Below are positions 1 through 64,000 of a stretch of 64,000 bases of DNA, piece by piece. Numbering within the stretch: the first letter of the stretch is position 1; each line of letters opens with the position of its first letter. The notes beneath the pieces were generated by a model, which did no database searches, was not told where the DNA came from, and saw only the letters and a list, made by a program, of their open reading frames with translations. Source of the stretch: Gammaproteobacteria bacterium (lineage in GTDB: Bacteria > Pseudomonadota > Gammaproteobacteria > Burkholderiales > Burkholderiaceae_D); NCBI GenBank assembly GCA_903970185.1, contig CAJCIC010000004.1:1-64000 (forward strand), in the 5' to 3' direction. A program made the position numbers and the translations under genes.

Positions 1-754
1 CGGTCACCGCCACGCTTGAGCCGTATCCCGCGCAATTCAGGCCCGCCGGCGCCTCGCCTTCTGCCAGCTTCGGCATGCGCACCGGCTCGTCCGAATAGAC
101 CGCATCGATATTGAAGCGCGCCTTGGGATTGCGCGGGAAGCCGTGCTCGCTGCGCAGCCGCTTGCGTACCCGTGCAAGCAGGGGATCATGTTCGGTGTGG
201 GCAAGATCACCGACGCGCACGCGCGTCGCGTCGGTCTGTCCGCCGGCACTGCCTATGACCAGCAGGCGGGCAGCCATTGCATGGCAATGGCGCGCCATCG
301 CGACCTTGGCACGACCGTCGTCAACCGCATCGATGATGACGTCAAAGCGACCGGCGGGGAGCAGTTCGGCGACATTCTCGGGGCCCACGAACTCCTCGAT
401 GCACGTCACCTGGCAGGCGCCATTGATGAGCCCGATGCGTTGGGCAAGTGCAATGACCTTGGCTTGCCCCAACGTCTGTGTCGTGGCCTGAATCTGCCGG
501 TTGACGTTGGATTCACTGACGTGATCAAGGTCAATCAGGGTCAAATTGCCCACTGCGCTTCGCGCCAGGGCCTCGACAATCCACGAGCCGACGCCGCCCA
601 CCCCGACGACGGCGACGTGCGCCGTCTGAAAGCGGGCCAGTGCCGCCTCGCCGTAGGCGCGCGCGACCCCTGAAAAGCGGCGCTTGTCCGACTCTGCGCC
701 GCCTGCGCCCGGCGTGCCCGCGCAAAACTCGTCAGGCAAGACGTCAACGCCCAT
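1..754 (-). CDS. tcdA: tRNA threonylcarbamoyladenosine dehydratase TcdA (partial, C-terminus off window)
   Basis: ThiF/E1-like ATP-dependent enzyme that cyclises N6-threonylcarbamoyladenosine at tRNA position 37. Reading leftward from an ATG at 754 the frame stays open to the window edge. It shows the family opening KRRFSGVARAYGEAAL, the nucleotide-binding stretch VAVVGVGGVGSW, the ESNVNRQ motif and the late GLNCAGYGSS motif with the family cysteine. About 251 residues are present, so only the last part is missing. It diverges from the ChaC-like gene. The 13-wide sua5 gene further along the window makes the preceding t6A modification, but the two are not linked here. Function is assigned by motif recognition. 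Confidence 0.88.
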   Translation of the reverse strand, partial: MGVDVLPDEFCAGTPGAGGAESDKRRFSGVARAYGEAALARFQTAHVAVVGVGGVGSWIVEALARSAVGNLTLIDLDHVSESNVNRQIQATTQTLGQAKVIALAQRIGLINGACQVTCIEEFVGPENVAELLPAGRFDVIIDAVDDGRAKVAMARHCHAMAARLLVIGSAGGQTDATRVRVGDLAHTEHDPLLARVRKRLRSEHGFPRNPKARFNIDAVYSDEPVRMPKLAEGEAPAGLNCAGYGSSVAVT

Positions 755-904
755 GACGCGAGCGTCGTTAGACAAAGGGTCGGGGGTGATCAATTCGGCT
801 CCAGAAGATGCGGCACCCCGATCCTCGGGGTCCCTGCGGGCGTTGGTTGCAACAAGGCAACAGGTGGCTTTTGCATTTTTACTTCCGGTCGGCACTCCGG
901 CAGA

Positions 905-1588
905 ATGACATACGTGGCTTCGGTTTCCCCCTCAGACAGCTCGGTTCCCGGCATCAACATGCTAAGCATCGCGCAGCGGGACGCTTCACTCTCGCAGATG
1001 CTCGCGCAGTGGAACGGCGAGGATCCTGTCTGGGTGTTCGCCTACGGCTCCCTGATCTGGCACCCCGAATTCAGCTTCGACCAACAAAGTTGCGGCGTCG
1101 TCTACGGTTTTCATCGCAGCCTTTGCCTCTGGTCGCGAGTGTATCGCGGCACGCCCGAGCAACCCGGGCTGGTCTTGGGACTTGAGCCCGGGGGGTCGTG
1201 TCGCGGCCTTGCGCTGCGCATTCCCGCGGCCATCGCAAGGCAGGAGCTGACCAAGCTCTGGAACCGCGAAATGATGACAGGCTCGTATAACCCGCGCTGG
1301 CTCGATGTGCGCACCCCGGGCGCCAATGCACCCAAGCATTTTCGCGCGATCGGCTTCGTGATGGACCGCAGCAACGCCCACTACGCGGGTGAACTCGATC
1401 GCGACACCCTGGTCAACACGCTTTGCACGGCGCGCGGCCAAAGGGGCAGCAGTGCCGACTACCTGCTTGCCACCGTCGCGTGCCTTGAGCAACACGGCAT
1501 CAGTGACCGCCACCTCGAAGGGCTGGCCGCCGATGTGCGGCGCCTGCTCGCAGCGCAGGCCGCCACCGCCGCTTGCGCTGCCTGCTAA
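905..1588 (+). CDS. ChaC-like gamma-glutamylcyclotransferase
   Basis: 227 residues with the ChaC/GGCT signature VFAYGSLIW near residue 42, followed by YGFHRSLCLWSRVYRGTPEQPGLVLGL, which is typical of glutathione-specific gamma-glutamylcyclotransferases. The expected reaction is cleavage of glutathione to 5-oxoproline and Cys-Gly in the cytoplasm. An internal ATG at about 959 is an alternative start that would shorten the poorly conserved N-terminus by 18 residues. The gene ends just before a strong hairpin shared with the convergent Hsp20 gene. Specificity for glutathione over other gamma-glutamyl amines is inferred from the family, not shown. Confidence 0.85.
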   Translation: MTYVASVSPSDSSVPGINMLSIAQRDASLSQMLAQWNGEDPVWVFAYGSLIWHPEFSFDQQSCGVVYGFHRSLCLWSRVYRGTPEQPGLVLGLEPGGSCRGLALRIPAAIARQELTKLWNREMMTGSYNPRWLDVRTPGANAPKHFRAIGFVMDRSNAHYAGELDRDTLVNTLCTARGQRGSSADYLLATVACLEQHGISDRHLEGLAADVRRLLAAQAATAACAAC

Positions 1589-1624
1589 GGGCGGGCCGCA
1601 AGGCCACCCCGCCGCGACAAAAGC

Positions 1625-1656
1625 AAGGGGCAGTGGATCACTCCACTGCCCCTTTT
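1625..1656. terminator. Bidirectional rho-independent terminator
   Basis: A 13-bp perfect stem (aaggggcagtgga / tccactgcccctt) closes a 4-nt loop. It is followed by T residues on the plus strand and flanked by A residues on the left, so it can act in both directions. It sits between the convergent ChaC-like and Hsp20 genes. Confidence 0.85.
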
Positions 1657-1676
1657 GCCTTCTGTTTCCGTGTGGA

Positions 1677-2120
1677 TTACTTGACCAGAAGGCGCTTTGG
1701 CTGGGCAACTTCCTTCTTCGGCAACACGAGCTTGAGCACGCCGTTCTCGTAGGTCGCATCGGCGCTGGCTTCGGACACTTCCAGCGGCAGCTCGAAGGTG
1801 CGCTCAAAACGGGTCGTGCGGCGCTGCGCGAAAAGCACGCGATCGGTCTCGGCGGCCAAAGGCGAACGCTTGGCTTCGGCCTTGACGCTGACCTTGGTGC
1901 CCTCGATGCTGATTTCGATGTCTTCCTTGGCAACACCTGGCATTTCGATGAATGCCTCGTAGCCGCTTGACGTTTCAATCACGTCAAAGCGTGCGTGGCT
2001 GACCACATCGCCGCCGACGGGGGCAGAAATCCAGTCATTCAGAACCGAATCGACCAGTCCGCCGAAAGCCTGACCGTTGACGCGGTGTAATACACTTGGA
2101 CGGAACACGTTGACGTACAT
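1677..2120 (-). CDS. Hsp20/alpha-crystallin family small heat-shock protein
   Basis: 147-residue holdase chaperone that binds unfolding proteins in the cytoplasm. The alpha-crystallin domain spans roughly residues 40-140, with the conserved FERTFELPLEV strand, the ENGVLKLVLPKK motif (G-x-L signature) and a C-terminal tail. The N-terminal region is short and hydrophobic. The start at 2120 is preceded by AGGAGA. A good RpoH-type promoter lies 43-69 nt upstream, which fits heat-shock induction. Confidence 0.9.
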   Translation of the reverse strand: MYVNVFRPSVLHRVNGQAFGGLVDSVLNDWISAPVGGDVVSHARFDVIETSSGYEAFIEMPGVAKEDIEISIEGTKVSVKAEAKRSPLAAETDRVLFAQRRTTRFERTFELPLEVSEASADATYENGVLKLVLPKKEVAQPKRLLVK

Positions 2121-2162
2121 GATCTTCTCCTAAAGAGTGGAATGAGGTGTGGGCAGGATCAG

Positions 2163-2189
2163 AAATAGGGTGCGGGCGCTCGATTTCAA
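2163..2189 (-). promoter_or_regulatory. RpoH (sigma-32)-type promoter for hsp20
   Basis: On the minus strand TTGAAA (2189-2184) is separated by 13 nt from CCCTATTT (2170-2163). This closely matches the sigma-32 consensus CTTGAAA-N11-15-CCCCATNT. The position is right for initiating about 35 nt before the hsp20 ATG. The match is seen directly; heat-shock control is inferred. Confidence 0.7.
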
Positions 2190-2193
2190 TCCC

Positions 2194-2221
2194 TTGAAAA
2201 TCGCGATTTCGATCCCCAAAG
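2194..2221 (+). promoter_or_regulatory. Possible second RpoH-like promoter facing pdxH
   Basis: The plus strand has CTTGAAA (TTGAAA at 2194-2199), then 14 nt, then CCCCAAAG from 2214. The -35 match is perfect and the -10 is partial. It lies 47 nt before the GTG start of pdxH. The spacer contains the palindrome AAATCGCGATTT. It could be a weak heat-shock promoter or a chance match. Confidence 0.35.
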
Positions 2222-2267
2222 AGGTCTGTTTTTGCCCTTGACGTAAGTAGAAACGAGGAGAAAAGGA

Positions 2268-2903
2268 GTGGCATTGGAGCTTGCCGGACTGCGCAAGGAC
2301 TACGGCCTGCGGGCGCTCTCCCGCGAGGATCTGGCTGACGACCCGCTTTTGCAGCTTAAGGCCTGGCTCACGCAAGCGCACGCGGCCGGGGTTCGGGAAG
2401 CCAACGCCATGACGCTTGCAACCGTGGGTGCCAATGGCCGCCCGTCAAGCAGGATCGTGCTGATCAAGGGCATCGATTCCGGCCTCGTCTGGTATACGAG
2501 TTATCACAGCCGCAAGGCCGTTGAACTCGCGATCCATCCGTTTGCATGTCTGCAGTTTCACTGGATCGACGAAGAGCGCCAGGTGCGCATCGAAGGCCAG
2601 GTGGAAAAAACCAGCGCAGCCGAGTCGGACGCCTACTTCGCCTCGCGGCCGCGTCCTTCGCAGATCGGCGCGTGGGCCTCGCCGCAAAGCCAGGTCATCG
2701 CCTCGCGCAGAGTGCTTGAGCAGGCCGAGATCGCGCTCAACCTGCGCTATCCGAACGAGGTGCCACGCCCCCCCGATTGGGGTGGCTTCAGGCTGATCCC
2801 GGACGTCTTCGAATTCTGGCAGGGCCGGGCCTCGCGGCTGCATGACCGCCTGGTTTACCGCCGCGCCGAAGGCGGATGGAAAATCGAGCGGCTCGCGCCT
2901 TAA
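2268..2903 (+). CDS. pdxH: Pyridoxamine 5'-phosphate oxidase
   Basis: FMN-dependent oxidase that converts pyridoxine/pyridoxamine phosphate to pyridoxal phosphate in the cytoplasm. The 211 residues carry the family order: SRIVLIKG (FMN binding, about 62-69), [20 protein letters not shown] and the C-terminal signature [16 protein letters not shown] with RLHDR. The start is GTG, preceded by AAAAGGA, which fixes the choice. Length is normal for the family. The product supports PLP enzymes such as KynU and the aminotransferase elsewhere in the window. Confidence 0.95.
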
Positions 2904-3039
2904 TTCTAGGCAGAACTACCCCCGCCCGGGCAGCCGGGATGTGACATATTCACACCTTGCTATGAAATACTTGACGCGCAGCACCGTTTGCCACATTGCA
3001 TCCAAGAAAACAGAACAGGTCACGAAGGACGCCGACTTG

Positions 3040-3228
3040 ATGAAACGCTGGCTCGTCAAGGTGAAATCAAAGCGCGGGCTTGCCCTGCGCGACGTGTTGA
3101 TCTGCGCCGAAGACGAAAGCGCTGCCCGCAGACGCGTCCAGCGCATGTACCTGCTTTCGGACGTGGCGACGATCTGCCCGTCGCTTGAAGCCATGCGCTT
3201 TCCCCAGGCGCCGGCGCAAAAACGCTGA
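3040..3228 (+). CDS. Small conserved-looking basic protein, unknown function
   Basis: 62-residue ORF beginning MKRWLVKVKSKRGLALRDV. AAGGA lies 11 nt before the ATG. The frame is open upstream, but that part has no good ribosome binding site. The protein is basic at its N-terminus, has one Cys at about 23 and another near 49, and shows no domain I recognise. It lies between pdxH and msrA and is convergent with msrA (18-nt gap). I cannot assign a function, and it may not be coding. Confidence 0.45.
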   Translation: MKRWLVKVKSKRGLALRDVLICAEDESAARRRVQRMYLLSDVATICPSLEAMRFPQAPAQKR

Positions 3229-3246
3229 TCCAGCCAAACCTGATCC

Positions 3247-3819
3247 TTACGCTGCGGCCTTCCTCAGCTCGCTAAACGTCTTCTTGAACTTGGCCACTTT
3301 CGGACCAATCACGGCTGCGCAGTAGCCCTGATGCGGATGGTGGCTGAAGTATTCCTGGTGCTCGTCCTCCGCGCGCCAGTAAGGCGGTGCCGGCATCAGC
3401 TCGGTCACGACCGGGCGGCTAAAGGCCGCTCTCGCCTCGGCGAGGACCTCCTTGGCCACAACCTCCTGCTCGCTCGAATGGGTATAGATCACCGAGCGAT
3501 ACTGCGTGCCGACGTCATTGCCCTGGCGATTTAGCGTCGTCGGATCATGGATGCCGAAAAAAACCTCCAGGATTTGCCGGTACGTCACCTTGGCCGGATC
3601 GAATTCAATGCGCACGACTTCGGCGTGACCGGTATCACCGCCACAGACGCTGCGGTAGTCTGGCGCGTGCGTGGTGCCGCCGCTGTAGCCGGACTCGACG
3701 TCGACGACGCCCTTCAGATCCTCGTAGACGGCTTCAAGACACCAGAAGCAGCCGCCGCCAAGCGTGGCGAATTCGTGACCGGGACGGGGCTTGGCGGAAA
3801 GCGGATGGGCAATCGACAT
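3247..3819 (-). CDS. msrA: Peptide-methionine (S)-S-oxide reductase
   Basis: 190-residue enzyme that repairs methionine-S-sulfoxide in proteins using thioredoxin. The catalytic motif GGCFWCLEAVYED holds the nucleophilic Cys at about 24. Further family motifs are YSGG (45-48), GHAEVVRIEFDP, GNDVGTQYRS and the C-terminal HQEYFSHHPHQGYC with a likely resolving Cys. The frame continues far upstream, but similarity begins at MSIAHPLSAK, so I start at 3819. It is divergent from the flavin reductase gene. Confidence 0.93.
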   Translation of the reverse strand: MSIAHPLSAKPRPGHEFATLGGGCFWCLEAVYEDLKGVVDVESGYSGGTTHAPDYRSVCGGDTGHAEVVRIEFDPAKVTYRQILEVFFGIHDPTTLNRQGNDVGTQYRSVIYTHSSEQEVVAKEVLAEARAAFSRPVVTELMPAPPYWRAEDEHQEYFSHHPHQGYCAAVIGPKVAKFKKTFSELRKAAA

Positions 3820-3990
3820 GATCTGGACTCTTCGGTAAGAACTGCATTTCGTTGTGAACGGCAAGGAGCGCCTTTTGCGGCGCCTGGCCGATGTCGGGGC
3901 GCCCCCTTGGGAAAGGGCGCCTTGGTGCGCCCGGGGCGCCAGCTTGGTAGCATAGCGCTGCAACCTACGGGCCACAAAATCGCCTGCCCC

Positions 3991-4545
3991 ATGACCGAAC
4001 CTGGATTTGCGCCCGTGACAGCAACTGCAAGTACGGATTTTAGCGCCGAGGCGTTTCGCCTCGCGCTTGGCCAGTTCGCAACCGGCGTGACGGTTGTGAC
4101 CACGCTCGATCAGGACGGCGCGCCCGTCGGCCTGACAGCCAATTCTTTCAGTTCGGTCTCGCTCGAGCCGCCCCTTGTGCTTTGGAGCCTGGGCGTGAGC
4201 GCGAGCAGCCTTGCCCTTTATCGCGACTGCAGCCACTACGCGGTCAATGTGCTCGCGTCCGGACAGATCGAGCTTTCACGCCGCTTTAGCACGCGCAGCG
4301 TGCCCGCCAAGCATCGCTTCGAGGGCATCGAATGGCGCCGCGGCACGCACGGCGTGCCGATCATCGCCAACAGCTGCGCCTGGTTTCTTTGTTCCAACCG
4401 CAGCCGCTACCTCGAAGGCGATCATGTGATTTTCGTGGGTGAGGTGCAGGAACTCGGTTTTATGCCGAACGAGCCGCTGATCTTCCAGAACGGCCAATAC
4501 CACATGACCCAGCCGCACCCGACCAGCGGCGCGAAGGTCGCCTGA
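3991..4545 (+). CDS. Flavin reductase-like domain protein
   Basis: 184-residue NAD(P)H:flavin oxidoreductase of the flavin_reduct family (PF01613 type). The conserved core is FATGVTVVTTLDQDGAPVGLTANSFSSVSLEPPLVLWSL, with HYAVNVLA and HVIFVGEVQEL later. Such proteins supply reduced FMN/FAD to two-component monooxygenases. It is convergent with the fused anthraniloyl-CoA monooxygenase/reductase, but that family reduces its own flavin from NADH, so a partnership is not required. The frame is open upstream; I chose the ATG at 3991 because similarity starts soon after it. Confidence 0.8.
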   Translation: MTEPGFAPVTATASTDFSAEAFRLALGQFATGVTVVTTLDQDGAPVGLTANSFSSVSLEPPLVLWSLGVSASSLALYRDCSHYAVNVLASGQIELSRRFSTRSVPAKHRFEGIEWRRGTHGVPIIANSCAWFLCSNRSRYLEGDHVIFVGEVQELGFMPNEPLIFQNGQYHMTQPHPTSGAKVA

Positions 4546-4630
4546 CCGATCGGCGGCTGGCAAGCGCAATTCCGGCAAGCATCAGGATCAGCGCGACAAG
4601 CGATACGGCTTTGGTGACTCGCCTTGCGAC

Positions 4631-6937
4631 CTAGCGCCTGGCACTTGCCGCCTTGGCGCTGGCATCGGCGCGCGCGCGACGTTCCAGGGCGTAGAGCTGG
4701 CTCGCACCGGACAGATACGGCTTGGGCCAGGACACGCCCTCGAAATCCAGCGCCGCTGCCGCACGCAGGCTGAAGTAGGGATCGGCCAGGTGCAAGCGCG
4801 CGAGCGCGACCAGATCGGCACGGCCGGAAACCAGAAGCGTGTTGACCTGGTCCGCGCTTGTGATCGCGCCTACCGCCATCGTCGGCATCTGCGCTTCAAG
4901 CCGGATCTGCTCTGAGAACTGGGCCTGGAACATGCGCCCGTAGACCGGCGCGCTCAAGGGATCGGTCTGGCCCGACGAGACGTCAAGAACGTCGCATCCG
5001 AGCGCCTTGAGCGCTCGCGCGACTTGCAAGGTGTCATCCGGCGTCTGGCCGCCTTTGATCCAGTCGGTTGCCGAGACGCGCACCGACATCGGCTTGGCAT
5101 CGGGCCACACCGCACGGACGGCTTCAAATACTTCAAGCGGATATCTCAGGCGCCGCTTGAGATTTCCGCCGTAGCCATCGCTGCGGTGATTGGTGATCGG
5201 CGAGAGGAAGCTTGCCAACAGATAGCCGTGCGCCATGTGCAGTTCGAGCCAGTCAAAGCCGGCTCGATCAGCCCGTCGTGCCGCAGCGACGAAATCCTCG
5301 CGCACCACATCCATGTCGTGCCGCGTCATTTCGATCGGAGTCTGGTTGATGCCTTGGCGATACGGCAGTGGCGAGGGCGCAATGAGCGGCCAGTTGCCCC
5401 GCGGCAGCGGATGGTCGATGGCCTCCCAGCCCAGTTGCGTCGAGCCCTTGCGTCCGGCGTGGCCCAGTTGCATCGCGAACGTGGCGCCACTTTCTGCGTG
5501 CACGAAGGCAACGATTTCGGCCCAGGCACGTGCCTGTTCATCGCTCCAGATACCGGTGCAGCCAGGCGAGATGCGGCCGGTGTCGCTAACGCAGGTCATC
5601 TCGGTAAAGACCAGGCCCGCACCCCCGAGCGCGCGCGCGCCGTAGTGCACCAGATGCCAGGCCAGTGGCAATCCGTCGACGGCACGGTATTGCGCCATCG
5701 GCGAGACCACTACCCGGTTGTGGAGCACGACGTCACGCGCCTGAAACGGCGCGAACATCGGCGGCGCGCTGAAATCGCCTGGCAGGCGCACGTGCAAGGT
5801 GTTGGCCACCTGCTGGTTGAACCAGGCCTCGGCGCGCTCGATCAGGGGCGCATCGCGCAGGCGCAGGTTTTCGTGGGTGATCTGCTTTGAGCGTGACAAA
5901 AGGGAATAGTTGAACTGCAATGGCGCAAGACGCGCGACGCGCCTGACATTTTCGAACCAGCTGCTTGAGACCATCGCCGCATGCTGAATGCGCGCAACAT
6001 CATCGCGCCTTGCCGCTTCGTAATTGCGCGCCGCCTTCTGCACATCGCCCGGATCGGCAACGAGAGCGGCATGAAATGCAATCGCATCCTCAAGCGCGAG
6101 CTTGGTGCCCGAGCCGACAGAAAAGTGCGCCGTGTGCGCTGCGTCGCCCAAAAGCACCGTGCGCGCGTGCGACCAGCGCTTGCAGTGGACCGTCGGAAAC
6201 TGGCGCCACACCGAGCGGTTGGTCAGTACCCGTGCCGCGCGCAACTGGTCTGCGAACAGTTCTTCGACAAAGCGTGCGGTTCGCTCTTCGTCGTCAATGG
6301 CAAGCCCTGAAGCGAGGAAACAGTCATTGGTGGTCTCAACCACGAGCGTGCTCTCGCCTTCGGTGTACTGGTAGGCGTGCAGGTTCCAGATACCGTTGGG
6401 CGTCTCGGCAAAGGCGTAGGTGAATCCGGGAAGATTCAGATTTGCGCCAAGCCACACGAAGCGGTTGCTCGAGAGTTTCACTTCCGGCTCAACGTGGCGG
6501 GCAAGCTGCGTGCGCACGGCACTGTTGACGCCGTCTGCGGCCACGATCAGATCGGCATCGGCAAAATCGCTGGGCGCCACTTCGCATCCAAAACGGATGA
6601 CGACGCCGAGCTCTTCGGCACGCTCCTTCAGGATCCCGAGTAGCGTCAGGCGCTTGATGCCGGAAAAGCCGTGCCCGCTCGAGCGCGATACGGTCCCCTT
6701 GAAGTGGGTATAGATGTCGTCCCAATAGGCGAAGTTGGCACGAATGCGCTCGTGGCTGTCGCGATCGGCATCAGCAAGATTGGCCAGCGTCTCGTCTGAC
6801 AAGACGATGCCAAAACCGAAGCTGTCACTCGCCTGGTTGCGCTCGAACACCTCGATATCGGCGAAAGCGAAGCTCTTCTTGGCGAGAATCGCGAAATAAA
6901 GGCCCGCCGGCCCTGCGCCGATGATGCGAATTTTCAT
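4631..6937 (-). CDS. Anthraniloyl-CoA (2-aminobenzoyl-CoA) monooxygenase/reductase, fused flavoprotein
   Basis: 768 residues, two enzymes in one chain. Residues 1 to about 390 are a class-A flavoprotein monooxygenase: IIGAGPAGLYFA (FAD-binding), ADGVNSAVR, and LLGDAAHTAHFSVGSG. Residues about 395 to 768 are an old-yellow-enzyme type NADH:flavin oxidoreductase: NRVVVSPMAQY, QLGHAGRKGST, HMAHGYLLASFLSPITNHRSDGYGG. This architecture and size match Azoarcus evansii 2-aminobenzoyl-CoA monooxygenase/reductase. Databases often name the family salicylyl-CoA 5-hydroxylase/oxidoreductase. The divergent kynBUA operon makes anthranilate, which favours the anthraniloyl-CoA role. No CoA ligase is in the window. 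Confidence 0.85.
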   Translation of the reverse strand: MKIRIIGAGPAGLYFAILAKKSFAFADIEVFERNQASDSFGFGIVLSDETLANLADADRDSHERIRANFAYWDDIYTHFKGTVSRSSGHGFSGIKRLTLLGILKERAEELGVVIRFGCEVAPSDFADADLIVAADGVNSAVRTQLARHVEPEVKLSSNRFVWLGANLNLPGFTYAFAETPNGIWNLHAYQYTEGESTLVVETTNDCFLASGLAIDDEERTARFVEELFADQLRAARVLTNRSVWRQFPTVHCKRWSHARTVLLGDAAHTAHFSVGSGTKLALEDAIAFHAALVADPGDVQKAARNYEAARRDDVARIQHAAMVSSSWFENVRRVARLAPLQFNYSLLSRSKQITHENLRLRDAPLIERAEAWFNQQVANTLHVRLPGDFSAPPMFAPFQARDVVLHNRVVVSPMAQYRAVDGLPLAWHLVHYGARALGGAGLVFTEMTCVSDTGRISPGCTGIWSDEQARAWAEIVAFVHAESGATFAMQLGHAGRKGSTQLGWEAIDHPLPRGNWPLIAPSPLPYRQGINQTPIEMTRHDMDVVREDFVAAARRADRAGFDWLELHMAHGYLLASFLSPITNHRSDGYGGNLKRRLRYPLEVFEAVRAVWPDAKPMSVRVSATDWIKGGQTPDDTLQVARALKALGCDVLDVSSGQTDPLSAPVYGRMFQAQFSEQIRLEAQMPTMAVGAITSADQVNTLLVSGRADLVALARLHLADPYFSLRAAAALDFEGVSWPKPYLSGASQLYALERRARADASAKAASARR

Positions 6938-7039
6938 CGCGAGATTCTAACCGGCCCGCTGCGTTGCCCGCAGTAGACGAAACGACTAAACTCCTTGCTC
7001 TGCCCATCGCCGGCGCACCTGTTGCCCGCCATCGTTGCC

Positions 7040-7660
7040 GTGATTTTCGATATCAGCCCGGCGCTCTCGCCAGACCTTGCCGTCTGGCCAGGAGATACGC
7101 CGTTTGACGAAACCCGAACCTGGGCCATCGAAGGTGACGGTGTCGTCAATGTCAGCCGCGTGACGATGTCAACGCATAGCGGTGCGCATGCCGACGCGCC
7201 GCTGCATTACGACAAGGACGGCGCAGCGATCGGCGCCGTCGCACTCGATCCCTATCTTGGTCCTTGTCGCGTCGTCAATGCCATTGGCGTCAAGCAGGTC
7301 ACGCTGGCCGTGCTTGGCGATGCGCTCAAGAATATTCCGGCGCGCGTTCTTTTCAGAACGTATGCGAAGGCGCCAACCACGCAGTGGGATGCGGCGTTCG
7401 CATCGATCGATGCGGCGTTAATCGAGGTGCTTGCGGGCGCCGGGTGCAAGCTGATCGGCATTGACACGCCCTCGATCGATCCCGAGCAATCGAAATCGCT
7501 CGACGCGCACCATGCCGTGCGCCGCAACAAGATGGCGATCCTTGAAGGCATCGTGCTTGATGGCATCGACGCGGGGGACTACGAACTGATCGCGCTGCCG
7601 CTGAAATTCGCCAATCTCGATGCCAGTCCGGTGCGCGCCGTGCTGCGCAAGCTGCCATGA
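7040..7660 (+). CDS. kynB: Kynurenine formamidase
   Basis: Cyclase-family metal-dependent hydrolase that removes formate from N-formylkynurenine. Diagnostic motifs are [19 protein letters not shown] at the N-terminus and [15 protein letters not shown], which carries the metal-binding His and Asp residues. A TTG at 6995 would give 221 residues, but alignment to the family places the start at the GTG at 7040 (206 residues). No start has a convincing ribosome binding site. Its stop overlaps kynU by 4 nt (ATGA). It is divergent from the monooxygenase/reductase gene across about 100 nt. Confidence 0.9.
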
Positions 7661-8943
7661 CGCCAAGCCGCGCCGATTGCCTCGCAATCGATTCTCGCGA
7701 CCCGCTGGCAGGACTGCGTGAACGCTTCACGCTGCCTGCAGATGTCATCTACCTCGATGGCAATTCCCTGGGCGCACTGCCGCGCGCAACCGCGGGGCTG
7801 ATCGCCAAGGCGATTTCCGGCGATTGGGGCGAAGGCCTGATTCGCAGCTGGAACGACGCCCATTGGGTCGATCTGCCCCAACGCGTCGGACAAAAGATCG
7901 CGCGCCTCATCGGGGCACGCGCAGCAGACGTGATCGCCTGCGATTCGACCTCGGTGAATCTTTTCAAGGTGCTTGCCGCCGCCCTTTTTATCCAGCAAGA
8001 CGATGCCCCCGGGCGCAAGACGATTGTGAGCGAGCGCGGCAATTTCCCGACCGACCTGTACGTTGCCGAAGGCGTGTGCGACATGCTCAATGCCACGACA
8101 GGCGGCTACCGCTTGCATCTGGTCGATGACAAGGACGGACTTGCCGCGGCACTCGCGGATCAACCCGCCGTGCTGATGCTCACGCACATTGACTACCGCA
8201 GCGGCTCGATGCATGACATGGCGGCCATCACCGCGCTTGCGCATCGCCACGGCGCGCTCGTGATCTGGGACCTGGCCCACTCGGCGGGCGCCATGCCGCT
8301 TGAGCTTGACCGATGCGGCGCTGATTTTGCCGTCGGCTGCGGCTACAAGTATCTCAACGGCGGGCCGGGCGCCCCCGCGTTTGTGTTTGTCGCAGGGCGC
8401 CATCAGCAACGTGCGCGGCAACCGCTTTCGGGATGGTTCGGGCATGCCAGCCCGTTTCGCTTTGAGAGCGGCTATCGCGCGGCCAACGGTATTTCCCGCT
8501 TCCTGTCGGGCACGCCGCAGGTCCTTGGCATGCTCGCGCTGGATGCCGGTGTCGATACGCTGCTTGGCGCCGAGCCTTTGGGCGGGCTCGCAGCACTTCG
8601 CGCCAAGTCACTCGCCCTCGGCGATCTTTTCATCACGCTCGCCAATGCCGGCCCCGCAAGAGACGTCATGAAGCTGATCACGCCGAAAGATCCGCGCCAG
8701 CGCGGCAGCCAGGTCAGCTTTCTGGCCGATTCGAGCCGGATTGACGGCTACGCCGTGATGCAGGCGCTCATCGAGCGCAAGGTGATCGGTGATTATCGCG
8801 ACCCTGATCTCCTGCGCTTTGGCATGGCCCCGGCCTATCTGCGCTATGTCGATGTGTTTGACGCCGTGGCCATCCTGAATGACACGATCGCGTCCCGCAG
8901 CTGGGAAGAGGAACGCTTCGCGCTGCGCGCGGAGGTGACGTGA
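7657..8943 (+). CDS. kynU: Kynureninase
   Basis: PLP enzyme that cleaves kynurenine to anthranilate and alanine. At 428 residues it has the usual length. Motifs include [11 protein letters not shown] at about 32-42, [11 protein letters not shown], the aspartate-bearing [11 protein letters not shown] and the PLP lysine in [14 protein letters not shown]. It overlaps kynB upstream (ATGA) and kynA downstream (GTGA), so the three are probably translationally coupled. Confidence 0.95.
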
Positions 8944-9764
8944 GCACCGAGGATTTCCCCGAAGGCGCGAAGACCGATTTCTCCGCCGACATGAGTTACG
9001 GCGACTATCTGCATCTTGATCGCGTGCTCAACGCGCAAGAGCCAAGATCGCAGGACCACAACGAAATGCTGTTCATCATCCAGCATCAGACCAGCGAGCT
9101 CTGGATCAAGCTGATGTTGCACGAACTGCGTGCAGCAGTCCGATGCATTGCAGCCGATGAGCTTGGCAACGCCTTCAAAATGCTCGCACGCGTGTCGCGC
9201 ATCCTTGAACAACTGGTGCATGCCTGGGATGTACTGTCGACGCTGACGCCGTCCGAATACAGCAACATGCGGCCGTCTTTGGGCTCTTCTTCGGGCTTTC
9301 AGTCCTACCAGTATCGCGAGGTCGAGTTTCTTCTTGGCAACAAGAATTCCAACATGCTAAGGCCGCATCGCGACGCGCCCGAGGCCCTGGCGAGGCTGCA
9401 CCTGGCGCTCGCTGCGCCCTCGCTCTACGACGAATCGTTGCGCCTGCTCGAAAGGCGCGGCTTTAGCCTTCTCGCACGCAAGGCGCCGCAATCCTACGTC
9501 TACCAGTCAAGCGAAAGCGTGGAGAAAGCCTGGCTCGAAATCTATCGCCATCCTGAAAAATACTGGGACCTGTATCAACTTGCAGAAGAGCTGATCGATC
9601 TCGAAGATGCCTTTCGCCAGTGGCGCTTTCGCCATGTCACAACGGTTGAGCGCATCATCGGATTCAAGCCAGGTACTGGCGGCACCGCAGGCGTTAGCTA
9701 TCTGCGCAAGATGCTCGATGTCGTCCTGTTTCCCGAACTCTGGAAAGTCCGAACCGACCTATGA
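8940..9764 (+). CDS. kynA: Tryptophan 2,3-dioxygenase
   Basis: Haem enzyme that opens the indole ring to N-formylkynurenine, the first step of the pathway. The 274 residues contain the substrate-pocket stretch [16 protein letters not shown], the [18 protein letters not shown] block, and [21 protein letters not shown] with the proximal haem His. The GTG start overlaps the kynU stop by 4 nt, and its own stop overlaps the next gene by 4 nt. The gene order kynB-kynU-kynA is therefore the reverse of the reaction order. Confidence 0.95.
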
Positions 9765-10153
9765 AAATCCTTCAACCCCCCGGATGGGCAAAGCCGCGCG
9801 GCTACGCCAATGGCATTGTTGCGCACGGAACCTGGGTCATGGTCGCAGGGCAGATCGGCTGGAACGCTGACGGCATCTTCGAGAGCGACGATTTTGCAGC
9901 GCAAGCCGAGCGCGCCCTGGAAAATGTCGTGGCCGTCCTTGCCGAAGCCGGTGCCGCCCCCGAAGACGTGGTGCGCATGACCTGGTATGTCACCGATCGC
10001 GATCGCTATCTCGCCGCCGCGAAGGACATCGGCGTCGCCTACCGGCGCCTGTTTGGCCGTCATTTCCCGACCATGACCGCAGTGCAGGTGGTCGCACTCA
10101 TCGAAGCGCGCGCGCTGGTTGAAATCGAAGCGACGGCAGTCATCGCAAATTAG
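9761..10153 (+). CDS. RidA/YjgF family protein (putative enamine/imine deaminase)
   Basis: 130 residues with the RidA fold signature: [52 protein letters not shown] and a C-terminal [26 protein letters not shown]. The usual catalytic Arg-Ala-Ser/Cys stretch near the end is altered ([10 protein letters not shown]). It overlaps kynA by 4 nt, so it belongs to the kyn operon. RidA relatives hydrolyse reactive enamines/imines; here it may act on an amino-intermediate of tryptophan or anthraniloyl-CoA breakdown. That role is inferred from position only. Confidence 0.82.
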
Positions 10154-10384
10154 CCCCGCACGCTTCCTGCGGGTCTTGCCCTTGCGCCCCGACCGGCCTT
10201 GATTTCTGCTCGAACTTGCCCCACGCGCCTGCAATCAGCTTGAAAGCCATGCGAAGAGCCCCGGTGCGCGTCGTAGCAGCCGCTCGCCGCCCTGGCCCTG
10301 GCATTTGCGCGATGCGAAAGGTCGGCCGTGCAATCCGGTCTAGAATCTAGCCTCTGTGCCAGAACCGCTTGCAAAGGAGCTGCC

Positions 10385-11587
10385 GTGAATGCCCCGCAGA
10401 CCAGGAAGAAACTGAAAGCCCAGTTCAAATGGGACGACCCGCTCCTGCTTGATGCGCAGCTCAGCGACGACGAACGCATGGTGCGCGACGCCGCGCAGGC
10501 GTTTGCGCAGAGTCGCCTTGAGCCCCGCATTCTTGAGGCATTTCGTGAAGAGAAGACGGATCCGGCGATTTTTCGCGAGATGGGCGAAGTCGGCCTGCTT
10601 GGACCTACGATTCCCGCCGAATATGGCGGCCCCGGCCTTAGCTACGTCGCCTATGGCCTGATCGCGCGCGAAGTCGAATTTGTCGACTCCGGCTATCGCT
10701 CGATGATGAGTGTCCAGTCTTCGCTCGTGATGGTGCCGATCTTCGAATTCGGCACCGAGGCGCAGCGCCAGAAATATCTGCCGCGCCTTGCAAGCGGCGA
10801 AGCGATTGGCTGCTTTGGCCTGACAGAACCGAACCACGGCTCGGACCCGGGCTCGATGGTGACGCGCGCCAAGAGCGTTGCAGGCGGATTCAGCCTGAGC
10901 GGCGCAAAAACCTGGATTTCGAATTCGCCCATTGCCGACGTCTTCGTGGTCTGGGCCAAGGATGACGAGGGCGCGATTCGCGGTTTCATCCTCGAGAAGG
11001 GGATGAAGGGCCTAAGTGCGCCGAAAATCCGGGGCAAGGTGGGATTGCGCGCGTCGATCACGGGAGAGATCGTCATGGACGAGGTCTTCTGTCCCGAAGA
11101 AAACGCCTTTCCGGATGTGCGGGGCTTAAAGGGTCCTTTCACCTGCCTTGACTCGGCCCGCTACGGCATCGCCTGGGGCGCGCTTGGCGCAGCCGAATTC
11201 TGCTGGCACAAGGCGCGCCAGTACGTTCTCGATCGCAAGCAGTTCGGGCGTCCGCTTGCGGCCAACCAGCTGATCCAGAAAAAGCTTGCCGACATGCAAA
11301 CCGAAATCACCCTCGGCCTGCAGGGATGCCTGCGTCTTGGGCGCATGAAGGACGACGGCAGCGCAGCGGTCGAGATCACCTCGATCATGAAGCGCAACTC
11401 GTGCGGCAAGTCGCTTGAGGTCGCAAGACTTGCACGCGACATGCTGGGAGGCAACGGCATTTCTGACGAGTATGGCATTGCACGCCATCTGGTCAACCTC
11501 GAAGTCGTCAATACCTACGAGGGCACGCATGACATCCACGCGCTGATCCTTGGTCGCGCGCAAACCGGAATTCAGGCGTTCCAGTAG
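10385..11587 (+). CDS. gcdH: Glutaryl-CoA dehydrogenase
   Basis: FAD-dependent acyl-CoA dehydrogenase (400 residues) that oxidises and decarboxylates glutaryl-CoA to crotonyl-CoA. It shows [15 protein letters not shown] (acyl-CoA/FAD binding), [40 protein letters not shown] and the catalytic Glu region [17 protein letters not shown]. The last is characteristic of GcdH within the superfamily. The GTG start at 10385 is fixed by AAAGGAG just upstream; a longer frame from 10328 lacks one. A 231-nt gap separates it from ridA, so it may have its own promoter. It fits lower-pathway aromatic/tryptophan/lysine degradation. Confidence 0.92.
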
Positions 11588-11595
11588 CAAGACGC

Positions 11596-11626
11596 GCCAG
11601 TCGCTGGCGCAACGCCAGCGACTGGC
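11596..11626. terminator. Strong hairpin between convergent genes
   Basis: A perfect 14-bp stem (gccagtcgctggcg / cgccagcgactggc) closes a 3-nt loop 8 nt after the gcdH stop and 6 nt before the autotransporter stop. No U-tract follows, so it may be an RNA-end stabiliser or Rho-assisted terminator rather than a classic intrinsic one. Confidence 0.6.
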
Positions 11627-11632
11627 TGCACT

Positions 11633-13483
11633 TCAGAAGGCCGCCTTGATGCCAGCACCCACGGCGTAGCTGTGCACGTCGGACTGGCCCTGCGTCGTGC
11701 TCGCATTGAGCGTCAAGTCGAGATTCTTCGCGAGCTTGAACACCGCGCCACCCACCAGCGTCGCAGAATCACGACCGGGCAAAAACGCGTCTTCTTCGAA
11801 GAAGTTCGGCGCAGCCACGTTCTTCTCCTCGACGGTGCGATCAGAATGGGTCAGGTCGTAATCGTAGGTCAGCCGCACATAGGGTTGCACGAACGAACCC
11901 AAATCGGCGAAGTGAACCTGGACACCGACCGAGCCCGTCAGCTGCGAGACGCGTTGCGAGCCAAAGGTCATTTCGGTCGAATCCGATCCGGCCTCGGCAT
12001 AACCTCCGACCTGGGTCCTCTCGTAGGTCAGATAGCCGATCGGTCCGATCGCCATGCCAGCCACCGCAAAGTCGTATCCGCCTCCGCCCTTGAGCGACAG
12101 GTAGGTACCGTTGCTGCTGCCGTTTTCCATGCGCAGCGCCGGCCCGAGGGGAATCTCTCGATCGATGTTGTCAAGATTGAAGGAACCATAACTGCCGCTC
12201 AGGAAGGTGTAGAGCGGACCGTAGCTCGCGCGGCCGTACATGCCAAGGGACACCAGACCCATGTTGAACTTGCCGGTGTTGTTGCCAAAGTCGGTATCGC
12301 CGCCGCTATAGGAGACGACAACGCCCACGCCGCTTGTCGCCGAGGTCTGGTAATCGACGCCGATCAGACCATCGGCATTCTTGACATCAATGCCATTGCG
12401 CTGGTTGTCGCTCGAAATCGTGTACGGCGTATAGCCGCCGCCGCCAAAGAACTCGGCGGTTGCAACCGCGTGCGTGCCCGTCGGATAAAGGCGATAGTCA
12501 TATTGCGCCTGCTGGCCGCGCGCAGCAGCAGCCGCAGCCAGCGGCAATTCGGAGATCTGCCCGGGCGCGAGCAATTCGGAAATCACCGCGTCGGCCAGGA
12601 TCCGGTGGCCGATGGTCGTCGGATGGACGCCGTCGGCGAAGAGGTAGCTCATGGCCGAGCCCGGGATTTCGGTTGCCGGTGTGCAACCGATGGCCCCTGG
12701 CGAGGCGGCCACCGTCGGACAGGCGACACCGGTGATGTTGCTAATGCCGTACAACCTGGGGTCGGCGACGATTTCGTGAAAGAGGCTGAAGGCGTCGACG
12801 TACAGGACGTTGCCGCCGATCTGTGCCAGGCCCTGTTTCAGGCCGCCATTAAATCCCACCGCCGCAGCCGTGCCTTCGGCCGAGCCCACAGGTCCGAGCG
12901 CACGGAACTCGGGCGTAAGGCCAATATCGGGCAGATTGACGACGACGATGTAGCGCGCACCATAGCCTTGCATCGTCGCGATTTCAGTGACCAAGCCGGT
13001 GACCGCCGGAGCGATCGCCGCTGCGCCGCCCTGGAAGATATCGTTGGCGCCGGCAAGCACGGTAACGAGCGTGTTCTGTCCGAAGTAATGGTAGGTGCCG
13101 AGGTATTCGTCAAGCTGCTGCGAAACCGGAATCTCGGGCGTGAACGGATTTGCACCGGCACTTGGCAGATCGACGCGGGCGCCGCCTTGGGCATAGTTGG
13201 TGCCGCCATTGATCATGTTCGGCGTCAAGCTCAGGCCGAACTGCTGGGCGATATCCTCAACCCAGACGTTGCCCGGATTGGTCGTGAACTGGAAATACTT
13301 GACCTGGCTGGATCCGGGAATGCCAAGCGTGCGGATGAAGTTCGTGTATGCACCGCCGTCTGACAGGCTATCGCCAAACACCACCATGTTGCTAAACGGC
13401 TGCTGCTGGGCATGCGCAGCAGCAGCAAGGCCAAGCGACAACAGCGCGCCGCTGACGGCGCGCACTACGGACTTCAATTGCAT
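11633..13483 (-). CDS. GDSL/SGNH esterase autotransporter (EstA-like)
   Basis: 616-residue secreted and surface-anchored lipolytic enzyme. A signal peptide ends near AAAHA-QQQ (about residue 24). The passenger has SGNH block I VFGDSLSDGG, block III GANDIF and block V FADGVHPT (Ser, Gly/Asn, Asp-x-x-His catalytic set). From about residue 340 the sequence becomes alternating, aromatic-rich beta strands ending AGIKAAF with a terminal Phe, as in a type V autotransporter barrel. The frame extends well upstream, but the ATG at 13483 has AAGGAG and starts the signal peptide. It is likely an outer-membrane esterase; the substrate is unknown. Confidence 0.9.
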   Translation of the reverse strand: MQLKSVVRAVSGALLSLGLAAAAHAQQQPFSNMVVFGDSLSDGGAYTNFIRTLGIPGSSQVKYFQFTTNPGNVWVEDIAQQFGLSLTPNMINGGTNYAQGGARVDLPSAGANPFTPEIPVSQQLDEYLGTYHYFGQNTLVTVLAGANDIFQGGAAAIAPAVTGLVTEIATMQGYGARYIVVVNLPDIGLTPEFRALGPVGSAEGTAAAVGFNGGLKQGLAQIGGNVLYVDAFSLFHEIVADPRLYGISNITGVACPTVAASPGAIGCTPATEIPGSAMSYLFADGVHPTTIGHRILADAVISELLAPGQISELPLAAAAAARGQQAQYDYRLYPTGTHAVATAEFFGGGGYTPYTISSDNQRNGIDVKNADGLIGVDYQTSATSGVGVVVSYSGGDTDFGNNTGKFNMGLVSLGMYGRASYGPLYTFLSGSYGSFNLDNIDREIPLGPALRMENGSSNGTYLSLKGGGGYDFAVAGMAIGPIGYLTYERTQVGGYAEAGSDSTEMTFGSQRVSQLTGSVGVQVHFADLGSFVQPYVRLTYDYDLTHSDRTVEEKNVAAPNFFEEDAFLPGRDSATLVGGAVFKLAKNLDLTLNASTTQGQSDVHSYAVGAGIKAAF

Positions 13484-13598
13484 GAATCGTCTCCTTGTCA
13501 TTCGCGCGCATGAAGTAGGCTTGCGGATGAGCCGTGCGCGCGTCACGACATATTGTCGCATAGGCCGATAACCCGGGCCGTGGCGCTTGTGCTTAGTT

Positions 13599-14582
13599 CT
13601 AGCGGATCGGCGTTGCAGCGCGGCCCAGCCGATCATTGACGGCGCCCCAGTCTTCGGTCTGTGGCGGACGCTCGATGAACAGCGCGCTGGCACGGCCGGC
13701 ATCGAAGGCGCGCACGACGCGATACAGCGCCATCGCATACTGCTCCGGCGTCGCCGGTGCAACCTTCCAGTTGGCCGTCGCCGGGTGGCCAGGCGGTGGT
13801 GGCTGGAACGACCACACGGCAACATCGCCTGAAAGATCTTTCAGATCCTCGGCGTCGACCAGGTAGAGCGGACGGCTTGGCGCATAGTGTGACGCGTGCG
13901 AACCGGAGACGCGCGGCGCTGCGGCATCCTTGGCGAGCGGCAGCGAACCCAGCACCTCGGCCAGCTGCCGCTCGGAGATCGAGCCGGGCCTAAGCAGCAC
14001 AGCGCCTATCGATGCATAACGGGTGAGATCAAGGATGGTCGATTCGATGCCGATGCGGCACGGACCGCCATCGATGATGCCAACGCCACCGCCCAGTTCG
14101 GCGCGGACATGGGCGGCCGTGGTCGGGCTGGTGCGGCCGAACCGATTCGCCGACGGTGCGGCAAGGCCGCCTGCGGGCACCTGTTGCGCAAAGAGGCGCA
14201 AGAGCTCCTGCGCGATGGGGTGATCAGGCGAGCGCAAACCGATCGTAGGATGACCTGCGGCGGCGGCGCTCGCGTGCTCTTTCGCCCGCTCGAGGATGAG
14301 CGTGAGCGGCCCGGGCCAGAAACGCTCGATGAGCAGGTAGGCCATGTCCGGCACGTTTTGCGCGAAGTATTCTGCAGGATCACCGCCCTTGGCCAGATGG
14401 ACGATGACCGGGTGGTCGACCGGGCGGCTCTTGGCCGCAAAGATTGCCGCGACCGCCTGCGCGTCGGTGGCGTTGGCGCCAAGGCCGTAGACCGTTTCAG
14501 TCGGAAAGGCCACGAGTTCGCCCCGGGCCAAGCGCAGCGCTCCCTCTTCGGTCGTGATCGATCCTGCAAGCGGATTCAACAT
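13599..14582 (-). CDS. L-threonylcarbamoyladenylate synthase, Sua5 type
   Basis: 327 residues: an N-terminal YrdC/TsaC domain (ETVYGLGANATDAQAVAAIFAAK, KSRPVDHPVIVHL, SANRFGRTSPTTAAHV) followed by a C-terminal Sua5 domain after SGSHASHYAPSRPL. The enzyme makes threonylcarbamoyl-AMP from Thr, bicarbonate and ATP for tRNA t6A37 modification. Its start overlaps the purK stop by 7 nt, so it is the last gene of the purine-side operon. This purK-sua5 linkage is common in betaproteobacteria. Confidence 0.93.
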   Translation of the reverse strand: MLNPLAGSITTEEGALRLARGELVAFPTETVYGLGANATDAQAVAAIFAAKSRPVDHPVIVHLAKGGDPAEYFAQNVPDMAYLLIERFWPGPLTLILERAKEHASAAAAGHPTIGLRSPDHPIAQELLRLFAQQVPAGGLAAPSANRFGRTSPTTAAHVRAELGGGVGIIDGGPCRIGIESTILDLTRYASIGAVLLRPGSISERQLAEVLGSLPLAKDAAAPRVSGSHASHYAPSRPLYLVDAEDLKDLSGDVAVWSFQPPPPGHPATANWKVAPATPEQYAMALYRVVRAFDAGRASALFIERPPQTEDWGAVNDRLGRAATPIR

Positions 14583-15751
14583 GAGCGGTTGTCGGGCCAG
14601 TCAATACCCAGGGAATCGGCAACGGTTTTGGCCAGTTGCCATAATGCCACCGGATCCTCACCGACAAGCGTGATGTGGCCCATTTTTCGCTGGGGCCGCG
14701 CCTCGCGCTTGCCGTAAAGATGCAGCTTGGCCTCTGGCACGGCAAGCACCCCTGCCCAGTCGGGCTCGGCCAGAGCGCCGCCCTCGCGAAACCAGATGTC
14801 GCCAAGCAGATTGATCATCACCGCAGCGCTGTGCTGGTGCGCGCTGCCAAGGGGTGCCCGCGCGAGTATTCGCGCCTGGGCGTCGAACTGGCTCGAGACG
14901 CAGGCATCGATCGTGAAATGGCCGCTGTTGTGCGGACGCGGCGCGATCTCATTGACGAGCAACTCGTCATTTTGAAGGACAAAGAACTCGACGCACAAGA
15001 CGCCGTGGTAATCGAGCGCACAGGCAATCGTCGTGGCGGCGGCGCACACCTTGCGTGCCAGTGCCTCTGACACGCGCGGCGAAGGACAACGGGTGATGAG
15101 AAGAATGCCCTGCCGGTGGATATTCTCGGCCACCGGATACGTCACGATGGTGCCGTCGAGGGCGCGCGCGAGGACCACCGAGACCTCGAACTTGAGCGCG
15201 AGCTGGCGCTCGAGCACGCTTGGCACGCGCCCGAGCCGCTCAAATGCGGCATGCGCGGCAGCGCGATCGCCAACGCGGTACTGCCCCTTGCCGTCATAGC
15301 CCAGCCGGCTCGCCTTCAATACCCCGGGAAAGAGGTCGTCGCCGGCACGATCGAGATCGCCCGCGGCTTCAATCACGTGATGCGGCGCCACATCGATGCC
15401 GCTGGCACGAATGAAGCGCTTCTCGGCAATGCGGTCTTGCGCGATCGCAACGCTTGCGGCTGCGGGGCTGACTTCGCGCGTCGCAGCCAGGCGGCTTAAG
15501 CTTTGCGCCGGAACATTTTCGAACTCGGTGGTAATGGCCAGGCACCGGCCAGCCAGGGCATCGAGGGCCAGCGGATCGTCATAGTTGGCGATGAGCTGCT
15601 CGTCGCACACGGCGCTTGCCGGGCTCGGGTCATCCGGATCGAGCACGAGGACGCGATAGCCGAGCGTCTGGGCAGCGATCGCAAACATCCGGCCGAGCTG
15701 CCCACCGCCCATGAGACCCAGCCACGAGCCAGGCGCAAGCATGCCGCTCAT
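14576..15751 (-). CDS. purK: 5-(carboxyamino)imidazole ribonucleotide synthase
   Basis: ATP-grasp enzyme converting AIR and bicarbonate to N5-CAIR. The 391 residues open with MLAPGSWLGLMGGGQLGRMFA and carry TEFENVPAQSL, KASRLGYDGKGQ (ATP-grasp lysine/glycine loop), CVEFFVLQNDELLVNEIAPRPHNSGHFT and GKREARPQRKMGHI near the end. The frame is open further upstream; I chose the ATG at 15751 because the family starts there. Seven nt separate it from purE. Confidence 0.95.
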   Translation of the reverse strand: MSGMLAPGSWLGLMGGGQLGRMFAIAAQTLGYRVLVLDPDDPSPASAVCDEQLIANYDDPLALDALAGRCLAITTEFENVPAQSLSRLAATREVSPAAASVAIAQDRIAEKRFIRASGIDVAPHHVIEAAGDLDRAGDDLFPGVLKASRLGYDGKGQYRVGDRAAAHAAFERLGRVPSVLERQLALKFEVSVVLARALDGTIVTYPVAENIHRQGILLITRCPSPRVSEALARKVCAAATTIACALDYHGVLCVEFFVLQNDELLVNEIAPRPHNSGHFTIDACVSSQFDAQARILARAPLGSAHQHSAAVMINLLGDIWFREGGALAEPDWAGVLAVPEAKLHLYGKREARPQRKMGHITLVGEDPVALWQLAKTVADSLGIDWPDNRSC

Positions 15752-15758
15752 CGAGACT

Positions 15759-16280
15759 TCAAAGCGGCAGCCGGCTCGATCGCGCGGCCTCGGTCTGTGC
15801 GTCCCTGAACGCGCGCAGCTTCTCGCGCAGCTCGACGTCCTCGAGGGCAAGCAGGGCAACGGCAAAAAGCGCAGCGTTGGCAGCGCCGCCCTCGCCGATG
15901 GCAAACGTCGCAACCGGGATGCCGCGCGGCATTTGCACGATCGAATAAAGGGAGTCGGCGCCTGCCAGATTGCGCGCGGCAACAGGCACGCCCAAAACCG
16001 GCAACAGGGTGCTCGAGGCGATCATGCCGGGAAGATGGGCCGCGCCACCCGCACCGGCAATGATGACCTTCAATCCACGCTTTTCGGCAGCGGCGGCAAA
16101 CGCCAGCATATCCTGTGGCATGCGGTGCGCAGAGAGCACTTCAGCCGTATGCGGGATACTGAATTCGCGCAAGACGTCGACCGCCTGGCGCATCACCTCC
16201 CAGTCGCTGCTGCTGCCCATCACGACGGCAACCAGCGGCACCTCCTGGGATCGCGTACGGGAGGACGATTCGAAAGCCAT
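15759..16280 (-). CDS. purE: N5-carboxyaminoimidazole ribonucleotide mutase
   Basis: 173-residue class I PurE that rearranges N5-CAIR to CAIR. Conserved motifs are VVMGSSSDWEVM, VLSAHRMPQDM (catalytic His) and IAGAGGAAHLPGM. The partner purK is 7 nt downstream. The next upstream gene in the run is the FimV-like protein, 71 nt away, so purE may start its own transcript or be read from that gene. Confidence 0.95.
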   Translation of the reverse strand: MAFESSSRTRSQEVPLVAVVMGSSSDWEVMRQAVDVLREFSIPHTAEVLSAHRMPQDMLAFAAAAEKRGLKVIIAGAGGAAHLPGMIASSTLLPVLGVPVAARNLAGADSLYSIVQMPRGIPVATFAIGEGGAANAALFAVALLALEDVELREKLRAFRDAQTEAARSSRLPL

Positions 16281-16351
16281 AGCGGTCGCAAAAAAGGAGC
16301 CATTTTACCTGCCATGGCGGTCTTGCCACAGCGATTTGGCAGACCCCGGCG

Positions 16352-17383
16352 TCAACTCAGGGGATTGATTTGCAGTTTGGCTTCGATCGCGCGGCGCTCG
16401 ACCTCCTCCTTGGCGACCGCCGCGAGCGCATCGAGCATGTCAAGCAGGAAAATCAGGTCAAAATAGGCCGGAAGTGCAAAACCGGCACGCGCGCCGCCAC
16501 GGTCGTCATAGAGCAGGGATTCGAGCAGCGGACGCGCGGCCGACGTCATCCATGCCTTGCATACGCGTTCCATGACTTGCGGATACTGCTCGAGATCGCG
16601 CGCGGCCTCGCCCTTTTGGGCATTCCAGGACGGTACCTCGGCATTGAATTGAATGCGAAAACCCTTGGCCAGATTGGCGTACTGCTCTTCGCGGTTGGTC
16701 TTGGCATATAGATCAAACAGCATCAGCCAGGCCTTGGGGGCAGGCTTTTCCGTATCGCGGATGTGACGCGTGAGCATCGAGATCGCCGCCGGATAGTTTT
16801 CGAGCGTCATCATCAGCTCGGCCTGCTGCACGAGGTCGGCAACCTCTGCGACTTCGATGCTCTCTGCGGTGTTGTGGCGGAAAAACGGGTTGTAGCCGGT
16901 CTTGTAGATGTTGGCGCCAGCAGCCTCGGGTGGAGCGCCTGCGATCAGGCTGGCCTGGCTTGGCAGATCCTTTTGCTGGTTCTTTTCTGCCCAGGTGGCG
17001 CCAGTCAGAAGGGTGATCGGCGGCAGGTCGTCATCAACCGGGCGCATGTCGGTCGGATCGCGCGCGCGACGGCCCTTGCCGGTGTCGCGCCATGCCGGGT
17101 TTTCCGGCATGCGCCGTTGCGCCCGCCTTTGCGGACGGCGCTGGCGCTGCGCCTCCTGCTCGCGCTTGACCAGTGCGTAGATGACAAAACCCAGTGCACC
17201 TAACAGCACCAGGACCAGCGCCAGTGCGCCCCACGCGGCGGCGGGGACGGTGAAGCCGGCCGTCCCTGAGAGGGCAGTGCGAGGCGCACTCAGGCCGACC
17301 AGCGCGAGCACGACAACTGCTGCCCTCGGGTCTTTGCAAAGACGCGCGACTTGCCACCGATTTCGCTTTGACGCTGCGATCAT
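16352..17383 (-). CDS. Membrane-anchored protein with FimV-like C-terminal region
   Basis: 343 residues. A first hydrophobic segment lies at about 18-40 and a second, strongly hydrophobic helix at about 48-72 (WGALALVLVLLGALGFVIYALV). A very basic Arg/Gln-rich linker (RQRRPQRRAQRR) follows, and then a soluble alpha-helical part. The stretch AESIEVAEVADLVQQAELMMTLENYPAAISMLTRHI resembles the FimV C-terminal/TPR-like domain that helps polar pilus machinery. It lies between purC and purE, where a structural gene is unexpected. Domain similarity is by recognition only and the role is unknown. Confidence 0.6.
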   Translation of the reverse strand: MIAASKRNRWQVARLCKDPRAAVVVLALVGLSAPRTALSGTAGFTVPAAAWGALALVLVLLGALGFVIYALVKREQEAQRQRRPQRRAQRRMPENPAWRDTGKGRRARDPTDMRPVDDDLPPITLLTGATWAEKNQQKDLPSQASLIAGAPPEAAGANIYKTGYNPFFRHNTAESIEVAEVADLVQQAELMMTLENYPAAISMLTRHIRDTEKPAPKAWLMLFDLYAKTNREEQYANLAKGFRIQFNAEVPSWNAQKGEAARDLEQYPQVMERVCKAWMTSAARPLLESLLYDDRGGARAGFALPAYFDLIFLLDMLDALAAVAKEEVERRAIEAKLQINPLS

Positions 17384-17489
17384 TTATTGGCTATCCAATG
17401 CGGCGCGTTCGCCTCCTAGACCAATGGCAACCCGCACCCACCATGCATGATTCTTGATGGCATGGCCCTTTGTCAACGCAATTGCAGGA

Positions 17490-18374
17490 TTAGCACGTGA
17501 GTCGCTCGAGCGCTTCACAATATTTTGCACTTGTCTTCGCAACGATCTCGGGCGGCAGGCGCGGAGGCGGCGCGGTCTTCATCCAGCCAGGTACCGATTC
17601 GAGATAATCGCGGACAAACTGCTTGTCAAACGAGGGCGGATTTGCGCCAGGCGCATAGCCTTCGACCGGCCAGAAGCGCGAGGAATCCGCAGTCAGGACC
17701 TCGTCCATCAGGACCAGTTCGCCCTGATCGTCAAGACCAAATTCGAATTTCGTGTCCGCAATCAGGATGCCACGGGTGGCGGCGTAATCGCTAGCCGCTC
17801 TGTAGAGCTGCAAGCTGATGCTGCGGATCTTCTCGGCGAGCGAGGCGCCAATCTCTTTCGAAATCGTCTCGAAATCGACATTTTCGTCATGCTCGCCAAG
17901 CGCCGCCTTGCGGGCAGGCGTAAAGATCGGCTCGGGCAGGCGCTCGGCATTGCGCAACCCGGAAGGCAATCTGATGCCACAAATCGAGCCCGTCGCCTGG
18001 TATTCCTTCCAGCCGGAACCTGCCAGATAGCCCCTCACCACCGCTTCGAGCATGATGGGCTTGAGCCGCTTTGCAACCACTGCACGCCCCTGTACCTGCG
18101 AACGCTCGCGCTCGCTAACCACGCTTTCCGGCTCGATCCCGGTCAGGTGATTGGCAACGATCGATTCCAGTTTCCTGAACCAGAAGTTCGACATCCGGTT
18201 TAGGACCTGGCCCTTCTTCGGAATCGCCTCGCTCATGACGACATCGAACGCGGAGAGCCTGTCGCTGGTCACGATCAGGAGCTTGTCGTCGCCAACGGCG
18301 TAGTTCTCGCGCACCTTGCCGCGCCCGATCAAAGGCAGTGACGAAATGTCCGACTGGTAGAGCGTCTCGGTCAT
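17490..18374 (-). CDS. purC: Phosphoribosylaminoimidazole-succinocarboxamide synthase
   Basis: 294-residue SAICAR synthase, joining CAIR and aspartate. Motifs: [32 protein letters not shown] at the N-terminus, [15 protein letters not shown], and [27 protein letters not shown]. The ATG at 18374 (MTETLYQ) is preferred over an ATG 12 codons upstream, which would overlap the DUF3667 stop. Eight nt separate it from the upstream gene. Confidence 0.95.
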
Positions 18375-18381
18375 GATGACT

Positions 18382-19443
18382 TCAGGTGATGATGCTGGCA
18401 GTAAGCGCAATCAGGGTGGCGATGAAAAAGGCGATGCCATAGCCGGACGTGAAAAAGCTCAGGCGCAACATCAGCGATATCCAGCCGACAGAATAGATCG
18501 TCCGCAAGGCAAGCACCATGTGTACCAGCGCCAGCGTGAGAATCAGGCCGAACCAGGTGCCAAGCGGCAAGAGCGAAGTGAGCAGCACGATGAACAGGAA
18601 CGTGTGCCCGTGCAAGGCCACGACGAGGTGCTCGACGTATCTGCGGTGCGAGCCGACAAACGAAATCTGAAGCAAGAGCGCGCAGACCGGCAGCATGCCG
18701 AGCAGGGTGTAAGGCGCGTAATGCACCATGTTTTCGGTCAGATGTGCAACCTTGTCTTCGGATGAAAGGTTCACGAACGCGTCGACGCGTTTGCGAATCG
18801 AGGGCAGGTGGTCGTCGATCCAAGGGGAAAGAACCAGATTTTCAGCCCGTTCGCGCCCCTGGCTGATATCGATCTCCTGGCCGCTGTCTTGGACCGAACT
18901 CGTCGATGCCGTCTCGCCGCGCGCTGCCGCCAGCTGCAAGGCACTGAGTTTTGCCGAGATCGCTTTACGTTGGTCGTCAGGAAGGTCCTTGTCGCGATCG
19001 ACCTCGATGGCGACTTCGGCAAGGGACTTGGCCGCTTCGGCTTTTCCCTGTTGCACCACTTGCGCCGTGGCGGCCGGATCGACCTTGGGCGCGCCACCGA
19101 AGAACTGCATCAGTTCAACGGCAAGAAAGAAGATCACGTTAAAGGTCAGGTAAAGGCGCAGCGGCGCAACGTAGCGGGCGCGCTTGCCGGCAAAGTAATC
19201 CAGTGTCAGGCCGCCTGGCGTCAAAAGGAGCCGCTTCAGGCTTGCGATCAGCGTGCCCTCGAGGGCCACGTGGTGGCTGATGACTTCGTGCAGGAATTCC
19301 GCAAGGCTTGGCACGTGCACCTTGGTCGACTGGCCGCAGGCGCTGCAGTAGTGACCGGGCGCGGGCACGCCGCAGTTGCGGCACAGGGGCGGCTCCTGCG
19401 CCGCGCCTTGTGCCGGGAAGGCAGGTGCTTTTGCCTCGGTCAC
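18382..19443 (-). CDS. DUF3667-type membrane protein with N-terminal zinc ribbon
   Basis: 353 residues. A four-cysteine ribbon [18 protein letters not shown] sits near residues 20-40, followed by the family block [22 protein letters not shown]...[22 protein letters not shown] hydrophobic segment comes next, then a long polar insert (about 130-230), then four or more membrane helices to the end. The frame runs upstream into the fba gene; a GTG at 19443, 4 nt after the fba stop, is the sensible start. Family function is unknown. It is inserted between fba and purC, probably co-transcribed. Confidence 0.75.
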
Positions 19444-19447
19444 GGGA

Positions 19448-20512
19448 TCAGTGGACGTGCTGGATGAGCTCGCCCTTCTGGTACTTCTCGGCGATGCGGC
19501 TGAGTGTGACCGGCTTGATCTTCGAGGCCTGGCCGGCCGAGCCGAATTCGGCGTAGCGCTGCATGCAGATTTTCTTGGCGGCAAGCAGGGCGGGCTTCAA
19601 GTATTCGCGCGGGTCGAACGCCGAGGGATGCTGGGTGAAATACCTGCGGATCGCAGCCGTCATGGCCAGACGGATGTCGGTATCGATATTGATCTTGCGC
19701 ACGCCATGCCGAATGCCCTCCTGGATCTCCTCGACCGGCACGCCGTAGGTCTCCTTGATATCGCCACCATTGTCACGGATCTCCTGCAGCAGGTCCTGCG
19801 GCACCGAGGACGAGCCGTGCATCACGAGATGAGTGTTGGGAATGCGTGCATGGATCGCCTTGATGCGGTCGATGGCAAGAATATCCCCGGTCGGCTTTCT
19901 CGTGAACTTGTAGGCGCCATGGCTTGTGCCAATGGCAATGGCAAGCGCATCAACCTGGGTGCTGCGCACGAAGTCGGCGGCCTGATCGGGGTCGGTCAGG
20001 AGCTGCTCGCGCGTCATCGTGCCGTCGGCGCCATGGCCATCCTCCTTGTCGCCTTGCATCGTCTCAAGCGAGCCGAGGCAACCCAATTCGCCCTCGACCG
20101 TAACGCCAATCGAGTGCGCGGCTTCGACCACCTTGCGCGTGACATCGAGGTTATAGCCGTAGTCCGCCACGGTCTTGCCATCCTCGCGCAGCGAGCCGTC
20201 CATCATGACGCTGGAAAAACCCAGGCGCATGGCCTGCATGCACACCGCAGGGGACTGGCCATGGTCCTGGTGCATCACGAGCGGAATGTGCGGATAGGAC
20301 TCGAGCGCCGCCTCGATCAGGTGGCGCAGGAACGCTTCTCCCGCATATTTGCGCGCGCCGGCCGAGGCCTGCATGATCACCGGGCTGTCGGTCTCGGCCG
20401 CCGCTTGCATGATGGCCTGGACCTGCTCAAGGTTGTTGACGTTAAAGGCGGGCAGGCCGTAGCCGTTTTCGGCAGCGTGATCAAGCAGCTGGCGCATGGA
20501 AACCAATGCCAT
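19448..20512 (-). CDS. fba: Class II fructose-1,6-bisphosphate aldolase
   Basis: 354-residue zinc aldolase of glycolysis/gluconeogenesis (CbbA-like subgroup). Motifs: [18 protein letters not shown], the zinc-ligand region [30 protein letters not shown], and [12 protein letters not shown]. The ATG at 20512 has AGGAGA upstream; the longer frame reaching 20572 would overlap pyk. It follows pyk by 34 nt. Confidence 0.95.
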
Positions 20513-20546
20513 GAATACTTCTCCTGTCAGTTGTGGATACGGCAAT

Positions 20547-22016
20547 TCAAGCAGCGTGCTGTGCTGCGGCAAGGGAGCCCAGATGCTGCCCGACCTTGAC
20601 GATCTTGATGGTGTTGGTGCCCCCGGGCTTGCCCATCGGCTCGCCCACCGTCAGCACAATCAGTTCACCGCGCAAAACCAGGCCCTTTTCAAGCAGCAAC
20701 TCTTCGGCAGCGGCGAGCACCTCATCGCGATTGTCACCCTGCGCGAGATTGAAGGTTTGCACATTGCGATAGAGCGCAAGCTTGCGCCGCGTGGCCAGAT
20801 TTGGCGTTAGCGCATAAATCGGCTGGTCGATATTGTGCCGGCTCATCCAAAGTGCAGTCGAGCCCGAATCGGTGAGCGCGGCAATGGCGCGCGTTTTCAG
20901 GTGCCAGGCGGTGAACAGGGCGCCATTGGCAACCGACTGGTCAACACGCGTGAACATCTGGTTAAGAAAGTCCTTGTCGAGTTCGACTTCGTAGGATTTC
21001 TCGGCCTCGAGGCTGATCGCGGCCATCGCCTGCACCACTTCGATCGGATACTTTCCGCTTGCCGTCTCGGCCGAAAGCATGACAGCGTCGGTGCCATCGA
21101 GCACGGCATTGGCGACATCCGAGACTTCAGCGCGCGTGGGCACGGCGTTGACGATCATCGATTCCATCATCTGCGTCGCCGTGATCGTCAGCTTGTTGGC
21201 CGCCCGCGCCATCTTGATCATGCGCTTTTGCAGGGCCGGCACGGCGGCATTGCCGACTTCGACGGCGAGGTCTCCGCGCGCCACCATGATGCCGTCGCTG
21301 GCCTTTAGAATCTCCTCGAGCGCCGGGATGGCTTCGGCGCGTTCAATCTTGGCGATCATCATCGGCCGCGCCGCGCCTACCGGCGTCGCGATGCCGGCAA
21401 GCTGGCGCGCCATGGTCATATCCGTGGCGTTCTTCGGAAACGATACCGCGATGTAGTCAACGCCCAACTGCATCGCGGTACGGATGTCGTCCATGTCCTT
21501 GGCGGTGAGCGCCGGCGCCGACAGGCCACCCCCCTGGCGGTTGATGCCCTTGTTATTGGACAGATCGCCGCCGACTTTTACGCGCGTGACGATGCGCGAT
21601 CCTTCGACGGCTTCGACCACAAGCACGATCAGACCATCGTTGAGCAGCAAGACGTCGCCCTCGTTGACATCGCGCGGCAGTTCCTTGTAGTCAAGGCCAA
21701 CCTGATCCTGGTTGCCAAGACCCTCGAAGGCCGCATCGAGCGTGAAGCGCGCACCCTTGACGAGATCGATGCGACCGTTCTCGAATTTGCCGACGCGGAT
21801 CTTGGGCCCCTGCAGGTCGGCCATGATCGCCACTTCACGGCCGGCATCGCTTGCCGCCCTCCTGATCGAATCGGCACGACTCGCATGATCGGCCGCGGTT
21901 CCGTGCGAGAAATTGAGCCGGAAGACGTCAACGCCCGCTGCGATCATGGCCTTTAGCGTTTCGTATTCGCTCGAGGCGGGACCGATGGTGGCGACAATCT
22001 TTGTTGCACGGAACAT
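20547..22016 (-). CDS. pyk: Pyruvate kinase
   Basis: 489-residue glycolytic enzyme transferring phosphate from PEP to ADP. It shows [31 protein letters not shown], the K+/Mg2+ site region [17 protein letters not shown] and the signature [14 protein letters not shown], then TQMMESM. A TTG 12 nt upstream is possible, but GGAG is spaced 7 nt before the ATG at 22016, which I chose. It is 30 nt downstream of pgk. Confidence 0.95.
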
Positions 22017-22046
22017 GACCGGCTCCAATCCTGGATGCTGCTGGTG

Positions 22047-23225
22047 CTATGCGGCGCGCTGTTCCAAGACCGCAACCGCCGGCAGGGTCTTGCCCTCGAG
22101 GAATTCGAGGAAGGCGCCGCCACCGGTGGAGATGTAATCGACCTTGTCAGCGATCTTGTACTTGCCAATCGCAGCCAGCGTATCGCCACCGCCTGCAATG
22201 ACGAAGGCGGGCGAGGCGGCAATGGCTGCGGCCAGTGCCTTGGTGCCGCCGCCGAACTGGTCGTACTCGAACACGCCCATGGGACCGTTCCAGATGATGG
22301 TGCCGGCATTGGAGATGAGGCTCGCAAGCACCGCCGAGGTCTTCGGGCCGACATCGAGGATCATGTCGTCCTTGCCCACCGACTCCGCCGGCACGCGATT
22401 GGCCCGGGACAACGCGGAGACGTCGTTCGATACAACGACATCAATTGGCAGCGGCACGCGCGCGCCACGCTGCTTCATGCTGTCGATGATGGTTTGCGCT
22501 TCCGAGACGAGATCGGATTCGGCAAGCGAGCGGCCAATGCGCATGCCCATGGCCAGCATGAAGGTGTTGGCAATGCCACCGCCGACAATCAACTGGTCGA
22601 CGCGCTCGCCAAGCGCCCGCAGAATGGTCAGCTTGCTTGACACCTTCGAGCCGGCAACGATGGCGAGGAGCGGCCGCTTCGGGTTGTCCATGACGCGCGA
22701 CAGGGCATCGAGTTCGGCCGAGAGCAAGGGGCCGGCGCAAGCCACCGGCGCGACCTTTGCAAGCGCGTGCGTTGTCGCCTCGGCGCGGTGCGCGGTGCCA
22801 AAGGCATCGTTGACATAGACATCAAGCAGCGCTGCCATCTTGTTCGCAAGCGCGACATCGTCCTTCTTCTCGCCGCGATTGAGGCGACAGTTCTCAAGCA
22901 TGACGATTTCACCGGGGGCGACCTTGACGCCGTCGACCCAGTTCTGGACCAGCGGCACGTCGCGCCCGAGCAGCTCGGAGAGCCGCCTTGCAATCGGTGC
23001 CAATGAATCCTCGGGCCGGAAATCACCCTCGGTCGGGCGTCCAAGATGCGAGGTCACCATGACCGCCGCATTGGCCTTCAAGGCCATCTCGATGGCCGGC
23101 ACCGATGCGCGGATGCGCGTGTCGTCGGTGATTGCCATTTCGTCATCTTGCGGGACGTTCAGGTCGGACCGAATGAAAACCCGCTTGCCCGACAGATCGA
23201 TGTCTTTCATGCGCAGAAATTTCAT
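22047..23225 (-). CDS. pgk: Phosphoglycerate kinase
   Basis: 392-residue enzyme of substrate-level phosphorylation. Conserved parts are [66 protein letters not shown] and the C-terminal GGGDTLAAI. It starts 18 nt after the gapA stop and is clearly in the same transcript. Confidence 0.96.
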
Positions 23226-23243
23226 CTAAGCTCCCTTGGTCTA

Positions 23244-24254
23244 CTAACGGGCCTGCATGAGCGCGACGGTAGTGTCGAGCATGCGGTTGCTAAAGCCCCA
23301 TTCGTTGTCATACCAGCTTGATACTTTCACCAGTCTTCCAGTCAACTTGGTCAGCGTCGCGTCAAATATCGACGACGCCGGATGATTGTTGAAATCGACC
23401 GAGACGAGCGGTTCGGTGTTGTAGTCGAGAATGCCCTTGAGCGCACCCTCGGCTGCGCCTTTCATGATGGCATTGACCTCTTCCACGCTCGTGTCGCGTG
23501 CCGCGATGAAGCACAAGTCGACGATTGACACGTTGATGGTCGGCACGCGCACGGCATAGCCGTCAAGGCGCCCGGCAAGCTCGGGAAGTACGAGGCCCAC
23601 TGCCGAGGCGGCGCCGGTCTTGGCCGGGATCATCGACATCGTCGCCGAGCGCGCACGACGCACGTCCTCGTGGTAGACGTCGGTCAAGACCTGGTCGTTG
23701 GTATAGGAATGGATGGTCGTCATCAGTCCGGAGACGACGCCGATGCTGTCGTTTAGCGGCTTGACCAGGGGACACAGGCAGTTGGTCGTGCAACTCGCGT
23801 TCGACACCACGGTGTCACTGGCCTTGAGCACGTGATGGTTGACGCCATAGACGATGGTCGCATCGACGTCCCTGCCGCCAGGCGCTGAGATCAGCACCTT
23901 CTTCGCGCCGCCCGCAAGGTGCGCCGAGGCCTTTTCCTTGCTGGTGAAAAGGCCGGTGCATTCCATCACCACATCGATGCCAAGATCGCCCCAGGGCAAA
24001 TGCGCCGGATTGCGAACGGCAAGCACCTTGATCTCATCGCCGTCGATCTCCATCGTATCGCCCCTGGCCACGACGGTTTTCGGAAAGCGCCCGTGCACGG
24101 TATCGTACTGGGTCAGGTGGGCGTTGATTCTGGCATCCCCTAGGTCGTTGATGGCGACAATTTCGATATCGTGGGTCTTGCCTGCCTGGTAGTGTGCCCT
24201 CAACACATTTCGCCCGATTCGGCCGTAACCGTTGATGGCAACCCGGATTGTCAT
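23244..24254 (-). CDS. gapA: Glyceraldehyde-3-phosphate dehydrogenase, type I
   Basis: 336-residue enzyme beginning [16 protein letters not shown] (NAD-binding) with the catalytic [14 protein letters not shown] (Cys near 152), the C-terminal [14 protein letters not shown] and an intact length. GGGAGAAGG lies before the ATG. It is the first gene of the gapA-pgk-pyk-fba run; the 134 nt to the divergent rsmE gene should hold the promoter. Confidence 0.95.
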
Positions 24255-24388
24255 GCCTTCTCCCGCAAAATTGATGGTTTACTGGCCAATCCATAATTTT
24301 AGCAGAGCGAATCCTCGCGGCCTGACAGGCGCAGAGTCCCTCTCTTGGGTCTTGTGACCCGCGCATTTTCAGACTGACACGATCTGCC

Positions 24389-25117
24389 ATGGCTCATCCG
24401 CGCTTTTTCGTCGAAGGACCGATCGCTTGCGGAGCTAGACTGCTGCTGCCAGAGGAGGTCGCGCACCACGCCGTCAGGGTGCTGCGCATGAAAAGCGGCG
24501 ACGACGCGGTGATTTTCAATGGCCTCGGCGGTGAATATCACGGCCGCCTTGAATTCGCAGCCGATGCCGTGTCCTTTCAGGTGATCCGGTTTGACGCCCG
24601 CGAGGCCGAGTTGGGCTTTGCCGTGCGCATCGGTCAGGGGCTTTGCGCGACCGACAAAATGGACTGGCTCGTCGAGAAAGCGGTCGAATTCGGTGCCGCT
24701 CAATTAACGCCGCTCGCGCTCGCCCGCTCGGTCGTGCGCCTAAGCGACGAGCGCGCGCAAAAACGCCTGCGCCACTGGCAAAGACTGAGCACATCGGCGT
24801 GTGAACAATGCGGACGCAACCGGCTGATGCACGTCCTGCCGGTTGCGGATCTGGCCTCGTGGGCGAGCCATGAGGCGCAGAGCCTGTCAATTGTGCTTGC
24901 CGCCAATGCCCGGACCTCGCTTGCAGCGCTGGCGCGTGCCAGCGCGCCTTGCGACGTGCGTCTTCTGATCGGCCCTGAAGGCGGGCTGACCGAATCCGAG
25001 GTGGCCGATGCGGCACGCCTGGGTTTCATCGCGGCACATCTTGGCCCGCGCATCCTAAGGACAGAGAGTGCCGCCATGCTCGCGCTGGCCACGCTTGCCG
25101 CATGCTGGGATGCCTAG
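24389..25117 (+). CDS. rsmE: 16S rRNA (uracil-1498-N3)-methyltransferase
   Basis: 242-residue SPOUT methyltransferase acting on 16S rRNA in the small subunit. The C-terminal knot motif LLIGPEGGLTESEV...GFIAAHLGPRILRTESAAMLAL is diagnostic. The N-terminal PUA-like part includes HHAVRVLRMKSGD. It is divergent from gapA. Its TAG stop shares a CTAG palindrome with the convergent patatin-like gene. Confidence 0.94.
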   Translation: MAHPRFFVEGPIACGARLLLPEEVAHHAVRVLRMKSGDDAVIFNGLGGEYHGRLEFAADAVSFQVIRFDAREAELGFAVRIGQGLCATDKMDWLVEKAVEFGAAQLTPLALARSVVRLSDERAQKRLRHWQRLSTSACEQCGRNRLMHVLPVADLASWASHEAQSLSIVLAANARTSLAALARASAPCDVRLLIGPEGGLTESEVADAARLGFIAAHLGPRILRTESAAMLALATLAACWDA

Positions 25118-26358
25118 CGCGGCACCGGCGCGATCGCGGCGGGCTCAAAGCCTAGGAACTGTGCAAGTTCGACCGCCCGGGCCATCGTGTCGCGATAGCC
25201 GAGGTTGATCAGTTCATGCGTGAAAGGCGCCTCAAACAGCAGGTAGCTCGCAAGCGCGGCACTGCGCTCGTCGGTGCCACCAAGCGCACTGAGCAAGGCG
25301 CGCACCGGCAAGGGCAGGCTGCGGATGTGACGCGCGGCGATCGAATCCAGCCGCTCGCTGGGCGAGATGACCATGACCTCGACTTGTCGCAGGCCTGACT
25401 GCGACTGGGCCTCAGGCGGCAGCCACGCCAGCGTGCGATTGACGCGCTGCAGGCGCTCGATATCAAGCGCAAGCGCATCAAGGAAGATGCTCGACAGTGC
25501 GTGTCCTGCAATCTGTCCGAGCGTCGGATACGCCGCATCGGGCAAGTCACCGCGCAGAATCGGCTCTTGCAGGCGCCCCGCGCCGATCACGAGGATGCGT
25601 TCAGCTCCGAGGTGGATGGCAGGGCTGATGGGGGCCAGCTGTCGCATCGAGCCGTCGCCAAAATACTCGAGGCGCCCATTGAGCCTTAGCGCCCGCGCTG
25701 GAAAAATGAACGGAATCGCCGACGACGCGAGCAGGTGGTCGATCGTCACCTGCTCGGCAACGGCGATGCGCTGTGAGCGCACCCACGGCGAAATCCCGGC
25801 TGCCGACTGATAGTAAGTGATGTGAAAGCCGGTGGTATAGCTCGAGGCCGTGACGGCAAGGGCAGAAAGCGTGCCGTCCAAAAGCCGATCCTTGACGCGC
25901 TCAAGCGGCACGAGGCCGGCAAGCAAGTCAGCCAGCGGGGCGTTGTCAAGAAGCGAGCGCGGCCGCGTTCGGGTAAAGCGCCTGAGCGCCCAGCCGAGCG
26001 ACATGGCCGTGACCCATTTGGTGCCGGAGCGCACGACGCCAAAGGAATCGGCCAGATAGACCTGGCCTGCCGAGAAGTCTTCCCAGACGCGCACCAGTGC
26101 GCGCACGGCAATCTGGAAGTCATCGGCGCCCGCTGCCAGGGCGCTCGCATTGATGGCGCCCGCCGATGTCCCGACCAGGATGCCAAACGGATTGCAGGAG
26201 GCCTCGCGCCTCGCACTCGCGCGCGTGCGCGCGATCTGGGCAATCGCCTTGAGCACGCCGACCTGGTAGGCGGCGCGCGCCCCTCCGCCAGAGAGCACAA
26301 GGCCGGTCAAGCGACGCGAAGCCGGATCAGGCAGGCACGACCCCGGTTCTTCTCCCAT
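25114..26358 (-). CDS. Patatin-like phospholipase family protein
   Basis: 414 residues from MGEEPGS. The patatin catalytic elements are present: the oxyanion glycine loop LVLSGGGARAAYQVG, the nucleophile elbow GILVGTSAGAINA, and the dyad aspartate in YFGDGSMRQLAPISPAI. The C-terminal half is helical and lacks a transmembrane segment. No start has a clear ribosome binding site; ATGs at 26400 and 26430 would lengthen it by 14 or 24 residues. Likely a cytoplasmic or membrane-associated lipid acyl hydrolase, substrate unknown. Confidence 0.88.
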   Translation of the reverse strand: MGEEPGSCLPDPASRRLTGLVLSGGGARAAYQVGVLKAIAQIARTRASARREASCNPFGILVGTSAGAINASALAAGADDFQIAVRALVRVWEDFSAGQVYLADSFGVVRSGTKWVTAMSLGWALRRFTRTRPRSLLDNAPLADLLAGLVPLERVKDRLLDGTLSALAVTASSYTTGFHITYYQSAAGISPWVRSQRIAVAEQVTIDHLLASSAIPFIFPARALRLNGRLEYFGDGSMRQLAPISPAIHLGAERILVIGAGRLQEPILRGDLPDAAYPTLGQIAGHALSSIFLDALALDIERLQRVNRTLAWLPPEAQSQSGLRQVEVMVISPSERLDSIAARHIRSLPLPVRALLSALGGTDERSAALASYLLFEAPFTHELINLGYRDTMARAVELAQFLGFEPAAIAPVPR

Positions 26359-26444
26359 GCGGCAATCTACGTCATGGCCGTCACGCGGCGCAAGCGCCAT
26401 ACGGGTTTTTGTTGCGCGCGCAGGCAACATACAATATCCGCGTG

Positions 26445-26861
26445 ATGCTCACCCTGCCTTCGCGCGCGCGCGCGGCCCTGCCCTGGCTGGTCGCGGTTTT
26501 GGTGTGCGCAAGTGCGGCTGCCGCGCGTACTTTTCTGATCCAGCCGCCCGAAATCGCGCACTTCTGTGACAGCGCGTCGCGCTGGTGGTGCGAGGTCCGC
26601 ATGGCCATCATTTACACCTACGCCTGGCACACCATCGGCCAGGTCGCGGTGGTGCTCACCCTCCTGGCCTTTTTTGCAAGGCGTGCGTGGCTGTCGTGCG
26701 CCGCGATGTCGGCAGGCGCGATGGCGCTCGTCCTCTACTGCTTCGAGCCCGGGGCCTTTGCCCTAGTCTCGGGCGCGCTGCTGCTTTTGCGCAACCAGGC
26801 GCAAGGCGATGGCACGGACACAGCAAGGAGCGCCGAGCAAGGCCATTATCAGTACCCATAA
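26445..26861 (+). CDS. Small inner-membrane protein, unknown function
   Basis: 138 residues with about four hydrophobic helices: ALPWLVAVLVCASAAAA at the N-terminus, IGQVAVVLTLLAFFA, WLSCAAMSAGAMALVLYC and GAFALVSGALLLL. A Cys/Trp-rich loop (HFCDSASRWWCEVR) sits between the first two. It resembles an unnamed proteobacterial membrane family, but I cannot name it. The tail overlaps the convergent GH17 gene by 99 nt, which is unusually long. A GTG directly before the ATG is an alternative start. Confidence 0.6.
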   Translation: MLTLPSRARAALPWLVAVLVCASAAAARTFLIQPPEIAHFCDSASRWWCEVRMAIIYTYAWHTIGQVAVVLTLLAFFARRAWLSCAAMSAGAMALVLYCFEPGAFALVSGALLLLRNQAQGDGTDTARSAEQGHYQYP

Positions 26862-28421
26862 CACCGCGGGTGGATTTTGCGGCGTCTCGAGGATCAGAAC
26901 GACAACCGATGAGAGGACCAGCCACAGCGACAGGCCTTGCTCCTCGATTGCAGGCACGGCATCGTCCTCACGGCCAATCAGCGTGACGAGCGACAATGCC
27001 GCAACCGGGGCCGCATAGAGAAAAATCGGGAAATCACGGTAACGGCCGTCAAAGATGAGCAGCAGATTCATCAGCGCGCCAAAATACAGCCAGACAAAGC
27101 GCACAAGCCCGCCAACGAGCGCGTCGGTCATGCCGCGGGCGAAGAACTCGTGGCGAACACCGGCAATCCCCAAAGGCGTGGGCGGCGGTGCCCCTGTTTG
27201 CGTCCATTTGAGCACGATGCGCGCCGCCCAAAGCGCGCTCGCCAGGGCAATCACGCAGAGGGCGATGCCGATGGCCCATTCGGCAGGCGTGCGCTCGGCT
27301 CTCACCATCTCCCTGATTTGCGCGGCAGCGCACGCACCGATGCCATCGCCCATGGCAAATGCGGCAAGACAGGTCATGACATTGCCGCGCTTGCCGACAA
27401 TCAGGCCAAGCACCAGAACCAGGCCAAACAGTGCGCCCAAGGCGATGCCGAGCACAAAATGCGGATCTTCGATGACCTCGCCCTGCTGCGCAAACTTCTC
27501 GTGCAGGTGCGCGTCATAGATTCCCCAATAGCCGCCGGCAGTGCCTTCGAGCAGTCGCTTCCAGGGCTGGTCGAAGGCCTCGATGACGTTGTAGCGGACC
27601 TGGTTGGGGCCGGCCCAGTTGAGAAACTCGCGGATGAAGCGCGCCTGGTTGACAAGGCTTGGGCGCGCGCCGGCACGCTCACGTCCGGCAGAGGGCCAGC
27701 CGGTCTCACCGATGAGGATGTCGCGGCCGGGAAATCGGGCCATCAGCTGCGCCCGGATCTGGGCGACGTGGGCCACGGCGTCTTCGATCGGCACGGGGTG
27801 ATCTTCCCAGTAAGGCAGGATGTGAATCGTGATGAACGAGACCACCGCTGCGATCTGCGGATACTTGAGCCAGAACTCCCAGACGTCGGCATAGGTCACG
27901 GGCAGGTCGGTCGCGTTGCGCATCGCCGTGATCTGCGCTGCCAGTGCCTCAGGCGAGAGCTCGCCGCGCAGCAGTACCTCGTTGCCGACCACAATCGCAG
28001 CCAGCGTGTCGTGCTGGCTTGCCGCGATCTGTCTGGCCAGGGTCATCTCGAGATCATTGGCGCGCCTGTCACGCGAGAGCCAGACGCCAAGGAGGACTTT
28101 CATGTGATGCCGTGCGGCGATCGCTGGCACCTGGTCAAGTCCCTGGCCCACCGAATAGGTCCTGACGCAGTTAAAGCGCTTCGACAGTGCCGTGAGATCG
28201 GTTTCGATGCGCTCGGCGCTAACGCGCGCTGCCGGATCAAACGGGCTCTCGCCCGCCAGCCGGTAAGGCGCATAGGAGACGCAGGCGATGCGCGCGACAG
28301 AAGAATTGGCAACGCTCGCGGGCCGGCCCAGCGCGATCCAGTAGCCATTGGCGCAAAGCGCCAACAGATAGAGCACCGTCAACACGGCAATGGGGCGGCG
28401 CAGGAGGGAATTCGGATTCAT
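26763..28421 (-). CDS. Membrane-bound GH17-like beta-glucan hydrolase/transglycosylase
   Basis: 552 residues. After an N-terminal membrane helix (VLTVLYLLALCANGYWIAL) comes a GH17-type TIM barrel: SYAPYR, the acid/base Glu in AAIVVGNEVLLRG, and the nucleophile Glu in ILIGETGWPSAG. From about residue 330 there are several further membrane helices. This resembles bacterial proteins that remodel beta-1,3/1,6-glucans or cyclic periplasmic glucans (NdvC-like), but no glycosyltransferase is linked. The ATG at 28421 was chosen to begin just before the anchor helix. Confidence 0.8.
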   Translation of the reverse strand: MNPNSLLRRPIAVLTVLYLLALCANGYWIALGRPASVANSSVARIACVSYAPYRLAGESPFDPAARVSAERIETDLTALSKRFNCVRTYSVGQGLDQVPAIAARHHMKVLLGVWLSRDRRANDLEMTLARQIAASQHDTLAAIVVGNEVLLRGELSPEALAAQITAMRNATDLPVTYADVWEFWLKYPQIAAVVSFITIHILPYWEDHPVPIEDAVAHVAQIRAQLMARFPGRDILIGETGWPSAGRERAGARPSLVNQARFIREFLNWAGPNQVRYNVIEAFDQPWKRLLEGTAGGYWGIYDAHLHEKFAQQGEVIEDPHFVLGIALGALFGLVLVLGLIVGKRGNVMTCLAAFAMGDGIGACAAAQIREMVRAERTPAEWAIGIALCVIALASALWAARIVLKWTQTGAPPPTPLGIAGVRHEFFARGMTDALVGGLVRFVWLYFGALMNLLLIFDGRYRDFPIFLYAAPVAALSLVTLIGREDDAVPAIEEQGLSLWLVLSSVVVLILETPQNPPAVLWVLIMALLGAPCCVRAIALRLVAQKQQRARD

Positions 28422-28533
28422 CGGATCTGACAGGAGCCATCGGGGCAACTGCCGCCGCGCCAGAGATTCTACCTGCAGCCAAGGATCGCGCGAGAAGAGC
28501 AGCTCGCGCTCCGATCGCGGTTATGATCGGCCG

Positions 28534-29754
28534 ATGTCCGACTTTGACGTCAGTATCATCGGCGCCGGTCCAGCCGGATCGCTAAGCGCCCTGCTTTTAT
28601 CGCGCATGGGCCTTAAGGTCGCACTGTTTGATCGCGCGCGTTTTCCGCGCGACAAGGTGTGTGGCGACGGCATCACGCCGCGCGGTGCACGACTGCTCAT
28701 GCAACTCGGCATCGTCGGTGACATCCACGCGCAGGCATTCGCCGCGCGCGGCGTGACCTTGCGCGGCAGCGACGAAAACAGTTTCTCGATTGCCTTTGGC
28801 CGCGACGACGCCGGCATTTCCGATCTGTTGATCCTGCCACGGCTCAAGCTCGATTACCTGCTGCTTGAGCACGCACTGGCGGCCGGCCCGCGTTATTTCG
28901 AAGCCACCAAGGTGGTCAAAGTGGATTGCGACAAGGACGGGCCATGTCGCGTGCTGCTTGACGATGATCGCACCGTGACCAGCACCGTGGCGATCATCGC
29001 GACCGGGGCCGAATCGCAGCTGCTGCGAAAAAGCGGGCTGTTGGCGCAAAAGCCTGCCGTCGAGCACGCTGCCCGCGTCTATTTCGATGACGTCAAGGGG
29101 CTTGACGATCATGTCACCCTGTTTTTTGATGGCGTTGACATGCCCGGCTACGGATGGATTTTTCCGACGTCGGCATCGAGCGCCAATATCGGTTGCGGCG
29201 TTTTCGCGCAACGGCATCGTCCACAGGCCGAGCGCCTCAGAACACTGATCGACTCGCATCCCCTGCTCAGGCGCCAGCTCGAGGGCGCGCGCCAGACGGC
29301 ACCGATCAAGGCCTATCCGCTGCGCACCGACTTCCGTGTCGAGCACGCCGGTCGCGCGCGCATCCTTTGCGTTGGCGAAGCCGCGGGGCTTGTCAACCCG
29401 ATCACCGGGGAAGGCATCGACTATGCCTTCGAGTCCGCGCAGTTCGCAGCCGAGGCCGTCTCGAGCTCGCTTGCACGCGACGGCGGTGACAGCGCACTTG
29501 CCCACTATCGCGAGCGCCTGCGACGACGCTTTGCGACGCGCTTTGCAATCTATCGATGGGTCCAGGCGAAATGCCTCTCGGGCGATCGCGCCGACGATTT
29601 CCTGGCCGCCGTGAAGGCATCGCCAGCGCTTAGGCAAACGGTCGTCGATGGCCTGTTCGGACGCGCCCGTCCGCGCGATTACCTGCGACCCAACGTCCTC
29701 CTTCCGGCACTCAAGCTGGCTTTTCTTGGCGCGCGTCGCAAGCGCCTTGGCTAG
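28534..29754 (+). CDS. Geranylgeranyl reductase-family FAD oxidoreductase
   Basis: 406 residues. The N-terminal dinucleotide fold SIIGAGPAGSLSALLLSRMG is followed by the family block DRARFPRDKVCGDGITPRG, the PxxYxWIFP-like YGWIFPTS and the second FAD contact GEAAGLVNPITGEGIDYAFESA. Such enzymes reduce isoprenoid double bonds or act as related halogenase/hydroxylase-like flavoproteins. The substrate is not evident from the neighbours. The ATG at 28534 opens the FAD fold directly; the frame extends upstream without similarity. The stop shares CTAG with maeB. Confidence 0.82.
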   Translation: MSDFDVSIIGAGPAGSLSALLLSRMGLKVALFDRARFPRDKVCGDGITPRGARLLMQLGIVGDIHAQAFAARGVTLRGSDENSFSIAFGRDDAGISDLLILPRLKLDYLLLEHALAAGPRYFEATKVVKVDCDKDGPCRVLLDDDRTVTSTVAIIATGAESQLLRKSGLLAQKPAVEHAARVYFDDVKGLDDHVTLFFDGVDMPGYGWIFPTSASSANIGCGVFAQRHRPQAERLRTLIDSHPLLRRQLEGARQTAPIKAYPLRTDFRVEHAGRARILCVGEAAGLVNPITGEGIDYAFESAQFAAEAVSSSLARDGGDSALAHYRERLRRRFATRFAIYRWVQAKCLSGDRADDFLAAVKASPALRQTVVDGLFGRARPRDYLRPNVLLPALKLAFLGARRKRLG

Positions 29755-32036
29755 GCTTCGGGGGCGTTGGCGTCGACCACAGCAAGCGCTGTCATGTTGA
29801 CGATGCGCCGCACCGTCGCTGACGGCGTCAGGATATGCACGGCGGCGGCACAGCCAAGCAGGATCGGCCCGATGGCGATGCCGTTTCCGGCAGCAGTTTT
29901 CAAGAGGTTGTAGGCAATGTTCGCGGCGTCGATGTTGGGCATGACAAGCAGATTGGCTTCGCCTTCCAGCGTGCCGCTAGTGATCGCTGCCTTGCGCAGC
30001 GCCTCGTCAAGGGCCGAGTCGCCATGCATCTCGCCATCGACTTCAAGCAGGGGCGCACGCTCGCGCAAAAGGGCGAGGGCATCTCGCATCTTCTGCGCCG
30101 AGGGCAGTTCTGACGAGCCGAAGTTCGAATGCGACAGGAGCGCCACCTTGGGCTGGATGCCGAGCTGGACCATTTCCGCTGCAGCCATCATGGTAATTTC
30201 GGCGAGCTCCTCGGCGCTCGGGTCGGCATTGACGTGGGTGTCCACCAGAAACACCTGACGCCCGGGCAGGATCAGGCCGTTCATCGCCGCATAGACTTTC
30301 TTGCCTGGCGCATTGCCAATGACATGGTCGATGTAGAGCAGATGGCGGTTGGTCGTGCTGATCGTGCCACAGAGCATGCCGTCGGCCTCGCCGCGCTTGA
30401 CCATCATGGCACCGATCAGCGTCGAGCGGCGGCGCATCTCGAGCTTGGCAAACTGCGCGGTGACGCCGTGGCGCTCGCGCATCTTCCAGTAGCTTTGCCA
30501 GTAATCGCGATAGCGCTCGTCGTGATCGGCATTGACCACGATGAAGTCGACATTTTCACGCAGGCGCAAGCCGTAGCGCGTGATGCGATGCCTGATGACG
30601 TCGGGCCTGCCGATCAGGATCGGGCTTGCGATCTGCTCGTCGACGACCACCTGCACGGCGCGCAGGATGCGTTCTTCTTCGCCCTCGGCGTAGACAATGC
30701 GCTTTTTTTCGGGCCCGATCTTGCGCGCCGAGGAGAACAGCGGCTTCATCAGCGTGCCGCTGTGGTAGACGAACTGCTGCAACTGCTGGGTATAGGCCTC
30801 CATGTCGGCGATCGGTCGGCTGGCAACGCCCGAGTCCATCGCAGCTTTGGCCACCGCCGGCGCGATCTTGACGATCAGGCGCGGATCGAATGGCTTGGGA
30901 ATCAGGTAAAGCGGGCCAAACGACAGGTCATGGATGCCGTAGGCTGTGGCGACGACGTCGCTTTGTTCCTGGCGCGCCAGCTCGGCGATGGCATTCACCG
31001 TGGCAATCTCCATGGCGCGCGTGATGGTCGTGGCGCCAACGTCAAGCGCCCCCCGAAAAATGAAGGGAAAGCAAAGGACGTTGTTGACCTGATTGGGATA
31101 ATCGGTGCGGCCGGTGGCCATGATCGCGTCGGGCCTGACCTCCCGCACAAGCTCGGGCATGATTTCTGGCGTCGGATTGGCAAGCGCAAGGATGAGGGGG
31201 TTGGGTGCCATGCTCTTGACCATGTCCTGCTTGAGCACGCCGCCTGCAGAAAGACCCAGGAAAATGTCCGCGTTGCGTATCACTTCGGCGAGGCTGCGCT
31301 GGTCGGTCTCCTGGGCAAATCGGGCCTTGTCCGGATCCATCAGTTCCTTGCGCCCCTGGTAGACCACGCCCGCCAGGTCGGTGAGCCAGATGTTCTTGAT
31401 CGGCAACCCCAGATCGACGAGAAGATCGACGCACGCAAGGGCGGCTGCGCCAGCACCGGAGACCACCAGCTTGACTGCGGTGATGTCCTTTTTGACCACC
31501 AGAAGGCCATTCTTGACGGCGGCGCCAACAATGATCGCCGTGCCGTGCTGATCATCGTGAAACACCGGGATTTTCATGCGCTCACGCAACTGGCGCTCGA
31601 CGAAGAAGCACTCGGGAGCCTTGATGTCCTCGAGATTGATGCCGCCAAAAGTCGGCTCCAGCGCAGCAATCACCTCGACCAGCTTGACCGGGTCGAGCTC
31701 GTTGATCTCGATATCGAAGACATCGATGCCGGCGAACTTCTTGAACAGCACCGCCTTGCCTTCCATCACCGGCTTGGCGGCAAGGGGGCCGATTGCGCCT
31801 AGGCCGAGCACGGCAGTGCCGTTGGTGATGACGCCAACCAGGTTCGAGCGCGCGGTGTAGCGATGGGCATTTTGCGGATCGGCGACGATCTCTTCGCATG
31901 CCGCAGCCACGCCTGGCGAATAGGCGAGGGCCAGATCGGACTGGTTGACGAGCTGCTTGGTTGCGGTAACGGAGATTTTTCCGGGTTGCGGAAACTCGTG
32001 GTATTCGAGCGCCGCCTGGCGCAGCCGATCGGACAT
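29751..32036 (-). CDS. maeB: NADP-dependent malic enzyme with phosphotransacetylase-like C-terminal domain
   Basis: 761-residue MaeB type. Residues 1 to about 430 are the malic enzyme: [63 protein letters not shown] and [15 protein letters not shown] (NADP site). Residues about 440 to 761 resemble phosphate acetyltransferase ([23 protein letters not shown]...), which in MaeB is regulatory and binds acetyl-CoA. It decarboxylates malate to pyruvate with NADPH formation. Confidence 0.94.
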
Positions 32037-32205
32037 GATGGTGTCTTCCTCAACGCAGATCGTCTTGCGACCCGCTGTTATTCAGTGCCGTGCAACCCCC
32101 GCGCAAATTCTAGCAGCATGCGTTGCGCCGGCCCCAGGCCGCAAAGACGCCAAAAGCGGGTACCGAAAAGGTACACTCGACGCTCGCTCGCGAACTCCTT
32201 AGACC

Positions 32206-33411
32206 ATGCCCGCATCCCGACTTGTGCTTGCCGCACGCACTGAAAAAATCGCACCGTTTCAGACGATGGAAGTGATGAAGCGCGCAATCGAGCTCGAGGT
32301 CGAAGGACGTTCGATCATTCACATGAGCATCGGCGAGCCCGATTTTACCGCCCCACCCGCCGTGCTTGCAGCACTTGCGAGCGCGATGGAAAAGGGGCGC
32401 GCCCAGTACACGCCAGCCGTCGGCCTGGCGCGGCTAAGGCAGGCGATTTCGGATCATTACCGGACAAAATTTGCAGCCGCGGTCGAGCCCGAGCGCATCA
32501 TCGTTACGGCCGGGGCCTCGGGCGCGCTGCTCCTCACCATGGCGGCCCTGATCGAGACCGGCAATGAGCTGTTGCTGCCCGACCCGAGCTATCCCTGCAA
32601 CCGCCACTTTGTCTCCGCCTTCGAGGGCTTCGCGCGCCTGGTTGCAGTCGGTCCTCTCGAGCGTTTCCAGTTGACCGAGGCGCTGGTTCGCGAGCACTGG
32701 AGCGATGTCACGCGAGGGGTGCTGATTACGACACCGTCAAATCCCACCGGCACGTCGATCGGCGAGAGCGAACTCGAACGCATCATCGCGTTTTGCCAGA
32801 GCCGAAATGGCACGGCCATCGTCGATGAAATCTACCAGGGCCTGACCTACGACCACGCGCCAACCACGGTCCTGCGCAATGCCGGTGCCAACGACCCGGT
32901 GGTGGTGATCAACAGCTTCTCGAAGTACTTCAACATGACCGGCTGGCGCCTGGGCTGGGCGGTGGTCCCGAAGAGCCTGGTTCCGGTCTTTGAGAGGCTG
33001 TCGCAAAACCTCTTCATCTGCGCCTCGGCGCTCGCCCAGCATGCCGCGCTCGCGTGCTTTGAGCCCGAAACGATCGCCATCTACGAGGCCAGGCGGGATG
33101 AATTCAGGAAACGGCGTGACTACATCGTGCCTGCGCTGCGCGCGCTCGGATTTTCCATTCCGCTCATGCCCGATGGCGCCTACTACGTCTACGCCGACTG
33201 CAGCGCGCTTGCCGCGGACAGTTTTGCATTCGCGCGCGACCTGCTCGAGAACGCCGGCGTCGCGGTGGCCGCGGGGCGCGACTTCGGGCGCGCCGAACCC
33301 GAACGCTGGATACGGCTTTCCTACGCCACGCCGATATCGAAGCTGGAAGAAGCCATCAGGCGCATCGGCCAGTATCTGGCCGAGCGCCGCGGCAGCGAAG
33401 CTGCGGCCTAG
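32206..33411 (+). CDS. Class I/II pyridoxal phosphate aminotransferase
   Basis: 401 residues of the fold-type I aspartate-aminotransferase superfamily. Seen: HMSIGEPDF, QYTPAVGLARLRQAI, TAGASGALLLTM, TTPSNPTGTSI, AIVDEIYQGLTYD, the PLP lysine in NSFSKYFNMTGWRLGW and the C-terminal Arg in ERWIRLSYA. It matches the broad alanine/aspartate-type group often annotated only as aminotransferase. Substrate cannot be told. The stop shares CTAG with the convergent transglycosylase gene. Confidence 0.88.
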   Translation: MPASRLVLAARTEKIAPFQTMEVMKRAIELEVEGRSIIHMSIGEPDFTAPPAVLAALASAMEKGRAQYTPAVGLARLRQAISDHYRTKFAAAVEPERIIVTAGASGALLLTMAALIETGNELLLPDPSYPCNRHFVSAFEGFARLVAVGPLERFQLTEALVREHWSDVTRGVLITTPSNPTGTSIGESELERIIAFCQSRNGTAIVDEIYQGLTYDHAPTTVLRNAGANDPVVVINSFSKYFNMTGWRLGWAVVPKSLVPVFERLSQNLFICASALAQHAALACFEPETIAIYEARRDEFRKRRDYIVPALRALGFSIPLMPDGAYYVYADCSALAADSFAFARDLLENAGVAVAAGRDFGRAEPERWIRLSYATPISKLEEAIRRIGQYLAERRGSEAAA

Positions 33412-34307
33412 AGTGCCGCGACGTGTTCGCTGCGCGCCTGCGAGGCCAGGTCCGGGCCTACCGCCTCGCTTTGCGACGCGATCGGGCCGTTGGCACTGAC
33501 GCCCGCCGCAATCACGGCGGGCTTGGCCACGGCCGGCACGATCAGCGGGTTGCCGCCACGCGCCGCGAGCACGATACGATCTTTCTCCTGCAGCACGCGA
33601 AGCCCGTAGCCGCCATCGTCCTGGGTCATCGAGCCGACATAAAGGCGCAAGCCGTCGCGCACCGAGCCGCCGCGGTGGATGCAATCCTTCAGGATCAGGG
33701 CGCCAACGCGGATGTTAGCCACCGGATCAAGCGCCGCCTGCGGGCCGCCGTAGCCACCCAGCATGTCGCTGTGGATCTTTGACATCACCTGCATCAAGCC
33801 CTGGGCGCCAACCACGCTTTCGGCAAACGGATTGAATCCCGATTCGACGGCGATCACGGCCAAAAGCAGGGCCGGATCAACGCCCGCATCGCGCCCGGCG
33901 AGGTAGGCCGCACTGACCATGAGATCGGCGGCGTCGGCATTGACGTGATACTTGCGCGCGAGATAGCGCGTCACCAGAAGCTGTTCCTGCGCGCTTCCAA
34001 GCAGATCCTGGTTGTGCTCTGCCGCTACAGGCTTGCCCTGGGCAGGATCAGGCTCGGCGACGTAGCGAGCGCTCACATTGTCGATCGCCATGGCTTGGCT
34101 GAAAAAGCTCGTGGTGAAGCCCGAAGGCTCGCTGCCGGGGACATCGGCAACAGCGATCACCGGCTGCGCCTTGAGATTGCCCCGGGTGAAAAGGAATGCG
34201 CCCGCCACGAGCAACGTCAGGCCGATCAGGGCAAGACTGTTGCGCATGAACGATACGCCGTTCAAAAACGCCATGCGCAGCGAACTGCGCAGCAATTGCT
34301 TAGTCAT
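33408..34307 (-). CDS. Membrane-anchored lytic transglycosylase (SLT domain)
   Basis: 299 residues. A signal-anchor helix (SLALIGLTLLVAGAFLF, about 24-40) leads to a short linker and a goose-type SLT domain with the catalytic Glu in LLAVIAVESGFNPFAES and the VVGAQGLMQVM motif, then ANIRVGALILKDCI. It cleaves the MurNAc-GlcNAc bond of peptidoglycan. AGGAG sits before the ATG at 34307. The C-terminal tail of about 60 residues is Ala/Val-rich and probably unstructured. Confidence 0.88.
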   Translation of the reverse strand: MTKQLLRSSLRMAFLNGVSFMRNSLALIGLTLLVAGAFLFTRGNLKAQPVIAVADVPGSEPSGFTTSFFSQAMAIDNVSARYVAEPDPAQGKPVAAEHNQDLLGSAQEQLLVTRYLARKYHVNADAADLMVSAAYLAGRDAGVDPALLLAVIAVESGFNPFAESVVGAQGLMQVMSKIHSDMLGGYGGPQAALDPVANIRVGALILKDCIHRGGSVRDGLRLYVGSMTQDDGGYGLRVLQEKDRIVLAARGGNPLIVPAVAKPAVIAAGVSANGPIASQSEAVGPDLASQARSEHVAAL

Positions 34308-34749
34308 CGATGCTCCTATTACCGCGCGGCAACAAATATCCTGAAAAGACCGGACCATTCATCACTACGAATAACTTGGATCGACCGTCGCAGCCCCGAG
34401 GTTGGGCCGTATGTCGGCGGTCGGTGGTACGCTCATCGTTCCAGCCGGACGATCCAGCCGCTGGCGTACCATTGATTCAGGCAAAGAGCGAAAGCTCCGA
34501 AATCTCTAAGTAGATGGGCGCCCGAGTGCCCGTTGATTTACGACGGATTGGCTTGTCTGCTCTTCATGCTTTTGAAACACAATCCGCCAACAACCGCGGA
34601 GTCTAGGCAACAACCCCTAGTCGGTCAATCAGGAAAATGTTAAATCTGCCGCGACGCAAGCTCGACTGCGCCTTGACCCCAGGCAGAAGACGAAACCTCT
34701 TGCCCACCCCAAGGCGGTTCAAGCGCCCCTCACCGCACAAAAAAATATA
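34308..34749. other. 442-nt intergenic region with possible structured RNA/operator
   Basis: Lies between the divergent transglycosylase and ubiD genes. An 8-bp perfect inverted repeat TGGTACGC (34425-34432) / GCGTACCA (34464-34471) encloses a smaller ATCGT/ACGAT pair. Just beyond is a GAGC-GAAA-GCTC tetraloop hairpin (about 34487-34498). The right half (34510-34749) is AT-richer and must contain the ubiD promoter. I recognise no named riboswitch or tRNA and no convincing ORF. Confidence 0.4.
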
Positions 34750-36258
34750 ATGAAATACAAAGACTTACGCGATTTTATCGTGAATCTCGAAGCTATTGGA
34801 GAGCTCAAGCGGATACAAGTTCCGGTGTCGCCAAAACTCGAAATGACCGAGATTTGCGATCGCGTGCTCAAAGTTGCGGGTCCGGCGCTGCTCTTTGAGG
34901 CGCCCATCGGCGCGTCCATGCCGGTCCTTGGCAATCTCTTTGGAACCCCCAGGCGCGTGGCCCTGGGCATGGGCCAGGACTCGGTTGCCGCGCTTCGCGG
35001 CGTGGGCGAAATGCTCGCTGCGCTGCGCGAGCCGGAGCCGCCGCGCGGCCTGAAGGATGCGGGCAAGCTCTTCGAGATGGTCCGCGCGGTGTGGGACATG
35101 GGACCCAAGCGGGTGACAGCGCCCGCCTGCCAGGAGATTGTCATCGAAGCCGGCGACGTCGACCTGGCAGCCCTGCCGGTGCAAACCTGCTGGCCTTTGG
35201 ACGCCGGGCCGCTGATCACGTGGGGGCTGACCGTGACACGGGGTCCGCAAAATGTGCCCAGGGCGCGCACGCGGCAGAATCTTGGCATCTACCGGCAACA
35301 GGTGATTGCACGCAACAAGGTGATCATGCGCTGGTTGCCGCATCGCGGCGGCGCCTTGGACTTCAGGGATTTTGCAGCCGCCAATGGCGGTGAGCCGTTT
35401 CCGCTGGCCGTGGTCCTCGGAGCCGACCCGGCGACCATACTCGGCGCTGTGACACCGGTGCCAGACAGCCTGTCGGAATACCAGTTCGCGGGACTTTTGC
35501 GCGGCAGCCGCACGGAGCTCGCGGCTTGCCTTGGCTCGAGCCTTAACGTGCCCGCGCGTGCGGAAATCGTCCTTGAAGGCGAAATTCAGTGCGATGCGGC
35601 CAACCGTAACGGCATTGCCGGCTACGAGCACGCGCAAGAAGGCCCGTTTGGCGATCACACCGGCTACTACAACGAAATCGAATGGTTTCCGGTCTTCACC
35701 GTGACGCGCATCACCATGCGCCGAAATCCCATCTATCACTCGACGTATACCGGCAAGCCGCCGGATGAACCGGCGGTGCTTGGCGTGGCCTTGAACGAAG
35801 TCTTCGTGCCGCTGTTGCAACGCCAGTTTGCCGAAATCGTCGACTTCTACCTGCCGGCTGAAGGCTGCAGCTACCGCGTCGCGCTCGTCTCGATCAGGAA
35901 ATCCTACCCGGGACACGCCAAGCGAGTGATGTTTGGCATCTGGAGCTTCCTGCGGCAGTTCATGTACACCAAAATGATCATTGTCGTCGATGACGATATC
36001 GACATCCGCAACTGGAAGGACGTGGTCTGGGCGCTGAGCACGCGTGTTGACGCGAGTCGCGATACGACCATTGTCGAGAACACGCCGATCGACTATCTGG
36101 ACTTCGCCTCGCCGGCAGCGGGACTTGGCTCCAAGATGGGCATCGATGCCACCCACAAGTGGCCGGCGGAAACCACGCGCGAATGGGGCCGGGCGATCGC
36201 TAGCGATCCGGCAACAGTGCTTCGCGTCAACGCGATCTGGGCATCGCTTGGCCTTTAG
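34750..36258 (+). CDS. ubiD: UbiD-family prenyl-FMN decarboxylase
   Basis: 502 residues, full length for 3-octaprenyl-4-hydroxybenzoate decarboxylase in ubiquinone synthesis. Motifs: [31 protein letters not shown], and [20 protein letters not shown] with the prFMN-site Glu. The late [37 protein letters not shown] block is typical of the UbiD rather than the phenol-carboxylase branch. The partner flavin prenyltransferase ubiX is not in the window. Confidence 0.93.
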
Positions 36259-36599
36259 TGGCGGCGATACTGTCGATAGTGCTCGCGCACGAAGGAGATC
36301 AGCGGCCAGAGGGCCAGGGTGACGCCCAGCCACTTGAGGAGTGTCGCCACGCGCGGACCGCGTCGTGCGGCAAGCGCGGCAAGCGTACTTGCCACCGGAA
36401 AGCGGCGCGCGATGCCAAGCAGCGCCGAGAGCACCGTGCCGGTGCGCCCGCCGGCGCGAAAGGCGTCGCCGATGATCGCTGGCAGGCGCATGCTCTGGCG
36501 CAGCGCGAGCACGCTCTGGCCAAGTTCAACGCGCTGCAAGGCCACGCGCGCCACCAGGATTTCGCGGCGCAGCTGGCGCGAGGAAGGACGGTCACTCAA
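36255..36599 (-). CDS. YqjK-like small basic membrane protein
   Basis: 114 residues from a TTG at 36599. The strong GAGGAGG sequence 6 nt before this TTG decides the start over an ATG at 36623. The N-terminal half is Arg-rich and helical ([26 protein letters not shown]), and one hydrophobic helix lies near the C-terminus ([15 protein letters not shown]). Together with the two upstream genes it forms the YqjD-YqjE-YqjK-like trio. Its start overlaps the YqjE-like stop. Function unknown. Confidence 0.65.
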
Positions 36600-36996
36600 G
36601 GACTTCCTCCTCGGTCGCCGCATGCTTCATCAACGCCGCGCGATCACGCGCCAGTTCAGCCAGCGTTGCCGCCAGGAACGGCGGCCGATGGGCCGCACTG
36701 TGGCGAAGCTTGAACCCGAAAGCCGCGGCGATTGCGCCATACACGAAGGCCAGAACGCCCATCGCCACGAGCCGCGCACTGCCGTCAAATGCAAAGACCA
36801 CGATGAGCGAAGCCACGAGCAGGGCGAGCGTGGCGAAGAGCACAAGCGCCGCGCCCATGGCCAGCATGGCGAGCAGGGCCACGATGCCGTCCTCGAGTTC
36901 CACGCCAGCCAGCTCTAAGCGTGTCTGCAGCAGCCCCAGCACTCCCGCAAGGAGGCTCGCGAGCGACGAGAAAAACGGCGCGCGGGGCGTGCTCAA
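36592..36996 (-). CDS. YqjE/phage-holin-III-like membrane protein
   Basis: 134 residues with two long hydrophobic helices separated by a short turn (IVALLAMLAMGAALVLFATLALLVASLIVVFAF and LVAMGVLAFVYGAIAAAFGF), preceded by a helix with LLQTRLELAGVELED, which is typical of the Actinobacteria-holin-X/YqjE family. It lies between the DUF883-type gene (2-nt gap) and the YqjK-like gene. Function unknown; not evidence of a prophage. Confidence 0.78.
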   Translation of the reverse strand: MSTPRAPFFSSLASLLAGVLGLLQTRLELAGVELEDGIVALLAMLAMGAALVLFATLALLVASLIVVFAFDGSARLVAMGVLAFVYGAIAAAFGFKLRHSAAHRPPFLAATLAELARDRAALMKHAATEEEVLE

Positions 36997-36998
36997 CT

Positions 36999-37301
36999 TT
37001 ATCTGCGATTGACAAGCAGGCCAAGGAGAAATCCGACGCCAGCTGCAATGCCAACCGCGCGCCAGGGACTGTCGTGGACGAAATCGTCGGTGTAGCGTGC
37101 TGCTGCCTTGCTGTTGGCCACGACCGATTCCTGCACATCGCCGATGCGCTCGGACGCCCGCTTGAGCGTCGATTGCGCCTTCTCGCGAAGCTCGGCTGCG
37201 CGCTCTCCGGTGGCACTTGCGGCCGCCTTGAGCAAGTCCTCGGCGTCGGCAAGCACCACCTTCAGGTCTCCGACAAGCTTGTCACGATTGACATTTTCCA
37301 T
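36999..37301 (-). CDS. ElaB/YqjD/DUF883 family ribosome- or envelope-associated protein
   Basis: 100 residues: an amphipathic helical N-terminus (DLKVVLADAEDLLKAAASATGERAAELREKAQSTL) and a C-terminal DSPWRAVGIAAGVGFLLGLLVNRR, the hallmark membrane anchor of the family. The ATG at 37301 follows GGGGAG. E. coli relatives tether ribosomes to the inner membrane in stationary phase; that role is only known for the family. First gene of the three-gene run. Confidence 0.85.
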   Translation of the reverse strand: MENVNRDKLVGDLKVVLADAEDLLKAAASATGERAAELREKAQSTLKRASERIGDVQESVVANSKAAARYTDDFVHDSPWRAVGIAAGVGFLLGLLVNRR

Positions 37302-37384
37302 AGCTGCTCCCCGTTTCCAATTGATCCAACGAATCACGGCAAAACCGTTCGGCGCTAGTTTAATTCAATCCGCAGCCTGCACGG

Positions 37385-38812
37385 CTAGCCGTTGGAAAAA
37401 ACCCAGTTGATGAGCGCGTCCTGGAATCCGCGCGCGCGCTCGGCCTGGGCGTCGTTGACGATGCACACGACGACATAGCGCCGACCGCGGGCCGAGTCGA
37501 CATAGCCGGCAATTGCGCGTGCATCAGCGAGGGTGCCGGTCTTGATGTGCGCATGACCCGCCACGCCATCGGCGCGCAGCCGGTTTTTCATGGTGCCGTC
37601 AAGGCCGACCACGGGCAGCGAGGCAAAGAACTCGGGCATGGTTGGCGAATGCCAGGCGGCAATAAGGACCGCCCCCATGGTCCTGGCCGTGATGCGCTCG
37701 AGACGGGACAGGCCCGAGCCGTTTTCGAGTTCGAGCCCGCTGACATCGATGCCGCGATCCGTGAGCAGGCGCTTGACGACCAGCGTTGCGCCCTGGGCCG
37801 TCGCAGGCGTGCGGGCGCTCTCGGCAGCCAGCGTCAAAAAGACATTGCGCGCCATGACGTTGTTGCTGTACTTGTTCATGTCGTAGAGCGCAACCGCGAG
37901 CGGGTCCGAGGTGTGCTCGGCAACGAGGCGCGCGCCCTGCGGCAGCAGGCCGTCTTTGACGACACCGTCAAGCCTGGCACCGACGCTGCGCCAAAGCGAG
38001 GCGATCAAAAGCGCGCCATAGTCTCGCGGCGAATAGAGGCTCAGGTTGAGGACTTTCTCACCGCAGCTTGCCGCATACGAGCCGGTGAAACTGAGCCGGT
38101 TCGGATTGCTCAGATCCAGTCCGAGCCGTGCGCGCCAGTCGCCGCAGGCCTCGTCTGAAAGGCGCGGCGCGCCGATGTTCTGGCCCGCCAGCTCGGGCGT
38201 TGCAAAAACATGGACGCTGCGATGCCCGGGATCGGGCACAAAGTAGATCGAGGTGGCATCGAAGTTCGCAAGAAAGCCGTCCGGCGCAGCGTTGTAGGCG
38301 CGGTTCGGCTCGTTATCGAACTGTCCGGGATCGCTTGCTACGGGTGCGAAAATGCTGCGATCGATGACGATGTCCCTGACCTCGGCGATACCGCGCTGGC
38401 GCACCTCGCGCAGTAAAGCCCAGAGATCGGATTCAGTCAGATGAGGATCGCCACTGCCCTTGATGTAGAGATCGCCGCCAACGCCGCCCTCTTGCGGCGC
38501 GGTCGCGAACACGGCGGTTTTCCAGGTATAGGCAGGCCCGAGGAGCTCGAGCGCCGCAAATGTCGTCACCAGTTTCATCGTCGAGGCCGGATTCATCGGC
38601 ACATCGGCGTTTAGCGAGAAGCTGTTGCTCCCGGTCTCAAGCGGCGCGACGAACACCGACACCGCCTGGGACGGTAGAAGAGCATGCTCACGTTCGCTTT
38701 CCAGCGCTGCCGGAAGCTCGTCTGCGCCCGCCTTGCCTGGCAAAACCAGGGTGGCCAGAACAAGCGCAAGGGCGGGCGCCGCGCCGCGCCGGCGCGGCGC
38801 GGCAGCCTGCAT
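37385..38812 (-). CDS. dacB: D-alanyl-D-alanine carboxypeptidase/endopeptidase (PBP4/DacB)
   Basis: 475-residue periplasmic peptidoglycan enzyme of the S13 family. A signal peptide ends around GKAGA-DELP. Catalytic motifs are SxxK in NPASTMKL (about 74-81), SxN in KYSNNVMARNV and KTG in AHIKTGTL. Between the first two motifs lies the large extra domain expected of PBP4 enzymes. It starts 3 nt after the HiPIP stop, so the two may be co-transcribed. Confidence 0.93.
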   Translation of the reverse strand: MQAAAPRRRGAAPALALVLATLVLPGKAGADELPAALESEREHALLPSQAVSVFVAPLETGSNSFSLNADVPMNPASTMKLVTTFAALELLGPAYTWKTAVFATAPQEGGVGGDLYIKGSGDPHLTESDLWALLREVRQRGIAEVRDIVIDRSIFAPVASDPGQFDNEPNRAYNAAPDGFLANFDATSIYFVPDPGHRSVHVFATPELAGQNIGAPRLSDEACGDWRARLGLDLSNPNRLSFTGSYAASCGEKVLNLSLYSPRDYGALLIASLWRSVGARLDGVVKDGLLPQGARLVAEHTSDPLAVALYDMNKYSNNVMARNVFLTLAAESARTPATAQGATLVVKRLLTDRGIDVSGLELENGSGLSRLERITARTMGAVLIAAWHSPTMPEFFASLPVVGLDGTMKNRLRADGVAGHAHIKTGTLADARAIAGYVDSARGRRYVVVCIVNDAQAERARGFQDALINWVFSNG

Positions 38813-38815
38813 CGA

Positions 38816-39130
38816 TCAGCCCTTTTTCACGTAGGCGTTGCACCACCCCTTGGCCTGGACAATCTTTCCCCCGTAGATCGGACACGGCCCGCTGGCATCG
38901 CCGGTCTTGCCCTGGAAAAGGGCGCAGTTGCCACACGCCTGCGGCGGCGCGTACTTCGGGAACTTGGCGTGATCGACCTTGGAGCCATCATCCTTGTAGC
39001 CCAGGCTCTCGGCGGTGGGGTCGGTCTCAAGCAGCTTTTGCGGGGTATCGGCAAGTGCCACCTCTGCAAGGCAGAACGACCCTGCAAGGGTTGCGCCAAG
39101 GGACAGAAAACGACGACGGGATGAGTACAC
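38816..39130 (-). CDS. High-potential iron-sulfur protein (HiPIP), Tat-exported
   Basis: 104 residues. A twin-arginine signal SRRRFLSLGATLAGSFCLAE leads to a small mature protein with the four-cysteine [4Fe-4S] pattern C-x2-C-x16-C-x13-C (CGNCALF...GPCPIYGG...GWCNAYV). It carries electrons in the periplasm. A GTG at 39130 with AAGGA upstream is the likely start; a TTG at 39145 is possible. Its redox partners are not in the window. Confidence 0.88.
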   Translation of the reverse strand: MYSSRRRFLSLGATLAGSFCLAEVALADTPQKLLETDPTAESLGYKDDGSKVDHAKFPKYAPPQACGNCALFQGKTGDASGPCPIYGGKIVQAKGWCNAYVKKG

Positions 39131-39206
39131 GATGGGTCCTTTCAACCGGGTTTGGAAAATCTGGCGCAGACGTTAGCACACCTTGCCGACTTCGGCTGAC
39201 GATCGA

Positions 39207-39896
39207 CTAGCCAGCGTCATCGGCGGGCGGCAGCGCCGTGTCGGGAGCACTCGCTGCAGCCTGCGCCGCGGCCACCCTCGGGCTTAGCAGGTGGACGAGT
39301 TCGACCACCGAGTCGGCATGCAGCTTGTCCATGATGCGCGCCCTGTGATTTTCAATCGTGCGAATCGAAAGGCCGAATTCGTCGGCGATTTCACGGCTCG
39401 ATTTGCCGGCGACGACACGCACGGCGACTTCGCGCTCTTTCGCCGTCAGGAGGGAAAAACGCGCGTCGATGGTGCCGCGCTCGAGCCGCTCGCGATAGGC
39501 CGTGCGCGAGCGCTGCAAGGCAGCCTGGATCTTCTCGGCTAAGGCCTGCGGCGAAAACGGTTTCTGGATGAAGTCCATGGCCCCGGCGCGCATGGCCTCG
39601 ACCGCCGTGTCGACGTCGCCATAGCCCGTGACAAAGATCACCGGCACGCCGTGCCCGGCCTCGATCAGGCGGCGCTGCACTTCAAGGCCGGACAAGCCTG
39701 GCATGCGGATATCGACGACCAGGCACTCGATCGGGTCCGGCCGATACGACTGCAAGAAGTCCTCGGCGCGCGCGAACGGCTTGGTGGTCGCGCCAATCGC
39801 ACGCGCGATCTCGACGACCAGGTCACGGATCGCCTCGTCGTCATCCACCACGTAGACCACGGGTGGCACGGGTATCGAATAGGTCGGGTTAGCCAT
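39207..39896 (-). CDS. FixJ/NarL-type response regulator with LuxR HTH
   Basis: 229 residues: a receiver domain (VVYVVDDDEAIRDL, phospho-acceptor Asp in CLVVDIRMPGLSG, FVTGYGD, IQKPFS) and a C-terminal LuxR helix-turn-helix (SLLTAKEREVAVRVVAGKSSREIADEFGLSIRTIENHRARIM). FixJ-like DNA-binding output. The ATG at 39896 (MANPTYS) fits the receiver start; the frame extends 18 codons upstream without similarity. It is the last gene of a run with a hybrid kinase, a stand-alone receiver and an Hpt protein, which makes it the probable terminal acceptor. Confidence 0.9.
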   Translation of the reverse strand: MANPTYSIPVPPVVYVVDDDEAIRDLVVEIARAIGATTKPFARAEDFLQSYRPDPIECLVVDIRMPGLSGLEVQRRLIEAGHGVPVIFVTGYGDVDTAVEAMRAGAMDFIQKPFSPQALAEKIQAALQRSRTAYRERLERGTIDARFSLLTAKEREVAVRVVAGKSSREIADEFGLSIRTIENHRARIMDKLHADSVVELVHLLSPRVAAAQAAASAPDTALPPADDAG

Positions 39897-40036
39897 CTTG
39901 AGCCTCGCAAGAGACCTGAACAGACACTTTGCACGAAACATCGCCAGCATCCGGCGATGCGCTCACGATGCACGGTGCATCATACCGAGGTTTGCGCGCG
40001 AGACGCGAAATGCGACTGGCACTAGAGGACGAAGGA

Positions 40037-40387
40037 TCAGATCTGCGCATTGATTGCCCGCGCCTGGCTCCGCAGTGCCATCAGCCTCGCCTCGACCGCG
40101 GCGCGACGCGCGCCTTCGAGCGGCTTGCCGCGCATCTCGCCTTGCGGGTCGATCAGTGGCTCAAGGCCGCGCGAGAGCGAAGACAGGTCTTCGTAGCCAA
40201 ACGTCGCCCCGGAACCGGCAAGGCTGTGAACCTGGTGGAACAGCGCACTTAGGGCCTGTTCATCGTCGGGCCTGGAAGTGAGCGCCTGCCAGGCCATATC
40301 GATCGCCTGAAAGCGCCCGACAAGCTTTTCCTCGAAGCGCTTTTTCAGCTCCTGCCACTTGCCTTCAAATTCGATTGACTGGGCCAT
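40037..40387 (-). CDS. Histidine phosphotransfer (Hpt) domain protein
   Basis: 116 residues, all helical, with the Hpt signature ALFHQVHSLAGSGATFGYEDLSSL (phospho-His in HSLAGS, residue about 54). It shuttles phosphate between receiver domains. It lies 18 nt after the receiver gene and 140 nt before the FixJ-type regulator, completing a multistep phosphorelay. Confidence 0.88.
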   Translation of the reverse strand: MAQSIEFEGKWQELKKRFEEKLVGRFQAIDMAWQALTSRPDDEQALSALFHQVHSLAGSGATFGYEDLSSLSRGLEPLIDPQGEMRGKPLEGARRAAVEARLMALRSQARAINAQI

Positions 40388-40405
40388 CGCTCTCCATTTT
40401 TGGCT

Positions 40406-40789
40406 CTACGCCCCAATCCTTGCCCAGATCAGTCGCAGCGAATCCGAAAGCGTCATCGGGTCAAAAGGCTTTGCGACCACATCTTTCGCCCCGAGTTCCA
40501 AAAACTCCGCGATCTCCCCGGGCTGGACTTTCGCGGTCATGAAGATCACCGGTATGCCGGCCGTTCGCGGATCGGACTGGAATGCCCGCAGGGTCGCCGG
40601 GCCATCCATTTCCGGCATCATCACGTCAAGCACGATCAGTTGCGGTCCGAACTCGGCGACGCAGGCCAGGGCCTCCGCTCCCGAACTACAGGCCTTGACG
40701 GCGAAGCCGCCGACGACTTCAAGGGACATCGTCGCGACCTCGCGGATGTCTGCGTCATCTTCGACATACAAAATACGCTCAAGTTGCAT
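40406..40789 (-). CDS. Stand-alone CheY-like response regulator
   Basis: 127 residues consisting of one receiver domain: RILYVEDDADIREVATMSL, phospho-acceptor Asp in LIVLDVMMPEMDGPATL, the Thr/Ser switch in FMTAK and the Lys in VAKPFDP. No output domain. Its ATG lies inside the 3' end of the hybrid kinase gene (11-nt overlap), which implies tight co-expression. Confidence 0.9.
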   Translation of the reverse strand: MQLERILYVEDDADIREVATMSLEVVGGFAVKACSSGAEALACVAEFGPQLIVLDVMMPEMDGPATLRAFQSDPRTAGIPVIFMTAKVQPGEIAEFLELGAKDVVAKPFDPMTLSDSLRLIWARIGA

Positions 40790-43676
40790 GGTGATGCGAT
40801 GCTACCAAACGGCTGATGGCATCAAGCAGCTGCTGGTTCGATGTGCGCGACTTGACAAGTACGGCGCTGACCCGCGCGCTTAGGTCGCTGCTTGGCTCGT
40901 GCGCCGAGAAGACCAGCACCGGCGTCGTCGCATTGAGCCCGACCATGTGCGCAAGCACGCCGATTCCCGATGCGTCTGGCAAGCCAACGTCAAGCACGAC
41001 CAGATCGAATGACTGGCTGCGCAGGTAACGTCGTGCCTCGACGACGCTTGATGCGGCGCTGACCACGACATCTTTTCCGACCAGCGTTTGCAGAACCTGG
41101 CGCACGTCGGCGTCGTCTTCGATATGAAGGATGCGCACGCGATCGTGCTTGCCGCGCACGGCGCGTCGTACCGCAGCGAGCAGCCGGTCGCCATCGATCG
41201 GCTTGTCAAGCCAGTCAAGCACGGTGTGCTCGCCTGCCAGCTCGTCGCGCTGGGCATCGCCGTAGCCCGACACCACCACCAGCGGCGGCACCTGAACGTG
41301 ACCTTCGCTCTTGAGTTGACGGATGAGAGAGATGCCATCCTGGCCAGGCAAGGTGATATCAAGGGTCATCACCGAATAGCGTCGGGCCGAAAGCAGGTTG
41401 CGCGCCTCCTCGGCACTAAACGCGATATCGACCTCGTATCCCGCGTCGCGCAGCAGAATCGAAAGGAGATCGGCAACGTCGACGTTGTCATCGCAAACCA
41501 GAACGCGCGGCGCATCCGCCGGATTTGGCGCCAGGGCGCGTACCGGGCTGTGCCACTGGGGCAGGTCAAACCAGAAGGTCGCGCCCGACCCGGGGATCGA
41601 CTCGAAGCCGATGACGCCGTCATGGCGCTCGACGATCGCCTTGGAGATCGACAGGCCAAGGCCGGTGCCGCCTTTCTTGCGCGTGTCAGAAGTATCCGCC
41701 TGGGAAAAGCGCTCAAACACCCTTTCACGAAATTCGACGGGTATGCCGCCGCCGTTGTCAGCGACACTGATGCGCACCATGCTGCCCTCTTGCGTTGCAC
41801 TGACCAGCACCTTGCCGCCGGTGGGCGAAAATTTCGCGGCGTTGGACAAAAGATTGTTCATGACCTGGATGAGCCGGTCAAAATCGCCGTAGACGCGCAG
41901 CGCAGGATCAATTGAGGCGGCGCTTAAGGTCACGTCGTACTGTTCGGCGTAACCGGCGTTGGCATCCAGCGCATGATCAATCAGCGCAGCCACCTCGAGC
42001 GGGCGCATGTCAAAGCGCATCTTGCCCGATTCGATCTTTTCCATGTCGAGCATGTCATTGATCAGGCGCACCAGGCGCTCGCTGTTGTGATGGGCGATCT
42101 CGACCATGCGCTTGGTGCGCTCAGGCAACTCACCTGCAGCACCGCCGACAAGCAGACCGAGCGAGCCGCGGATACTGGTCAAGGGCGTGCGCAACTCGTG
42201 GCTGATGATCGAAATGAATTCGCTTTTCATGCGGTCAATGCGGCGGCGCTCGGTGAGATCGCGGGCGATGCCAATGAAAAGGCCGGGATCCTCGCTACCA
42301 CTGCGCACCAGCTGCAGGAAGACCTCGGTCGGAACTTCAACGCCATCGCGTTTGCGCTGCATCGCCTCGTAGCTGAGCCAGGGCCTGCTACCGTCCATCA
42401 GCGGCGCGATGTGAGAGCGGAAAACGTGCTCTGGCATCGATGCGGTGAGATCGGTGGCGCGCATGGTCAGGAGCGCATCGCGCGAATATCCCAGGGTCTC
42501 CTCGGTGCCGCGATTGGCGTAGACGAACTTGAGCGTGATCGGATCGAACATGAAAATCATGTCGACCGTGTTATCGAGCATCGTCTGGAAGCGCGTGATT
42601 TCCTCGTCACGGCGCTTCGAATCCGAGATGTCGCGCACGATGCCGGTGAACAGGCGTTCGCCATCGATCTGGACTTCCGTGATCGACAGATCGATCGCGA
42701 TACGCGTGCCATCGGCCCTCACGCCAAGCAGTTCACGGCGACCTTCGGGAGGAAGGGCCTGGCCGCTTTCGGCAAGGCGCGGGTCGAGCACGCCAAGGGA
42801 ATCGGGCACCAGGGCGTTGATGTTCCTGCCGATCAGGTCGCCCGCCTGGTATCCGAAGATGCGCTCGGCTGCCGGATTCAAGGACTGGATGGTCCCGGAT
42901 GGATCGATCGTCAGCACGCCGTCGGGCACGTATTCGAGGATCGTGCGCACGCGCATTTCGGAATTGGTCAGGCGCCTCTCGATCGCGCCGCGCTGGGTGG
43001 CTTCGCTTGCCAGGTCGCGATTGAGCCGGTCAAGCCGCGAGGCCGCGCGCGCGAGCGAGGTTGCGGTGAAAAGCGCGAGGAGCAAGGTGACCGCGCCCAT
43101 GACGGCGATGATCGCCGCGGTCAAGGAGCGCAGCGTGGTCAATTCAGACTGGCGCGCCGAAGACGTCGCGGTCTCGGTTTCCTCCATGGCATTGAGTTCG
43201 GCGCGCAGACGCTGGCGCAATACGTTTCCGCGCTGAGCAAGGCGTGACAACTGGTCACTGCTCGCCCGCGGAACGCCAGCAGGCAGAGCACAGAACGCGG
43301 CAATCGGATTCAGATACTCCGACTGCCACTGGCCCCACAACGCGTCGATGCGCGAGAGCCGCTGCTGCTGCTCGTCGTCACCGCTCGTCAGCTCGAGCAG
43401 CTCGCGATAGCGCGCCTCGTAGTTCGTCGCCAACTGCGGGTTTCTGCCCAGCGGGTGTTCTCCCGTGAGCGCGCAGTAGGCCATGCCGCGGTCGCTGTCA
43501 AGCGACAACTCGAGACCCTGCGTTGCGGCGACGAGCTCATAGGAGTGCGTGCTCAGGTATTGTGCTTCGAGCAGCTGCCCGTAATAACGCACGATCGAGC
43601 CTACCAATGCAATAAGGCAAAGCAGCACGACCGCAAACGCGAAGAGCACGCGCGACCTGAGGGGCATGACTTTCAT
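40779..43676 (-). CDS. Hybrid sensor histidine kinase (CHASE3-like, PAS-PAS-HisKA-HATPase-REC-REC)
   Basis: 965 residues from the ATG at 43676. Order: membrane helix (about 8-28), CHASE3-like periplasmic region with the DSDRGMAYCALTGEHP and RLSRIDALWGQWQSEY features, second helix (about 183-205), two PAS domains (about 240-355, 365-475), HisKA with phospho-His in FISIISHELRTPLTSI, HATPase (NNLLSNAAKF, ADNGGGIP, KGGTGLGLSI), then two receivers (Asp in MTLDITLPGQDG and LVVLDVGLPDASG). Alternative starts at 43721 and 43787 would add residues before the first helix. Signal unknown. Confidence 0.92.
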   Translation of the reverse strand: MKVMPLRSRVLFAFAVVLLCLIALVGSIVRYYGQLLEAQYLSTHSYELVAATQGLELSLDSDRGMAYCALTGEHPLGRNPQLATNYEARYRELLELTSGDDEQQQRLSRIDALWGQWQSEYLNPIAAFCALPAGVPRASSDQLSRLAQRGNVLRQRLRAELNAMEETETATSSARQSELTTLRSLTAAIIAVMGAVTLLLALFTATSLARAASRLDRLNRDLASEATQRGAIERRLTNSEMRVRTILEYVPDGVLTIDPSGTIQSLNPAAERIFGYQAGDLIGRNINALVPDSLGVLDPRLAESGQALPPEGRRELLGVRADGTRIAIDLSITEVQIDGERLFTGIVRDISDSKRRDEEITRFQTMLDNTVDMIFMFDPITLKFVYANRGTEETLGYSRDALLTMRATDLTASMPEHVFRSHIAPLMDGSRPWLSYEAMQRKRDGVEVPTEVFLQLVRSGSEDPGLFIGIARDLTERRRIDRMKSEFISIISHELRTPLTSIRGSLGLLVGGAAGELPERTKRMVEIAHHNSERLVRLINDMLDMEKIESGKMRFDMRPLEVAALIDHALDANAGYAEQYDVTLSAASIDPALRVYGDFDRLIQVMNNLLSNAAKFSPTGGKVLVSATQEGSMVRISVADNGGGIPVEFRERVFERFSQADTSDTRKKGGTGLGLSISKAIVERHDGVIGFESIPGSGATFWFDLPQWHSPVRALAPNPADAPRVLVCDDNVDVADLLSILLRDAGYEVDIAFSAEEARNLLSARRYSVMTLDITLPGQDGISLIRQLKSEGHVQVPPLVVVSGYGDAQRDELAGEHTVLDWLDKPIDGDRLLAAVRRAVRGKHDRVRILHIEDDADVRQVLQTLVGKDVVVSAASSVVEARRYLRSQSFDLVVLDVGLPDASGIGVLAHMVGLNATTPVLVFSAHEPSSDLSARVSAVLVKSRTSNQQLLDAISRLVASHHHAT

Positions 43677-43824
43677 TCGGACCTGAATCCCCGCTTTCGG
43701 ACGGAATCGATGCGGCGCCATTATGACGCCGGAAGCGCATGCCAGGGCAAGGTCGCCCCCAGGCAAGTTGCGGCACAATGAAGGCACCAGCGAGCGACCC
43801 TCGCCTGAGATACGGAGACAACCG

Positions 43825-45522
43825 ATGCCGTTGCTGGACCATTCCCGCTTCTATCGCTATGACGATTTGCAACACATTCTTGTCCAGTTCGCCGCCGAGT
43901 ATCCGCGCTACATTCGGCTTGCCACGATCGGCCAGAGCTACGAGAAGCGCGACATTGTCCTCGTGACTCTGACCGATCACGATTGCGGCCCTGCAGAAGA
44001 CAAACCGGCGTTCTGGCTTGACGGCAACATTCACGCAAGCGAACTTGCCGCCAGCGCTGCATGCCTTTACTTCATCGAGTGGATCGTCAAGGGCATCGGC
44101 ACGAACAAGGATGTCGACTACTGCCTTGCAACGCGCAGCTTCTATATCTGCCCGCGCATCAATCCCGACGGCGCCGAATGGGCGCTTGCCGATTCTCCCC
44201 GCTTGGTGCGCTCGAGCACGCGTCGCTATCCCTACGACGAAGACGTGCACGAGGGCCTGATCATCGAGGACATCGATGGCGATGGCGCGATCCTCGAGAT
44301 GCGCATTGAAGACGCCAACGGCCCCTGGAAGCCGCATCCGGATGACTCCCGTCTTCTGGTCAGGCGCGATCCCACCGACCGCGGTGGCACCTACTACCGC
44401 GTCCTGCCCGAAGGTCGCTTTGCCAATTTCGATGCCGATCGCCTGATCATTCCGCCACCGCCCGAGAACCTCGACCTGAACCGCAATTTCCCGGCCAACT
44501 GGCGCCAGGAATTCGAGCAGCAGGGTGCGGGTCCCTATCCCGGCTCGGAGCCCGAAATCCGTGCCATGCTCGATTTCATCGTCGCCCACAAGAATATCTG
44601 TGCGGGCTTGAGTTTCCACACGTTCTCCGGCGTGCTTTTGCGTCCGAGCAGCCAGCTTGCCGACGACAAGCTGCCCCCCGAAGACCTGTGGATCTATCAG
44701 GCCATGGGAAAAAAGGGCGAAGCGCTGACCGGATACCCGGCAATCTCGATCTTCGAGGACTTCAGCTATTTTCCGGGCCAGACGCTTGGCGGCTCGTTCG
44801 ACTGGCTCTACGAACACCATGGCGCATTCCTTTGGGTGGCCGAAATCTGGAACCCGAAGAAGGCCGCCGGCATCGACAATGACGACTACATTGGCTGGTT
44901 CCGCGATCACGACAGTGCCGACGACCTGAAGATGCTGCAGTGGAGCGACCGCGAGCTTGACGGTCGCGGCTATCTGCCCTGGAGAGCCTTTGACCACCCT
45001 CAGCTGGGCCCAGTCGAGCTTGGTGGCTGGGACAAGTCGTATGCCTTCCGCAATCCCCCGCCGCGCTTTCGCGAGGCCGAAATTGCCCGCTTCCCGCCAT
45101 GGATTCTGTGGCAGGCGCTGATCCTGCCTGCGATTCGTATCCGTGATCTGCGCATCGAACAGATCGATGAGCAGGACAACCACGTGACGGCGCGCGTTCG
45201 CCTTAGCATCGAAAACTCGGGATGGCTGCCGACGTACGTCACCAAACTCGCGCAAAAGCGCCAACTGTCGCGCGGGCTCATCGCCGAAATCCGCAATCCC
45301 GAAGCGGTGCAACTGATTGCGGGCAAGGCACGCGAAATGGGCGGCGACCTGCAGGGCTGGTCGAGCGTGCATCCGGCACAATCGTTTTGGAACCCGGAAG
45401 ATGCCACCGCCGATCGGCACGTGTTCGAATGGGTCATGCGGGCCGCGCGCGGCACATCGATCTCGATTGCGGTCAGCCACGACAGGGCCGGCCGCATCGA
45501 GCGCACGCTCACCCTGGGTTAG
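43825..45522 (+). CDS. M14-family zinc carboxypeptidase
   Basis: 565 residues. The zinc ligands are His and Glu in DGNIHASELAAS plus His in GLSFHTFSG; the substrate-binding Asn-Arg pair is in LDLNRNFPANW, and a candidate general-base Glu is in LWVAEIWNP. The C-terminal 150 residues form an extra beta-rich domain (IRIRDLRIEQIDEQDNHVTARVRLSIENSG). No signal peptide is visible, so a cytoplasmic location is likely. The ATG at 43825 follows CGGAGA. Seven nt separate it from the next hybrid kinase. Confidence 0.87.
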   Translation: MPLLDHSRFYRYDDLQHILVQFAAEYPRYIRLATIGQSYEKRDIVLVTLTDHDCGPAEDKPAFWLDGNIHASELAASAACLYFIEWIVKGIGTNKDVDYCLATRSFYICPRINPDGAEWALADSPRLVRSSTRRYPYDEDVHEGLIIEDIDGDGAILEMRIEDANGPWKPHPDDSRLLVRRDPTDRGGTYYRVLPEGRFANFDADRLIIPPPPENLDLNRNFPANWRQEFEQQGAGPYPGSEPEIRAMLDFIVAHKNICAGLSFHTFSGVLLRPSSQLADDKLPPEDLWIYQAMGKKGEALTGYPAISIFEDFSYFPGQTLGGSFDWLYEHHGAFLWVAEIWNPKKAAGIDNDDYIGWFRDHDSADDLKMLQWSDRELDGRGYLPWRAFDHPQLGPVELGGWDKSYAFRNPPPRFREAEIARFPPWILWQALILPAIRIRDLRIEQIDEQDNHVTARVRLSIENSGWLPTYVTKLAQKRQLSRGLIAEIRNPEAVQLIAGKAREMGGDLQGWSSVHPAQSFWNPEDATADRHVFEWVMRAARGTSISIAVSHDRAGRIERTLTLG

Positions 45523-45529
45523 CCCGGTC

Positions 45530-47464
45530 ATGAGCGCACTGGCCATCGCCGGCAGCACCAAAAAGACCGTGCCGATGGCTTATCGTGTCGTTGCAACCCT
45601 TTGCGGCGTCGCGCTGGCAACGCTGATCCGGCTCGCGTTCTCGCCGCTCGTGGGTCACGACGTCCCCTTCGTCGTCTACGTTCCAACCATCGCGCTTGTG
45701 GCCTGGTATGCGGGCAGCGGATGTGGACTGTTGGCGATTGCCGCATCGAGCGCGGCCATCTGGCTGCTGTTCCTGCCGCAACACGAAGAGGCCATCACCC
45801 ATCTGAAGATGGCGCTGTTCGCGCTCGGCAGCGGCACCATCGTGTGGGTCATGACCTCCCTGAATCGTGCCCGGGTGTCACTGATCGCGGCACGCGAGGC
45901 CGAAGCCTTGCAGCGTGTGTGGTTCGAATCGATGCTGGGCAGCATCGCCGAAGGCGTGATCGCCACCGATTCAAAAGGTGCCCTGACGTACATGAATCGC
46001 GCCGCCCAGGAAATGATCGGGGTGAGCGCCGAGAGTGTCCTTGGCCGCCCTTTCGCCCAGGTGGTAAGCCTGATTGACGAGAGCACCGAGCTTGCGGTGA
46101 CTGATCTTGAGAAACTCACGCCGCAGCTGCGCCTGATGCTCGCCATCGCCAACAAGCCGTCGATACCGGTCGCTGCAAGTGTCTCGACGATGCAAGGTGC
46201 GGCAGGCGCTGCCGGGTCGGTGCTGATTTTGCGCATCGCGATCGATGAGCGCGAACGTTACCTCTTGATCGAGGAGGCAGGCGCGGCGAGGCGCGATGCG
46301 GAAGCCGCCAATCGCATGAAGGACGATTTCCTGCGCATGGTCTCGCACGAGTTGCGGGCACCCCTGAATGCCATCCTCGGCTGGGCCGACGTGATCCAGC
46401 GCAAGCCGGAGCCCGACACGATCACGAAGGGCACGGAGACGATCAAGCGCAATGTCAGAGCGCAAGCATCGCTCATCGACAGCATGCTCGACGTCGCGGC
46501 CATTGCAAGTGGCCGGTTCGCAATCGAGTTGCGCGACATTTACCTGCCCGATACGATCGATGACGCCTTGCGCTCGATCGAGCCGATAGCGGCGAGCAAG
46601 GGGATCAGGCTGTTGCAGGAGATCGACCGCAAGGACGTTCTGACGCGCGCCGACGCGAACCGCCTGCAGCAGGTGCTGGCCAATCTCTATTCAAATGCCA
46701 TCAAGTTCACGCCAAGCGGCGGCGCGATCACGACGACCCTGCGCTATAAGGACGACTCCGTGCAAATCGAGGTTGCGGATTCCGGGCAGGGGATGGATGC
46801 CACCATGCTCACGCTCCTGTTTGAGAGATCGGGTGCGGGCGAGCAGTCGCTGCGCCGCTCCAAGTCAGGCCTGGGCCTTGGACTGCCGATTGCGCGCCGC
46901 ATTGTCGAATTGCACGGCGGCCGGCTGATTGCAACAAGCGCGGGCGAGCAGCTTGGCACGACAGTGACCCTCGATTTTCCCTTGAAGGCTGCCGCGAGCG
47001 TATCGCCCGCCGAAGACGAGGAAGGTTCGCGCCTTGCAATCCTTGCGAGCAGCCGCATCCTCGTCGTCGACGACGACGCCCAGGCGGCGCTGCTGCTAGC
47101 CAATGTTCTCGCAAGACATGGCGCCGAGATTCAAAGCGCGGACTCGGCGCGGCGCGCGCTCGAGATCTACCAGCGCTGGCAGGCCGATGCCATCGTGTCA
47201 GACATCGGCATGCCCGGTGAGGACGGTCACTGGCTGATCGCGCAGATCAGAAAACTCGAATCCCGGCGCCACAAAGCGGCCCTCGCCGCACTCGCGGTCA
47301 CGGCCTACGGGCGTGCGGAAGACCGCGAGCGTTCTCGCGCTGCGGGCTTTGACGGCCACCTCGTCAAGCCCGTGTCGTCTGACGCCGTCGCCCATGCACT
47401 GGCCGAGGCGCTCATGGCCCGAAATTCCGAGGCAGCAAAGACCAGCGGCCGCGTTACGACTTGA
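45530..47464 (+). CDS. Hybrid sensor histidine kinase with DUF4118-like membrane domain and PAS
   Basis: 644 residues. The N-terminus is a KdpD-type four-helix membrane block (VVATLCGVALATLIRLAF...VPFVVYVPTIALVAWYAG...GLLAIAASSAAIWLLFLP). Then a PAS domain (LGSIAEGVIATDSKGALTYMNRAAQEMIG), HisKA with phospho-His in FLRMVSHELRAPLNAI, HATPase (NLYSNAIKF, ADSGQGMD, KSGLGLGLPI) and a C-terminal receiver with Asp in AIVSDIGMPGEDG. The frame extends upstream into the carboxypeptidase gene; the ATG at 45530 precedes the first helix. Signal and partner unknown. Confidence 0.9.
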   Translation: MSALAIAGSTKKTVPMAYRVVATLCGVALATLIRLAFSPLVGHDVPFVVYVPTIALVAWYAGSGCGLLAIAASSAAIWLLFLPQHEEAITHLKMALFALGSGTIVWVMTSLNRARVSLIAAREAEALQRVWFESMLGSIAEGVIATDSKGALTYMNRAAQEMIGVSAESVLGRPFAQVVSLIDESTELAVTDLEKLTPQLRLMLAIANKPSIPVAASVSTMQGAAGAAGSVLILRIAIDERERYLLIEEAGAARRDAEAANRMKDDFLRMVSHELRAPLNAILGWADVIQRKPEPDTITKGTETIKRNVRAQASLIDSMLDVAAIASGRFAIELRDIYLPDTIDDALRSIEPIAASKGIRLLQEIDRKDVLTRADANRLQQVLANLYSNAIKFTPSGGAITTTLRYKDDSVQIEVADSGQGMDATMLTLLFERSGAGEQSLRRSKSGLGLGLPIARRIVELHGGRLIATSAGEQLGTTVTLDFPLKAAASVSPAEDEEGSRLAILASSRILVVDDDAQAALLLANVLARHGAEIQSADSARRALEIYQRWQADAIVSDIGMPGEDGHWLIAQIRKLESRRHKAALAALAVTAYGRAEDRERSRAAGFDGHLVKPVSSDAVAHALAEALMARNSEAAKTSGRVTT

Positions 47465-48014
47465 GCATCGGCATGCCTTCGTGCGCGATGAGCAGGTCGT
47501 GCATGTCGTTGGCGTGCTCTTCTTCCTTCTCAAGGATCTTCTCGATCATCACCCGCGTTGTCGGGTCGTGATCGGCAAAGAACCTGATCAATTCGCGATA
47601 ATGCTCGACGGCAATGCGCTCGGCCACGAGATTCTCGCGAATCATGTCGACAAGGTTCTTGCCCTCCGAGTATTGCGATGCAGAGCGCGCGGTAAGTGAG
47701 TCGGGATTGAAATCCGGCTTGCCCCCCAGCTGGTTGATGCGCTCGGCGACGAGCATCGCGTGCTCCTGCTCCTCGGCGGCGTGCTCGGCGAACTCGGCCT
47801 TGACGCCATCGCTTGAAATCCCGGTCGCCGTGACGTAGTGCATGGTGTAGCGCAACACGCAAACCAGTTCGGTGGCCAGCACGGATTGCAGGATTTCAAT
47901 GACCTGCTCGACATTTCCCTGATAGTTATCGGTAACGGCGCCCTTATCGAGGCTCTTGCGGGCCTTGGCGCGCAAGTTCTTGACGTCAGTCAGGAACGGT
48001 TTTTTTGGGGTCAT
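47454..48014 (-). CDS. Ferritin-like/bacterioferritin family protein
   Basis: 186 residues of four-helix-bundle type. Iron-ligand motifs are ATELVCVLRY (Glu), EEQEHAMLVAERI (E-x-x-H), a further Glu in NLVAERIAVEHY and EKEEEHANDMHDLL. It resembles the bacterioferritin/Dps-like group found in beta- and alphaproteobacteria and should oxidise or store iron. Its 3' end overlaps the convergent kinase gene by 11 nt. Confidence 0.85.
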   Translation of the reverse strand: MTPKKPFLTDVKNLRAKARKSLDKGAVTDNYQGNVEQVIEILQSVLATELVCVLRYTMHYVTATGISSDGVKAEFAEHAAEEQEHAMLVAERINQLGGKPDFNPDSLTARSASQYSEGKNLVDMIRENLVAERIAVEHYRELIRFFADHDPTTRVMIEKILEKEEEHANDMHDLLIAHEGMPMLKS

Positions 48015-48297
48015 CGCTCTTTTTCCTTAAATTCGGTTTATCGGGGCCGCTTCTAGGCGCATGTTCTGGCTAGGCCCGCAAGCCGCGCGCCTAACTCTGG
48101 CGCAGCGCGCCAAACGGGGCCCGGCAAGGGCGCAAACCGCGCGCGCTCTGAAACATCCCCGGGCTCACGAAAGCGGCAAATCGCCGGGCGCGCCTGGGCC
48201 TCGCTGCACCACGCATCCCGCCAGCTGCGAGATTCGATGGCGAGCATGCGTTGCGCCGCCAGCAAGGCCAGGGCTCGGCGCGGAATTCGCCCCCGCG

Positions 48298-50142
48298 CTA
48301 GGCGCGGGCGCGCTCAAGGACCTCGATGAGGTGCATCGCCGAATTCACCTTGATCCATCCCTTGCGCTGCGGAGTGTCTCTTGCCAGTTCGTCGTCCGTG
48401 TAAATTCCACACACGATGCGAGCGCCGCCTGCAATGGAGGCCAGGTCGGCTTTTTTGGCGTCCATGGCGCAATCAATCCGAAGCGGCTCGCAGCTAAGCA
48501 CACAGAGCGCGGTTGCGACGTCGGCCTTGTCCTTGGGCGCAAGCGGCGTTGTTCCTGTCGAATTCGAAACGCCTGCCTCAAATCCCAGTTGTTGCAGCAA
48601 GGCCACGACCGCGGCGCCAAGCAGATCATCGAAGGGGCCCTGGCAAGGCACACACAGGACGCGTTCACCCGGATGCGCCTTGCGCTTGCCTCGCATGCGC
48701 TTTGCGCGAGCGAGCTTTTGTGGCAAGGCGCGCACCAGAACATCCGCAGCATCGTGCGCGCGCGCCACCGCCTCCGGGGCGAGCGCATTGGAGAACTTCG
48801 ATTCCGCGAGCAGCCGAAATGCGGGAATCAGCACCCGATCGAAGTAGTCGAGCCCGGTGTTCTTTGCCAGAAAACCCTGGGCATGCTGGATGGCCGCGTC
48901 GCCATTGGACTCCGCCAGATGGTCATAGAGTTCTTGCGAGGAACGGATGTTGGGCTTCTCGCCCAGCAGGATCTCCAGGAAATTGAGTTTTTCGACATAA
49001 CGACCGAGCACCACCAGGCACAGGGTCAGGGGCGTCGACAGGATCAGCCCGACCGGACCCCACAGCCAGCTCCAGAAAATGGCCGCGATCACCACCGAAA
49101 GCGGTGAAAGCCCCGTGGTGTGGCCATACAGCAGGGGCTCGACGAATTGCGACGCGACGACCTCGGTGGCGCCAAACACACTGATCGTCCAGACCACCAT
49201 CGACCAGCCTGGGTCGATCGCAGCAGCGAGCAATCCGGCCAGGATTGCAGCGATCCACACGCCCACGTATGGAATGAAGCGAAGCGTCGCGGCAAGAACG
49301 CCCCAAAGTACGGGGCTCGGCGCCCCAAGCGCAGCGAGCGCGCAGCCAATCACAAGGCCAACTGACGTATTGACGCCCAGTTGCGAGAGGAAATAGCTCG
49401 AAAGTCGAGCCGCAGTATCGTCAAGTGCGATCGTCGTTCGCGCCGCATCCTTGGCGCCGGTCAATTTGATGAAGCGGTCGCGCACGGTCTGGCGATCGAT
49501 CAGCATGAAGATCGACAGGACAAACACGATTGCCGCGGTTTCAAGCGGATCGAGCAGGGCCGACAGGAAGTGGCCGACCAGTTGCAACGGCGGGCCATGC
49601 ATTTCGCTGGGCGCAGGCGCCACAGGTGCAGCAGGCACACTGGGCGATGCGTGCGACGTGGCCGCGGGCGTGGGCAAGGCCGGTGGCGGCGAAGGTGTTT
49701 GTCCCGAACTCACCCTCTCGATGACCTGGCCCGCACGGCCAAGAAACTGCCCGACCCGGCCGTTGGCAAATTCCTCGATCGATTCGACCTTGGCGTTGAT
49801 CGTCTCTTGATACTGCGGCAGGCTTTGCGCGAGTTGCGCGATCTGGCTGCCCACCACGCCAGCGATCGTCACGACGATACAAAGCGGAACGACCACCGAA
49901 ACCAGCACGGCAACTGCCTGGTTGATGCGCAGGCGCTCGAGGAATCTGACAAGCGGGGCGACAAGAAAGCTGAATATCACGGCAAGCGTGATCGGAATCA
50001 GGATTTCGCGAGCGAAATAGATCGCAGCGACGAGCGCCAAGCCCGCAGTCAGAGTCGCCGGCTGCGCGAGTGACTCGCGGGTTGAATGTTTTCTGACGAC
50101 CTCGGGCGTGGGCGCGAGAGGATCTGCTTGGCGGTCTTTCAT
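48298..50142 (-). CDS. AI-2E (TqsA/PerM) family membrane protein with extra C-terminal domain
   Basis: 614 residues. The ATG at 50142 follows AGGGGAA. Membrane helices begin at about residue 28 (LTAGLALVAAIYFA, ILIPITLAVIFSFLVAPLV). A Pro/Ala-rich periplasmic linker is at about 155-190. The family signature follows: LETAAIVFVLSIFMLIDRQ, RFIPYVGVWIAAILAG, PLSVVIAAIFWSWLWGPVGLILSTPLTLCLVVLGRYV. An extra soluble domain of about 230 residues follows. E. coli TqsA exports autoinducer-2, but many relatives have other substrates. The gene lies 343 nt downstream of the peptide array on the same strand. Confidence 0.85.
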   Translation of the reverse strand: MKDRQADPLAPTPEVVRKHSTRESLAQPATLTAGLALVAAIYFAREILIPITLAVIFSFLVAPLVRFLERLRINQAVAVLVSVVVPLCIVVTIAGVVGSQIAQLAQSLPQYQETINAKVESIEEFANGRVGQFLGRAGQVIERVSSGQTPSPPPALPTPAATSHASPSVPAAPVAPAPSEMHGPPLQLVGHFLSALLDPLETAAIVFVLSIFMLIDRQTVRDRFIKLTGAKDAARTTIALDDTAARLSSYFLSQLGVNTSVGLVIGCALAALGAPSPVLWGVLAATLRFIPYVGVWIAAILAGLLAAAIDPGWSMVVWTISVFGATEVVASQFVEPLLYGHTTGLSPLSVVIAAIFWSWLWGPVGLILSTPLTLCLVVLGRYVEKLNFLEILLGEKPNIRSSQELYDHLAESNGDAAIQHAQGFLAKNTGLDYFDRVLIPAFRLLAESKFSNALAPEAVARAHDAADVLVRALPQKLARAKRMRGKRKAHPGERVLCVPCQGPFDDLLGAAVVALLQQLGFEAGVSNSTGTTPLAPKDKADVATALCVLSCEPLRIDCAMDAKKADLASIAGGARIVCGIYTDDELARDTPQRKGWIKVNSAMHLIEVLERARA

Positions 50143-50485
50143 CGGTTCCCCTGATTGCGTCTCGATCATAACCGGGGATGTCGATTTGGCCGCAGCCGCC
50201 ATGCGGGGAGCCTGACGACGCCAGCGTGCATTGAGCAACTGCGGGATACGGCGTCGTTAAGGGGAGTGCTTCGGAACTCGAGATCGAAGCAAGGCCCGGC
50301 GTTCCCGACGAAGTGCGCTGGCCTGCATGGGGGGACTCATCAAATCGCCCCTTCACGCGCGCGGCAGGAAGGCCATTTTTCTGATTGGCCGCTACGCGTT
50401 GGGCAACAATCAGTCGCTATGGGTCAGGCACCGCCAGACGGAGTGCCCGTGCTGCAACAACTTCAACGTCGACGCTGCGGCAGTC
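50143..50485. other. 343-nt stretch without a supported gene
   Basis: Lies between the last peptide gene and the AI-2E family gene. Short overlapping frames on both strands have no recognisable protein features. No clear terminator hairpin is seen after the peptide array, so read-through into the AI-2E gene is possible. Confidence 0.4.
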
Positions 50486-50629
50486 TCAATGGGGTCGTCC
50501 GTGGGACCCCGGCCGTGCTTGTTGCTCGTACAGATTGAAGGCAGTTGAGTCGCCGCCACCGACGAGCGCAAGCTCATCGAGCGTCAGGGGAGTCACTTCA
50601 GTGTCAACAACGTCGAATTGGGTGTCCAT
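50486..50629 (-). CDS. Double-glycine-type small peptide, copy 5, with read-through C-terminal extension
   Basis: 47 codons. The N-terminal part is MDTQFDVVDTEVTP, followed by LTLDELALVGGG and DSTAFNLY. The stop codon present in the other copies after the final Tyr is lost (GAG instead), so 13 more residues follow (EQQARPGSHGRPH) before TGA. GGGGAG precedes the ATG. It is the last unit of the array. The only change in the leader block is Ala to Asp before Glu. Either a decaying copy or a variant product. Confidence 0.75.
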   Translation of the reverse strand: MDTQFDVVDTEVTPLTLDELALVGGGDSTAFNLYEQQARPGSHGRPH

Positions 50630-50658
50630 GTTCGAGCTCCCCGCAAGTTGGCTATATA

Positions 50659-50772
50659 TTAGTACAGATTGAAGGCAGTCGAGTCGCCACCACCAACGAG
50701 TGCGAGTTCAGCCAGCGTCAGCGGCTTGGCAGCGGGAACTTCAATTTCAACCACGTCGGTCTGGGTGTTCAT
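50659..50772 (-). CDS. Double-glycine-type small peptide, copy 4
   Basis: 37 residues: N-terminal MNTQTDVVEIEVPAAKP, then LTLAELALVGGG and the octapeptide DSTAFNLY, stop TAA. The N-terminal part is acidic and variable between copies; the rest is invariant. GAGAA lies upstream of the ATG. It is separated from copies 3 and 5 by 26 and 29 nt. Predicted cleavage after the third Gly is inferred from the double-glycine leader pattern. Confidence 0.8.
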   Translation of the reverse strand: MNTQTDVVEIEVPAAKPLTLAELALVGGGDSTAFNLY

Positions 50773-50798
50773 GGGCGGGTTCTCGTGAATTGTCTTGT

Positions 50799-50903
50799 CT
50801 AGTACAGGTTGAAGGCGGTCGAATCGCCACCGCCGACCAGCGCGAGCTCAGCCAGGGTCAGGGGCGTGACTTCAAATTCAACAGCATCGACTTGGGTGTT
50901 CAT
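50799..50903 (-). CDS. Double-glycine-type small peptide, copy 3
   Basis: 34 residues, the shortest copy: MNTQVDAVEFEVTP, then LTLAELALVGGG and DSTAFNLY, stop TAG. It lacks the AAAK-type segment seen in copies 2 and 4, so the length change falls in the leader, never in the predicted mature part. AGGA precedes the ATG. Confidence 0.8.
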   Translation of the reverse strand: MNTQVDAVEFEVTPLTLAELALVGGGDSTAFNLY

Positions 50904-50929
50904 GGGTAGGTCCTGTTGGAGTGTCTCAA

Positions 50930-51043
50930 TTAGTACAGGTTGAAAGCGGTCGAGTCGCCACCACCAACGAGCGCGAGTTCAGCCAGCGTCAGGGGCTTGG
51001 CAGCGGCGATTTCAATTTCAACGATGTCGATTTGGCTATTCAT
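50930..51043 (-). CDS. Double-glycine-type small peptide, copy 2
   Basis: 37 residues: MNSQIDIVEIEIAAAKP, then LTLAELALVGGG and DSTAFNLY, stop TAA. AAGGAA sits 6 nt before the ATG, the best ribosome binding site of the five. It is closest in sequence to copy 4, suggesting duplication. Confidence 0.82.
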   Translation of the reverse strand: MNSQIDIVEIEIAAAKPLTLAELALVGGGDSTAFNLY

Positions 51044-51077
51044 GGTGATTTCCTTGGTCAAGATGGCTTAGGTAGGA

Positions 51078-51197
51078 TTAGTACAGGTTGAATGCGGTTG
51101 AATCGCCGCCGCCCACAAGAGCGAGTTCGGCCAGTGTCATCGGCGCAAAAACGGGGGTCTGTGCGGCGACTTCTGTGTCAAGAATTTGCGTGTCCAT
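51078..51197 (-). CDS. Double-glycine-type small peptide, copy 1 (promoter-proximal)
   Basis: 39 residues, the longest canonical copy: MDTQILDTEVAAQTPVFAP, then MTLAELALVGGG and DSTAFNLY, stop TAA. AGGAA precedes the ATG. Compared with the double-glycine consensus the -12 residue is Met instead of Leu, while Glu -8, Leu -7, Val -4 and Gly -2/-1 are kept. It is the first unit transcribed. Confidence 0.82.
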   Translation of the reverse strand: MDTQILDTEVAAQTPVFAPMTLAELALVGGGDSTAFNLY

Positions 51198-51573
51198 GGT
51201 TTGGGTTCCTGAAAAGTTGGTGTAGGGTGGGTCTACTAGGTAGAAATCTCAGTCAAGTCTAGTTCTCGAAAATAGAGGAGGAAGCTGGTTCCAAAGGCCC
51301 GTTTTGCTGGGGGGCCGGCCGTGTATCTCTCTGTCTCGCGTGCTTCAGTTGCATCCATTGCCTGGTTTTCTAGTTGCGGACCGCTGTGGGGATTACCGGT
51401 GCAACCTCGTTGCATCTGCGCCACAGGCATGCTCAGATGAAGGGTTACGAAAGTGTCCGAATCCACAGGAGCCTCAGTTTCGGTAGCATCGCTAAAGAGT
51501 GAACAACTGTCAATGGCGTTGCGTGTGTGCAATGTGACCTTTCCATTTCCGAATTGATATAGAACCCAGTTTT
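51198..51573. promoter_or_regulatory. Divergent intergenic region between peptide array and TPR/HD-GYP gene
   Basis: 376 nt, AT-richer than its surroundings by eye. On the minus strand TTGACA (51513-51508) with GATGCT 17 nt on, and TTGACT near 51255, are weak promoter candidates for the array. On the plus strand GATATAGAA (about 51557-51565) could be a -10 for the TPR gene. A 98-codon minus-strand frame with a TTG start (51236-51532) has no recognisable features and I do not call it a gene. Confidence 0.35.
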
Positions 51574-53598
51574 ATGCCGAACCTGGCCGAACTACTAGGA
51601 AAAGCAGGCCTCAAGAATCTTCCGGGGGCCGAGTTTGACCACTTGGGCGAGCTGCTCCAGTCAGCCACGCCAGAGGAGGCTATTGCCTTCCTCGAACGCA
51701 TTTTTTCAGAGGTGAAAACGCTGGTTTTGCGGCAGGATCCGATGGACACGCCCCTGGTCGAAAGGACGGTCCGGCTGTTCTCCGCCGTTGGCCTAGAAGA
51801 GTTCGAGGGCCACGTCCTTGGCATCCTGCATGCGCTGGGGTCCTTCTACCTATACCTCGGCAAATTCCGTCAGGCGATTACAACACTGGAGCCCCTTTTG
51901 CCGGTGGTGCGGCGCCGCGGCAAGCCCGACGCCTTGCGACGCCTGCACAACACGCTTGGCGTCTGTTACGCCGACGTCGCCGATTTCAGCAAGGCCATGG
52001 AGCACTACGATGCGGCACTGACGATTGCCCGCGAAATGGGCGATCGCTTCCTGGAATCAGCGGCGCTCGTCAATGCCATGGGCGGTTTAAAGCAGATGGG
52101 CCTGTATCAGGACGCCATCGACGTGGGCAACCAGGTCCTCGCGATGAAAATCGATACCGAGCCCGGTCGCGACGTGCGCTTTCAATGCAGCAGCATCGGC
52201 CTGTTTTGCGCGCACCGACTGCGCGACCACGCCGCCGCCCTGGCGTTTCTCTCCGAGGGCAGCAGCCTGCTCGATTGCCCTGCGATCTCACCATTTAATC
52301 GCGCAACGTTTGAACAAAGCCGTGCGAATTACCTCATCGATACCTACGACGCCGAGACTGCAGAAATGTGTCTTGCCGCCGCACGCGAAGCCCTGCGCGA
52401 TTGCAAAAATCCCCGGGTTCAGATGCACATCGCGATTTCCTCGGCAGTGGCGCAGTGGGCAAGCGCCTCGTCGATGGATCCTCCCGACTGGCGCCGCATT
52501 TTGAGCAGCCGCGCATCGCTCAAGGACATGTACCGGGAATCCAGCGAGTCGAAGTGGGAGTTCGCCGACCTGTTGCGCGCGCTATTGAAGACGCATAGCA
52601 ACGCCGAGAGCCCGGACGTCGCCCGTCAGGGCATGGAGTATGGCCGTGAGCTTGTCGAGTTTGCGACCAATTTCCGCCGCGCAAAGTTCTATCGGCAATT
52701 GACCGACCAGGGCGTGTACATGGAAAACTCCGTGATCCGCCCCTTCGATCCCTTCAAGAACTCGCGCAATTGGCTCAATGGCGCGCCGATCGAATCGCCG
52801 CCCAAGGTCATCCCGGCGCCAAGGATCGAGAAGCATCCGGAAGTCACTGCGATTCACGAAGACATTGCCTCACTTCGGGTTCAGGCCTTCAGAAGCGAGA
52901 TCAAGACACTCGCTTATGCAACTGCTGAAAACTGGGCGCTGGCGGCCGAGTTTTTTGACGACGACACCGGCAAGCATTGCTTCAGGGTGGGCTATCTTGC
53001 TGGTCAGCTCGCGCAGCAGATGAGTCTGGAGCCGCAGTTTTGCGTCCAGATCGAACATGCCGCCCGCCTGCATGACATCGGCAAGATTGCGGTCAACGAA
53101 ATGATCCTGCTCAAGCCCGGCCGGCTTGATCCCCAGGAGCTGGCCGCAATGCAGCTGCATACGCAAGCCGGCGCGGACATGCTTGAGGGAACCAACGATC
53201 CGACGCTCAAGCTCGCGATCACGGTCGCCAAATACCACCACGAATGGTGGAACGGCGAAGGTTATCCGGCGCGCCTTAGCTTTGACCGCATTCCCCTTGC
53301 CGCGCGCATCACAGCGCTTGCCGACGTCTACGACGCGCTCACCAACGTCAGGCCGTACAAGGTTGCATGGAAGCCCGCTGCGGCAATCGACGAGATGCAG
53401 CGCTTGACGGGTTTGCAGTTCGATCCATCGCTCGTGCCGGCTTTTCTGGCGGTGCTCGAACGCTACATCCCGATGCTCGAGCAAAATCGCATCCCCGGAC
53501 TCAAGGATCTCGAGGAGAATGCGCTGCTGCAGTCACGGCGCAATCTGCTCTCGACCATCAATGCCACGCCCGCATTCTCTGCTGGCGCACGCAAATAG
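51574..53598 (+). CDS. TPR-like / HD-GYP domain protein (candidate peptide-responsive c-di-GMP phosphodiesterase)
   Basis: 674 residues, no membrane helix or signal peptide. Residues about 80-350 are helical TPR-like repeats (for example LHNTLGVCYADVADFSKAMEHYDAALTIAREMGD and the following VNAMGGLKQMGLYQDAIDVGNQVLAM). Residues about 440-640 are HD-GYP: H468, H500-D501 in LHDIGK, H529, H555-H556-E557 then NGEGYP (563-565 GYP), D584 and RPYK at 593-596, so the metal ligands look intact. There is no receiver domain, so the TPR part probably carries the input. It is divergent from the peptide array; sensing those peptides is inferred by analogy with TPR-based peptide receptors of Gram-positives. 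Confidence 0.88.
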   Translation: MPNLAELLGKAGLKNLPGAEFDHLGELLQSATPEEAIAFLERIFSEVKTLVLRQDPMDTPLVERTVRLFSAVGLEEFEGHVLGILHALGSFYLYLGKFRQAITTLEPLLPVVRRRGKPDALRRLHNTLGVCYADVADFSKAMEHYDAALTIAREMGDRFLESAALVNAMGGLKQMGLYQDAIDVGNQVLAMKIDTEPGRDVRFQCSSIGLFCAHRLRDHAAALAFLSEGSSLLDCPAISPFNRATFEQSRANYLIDTYDAETAEMCLAAAREALRDCKNPRVQMHIAISSAVAQWASASSMDPPDWRRILSSRASLKDMYRESSESKWEFADLLRALLKTHSNAESPDVARQGMEYGRELVEFATNFRRAKFYRQLTDQGVYMENSVIRPFDPFKNSRNWLNGAPIESPPKVIPAPRIEKHPEVTAIHEDIASLRVQAFRSEIKTLAYATAENWALAAEFFDDDTGKHCFRVGYLAGQLAQQMSLEPQFCVQIEHAARLHDIGKIAVNEMILLKPGRLDPQELAAMQLHTQAGADMLEGTNDPTLKLAITVAKYHHEWWNGEGYPARLSFDRIPLAARITALADVYDALTNVRPYKVAWKPAAAIDEMQRLTGLQFDPSLVPAFLAVLERYIPMLEQNRIPGLKDLEENALLQSRRNLLSTINATPAFSAGARK

Positions 53599-53820
53599 GT
53601 GTCGCGTTTCGTGGAACTGCAGAAGCGTCCGACTCAGAACTTGCGATGATCCGATCCATTTGAGTTCGCATAGGCGCCAAGGACGCTCGCGAGCTCTTCG
53701 ACCAGTGCGTTTTCAACGCCCTCACGTTGCTTTGCAACACATTGCCGCCAGGCGCTTACTCCCCAGCTTCAAATAGCCGCCGGTTGCAACGCCCAGAGAA
53801 AGTTGACGTTTTATTCCCTC

Positions 53821-53867
53821 TGTCATAGCATTCAAGTATCGAATAACGGTATTTACATGCTATGACA
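53821..53867. promoter_or_regulatory. Inverted repeat over the abiEii start, likely antitoxin operator
   Basis: TGTCATAGCAT (53821-53831) and its exact complement ATGCTATGACA (53857-53867) are separated by 25 nt; the right arm contains the toxin ATG at 53862. The surrounding DNA is AT-rich. AbiEi antitoxins are known to repress their own promoter through inverted repeats, so this is a probable binding site. Confidence 0.6.
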
Positions 53868-54695
53868 ATTTTGTATTCCCCTGCCGAAAAAGGCTTTAGT
53901 GCTCGCTATGATGCGATCGACCGTTGCCAGATCGCCCTGTTGCGCGAAATATCGGGCGAAATGGGAGATCGACTGATTCTCAAGGGCGGGATGGCCATGC
54001 GCGTCGCATTTGGCAGCATGCGGCTTACGAAGGACCTCGATTTCGATCGAAATAACACGATCCGTCAAACCACGTTAAAACGTGGACTGGAGCGTGATCT
54101 GTTACGCGCTGCCAACTTCGCGCAGATTCGCGAATCGACGGTAACGATTACCAAGGATACGTCGACCACCGTGCGTGCTCGCGTCGAAGGCAGGATCGGT
54201 GACAACGAAGATGCCCGCTTCGAGGTCGAAGTGTCAGGCAGGGATCGGCCGTCCCAGCGGAACATTCGCTTAGCCATTGTCACAAGTCCGCGAAGCTATG
54301 CGATGGCGCCCTTCCCGGTAACCACCTACACCAATGAAGCGTTGGCCGCGATGAAGATCGCAGCAGCCCTGTCAGAGAGGCGCAACGCGCCGCGCGACCT
54401 ATACGACCTGCGAGCCCTGATGCGCTCGGGTGCCGATCCCACATCCCTTCTAGCCAGCCAGGGTGCTCAACAACTTCAGGGGTTTGCCGACCGGGCCCTG
54501 GAAAAGTTGGAAATCCTGAGCTATGCGCTCGCTCAGCAGGAGCTCCTCCCCTTTCTTCCCCCTGCTGAGCGCGCCGCGCTCGACGAGCACGAATGGTTGA
54601 ACGCCACACTGGAAGTTGCCGAGGGGATCTCAACGTGGTGCAAGAAAGCGCTGCAGCTGCAGGATACGCCCTCACCTAAAACACCGTCCCCATGA
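53862..54695 (+). CDS. AbiEii/AbiGii-family nucleotidyltransferase toxin
   Basis: 277 residues of the AbiEii toxin family (type IV toxin-antitoxin/abortive infection). The nucleotidyltransferase motifs are LILKGGMAMRVAFG (about 38-51) and TKDLDFDR (56-63) with the metal-binding aspartates, and later ALAAMKIAAALSERRNAPRDLYDLRAL. Family members use nucleotides to modify tRNA or other targets and stop growth. The ATG lies inside an inverted repeat. The stop overlaps the antitoxin start by 4 nt. Toxin first is the reverse of the classical abiEi-abiEii order. Confidence 0.85.
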   Translation: MTILYSPAEKGFSARYDAIDRCQIALLREISGEMGDRLILKGGMAMRVAFGSMRLTKDLDFDRNNTIRQTTLKRGLERDLLRAANFAQIRESTVTITKDTSTTVRARVEGRIGDNEDARFEVEVSGRDRPSQRNIRLAIVTSPRSYAMAPFPVTTYTNEALAAMKIAAALSERRNAPRDLYDLRALMRSGADPTSLLASQGAQQLQGFADRALEKLEILSYALAQQELLPFLPPAERAALDEHEWLNATLEVAEGISTWCKKALQLQDTPSPKTPSP

Positions 54696-55411
54696 AGGCT
54701 CCCTGGAAGATCGAAGCCGAACGCCTTTTGATGGGTCATGACAGCCCCTCGGTGCTGACCACCGCCCAGCTGCGCTCAATTGCAAATGCCTATGCCGATC
54801 CGCCGCCGGCCCATTCAACGTTCATGCGATGGATGGCGGAAATGGTACGTGGAGGGAGGCTAAAGGAAGTGATTCGTGGCGTTTACCTGAATCGCCTCGG
54901 ACACCGCAGTGCGAGCCCAGCCGCTGCCGCCAACTGGATCAGAAGCCGCAGCGTGGTGGGCCTGTCCTGGGTGCTGGAACAGGCGCATATCACCAACAAC
55001 TTCGGCGACACCGTCACGTGCGTGATTCCAACCGATGCGAATTTGCCGACGCCGCAGATATCGGACCGCCAGACCGCTGCGGGTCCCTTTCGGTTTTTTG
55101 CAATGCCCGCGGCCTTGGTCGACGAACGTGCGGGCCGATTTGAGGATATTCGAGACCTGCGTTTCGACTATCCCCGCACCACCCCAGAAAAAGCATTCCT
55201 CGACTGGATTTTTCTTGGGGCATCCCACAAGAGCCGCCTGACGCGGCCGCCTTACGATCTGGACGTGGCCAGCCTGGATGCGGCACGCATCGAGCGCATC
55301 GCACGCGCGATGCAAGTCGAAGAACTTCTCGCCGGCTGGATGTCGGACTACCAGCTCTACCAGCAGGACGAGGAGGTCCGCGAGAACTCCGCCAAGCACC
55401 TGCGCCTGTAG
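54692..55411 (+). CDS. AbiEi-family antitoxin/transcriptional regulator
   Basis: 239 residues. The N-terminal winged-helix-like part (VLTTAQLRSIANAY...FMRWMAEMVRGGRLKEVIRGVYLNRLG) is the AbiEi DNA-binding region. The central and C-terminal parts resemble the antitoxin domain (YPRTTPEKAFLDWIFLGASH). It should neutralise the toxin without direct protein contact and repress the operon. Overlaps the toxin gene by ATGA. The expected operator is the inverted repeat at the toxin start. Confidence 0.78.
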   Translation: MKAPWKIEAERLLMGHDSPSVLTTAQLRSIANAYADPPPAHSTFMRWMAEMVRGGRLKEVIRGVYLNRLGHRSASPAAAANWIRSRSVVGLSWVLEQAHITNNFGDTVTCVIPTDANLPTPQISDRQTAAGPFRFFAMPAALVDERAGRFEDIRDLRFDYPRTTPEKAFLDWIFLGASHKSRLTRPPYDLDVASLDAARIERIARAMQVEELLAGWMSDYQLYQQDEEVRENSAKHLRL

Positions 55412-55607
55412 GCGATGTCGATCCTGTGCTCATGACAGCGTTTGCCAAAGGGTCCGCCAAGTCGCACACAGCCACACTTGGTGAAGGTCTGATCCTGTGC
55501 ATGCCAGGCGCTTGCCGATTTGGGAGGCTCGAAGCGCCGCGAGGTCCCAGGATCCCAATTAAAACCTTGTGAAGGCGCCTAACGCCCCCATTTTTGCAAC
55601 TGGGCGC

Positions 55608-55635
55608 TTGAATTCGCGCCGAAGGTAGGTATACT
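55608..55635 (+). promoter_or_regulatory. groESL sigma-70 promoter
   Basis: TTGAAT (55608-55613) and TATACT (55630-55635) with a 16-nt spacer form a near-consensus promoter whose start site would fall inside the CIRCE element, the usual arrangement for HrcA control. Confidence 0.75.
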
Positions 55636-55661
55636 TAGCACTCACTAAGGGTGAGTGCTAA
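55635..55661 (+). promoter_or_regulatory. CIRCE operator (HrcA binding site)
   Basis: TTAGCACTC, nine nt, GAGTGCTAA: a perfect match to the CIRCE consensus. It overlaps the last base of the -10 and the transcription start region of groESL, so HrcA would block initiation under non-stress conditions. hrcA itself is not in the window. Confidence 0.95.
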
Positions 55662-55743
55662 CAAGGTCTGATCCGTTGGCCGCTCCAAACCCCATGCGAT
55701 TTTCTTCAAGCTGCGTTAATAACCTGATTATTAAGGAGATTTT

Positions 55744-56058
55744 ATGAACCTTCGTCCGTTGCACGATCGTGTGATCGTCAAACGTCTAGACAATGAAACC
55801 AAGACCGCGTCGGGAATCGTGATCCCCGACAATGTCGCCGAAAAACCTGATCAAGGCGAAGTGCTGGCAATTGGCAAGGGCAAGGCGCTCGACGACGGTT
55901 CGGTGCGTGCGCTCGAAGTCCGTGTTGGCGACCGCGTCCTGTTTGGCAAGTATTCCGGCCAGTCGGTCAAGGTCGATGGCCAAGAACTGCTCGTGATGCG
56001 CGAAGAAGACATCATGGCTGTAGTCGACGGACGCGCCGCGTCGGTCAAGGCTGCCTAA
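55744..56058 (+). CDS. groES: Co-chaperonin GroES (Hsp10)
   Basis: 104 residues, beginning [15 protein letters not shown], with the mobile loop [21 protein letters not shown] and [34 protein letters not shown]. Full length. AAGGAGA lies 7 nt before the ATG. It caps the GroEL ring. Preceded by a CIRCE-controlled promoter and followed by groEL after 45 nt. Confidence 0.97.
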
Positions 56059-56094
56059 GCATCCCGCTTCCGATTTAATTTCTCGAATATTTAG

Positions 56095-57756
<1,662 letters not shown>

Positions 57757-57789
57757 TTGTCCGACCGCTTTACGGTCTGATCTGTACCG

Positions 57790-57824
57790 GCCCCCTTCGC
57801 GCGCGAGCGCGAAGGGGGCTTTTC
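57790..57824 (+). terminator. groESL rho-independent terminator
   Basis: gcccccttcgcgc / gcgcgaagggggc pair in a long GC-rich stem followed by TTTTCTTT, 33 nt after the groEL stop. Confidence 0.9.
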
Positions 57825-57980
57825 TTTGTGCAGGGGGTGCGACGAAGCCGGTTTTGGCTGATCCGTTGCCACCAGTCCAACCAGGACGCGTGGCCTAACC
57901 GCAGCCGCAACGCCCTGAGCCACGAAGGGCTGCCAGGAACACGCGCCTTGCCCGCGGCAGCCACGCGCTCTGGCTGTCGT

Positions 57981-58520
57981 CTACCAGATGCGAAAGAGCA
58001 GCTGCAGCACGACTGCGCCGTGCAGGCGATTCTTGTAGTTCGGCACCACAGTCAGGTTGGCGCCAAGGCGTCCGTAGCTCGTGCTCGCCATCGGCAGCAG
58101 CGCTGGAAACCACGCGCCGTGCAGCATGTACGGATAGCCATCGAAGCCGCCTGCGACGCCGCCGAATTTGACCGGGCCCAGATGAAGCGGCTCCCACAGC
58201 ACGCCAACGTCGTGCGAGCGGCGGTTGTCACTGTTCAGGAAGGTGCCCCCAAGAAGCGAGAGGTCATCGCTGAAATCGAGCTGGCCACCGATGCCCCAGT
58301 TATCTTCGCGGTAACCGGCGTTGCGATTGAAGTGATAGGACAACACGCCCGGATTGATCCAGACCGCGTCGGGTACGAGGCTAAACGGCGCTTGCGCGAC
58401 GACGGGCGCGACCTGTGCGGGCTGGGCATCCGCATCACCCTCACTTGCACTGGCGTTAGCAGCAAGACACGCCAAGGCGACGAAGACGGCGATGCGATGC
58501 GACTGGAGTGGTTTGCACAT
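57981..58520 (-). CDS. Exported small beta-barrel-like protein, unknown function
   Basis: 179 residues. A signal peptide (RIAVFVALACLAANASA) is followed by a Pro/Ala/Gln-rich spacer and then about 130 residues of alternating, aromatic-rich strands (YHFNRNAGYREDNWGIGGQLDFSDDLSLLGGTFLNSDNRRSHDVG...), ending LQLLFRIW with a terminal aromatic residue. This pattern suggests an eight-stranded outer-membrane barrel, of the size of PagP/PagL-type enzymes. I do not see a catalytic signature that would assign it. Convergent with groEL. Confidence 0.6.
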   Translation of the reverse strand: MCKPLQSHRIAVFVALACLAANASASEGDADAQPAQVAPVVAQAPFSLVPDAVWINPGVLSYHFNRNAGYREDNWGIGGQLDFSDDLSLLGGTFLNSDNRRSHDVGVLWEPLHLGPVKFGGVAGGFDGYPYMLHGAWFPALLPMASTSYGRLGANLTVVPNYKNRLHGAVVLQLLFRIW

Positions 58521-58725
58521 GACGCGCCCTGCGTTTTTGCGGTTTGCGCACGATTATGCCGAATCGGGGCGGCGAGTCGATTTGGTATAATTGTGGCCGT
58601 TGCGTCCCAAACTGCCGGGCGCCCTCATCGATTCCCAGCGAAGCACGCCAAACCCGCTCGAGCGTTGGCCTAAATCCGTCGGAAACCACTGCTTTGGGGC
58701 GCCATGCAAGAACTGGAGCCCCCTG

Positions 58726-59289
58726 ATGTTTACATCCGAAAATCTTCCCGAACTCTTCCGCGCGCTCAATTTTGCCGCCGAGAAGCATCGTTCCCAAAAA
58801 CGCAAGGATGCCGAAGCAAGTCCTTACATCAATCATCCGATTCAGCTTTGCCTCGTGCTCTCCGAGGAAGGCGGCATCGATGATCCGGACGTGCTGATGG
58901 CGGCGCTGCTTCACGATACCATCGAGGACACCGAAACCACTTACGACGATTTGCGCGAGCGCTTTGGCGCAAAGGTCGCCGATGTCGTCATGGAAGTCAC
59001 CGACGACAAGACGCTGCCCAAGACAGAGCGCAAGCGCCTTCAGGTCGAGCATGCCGCAAGCCTGTCTGACGCCGCCAAGCTGGTCAAGCTCGCCGACAAG
59101 ATCTGCAACGTCCGCGACGTCGCCAAGAGCCCTCCGCACTGGTGGCCGATCGAGAGGCGCCTTGAGTATTTCGATTGGTCAAAGGCCGTGGTTGACGCGT
59201 TGCGCGGTGCCCATCCGCTGCTTGAGGACATCTTCGATCGAGCCTACCTGGAGAAGCCCAGGCTTGAGCGAAACGAAGCGCTCGCCTAG
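58726..59289 (+). CDS. MESH1-like HD domain (p)ppGpp hydrolase
   Basis: 187 residues, single HD domain of the RelA/SpoT hydrolase type: RALNFAAEKHRSQKRKDAEASPYINHPIQL, the HD pair in AALLHDTIEDTETT, and the second metal Asp in KLVKLADKICNVRDV. No synthetase, TGS or ACT domain is attached, so it is a small alarmone hydrolase of the HDDC3/MESH1 type, which also may act on NADPH. The ATG at 58726 is preceded by GGAG and starts the homologous part; the frame extends 45 codons upstream. Confidence 0.85.
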   Translation: MFTSENLPELFRALNFAAEKHRSQKRKDAEASPYINHPIQLCLVLSEEGGIDDPDVLMAALLHDTIEDTETTYDDLRERFGAKVADVVMEVTDDKTLPKTERKRLQVEHAASLSDAAKLVKLADKICNVRDVAKSPPHWWPIERRLEYFDWSKAVVDALRGAHPLLEDIFDRAYLEKPRLERNEALA

Positions 59290-60119
59290 CGCGCGTCGCT
59301 TGCCGGCAGCGCGAAGACACTGCGCGTGCTGGTGTAAATCGTGGCAATCGCCACAGGCGCGATGAGGAGAAAGCCGAAGCCCGCAGTCAGGATGCCAAGG
59401 ACCAGGGCAAGCAAGCCGACGATGCCAAAAGCCAGCATCGGCGAGATGTTCTTGAGCGAACCGAGAAAGCTCAACCTGAGCGACTCGATCGGCCCGACGC
59501 CGTGCAGCACGATCAAGGCCGGGGCGAACCAGTAGAGCATCAGAAACAGCGTCAACACGAGCGTCAGAATCAGAAGGCTCGGCAGCAGCGCTGGCAGCGC
59601 GTCCAGCTGATTCATGACGTTGAATTCGGTCAGCGTGATCACCACACCCAACATCCCGGCGACAAGGAACAAGACGAAGAACGCCGCGACAAGCGTTAGC
59701 GCCATCAGCGCCAGCCGGGAAAGATATTCACTGCGAAAACCCGCGAAGATCATGCCGACTTCGAACGGCCGGCCGGCTTCAACATCACGGCAGCCAAGGC
59801 AAAGACCGCCGATCATGACGGTCTGCACGACATGCAGTGCAAGCGCGCCCACCAACGGAATCAGCACGGTTGCCGCACAGACGATGACGAAGATCACCGC
59901 GCTTAGGATCCATCTGAGCGGATCGAGCCTGACGATGTCGGCGGCGTCGCGCCACCACGTCACCCCAGCCTCGATTGCGAGCGACTGCACAACGGGCTGC
60001 GGTCCCAAGAGAGGATCGGCAGGGTCGAGAAACGGGTCGCGCTCAGGATTCACGAGGGTGCCTGGGGCGAAGCCAAGCCATGCGTCATGTCGATAGCAAA
60101 AATCATCGGCCGAATTCAT
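59286..60119 (-). CDS. BPSS1780-type multi-pass membrane protein
   Basis: 277 residues. The family block EAGVTWWRDAADIVRLDPLRWILSAVIFVIVC leads into about six hydrophobic helices (ATVLIPLVGALALHVV, LALMALTLVAAFFVLFLVAGMLG, LLPSLLILTLVLTLFLMLYWFAPALIVL, GIVGLLALVLGILTAGFGFLLIAPVAIATIY). The ATG at 60119 is chosen because the frame upstream is antisense to the transporter gene. Function unknown; common in Burkholderiales. Confidence 0.75.
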   Translation of the reverse strand: MNSADDFCYRHDAWLGFAPGTLVNPERDPFLDPADPLLGPQPVVQSLAIEAGVTWWRDAADIVRLDPLRWILSAVIFVIVCAATVLIPLVGALALHVVQTVMIGGLCLGCRDVEAGRPFEVGMIFAGFRSEYLSRLALMALTLVAAFFVLFLVAGMLGVVITLTEFNVMNQLDALPALLPSLLILTLVLTLFLMLYWFAPALIVLHGVGPIESLRLSFLGSLKNISPMLAFGIVGLLALVLGILTAGFGFLLIAPVAIATIYTSTRSVFALPASDAR

Positions 60120-60154
60120 CGCGCGCGCAAGCGCGCGTGCACGGCAAGGCACAA

Positions 60155-61060
60155 TTAAGCCTCTTCGCGTCGTCTCGGAACCACGGCGGTAACAAGTGCG
60201 GCAATCACCAGGACCAGCGCCATCCAGTCCGAAGGCGAAGGACGCTCGCCTAAGATCGCCATGCTCGAAAAAACGCCAAGCGCCGGAATCATCATGCTCG
60301 ACAGCCCGCTTGCCCAGGGTGGCAGCCGCCTTGCAAGATCGAACCAGGCGATGTTTCCGAAACCGACCACAAGCACGGCGTTGTAGAGAATCGGCAGCCA
60401 TCCGCCAAGGGCGGGTACGACCCAGCCACGAACTTCAAGCATCGCGCTAAGCACAAGCATGGTCAGGGCCGCTGCAACCAGCATCCAGAAGGTCAGTGCG
60501 ACGGTGCCGACATTGACCGGCCAGCGCCTGAGCGCAAGGGTGCCAAAAGCCCATGAGACAGCGGCCGTGAGCATCAGGAAAACGCCCACCGGTTGATGGC
60601 CCAGATCGCGCGTCGAGCCGACCAAAAGCGCTGCCGCAACGATGCCGGCAATCACGCCCAGCCAGCCCAGCCGATCGGGCCTTTCGCCTTCGAACAGCAT
60701 GCCAAGCAGCGCGGCCCACGCGGGCATGGTGAATCCGAGGATGGCCGCGCGGCCAGGGGGCAATACCACCAGCGCCCAGGTCGCAAGCGTGTACCAAAGG
60801 ACCATGTTTGGAATCGCGAGGAGCGCAACGCGCACGCGCGCTGCCTTCGGCACGACCAGTGACATGCCGCGGCTTCGGGCAAAGGCAAAGAGCACGAGGG
60901 CACCGCCAAAAGTGCCAAGGAAGCGGAACCAAAGCGGCGGCAGGTGCTCGATGCCAAGTTTTGCGACGGGCCAGTTGCCGCCCCAGGCGAGCGTCAGAAA
61001 CACCAGTGCCAAAGCGCGTTTTATCGCCAGCGAGCGTGACCGCCTGGGGGTCTCATGCAT
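60155..61060 (-). CDS. EamA/DMT-family transporter
   Basis: 301 residues with ten predicted helices in two EamA repeats ([31 protein letters not shown] starts the first; [31 protein letters not shown] starts the second). The Pro/Gly-rich helix start [12 protein letters not shown] is typical of the drug/metabolite transporter superfamily. Substrate unknown. The ATG at 61060 (MHETPRR) precedes a basic cytoplasmic N-terminus. Confidence 0.87.
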
Positions 61061-61105
61061 CGGTGCGCGCGCGCAGTACAATCGGGGTTATTTTCATGGA
61101 ATTCG

Positions 61106-61936
61106 ATGGTTTCTACGTTTGCAGATGGTGGCTTTGTGCAAAGCCTGCGTGCCAGATGGCTTCGCTCCTCAAGCCTGCTTTGCGTCGGACTGGACCCCGA
61201 CCCGACCCGGTTTCCCCCTCATCTTGCCGCCAAGCCCGACGCCATCAAGACGTTCTGTTGCGCGATCGTTGACGCGACCCACGATCTGGTCTGCGCGTTC
61301 AAGCCGCAAATCGCCTTTTTTGCCTCGGCCGCAGCCGAAGACCAGCTGCTTGACGTGATCGACTACATCCACGCGACGTATCCGGGCGTGCCCGTGATCC
61401 TCGATGCCAAGCGTGGCGACATCGGCTCGACCGCGGAGCATTATGCGCGAGAAGTGTTCGAACGGTTCCACGCCGACGCTGTCACGCTCTCGCCTTTTCT
61501 GGGCTTCGACTCGGTCGCGCCTTATCTCGCCTATCGCGGCAAGGGTGCGGTCATCCTGTGTCGCACATCCAATCCGGGCGCTGCCGAATTCCAGAACCTC
61601 GATTGCGCCGGCAAGCCGCTTTACCAGTGGATCGCTGAATCGGTTGCAACGCGCTGGAACGACACCGGGCAGTGCGCGCTCGTGGTCGGAGCCACAGCGC
61701 CAAGGGAACTCGCGCAAGTGCGTGCGCTGATCGGCGATGTTCCTGTTCTTGTGCCGGGTATCGGCGCCCAGGGCGGCGATATCGAGGCCACCGTCAACGC
61801 TGGAAAAACCGACGAGGGTGGGCTTATGATCAGTTCCTCGCGCGCCGTTCTGTATGCTGGCGACGGCGAGGATTTCGCCATGGACGCCCGTCGCGTTGCG
61901 ATCGAGACGCGCGACCTGATTAACCGCTACCGCTAG
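61106..61936 (+). CDS. pyrF: Orotidine 5'-phosphate decarboxylase, type 2
   Basis: 276 residues. The catalytic motif [18 protein letters not shown] (Asp-Lys-x-x-Asp) is intact, with [13 protein letters not shown] near the N-terminus and [12 protein letters not shown] (phosphate loop). It converts OMP to UMP in the cytoplasm. The type 2 form is larger than E. coli PyrF. The ATG at 61106 suits the family length; the frame extends 17 codons upstream. Confidence 0.94.
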
Positions 61937-61944
61937 AGGCCACT

Positions 61945-62421
61945 GTGTCTGAGCCGCTTGAAGCCGACTGGAAATCCAACGGCGTACGCGTCATCCGCGG
62001 CGATCAGCTTGATCCCAACACGGCGCAAACGCCAGGTATGCAACGCGCTGCTGCAATCAACTTCGCACGCGTTGGCGCGCAGAAAATATGGGCCGGGACA
62101 GTCACCATCCACCCCAATGCCAAGACCGGCGCGCATCATCATGGGGCGCTTGAGAGCGTCATCTACGTCGTCACCGGCAAGGCCCGCATGCGCTGGGGCG
62201 AGCGTCTCGAGTTCACGGCAGAAGCCGGACCGGGTGACTTCATTTTCGTGCCGCCTTACGTGCCGCATCAGGAAATCAATGCCAAAGACGACCAGCCCCT
62301 GCATTGCGTGCTGATGCGCAGTGACAATGAAGCGGTGGTCGTGAATCTGGATATCACGCCTGCCGAGCGCGTCGAGGAAGTGTATTGGGTCGACCCGATC
62401 CATGCGCATCCGCACAGCTAG
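61945..62421 (+). CDS. Cupin-domain protein
   Basis: 158 residues with a single cupin fold: motif 1 GAHHHGALESVIYVVTGKARMRWG (metal-binding His residues and Glu) and motif 2 GPGDFIFVPPYVPHQEIN. The GTG start lies 8 nt after the pyrF stop, so it may share the pyrF transcript. Substrate unknown; the close linkage to pyrF is not obviously functional. The stop shares CTAG with the convergent hydrolase. Confidence 0.8.
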   Translation: MSEPLEADWKSNGVRVIRGDQLDPNTAQTPGMQRAAAINFARVGAQKIWAGTVTIHPNAKTGAHHHGALESVIYVVTGKARMRWGERLEFTAEAGPGDFIFVPPYVPHQEINAKDDQPLHCVLMRSDNEAVVVNLDITPAERVEEVYWVDPIHAHPHS

Positions 62422-63338
62422 CGCGCAGCCAGAAACGGCTGCAGCTGTTCAAGCAGGAGCTCTGGCACCTCCTCGGCGATGAAATGGCCTGAAGGAAGCG
62501 CCATGCCGGTGACCGATGCCGCACATTTGGCACTCCAGTTTGCGACCGGATCGAACATGCGGCCAACGACGCCGCGCTCGCCATAGAGCACGAGCATCGG
62601 CGCGGCTATCTTCTCGCCGGCGGCGTCAGACGACCTGTCGTGCTCGAGATCGATGCCCGCCGAAGCCCGGTAGTCCTCGCAGCTCGCGTGCATCGCCTTG
62701 AGCCCCGAGAAGCAGCGCTCGTACTCGCTCATCGCTTCATCGGTGAAATGATCACTGCCGTTGCTGCTCCAGCTGCCAAGAAAAGTCTTCAGCACAGCGC
62801 CGGCGTTGGCTGCCATCAGCGACTCCGGCAAGGGCGCGGGCTGGATCAGGAAGAACCAGTGAAAATAGGCCCGCGCGAACTCCATGTCGGTGTGTTCGTA
62901 CATCGTCAGCGTGGGCGAGATGTCAAGCACACACAGGCGCTCGACCCGTTCTGCATGGTCAAGCGCGAGCCGATGCGCAACGCGGCCACCACGGTCGTGC
63001 CCGACCAGGTGAAATCGCGGCAGCTCGAGGATTCGCATGAGTTCGACCATATCGCTTGCCATCACGCGCTTGCTGTAGAGCGTATGCGGCGGCGAACTCG
63101 CCGGCTTGTCGGAATCGCCGTATCCCCTAAGGTCTGGACAGACGACTGAATAATCCTGCCTTAACGCCCCCACGATCTTGTGCCAGATGAAATGCGTTTG
63201 CGGGAAGCCGTGCAGCAGCAATACGGCCTTGGCGCCGGGATCGGGATGGCGAAAAACGCGGGCATGGATATTGACGTCGTTCACGGGCAGGGTCACCGCC
63301 GAAAAGTGCTTGAACGGGCTGCTCGCAGCGCCCATCAC
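62418..63338 (-). CDS. Alpha/beta hydrolase of the fluoroacetate/haloacetate dehalogenase family
   Basis: 306 residues. The active-site set of Rhodopseudomonas fluoroacetate dehalogenase is conserved at the same spacing: nucleophile D115 with R116 and R119 in GHDRGGRVAHR, D139 in VLDISPT, H160-W161 in YFHWFF, Y223 in EDYRASAGIDLEHD and H285 in PSGHF. HGFPQ forms the oxyanion side. It may hydrolyse haloacetates, possibly C-F bonds; no halide exporter or regulator is adjacent. Start is GTG at 63338 overlapping the upstream amidase stop (GTGA), or ATG 3 nt later. Confidence 0.85.
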   Translation of the reverse strand: MMGAASSPFKHFSAVTLPVNDVNIHARVFRHPDPGAKAVLLLHGFPQTHFIWHKIVGALRQDYSVVCPDLRGYGDSDKPASSPPHTLYSKRVMASDMVELMRILELPRFHLVGHDRGGRVAHRLALDHAERVERLCVLDISPTLTMYEHTDMEFARAYFHWFFLIQPAPLPESLMAANAGAVLKTFLGSWSSNGSDHFTDEAMSEYERCFSGLKAMHASCEDYRASAGIDLEHDRSSDAAGEKIAAPMLVLYGERGVVGRMFDPVANWSAKCAASVTGMALPSGHFIAEEVPELLLEQLQPFLAAR

Positions 63339-63847
63339 GCGATGTCGACCATGGCAGCGGCCTCAAGCAAGCCTTCAAGGGCGATCACCACCGACTGCGA
63401 TCGCACGGCATGGCGATCGCCCTTAAAATGAAAGGTTGCGACGCGGCGCCAGCCGGTGTTTGCGCCCCAGGCAAGGCAGACCGTGCCAACCGGCTTTTGC
63501 GGCGTGCCTCCTGCCGGCCCTGCGATCCCCGTGACGGACACAGCAAGTGCCGCGCGGCTTTGCAGAAGTGCGCCGTTGACCATCGCTGTTGCGACCGCCT
63601 CGGAGACAGCGCCTTGGGCCTTGATCAGCTCGGCAGGGACGTTGAGCAGCTCGGATTTCGCCGCATTCGAATAGGTCACGAAGCCGCGCTCGAACCAGTC
63701 GCTCGAGCCGGCAATTGAAGTCAATGCGGCAGCGACCATGCCTGCCGTGCACGACTCGGCGGTGGCGACCATCAGCCGGTGCTCGAGCAGCACTTTGCCG
63801 CAATCCTCTGCGAGCTGCGCAATCGCAGCGTGAAACGGATCATGCAT
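63335..63847 (-). CDS. pncC: Nicotinamide-nucleotide amidohydrolase (CinA C-terminal/PncC type)
   Basis: 170 residues of the CinA C-terminal domain alone: the Ser motif VATAESCTAGMVAAAL, YSNAAKSELLNV, and GIAGPAGGTPQKPVGTVCLAW. It deamidates nicotinamide mononucleotide to nicotinate mononucleotide in NAD salvage. Its start overlaps the pgpA stop by 8 nt, and its stop overlaps the hydrolase start, so the three are probably co-transcribed. The pgpA-pncC pairing is common in proteobacteria. Confidence 0.92.
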   Translation of the reverse strand: MHDPFHAAIAQLAEDCGKVLLEHRLMVATAESCTAGMVAAALTSIAGSSDWFERGFVTYSNAAKSELLNVPAELIKAQGAVSEAVATAMVNGALLQSRAALAVSVTGIAGPAGGTPQKPVGTVCLAWGANTGWRRVATFHFKGDRHAVRSQSVVIALEGLLEAAAMVDIA

Positions 63848-64000
63848 GCACGAGCCCCAGTCGCATGACGAGCGAGATCAGCAACAGCGAATAGAACGCG
63901 GCAAAGATGTCATCCCACATGACGCCAAAGCCGCTCTTGTAGCGGCGATCGAAGTAGCGAATCGGCGCAGGCTTGACGATATCAAAGAATCTGAAAATCA
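63840..64000 (-). CDS. pgpA: Phosphatidylglycerophosphatase A (partial, C-terminal end)
   Basis: The last 52 residues are visible: FRFFDIVKPAPIRYFDRRYK, then SGFGVMWDDIFAAFYSLLLISLVMRLGLVHA and TGA. The WDD-containing block and the final membrane helix are characteristic of PgpA, which dephosphorylates phosphatidylglycerol phosphate at the inner membrane. The N-terminus lies outside the window. Confidence 0.85.
   Translation of the reverse strand, partial: IFRFFDIVKPAPIRYFDRRYKSGFGVMWDDIFAAFYSLLLISLVMRLGLVHA

Follow-up and report, generated by a model that had tools for sequence, protein, structure and literature searches.

The stretch of DNA analysed here, 64,000 nucleotides long and referred to as the window, contains five micro-ORFs arranged in tandem on the minus strand between positions 50486 and 51197, head-to-head with a gene coding for a protein with TPR and HD-GYP domains (Table 1). 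The micro-ORFs have a block in common, ELALVGGG-DSTAFNLY, and ELALVGGGDSTAFNLY is present in all five after a variable acidic leader. Start-to-start spacing in the repeat scan was 131-148 bp. An earlier note on this DNA had described five tandem ORFs of 34-47 codons, each with an ATG and a purine-rich upstream stretch; this was confirmed, the ATG and the purine stretch being found in all five on the minus strand. The note had also placed the shared block at the C-terminus, which holds for four copies and fails for the distal one (50486-50629): there GAG takes the place of the stop codon, adding a 13-residue extension, EQQARPGSHGRPH. This distal copy is probably decaying. For micro-ORF 2, the ORF list starts at an upstream TTG (51061).

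Table 1. Coordinates of the micro-ORF array and the adjoining features in the window; a slash marks the predicted cleavage site.
Feature	Position	Strand	Length	Remarks
Micro-ORF 1 (first transcribed)	51078..51197	-	39 aa	...MTLAELALVGGG/DSTAFNLY
Micro-ORF 2	50930..51043	-	37 aa from ATG	...LTLAELALVGGG/DSTAFNLY
Micro-ORF 3	50799..50903	-	34 aa	...LTLAELALVGGG/DSTAFNLY
Micro-ORF 4	50659..50772	-	37 aa	...LTLAELALVGGG/DSTAFNLY
Micro-ORF 5 (distal copy)	50486..50629	-	47 aa	Stop lost, 13 residues after DSTAFNLY
Divergent intergenic region	51198..51573		376 bp	Separates the array from the TPR-HD-GYP gene
TPR-HD-GYP protein	51574..53598	+	674 aa	Basis: Pfam, alignments, model, fold matches, motifs

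Comparison of all pairs of the five copies over the 17-codon common block revealed 78 codon differences that are synonymous and 4 that are not, these four all falling at a single A/D position. This ratio indicates that selection acts on the encoded peptide. Together with the conservation of the arrangement in many genomes (see below), it speaks against the array being a decaying repeat without a product, a reading to which the lost stop of the distal copy and the lack of a consensus sigma-70 promoter upstream would lend some colour and which we regard as barely credible. The sigma-70 consensus scan returned no promoter-like site in the divergent region, which is likely to hold both promoters. 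A search of the whole 3.7 Mb draft genome returned the five array copies and one extra row at E 1.69, and no further convincing copy. No Pfam family was found for five precursors, two from the window and three from relatives; in NCBIfam the same five gave only two sub-threshold rows, both for one relative, the better being GRASP_targ_2 (E 0.045).

The leader positions given in the earlier note as those of C39-processed double-glycine peptides were also borne out: E-8, L-7, V-4, G-2 and G-1 occur in all five copies and L-12 in four, the first-transcribed copy having M at this position.

The divergently transcribed gene, which is key to the proposed mechanism, was missing from the earlier note. 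Its product has TPR repeats over residues 1 to about 380 and an HD-GYP domain over residues 440 to 650, approximately; Pfam returned TPR matches and HD_5 at E 9.4e-29. The HD-GYP motifs are intact (HDIGK at 500, HHEWWNGEGYP at 555), and in an alignment of 41 proteins H500, D501, H529, H555, H556 and the GYP residues are kept in all, H468 and D584 in 40. At a conserved TPR column, 93% of the 41 proteins have Asn and the window protein is aligned with Ile (position 208), a point that counts against the receptor reading proposed below. No membrane segment was predicted in the window protein, the highest 19-residue hydropathy being 1.19, and the protein is predicted to be cytosolic. Neither an HTH nor a Rap family appeared in the Pfam results for this protein and ten relatives; the output domain is the C-terminal HD-GYP. 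We propose that the product acts as receptor of the peptide and as a phosphodiesterase of c-di-GMP.

The window protein gave a good AlphaFold model (pLDDT 87) with a helical repeat, and its HD-GYP part matched the folds 4mcw and 4r8z. When residues 1-370 of the TPR part were compared by VIA-align, the first matches were four phage phi3T Rap entries with Z of 24.5-24.8; Rap 8rsu gave Z 24.8 and an rmsd of 5.4 over 327 residues. APPBP2 (23.7), RapJ with peptide (4gyo; Z 23.4, rmsd 5.0 over 321), RapF with peptide (4i9c; 23.2) and NprR (5dbk; Z 22.4, rmsd 5.9 over 324) followed, with MalT (20.2) and LGN (19.5) lower. LGN and further TPR proteins appeared in Foldseek's own top 50, and no Rap did. 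As a fold control, a TPR-GGDEF protein of the same genome was modelled (pLDDT 81, 3-row alignment). In VIA-align its best match was LGN at 30.4, and Rap 4gyo scored Z 25.4, so that the Rap score is alike in the control and the window TPR part (24.8) while the order of preference differs. Because of the Foldseek result and the similar Rap Z of the control, a Rap-like fold was not retained as proof of a receptor and was downgraded to weak support.

A single 37-aa peptide used as query against 60 genomes matched 7 of them at E<=1, the source genome included. Of these, G020, G035 and G056 carry GGG micro-ORFs in tandem whose cores differ from that of the window (DAVLCFG, DVTVVIA and MGSVVFDD are examples), and a partial array was found at a contig end in G010. 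Since the matches of the single peptide in other genomes were weak, profiles and the TPR protein were used instead. Profile A2, run on 392 genomes of the family, matched at E<=0.1 in 24 genomes, five of which (G000, G010, G020, G035 and G074) were counted as having real arrays; the divergent arrays of genus g9 were missed by this profile. Four loci, L028 to L031, had arrays beside a TPR-HD-GYP protein, a C39 ABC exporter and an adaptor of 416-498 aa; the domain scans behind this comparison were made on the five TPR proteins and, for the other two kinds, on the exporter and adaptor of L028.

When the TPR part served as query, matches at E<=1e-20 were obtained in 17 of the 399 genomes searched in the order, the source genome included. 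A collection of named genomes yielded 21 further loci, two of them from carriers with strain names, Betaproteobacteria bacterium GR16-43 (CP019169.1) and Beta proteobacterium AAP99 (LJIA01000002.1). Wider sampling showed the TPR family to be almost absent: at E<=1e-15 it was found in 4 of 369 genomes of the class (the source genome and three weak matches) and in 1 of 249 genomes of the phylum, the source genome itself; the PLSDB plasmid records gave no match to the TPR part at this threshold. The earlier note had staked its reading on homologues in related genomes, and these were found, tandem arrays among them. The array is part of a conserved Burkholderiales module in which micro-ORFs with a GGG leader and a TPR-HD-GYP gene face each other head-to-head. 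The precursor genes will probably escape annotation, since most have only 30-55 codons, their sequence is repetitive and in several drafts the array lies at a contig end.

The pairing of the two kinds of gene was counted over 71 distinct TPR-HD-GYP-type ORFs, 66 of which had at least 400 bp of 5' flank and formed the sample. A divergent GG micro-ORF was found within 1.3 kb upstream of 40 of the 66, against 0.83 expected from the 8 hits that the same pattern gave in 413 kb elsewhere in the same loci; the pattern had been designed after examples had been seen, and two of the 40 cases (cores RHSCCPV and NTPSYR) look like chance. The 26 unpaired genes comprise L030, where the array lies on the TPR gene's own strand and is shared; seven second genes of a TPR pair (L094, L095, L096, L127, L130, L131 and L143); two loci with the array cut by a contig end (L031 and L114); five with a convergent precursor about 1 kb downstream (L109, L112, L116, L120 and L123); L214, where the start was over-called; L213, with two precursors under a relaxed pattern only; and L111, with a precursor-like stretch for which no start was found. 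For the remaining eight TPR genes (L099, L100, L108, L117, L118, two in L203, and L212) no precursor was found.

The association was also approached from the precursor side. Profile A8, built from 41 precursors and holding no TPR information, was applied to 399 genomes from the order. It picked up small ORFs at E<=1e-4 in 14 genomes, and each of these belongs to the 17 that match the TPR part at E<=1e-20; the hypergeometric value for this overlap is 2.9e-23, a figure that overstates independence because 12 of the 14 genomes had supplied rows of the profile. Above E 1e-4, the matches outside the TPR genomes were mostly longer frames and look like chance. More independent are four stretches that were fetched through A8 alone. 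In three of them (L253, L254 and L255) a TPR-type gene and the array are transcribed divergently; the fourth, L252, ends at the contig end and has the same core as L107. In G501 one profile match is a precursor-like stretch for which no start codon was found.

The source genome codes for two C39 exporters, one on contig C60 and one on contig C71 and named after these contigs below; the matching one, C60, is thus on another contig than the array. The earlier note had suggested looking for such an exporter elsewhere in the genome. In 23 loci a C39 exporter is linked to the array cassette. A tree of 48 exporters placed the 23 cassette-linked proteins, C60 and two exporters from genus g9 in one clade (98/100). 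Identity to the L028 exporter was 74% for C60, 46-79% for the other cassette exporters and 41% for C71. C60 keeps the Cys, His and Asp motifs (ECG, NHFVV and HDP), and some 10 kb away is a gene with 60% identity to the direct neighbour of the L029 cassette. From its place in the clade and these features we infer that C60 serves the array, though unlinked. C71 was considered as the partner and is disfavoured because it falls outside the cassette clade. An HlyD-type adaptor accompanies the exporter in 19 of the 23 linked loci and was not found in the scans of L095, L098, L130 and L137.

The cassette-type exporters of genus g9 had no precursor next to them that could be found. The three genomes of this genus gave 7, 5 and 3 TPR matches at E<=1e-10, the weakest of which are perhaps other TPR proteins. 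Unlinked TPR-peptide pairs exist in this genus, many with a core of their own (SALVDY, GASGVLF, CTATHF, TTGVVDY, AITNTL, VDANTF, TTSISF, TAVVDY and TTSMSF).

The precursors were then compared across loci. Copy number ranged from 1 to 6 per locus, with two or more copies in 19 of 40 loci, and ATG was the chosen start codon in 78 of 81 micro-ORFs. Among these 81, the doubtful two included, six residues follow the GG in 25, seven in 47, eight in 8 and ten in one; the predicted mature length is thus uniform, 6-8 residues in 80 of 81. The C39 leader consensus, with E-8, L-7, V/I-4 and GG, is kept in the window copies and emerges from position counts over one ORF taken from each of the 40 loci. Within loci (76 pairs) identity was 0.89 for the cores and 0.49 for the variable part of the leader, and between loci (780 pairs) 0.12 for the cores and 0.63 for the last eight leader residues. 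The leader would answer to a shared exporter, and the core to a factor specific to its own locus.

In a comparison of 37 loci, core distance correlated with TPR distance (r 0.56, p 1 in 5001) and with HD-GYP distance (0.55), and hardly with leader distance (r 0.15); leader distance correlated with TPR distance at r 0.39. Partial r was 0.15 for the TPR part and 0.09 for the HD-GYP part, values that do not tell the two domains apart. Core-receptor co-evolution was set aside as a proof, since the signal is not assignable to TPR or HD-GYP and shared descent alone could explain the pattern.

These correlations bear on the possibility that no peptide re-enters and that the ligand of the TPR-HD-GYP protein is the precursor before export, so that the protein would gauge how much precursor is present or how heavily export is loaded and set c-di-GMP cell-autonomously. 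That the protein is cytosolic by prediction, that the exporter is unlinked here and has no precursor beside it in genus g9, that the leader also follows the receptor, and that re-entry is only assumed in the reading we prefer would all suit this explanation. The core, however, shows a closer correlation with the receptor (r 0.56) than the leader (0.39), and the full C39 leader consensus is kept. Import is also possible, since seven SBP_bac_5 (OppA-type) binding proteins over the family cut-off were found in the genome. We consider precursor sensing of this kind unlikely.

For a survey of the neighbourhood, 2682 ORFs of at least 40 aa, lying no more than 4 kb from the TPR gene at 39 array loci, were grouped. 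The families occurring in more than five loci were the TPR protein (37 loci), the C39 exporter (22), the HlyD adaptor (15), the precursors and reading frames that overlap with these genes; one metabolic-looking flanking gene occurred in five loci and several others in four. No immunity, kinase or tailoring family recurred in more than five of the 39 loci, a count that locus-private immunity genes would escape. A modified-peptide (RiPP) reading was tried and dropped: no further enzyme family was found in more than five of the 39 loci, the one at five looking metabolic.

The earlier note had left the product as a signal or a bacteriocin-like factor. The first half of this alternative is favoured over the second, because the TPR-HD-GYP neighbour is present in 37 of the 39 array loci and only exporter, adaptor and precursor families otherwise exceed five. 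An exported peptide that is a narrow bacteriocin-like or toxic agent, with the TPR-HD-GYP protein merely regulating the locus, would agree with the diversity of cores between loci, and C39 exporters with double-glycine leaders are indeed used by bacteriocins. Yet class II bacteriocins and microcins are much longer than cores of 6-8 residues, and no immunity-like family recurs beyond the limit given above. The genome G766, moreover, holds five different cores, each adjoining a TPR-type gene. With no recurring immunity-like family and such short cores, the bacteriocin reading is not the best one, and we judge it distinctly unlikely.

The same survey touches a further explanation, in which the TPR-HD-GYP protein is a regulator or chaperone associated with the exporter and the real receptor, for example a membrane kinase, lies elsewhere. 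TPR domains often bind proteins, and several loci have a second, more divergent TPR-HD-GYP copy, both of which would accord with such a role. Against it, the pairing of TPR-HD-GYP protein and peptide persists without a linked exporter, here and in genus g9, and no other gene family is found in more than five of the 39 array loci within 4 kb. This explanation appears to us very unlikely.

To the ORFs, the peptide-level selection, the pairing of precursor and TPR-HD-GYP genes, the exporter clade and the intact HD-GYP motifs, all computed here, we fit the following reading, to which we give a probability of about two in three: a C39-exported peptide signal would be re-imported and sensed by a cytosolic TPR domain that controls a c-di-GMP phosphodiesterase. 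The array would code redundantly for precursors of a single oligopeptide signal that is secreted. These would be cut after the double glycine by a C39-peptidase ABC exporter working with an HlyD-type adaptor, C60 being the best candidate for the window array, and the 8-residue DSTAFNLY would be exported. The peptide would accumulate and return to the cytosol, probably by way of an oligopeptide permease; the scheme assumes that a peptide of 930 Da can cross two membranes on its way in. Inside the cell its target would be the TPR superhelix of the TPR-HD-GYP protein encoded divergently from the array, and binding would alter HD-GYP activity, turning peptide concentration into a change in c-di-GMP.

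Several features of the module, some of them predicted, resemble those of the RRNPP systems of Firmicutes (Rap-Phr, NprR-NprX, PlcR-PapR, Rgg-SHP and PrgX). A short propeptide gene adjoins the gene for a TPR protein predicted to be cytosolic (in the window, array 51197-50486 and receptor from 51574), a mature peptide of 6-8 residues is predicted from the propeptide C-terminus and, as weak support, VIA-align places Rap and NprR near the top of its matches for the window TPR part. RRNPP systems have diverse private cores and several pairs per genome, and the module shares both traits. Propeptides of the RRNPP type carry a Sec-type signal peptide and leave by the Sec export route, whereas the leaders of the module, read directly, are short and acidic, lack a long hydrophobic core and end in a double glycine, the module having a C39 exporter in place of Sec. 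The module also differs in its Gram-negative hosts, its tandem copies (up to six), its head-to-head gene order and its output domain, which is HD-GYP and not an HTH or a Rap helix bundle. As it has neither the Sec-type leader nor the HTH or Rap output, it was not filed as an RRNPP member. In the parts of the two sources available to us, Bacillota are said to signal by oligopeptides and Pseudomonadota typically by small molecules (PMC10075063), and RRNPP systems are described in Gram-positive bacteria (PMC13220807).

The module resembles C39-exported double-glycine peptides in its leader (L-12, E-8, L-7, V-4, G-2 and G-1), in its C39 ABC exporter and in the HlyD-type adaptor of most linked loci. 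Known peptides of this class include the ComC/BlpC pheromones, the class II bacteriocins and the microcins. The module departs from them in its much shorter cores, in its TPR-HD-GYP partner and in having no recurring histidine kinase partner within 4 kb. Control of an HD-GYP phosphodiesterase by a cell-density signal has a precedent in the DSF/RpfC-RpfG system of Xanthomonas, where the signal is a fatty acid and acts through a membrane sensor kinase and a response regulator; the module would instead use a peptide and a predicted cytosolic TPR domain fused to HD-GYP. The DSF/RpfC-RpfG system is named in the available part of PMC13220807.

Double-glycine secreted proteins tied to biofilm outside the Gram-positives have a parallel in Synechococcus elongatus, where small secreted proteins of this type are needed for biofilm, as stated in the available part of PMC4997328, which mentions no TPR-HD-GYP partner for them. 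A search of open-licence papers returned no description of a system like the one proposed here, and print outside that set may still hold one.

The five loci with a convergent precursor have an architecture of their own. In each, a TPR-HD gene is followed about 1 kb on by a double-glycine precursor on the opposite strand, with cores such as DFEPEWP, DVTPDWP, DAGPNWP, DSTPNW and EIGPYW. In L116 and L120, the two checked, the gene in between codes for a LuxR-type regulator (GerE). The H, D, HH and GYP positions are kept in L116, L117 and L123; the Lys of HDxGK and the Glu of HHE are lost. This architecture looks like a sister branch, perhaps with a transcriptional output.

Taken more widely, the module may be a Gram-negative counterpart of Rap-Phr in Burkholderiales, an idea to which we give slightly better than even odds. 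Re-imported, C39-exported hexa- to octapeptides would directly switch TPR-HD-GYP phosphodiesterases; in some genera one central exporter would serve several private peptide-receptor channels scattered through the genome, and a sister branch would combine a TPR-HD protein with a LuxR-type regulator and a convergently encoded double-glycine peptide whose core is [DE]xxPxW.

If this is true, soluble enzymes would read a peptide pheromone straight into c-di-GMP, giving a direct link between peptide signalling and the switch for motility and biofilm. That double-glycine signals exist in Gram-negative bacteria is an older proposal, from which dozens of defined peptide-receptor pairs, fit for synthesis, would now emerge. 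TPR-read peptide signals are described as a Gram-positive trait in the available parts of PMC10075063 and PMC13220807, and the module would extend them to Gram-negative bacteria. It would represent a so far undescribed kind of peptide communication in these organisms.

A sister architecture, made up of a TPR-HD gene and a convergent double-glycine precursor, was seen at five loci of related genomes (L109, L112, L116, L120 and L123). The cores of these convergent precursors, i.e. the residues following the double glycine, share the pattern [DE]xxPxW, and a LuxR-type (GerE) gene is located between the TPR-HD gene and the precursor in L116 and L120. Both the HDxGK lysine and the HHE glutamate are missing from the TPR-HD proteins of L116, L117 and L123, while GYP is kept.

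Two TPR-HD-GYP genes in tandem, the second being more divergent, were observed at L094, L095, L096, L127, L130, L131 and L143; at these loci no separate precursor was found for the second gene. In the window, a type IV toxin-antitoxin-like pair (53862-55411), its AbiEi member only weakly matched, lies directly downstream of the TPR-HD-GYP gene.

Coordinates of the features
Feature	Location	Content
AbiEii-type nucleotidyltransferase	window 53862-54695	
AbiEi-like gene (weak match)	window 54692-55411	follows the AbiEii-type gene
Sister architecture, L116	4532-7182	
Sister architecture, L120	5532-8489	
L254	G766:C5:42000-56000	three clustered TPR-type genes, two different arrays

The contigs of L125 (CAJCHO010000130.1, titled Mycobacteriaceae bacterium) and L128 (CAJCID010000171.1, titled Rhodospirillales bacterium) agree in length and in their cassette genes with G020:C130 and G074:C171, respectively. 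Both titles are probably wrong, since genomes G020 and G074 are assigned to the family to which the window belongs.

Arrays were located at or close to draft contig ends in L027, L028, L031, L107, L113, L114 and L252, a pattern that would follow from assemblies breaking at near-identical tandem copies; copy numbers for these arrays are lower bounds.

The arrays of L254 carry the core SGIYLF once and SGIFVLA three times. Counted over L098, L101, L253 and L254, genome G766 holds five distinct cores.
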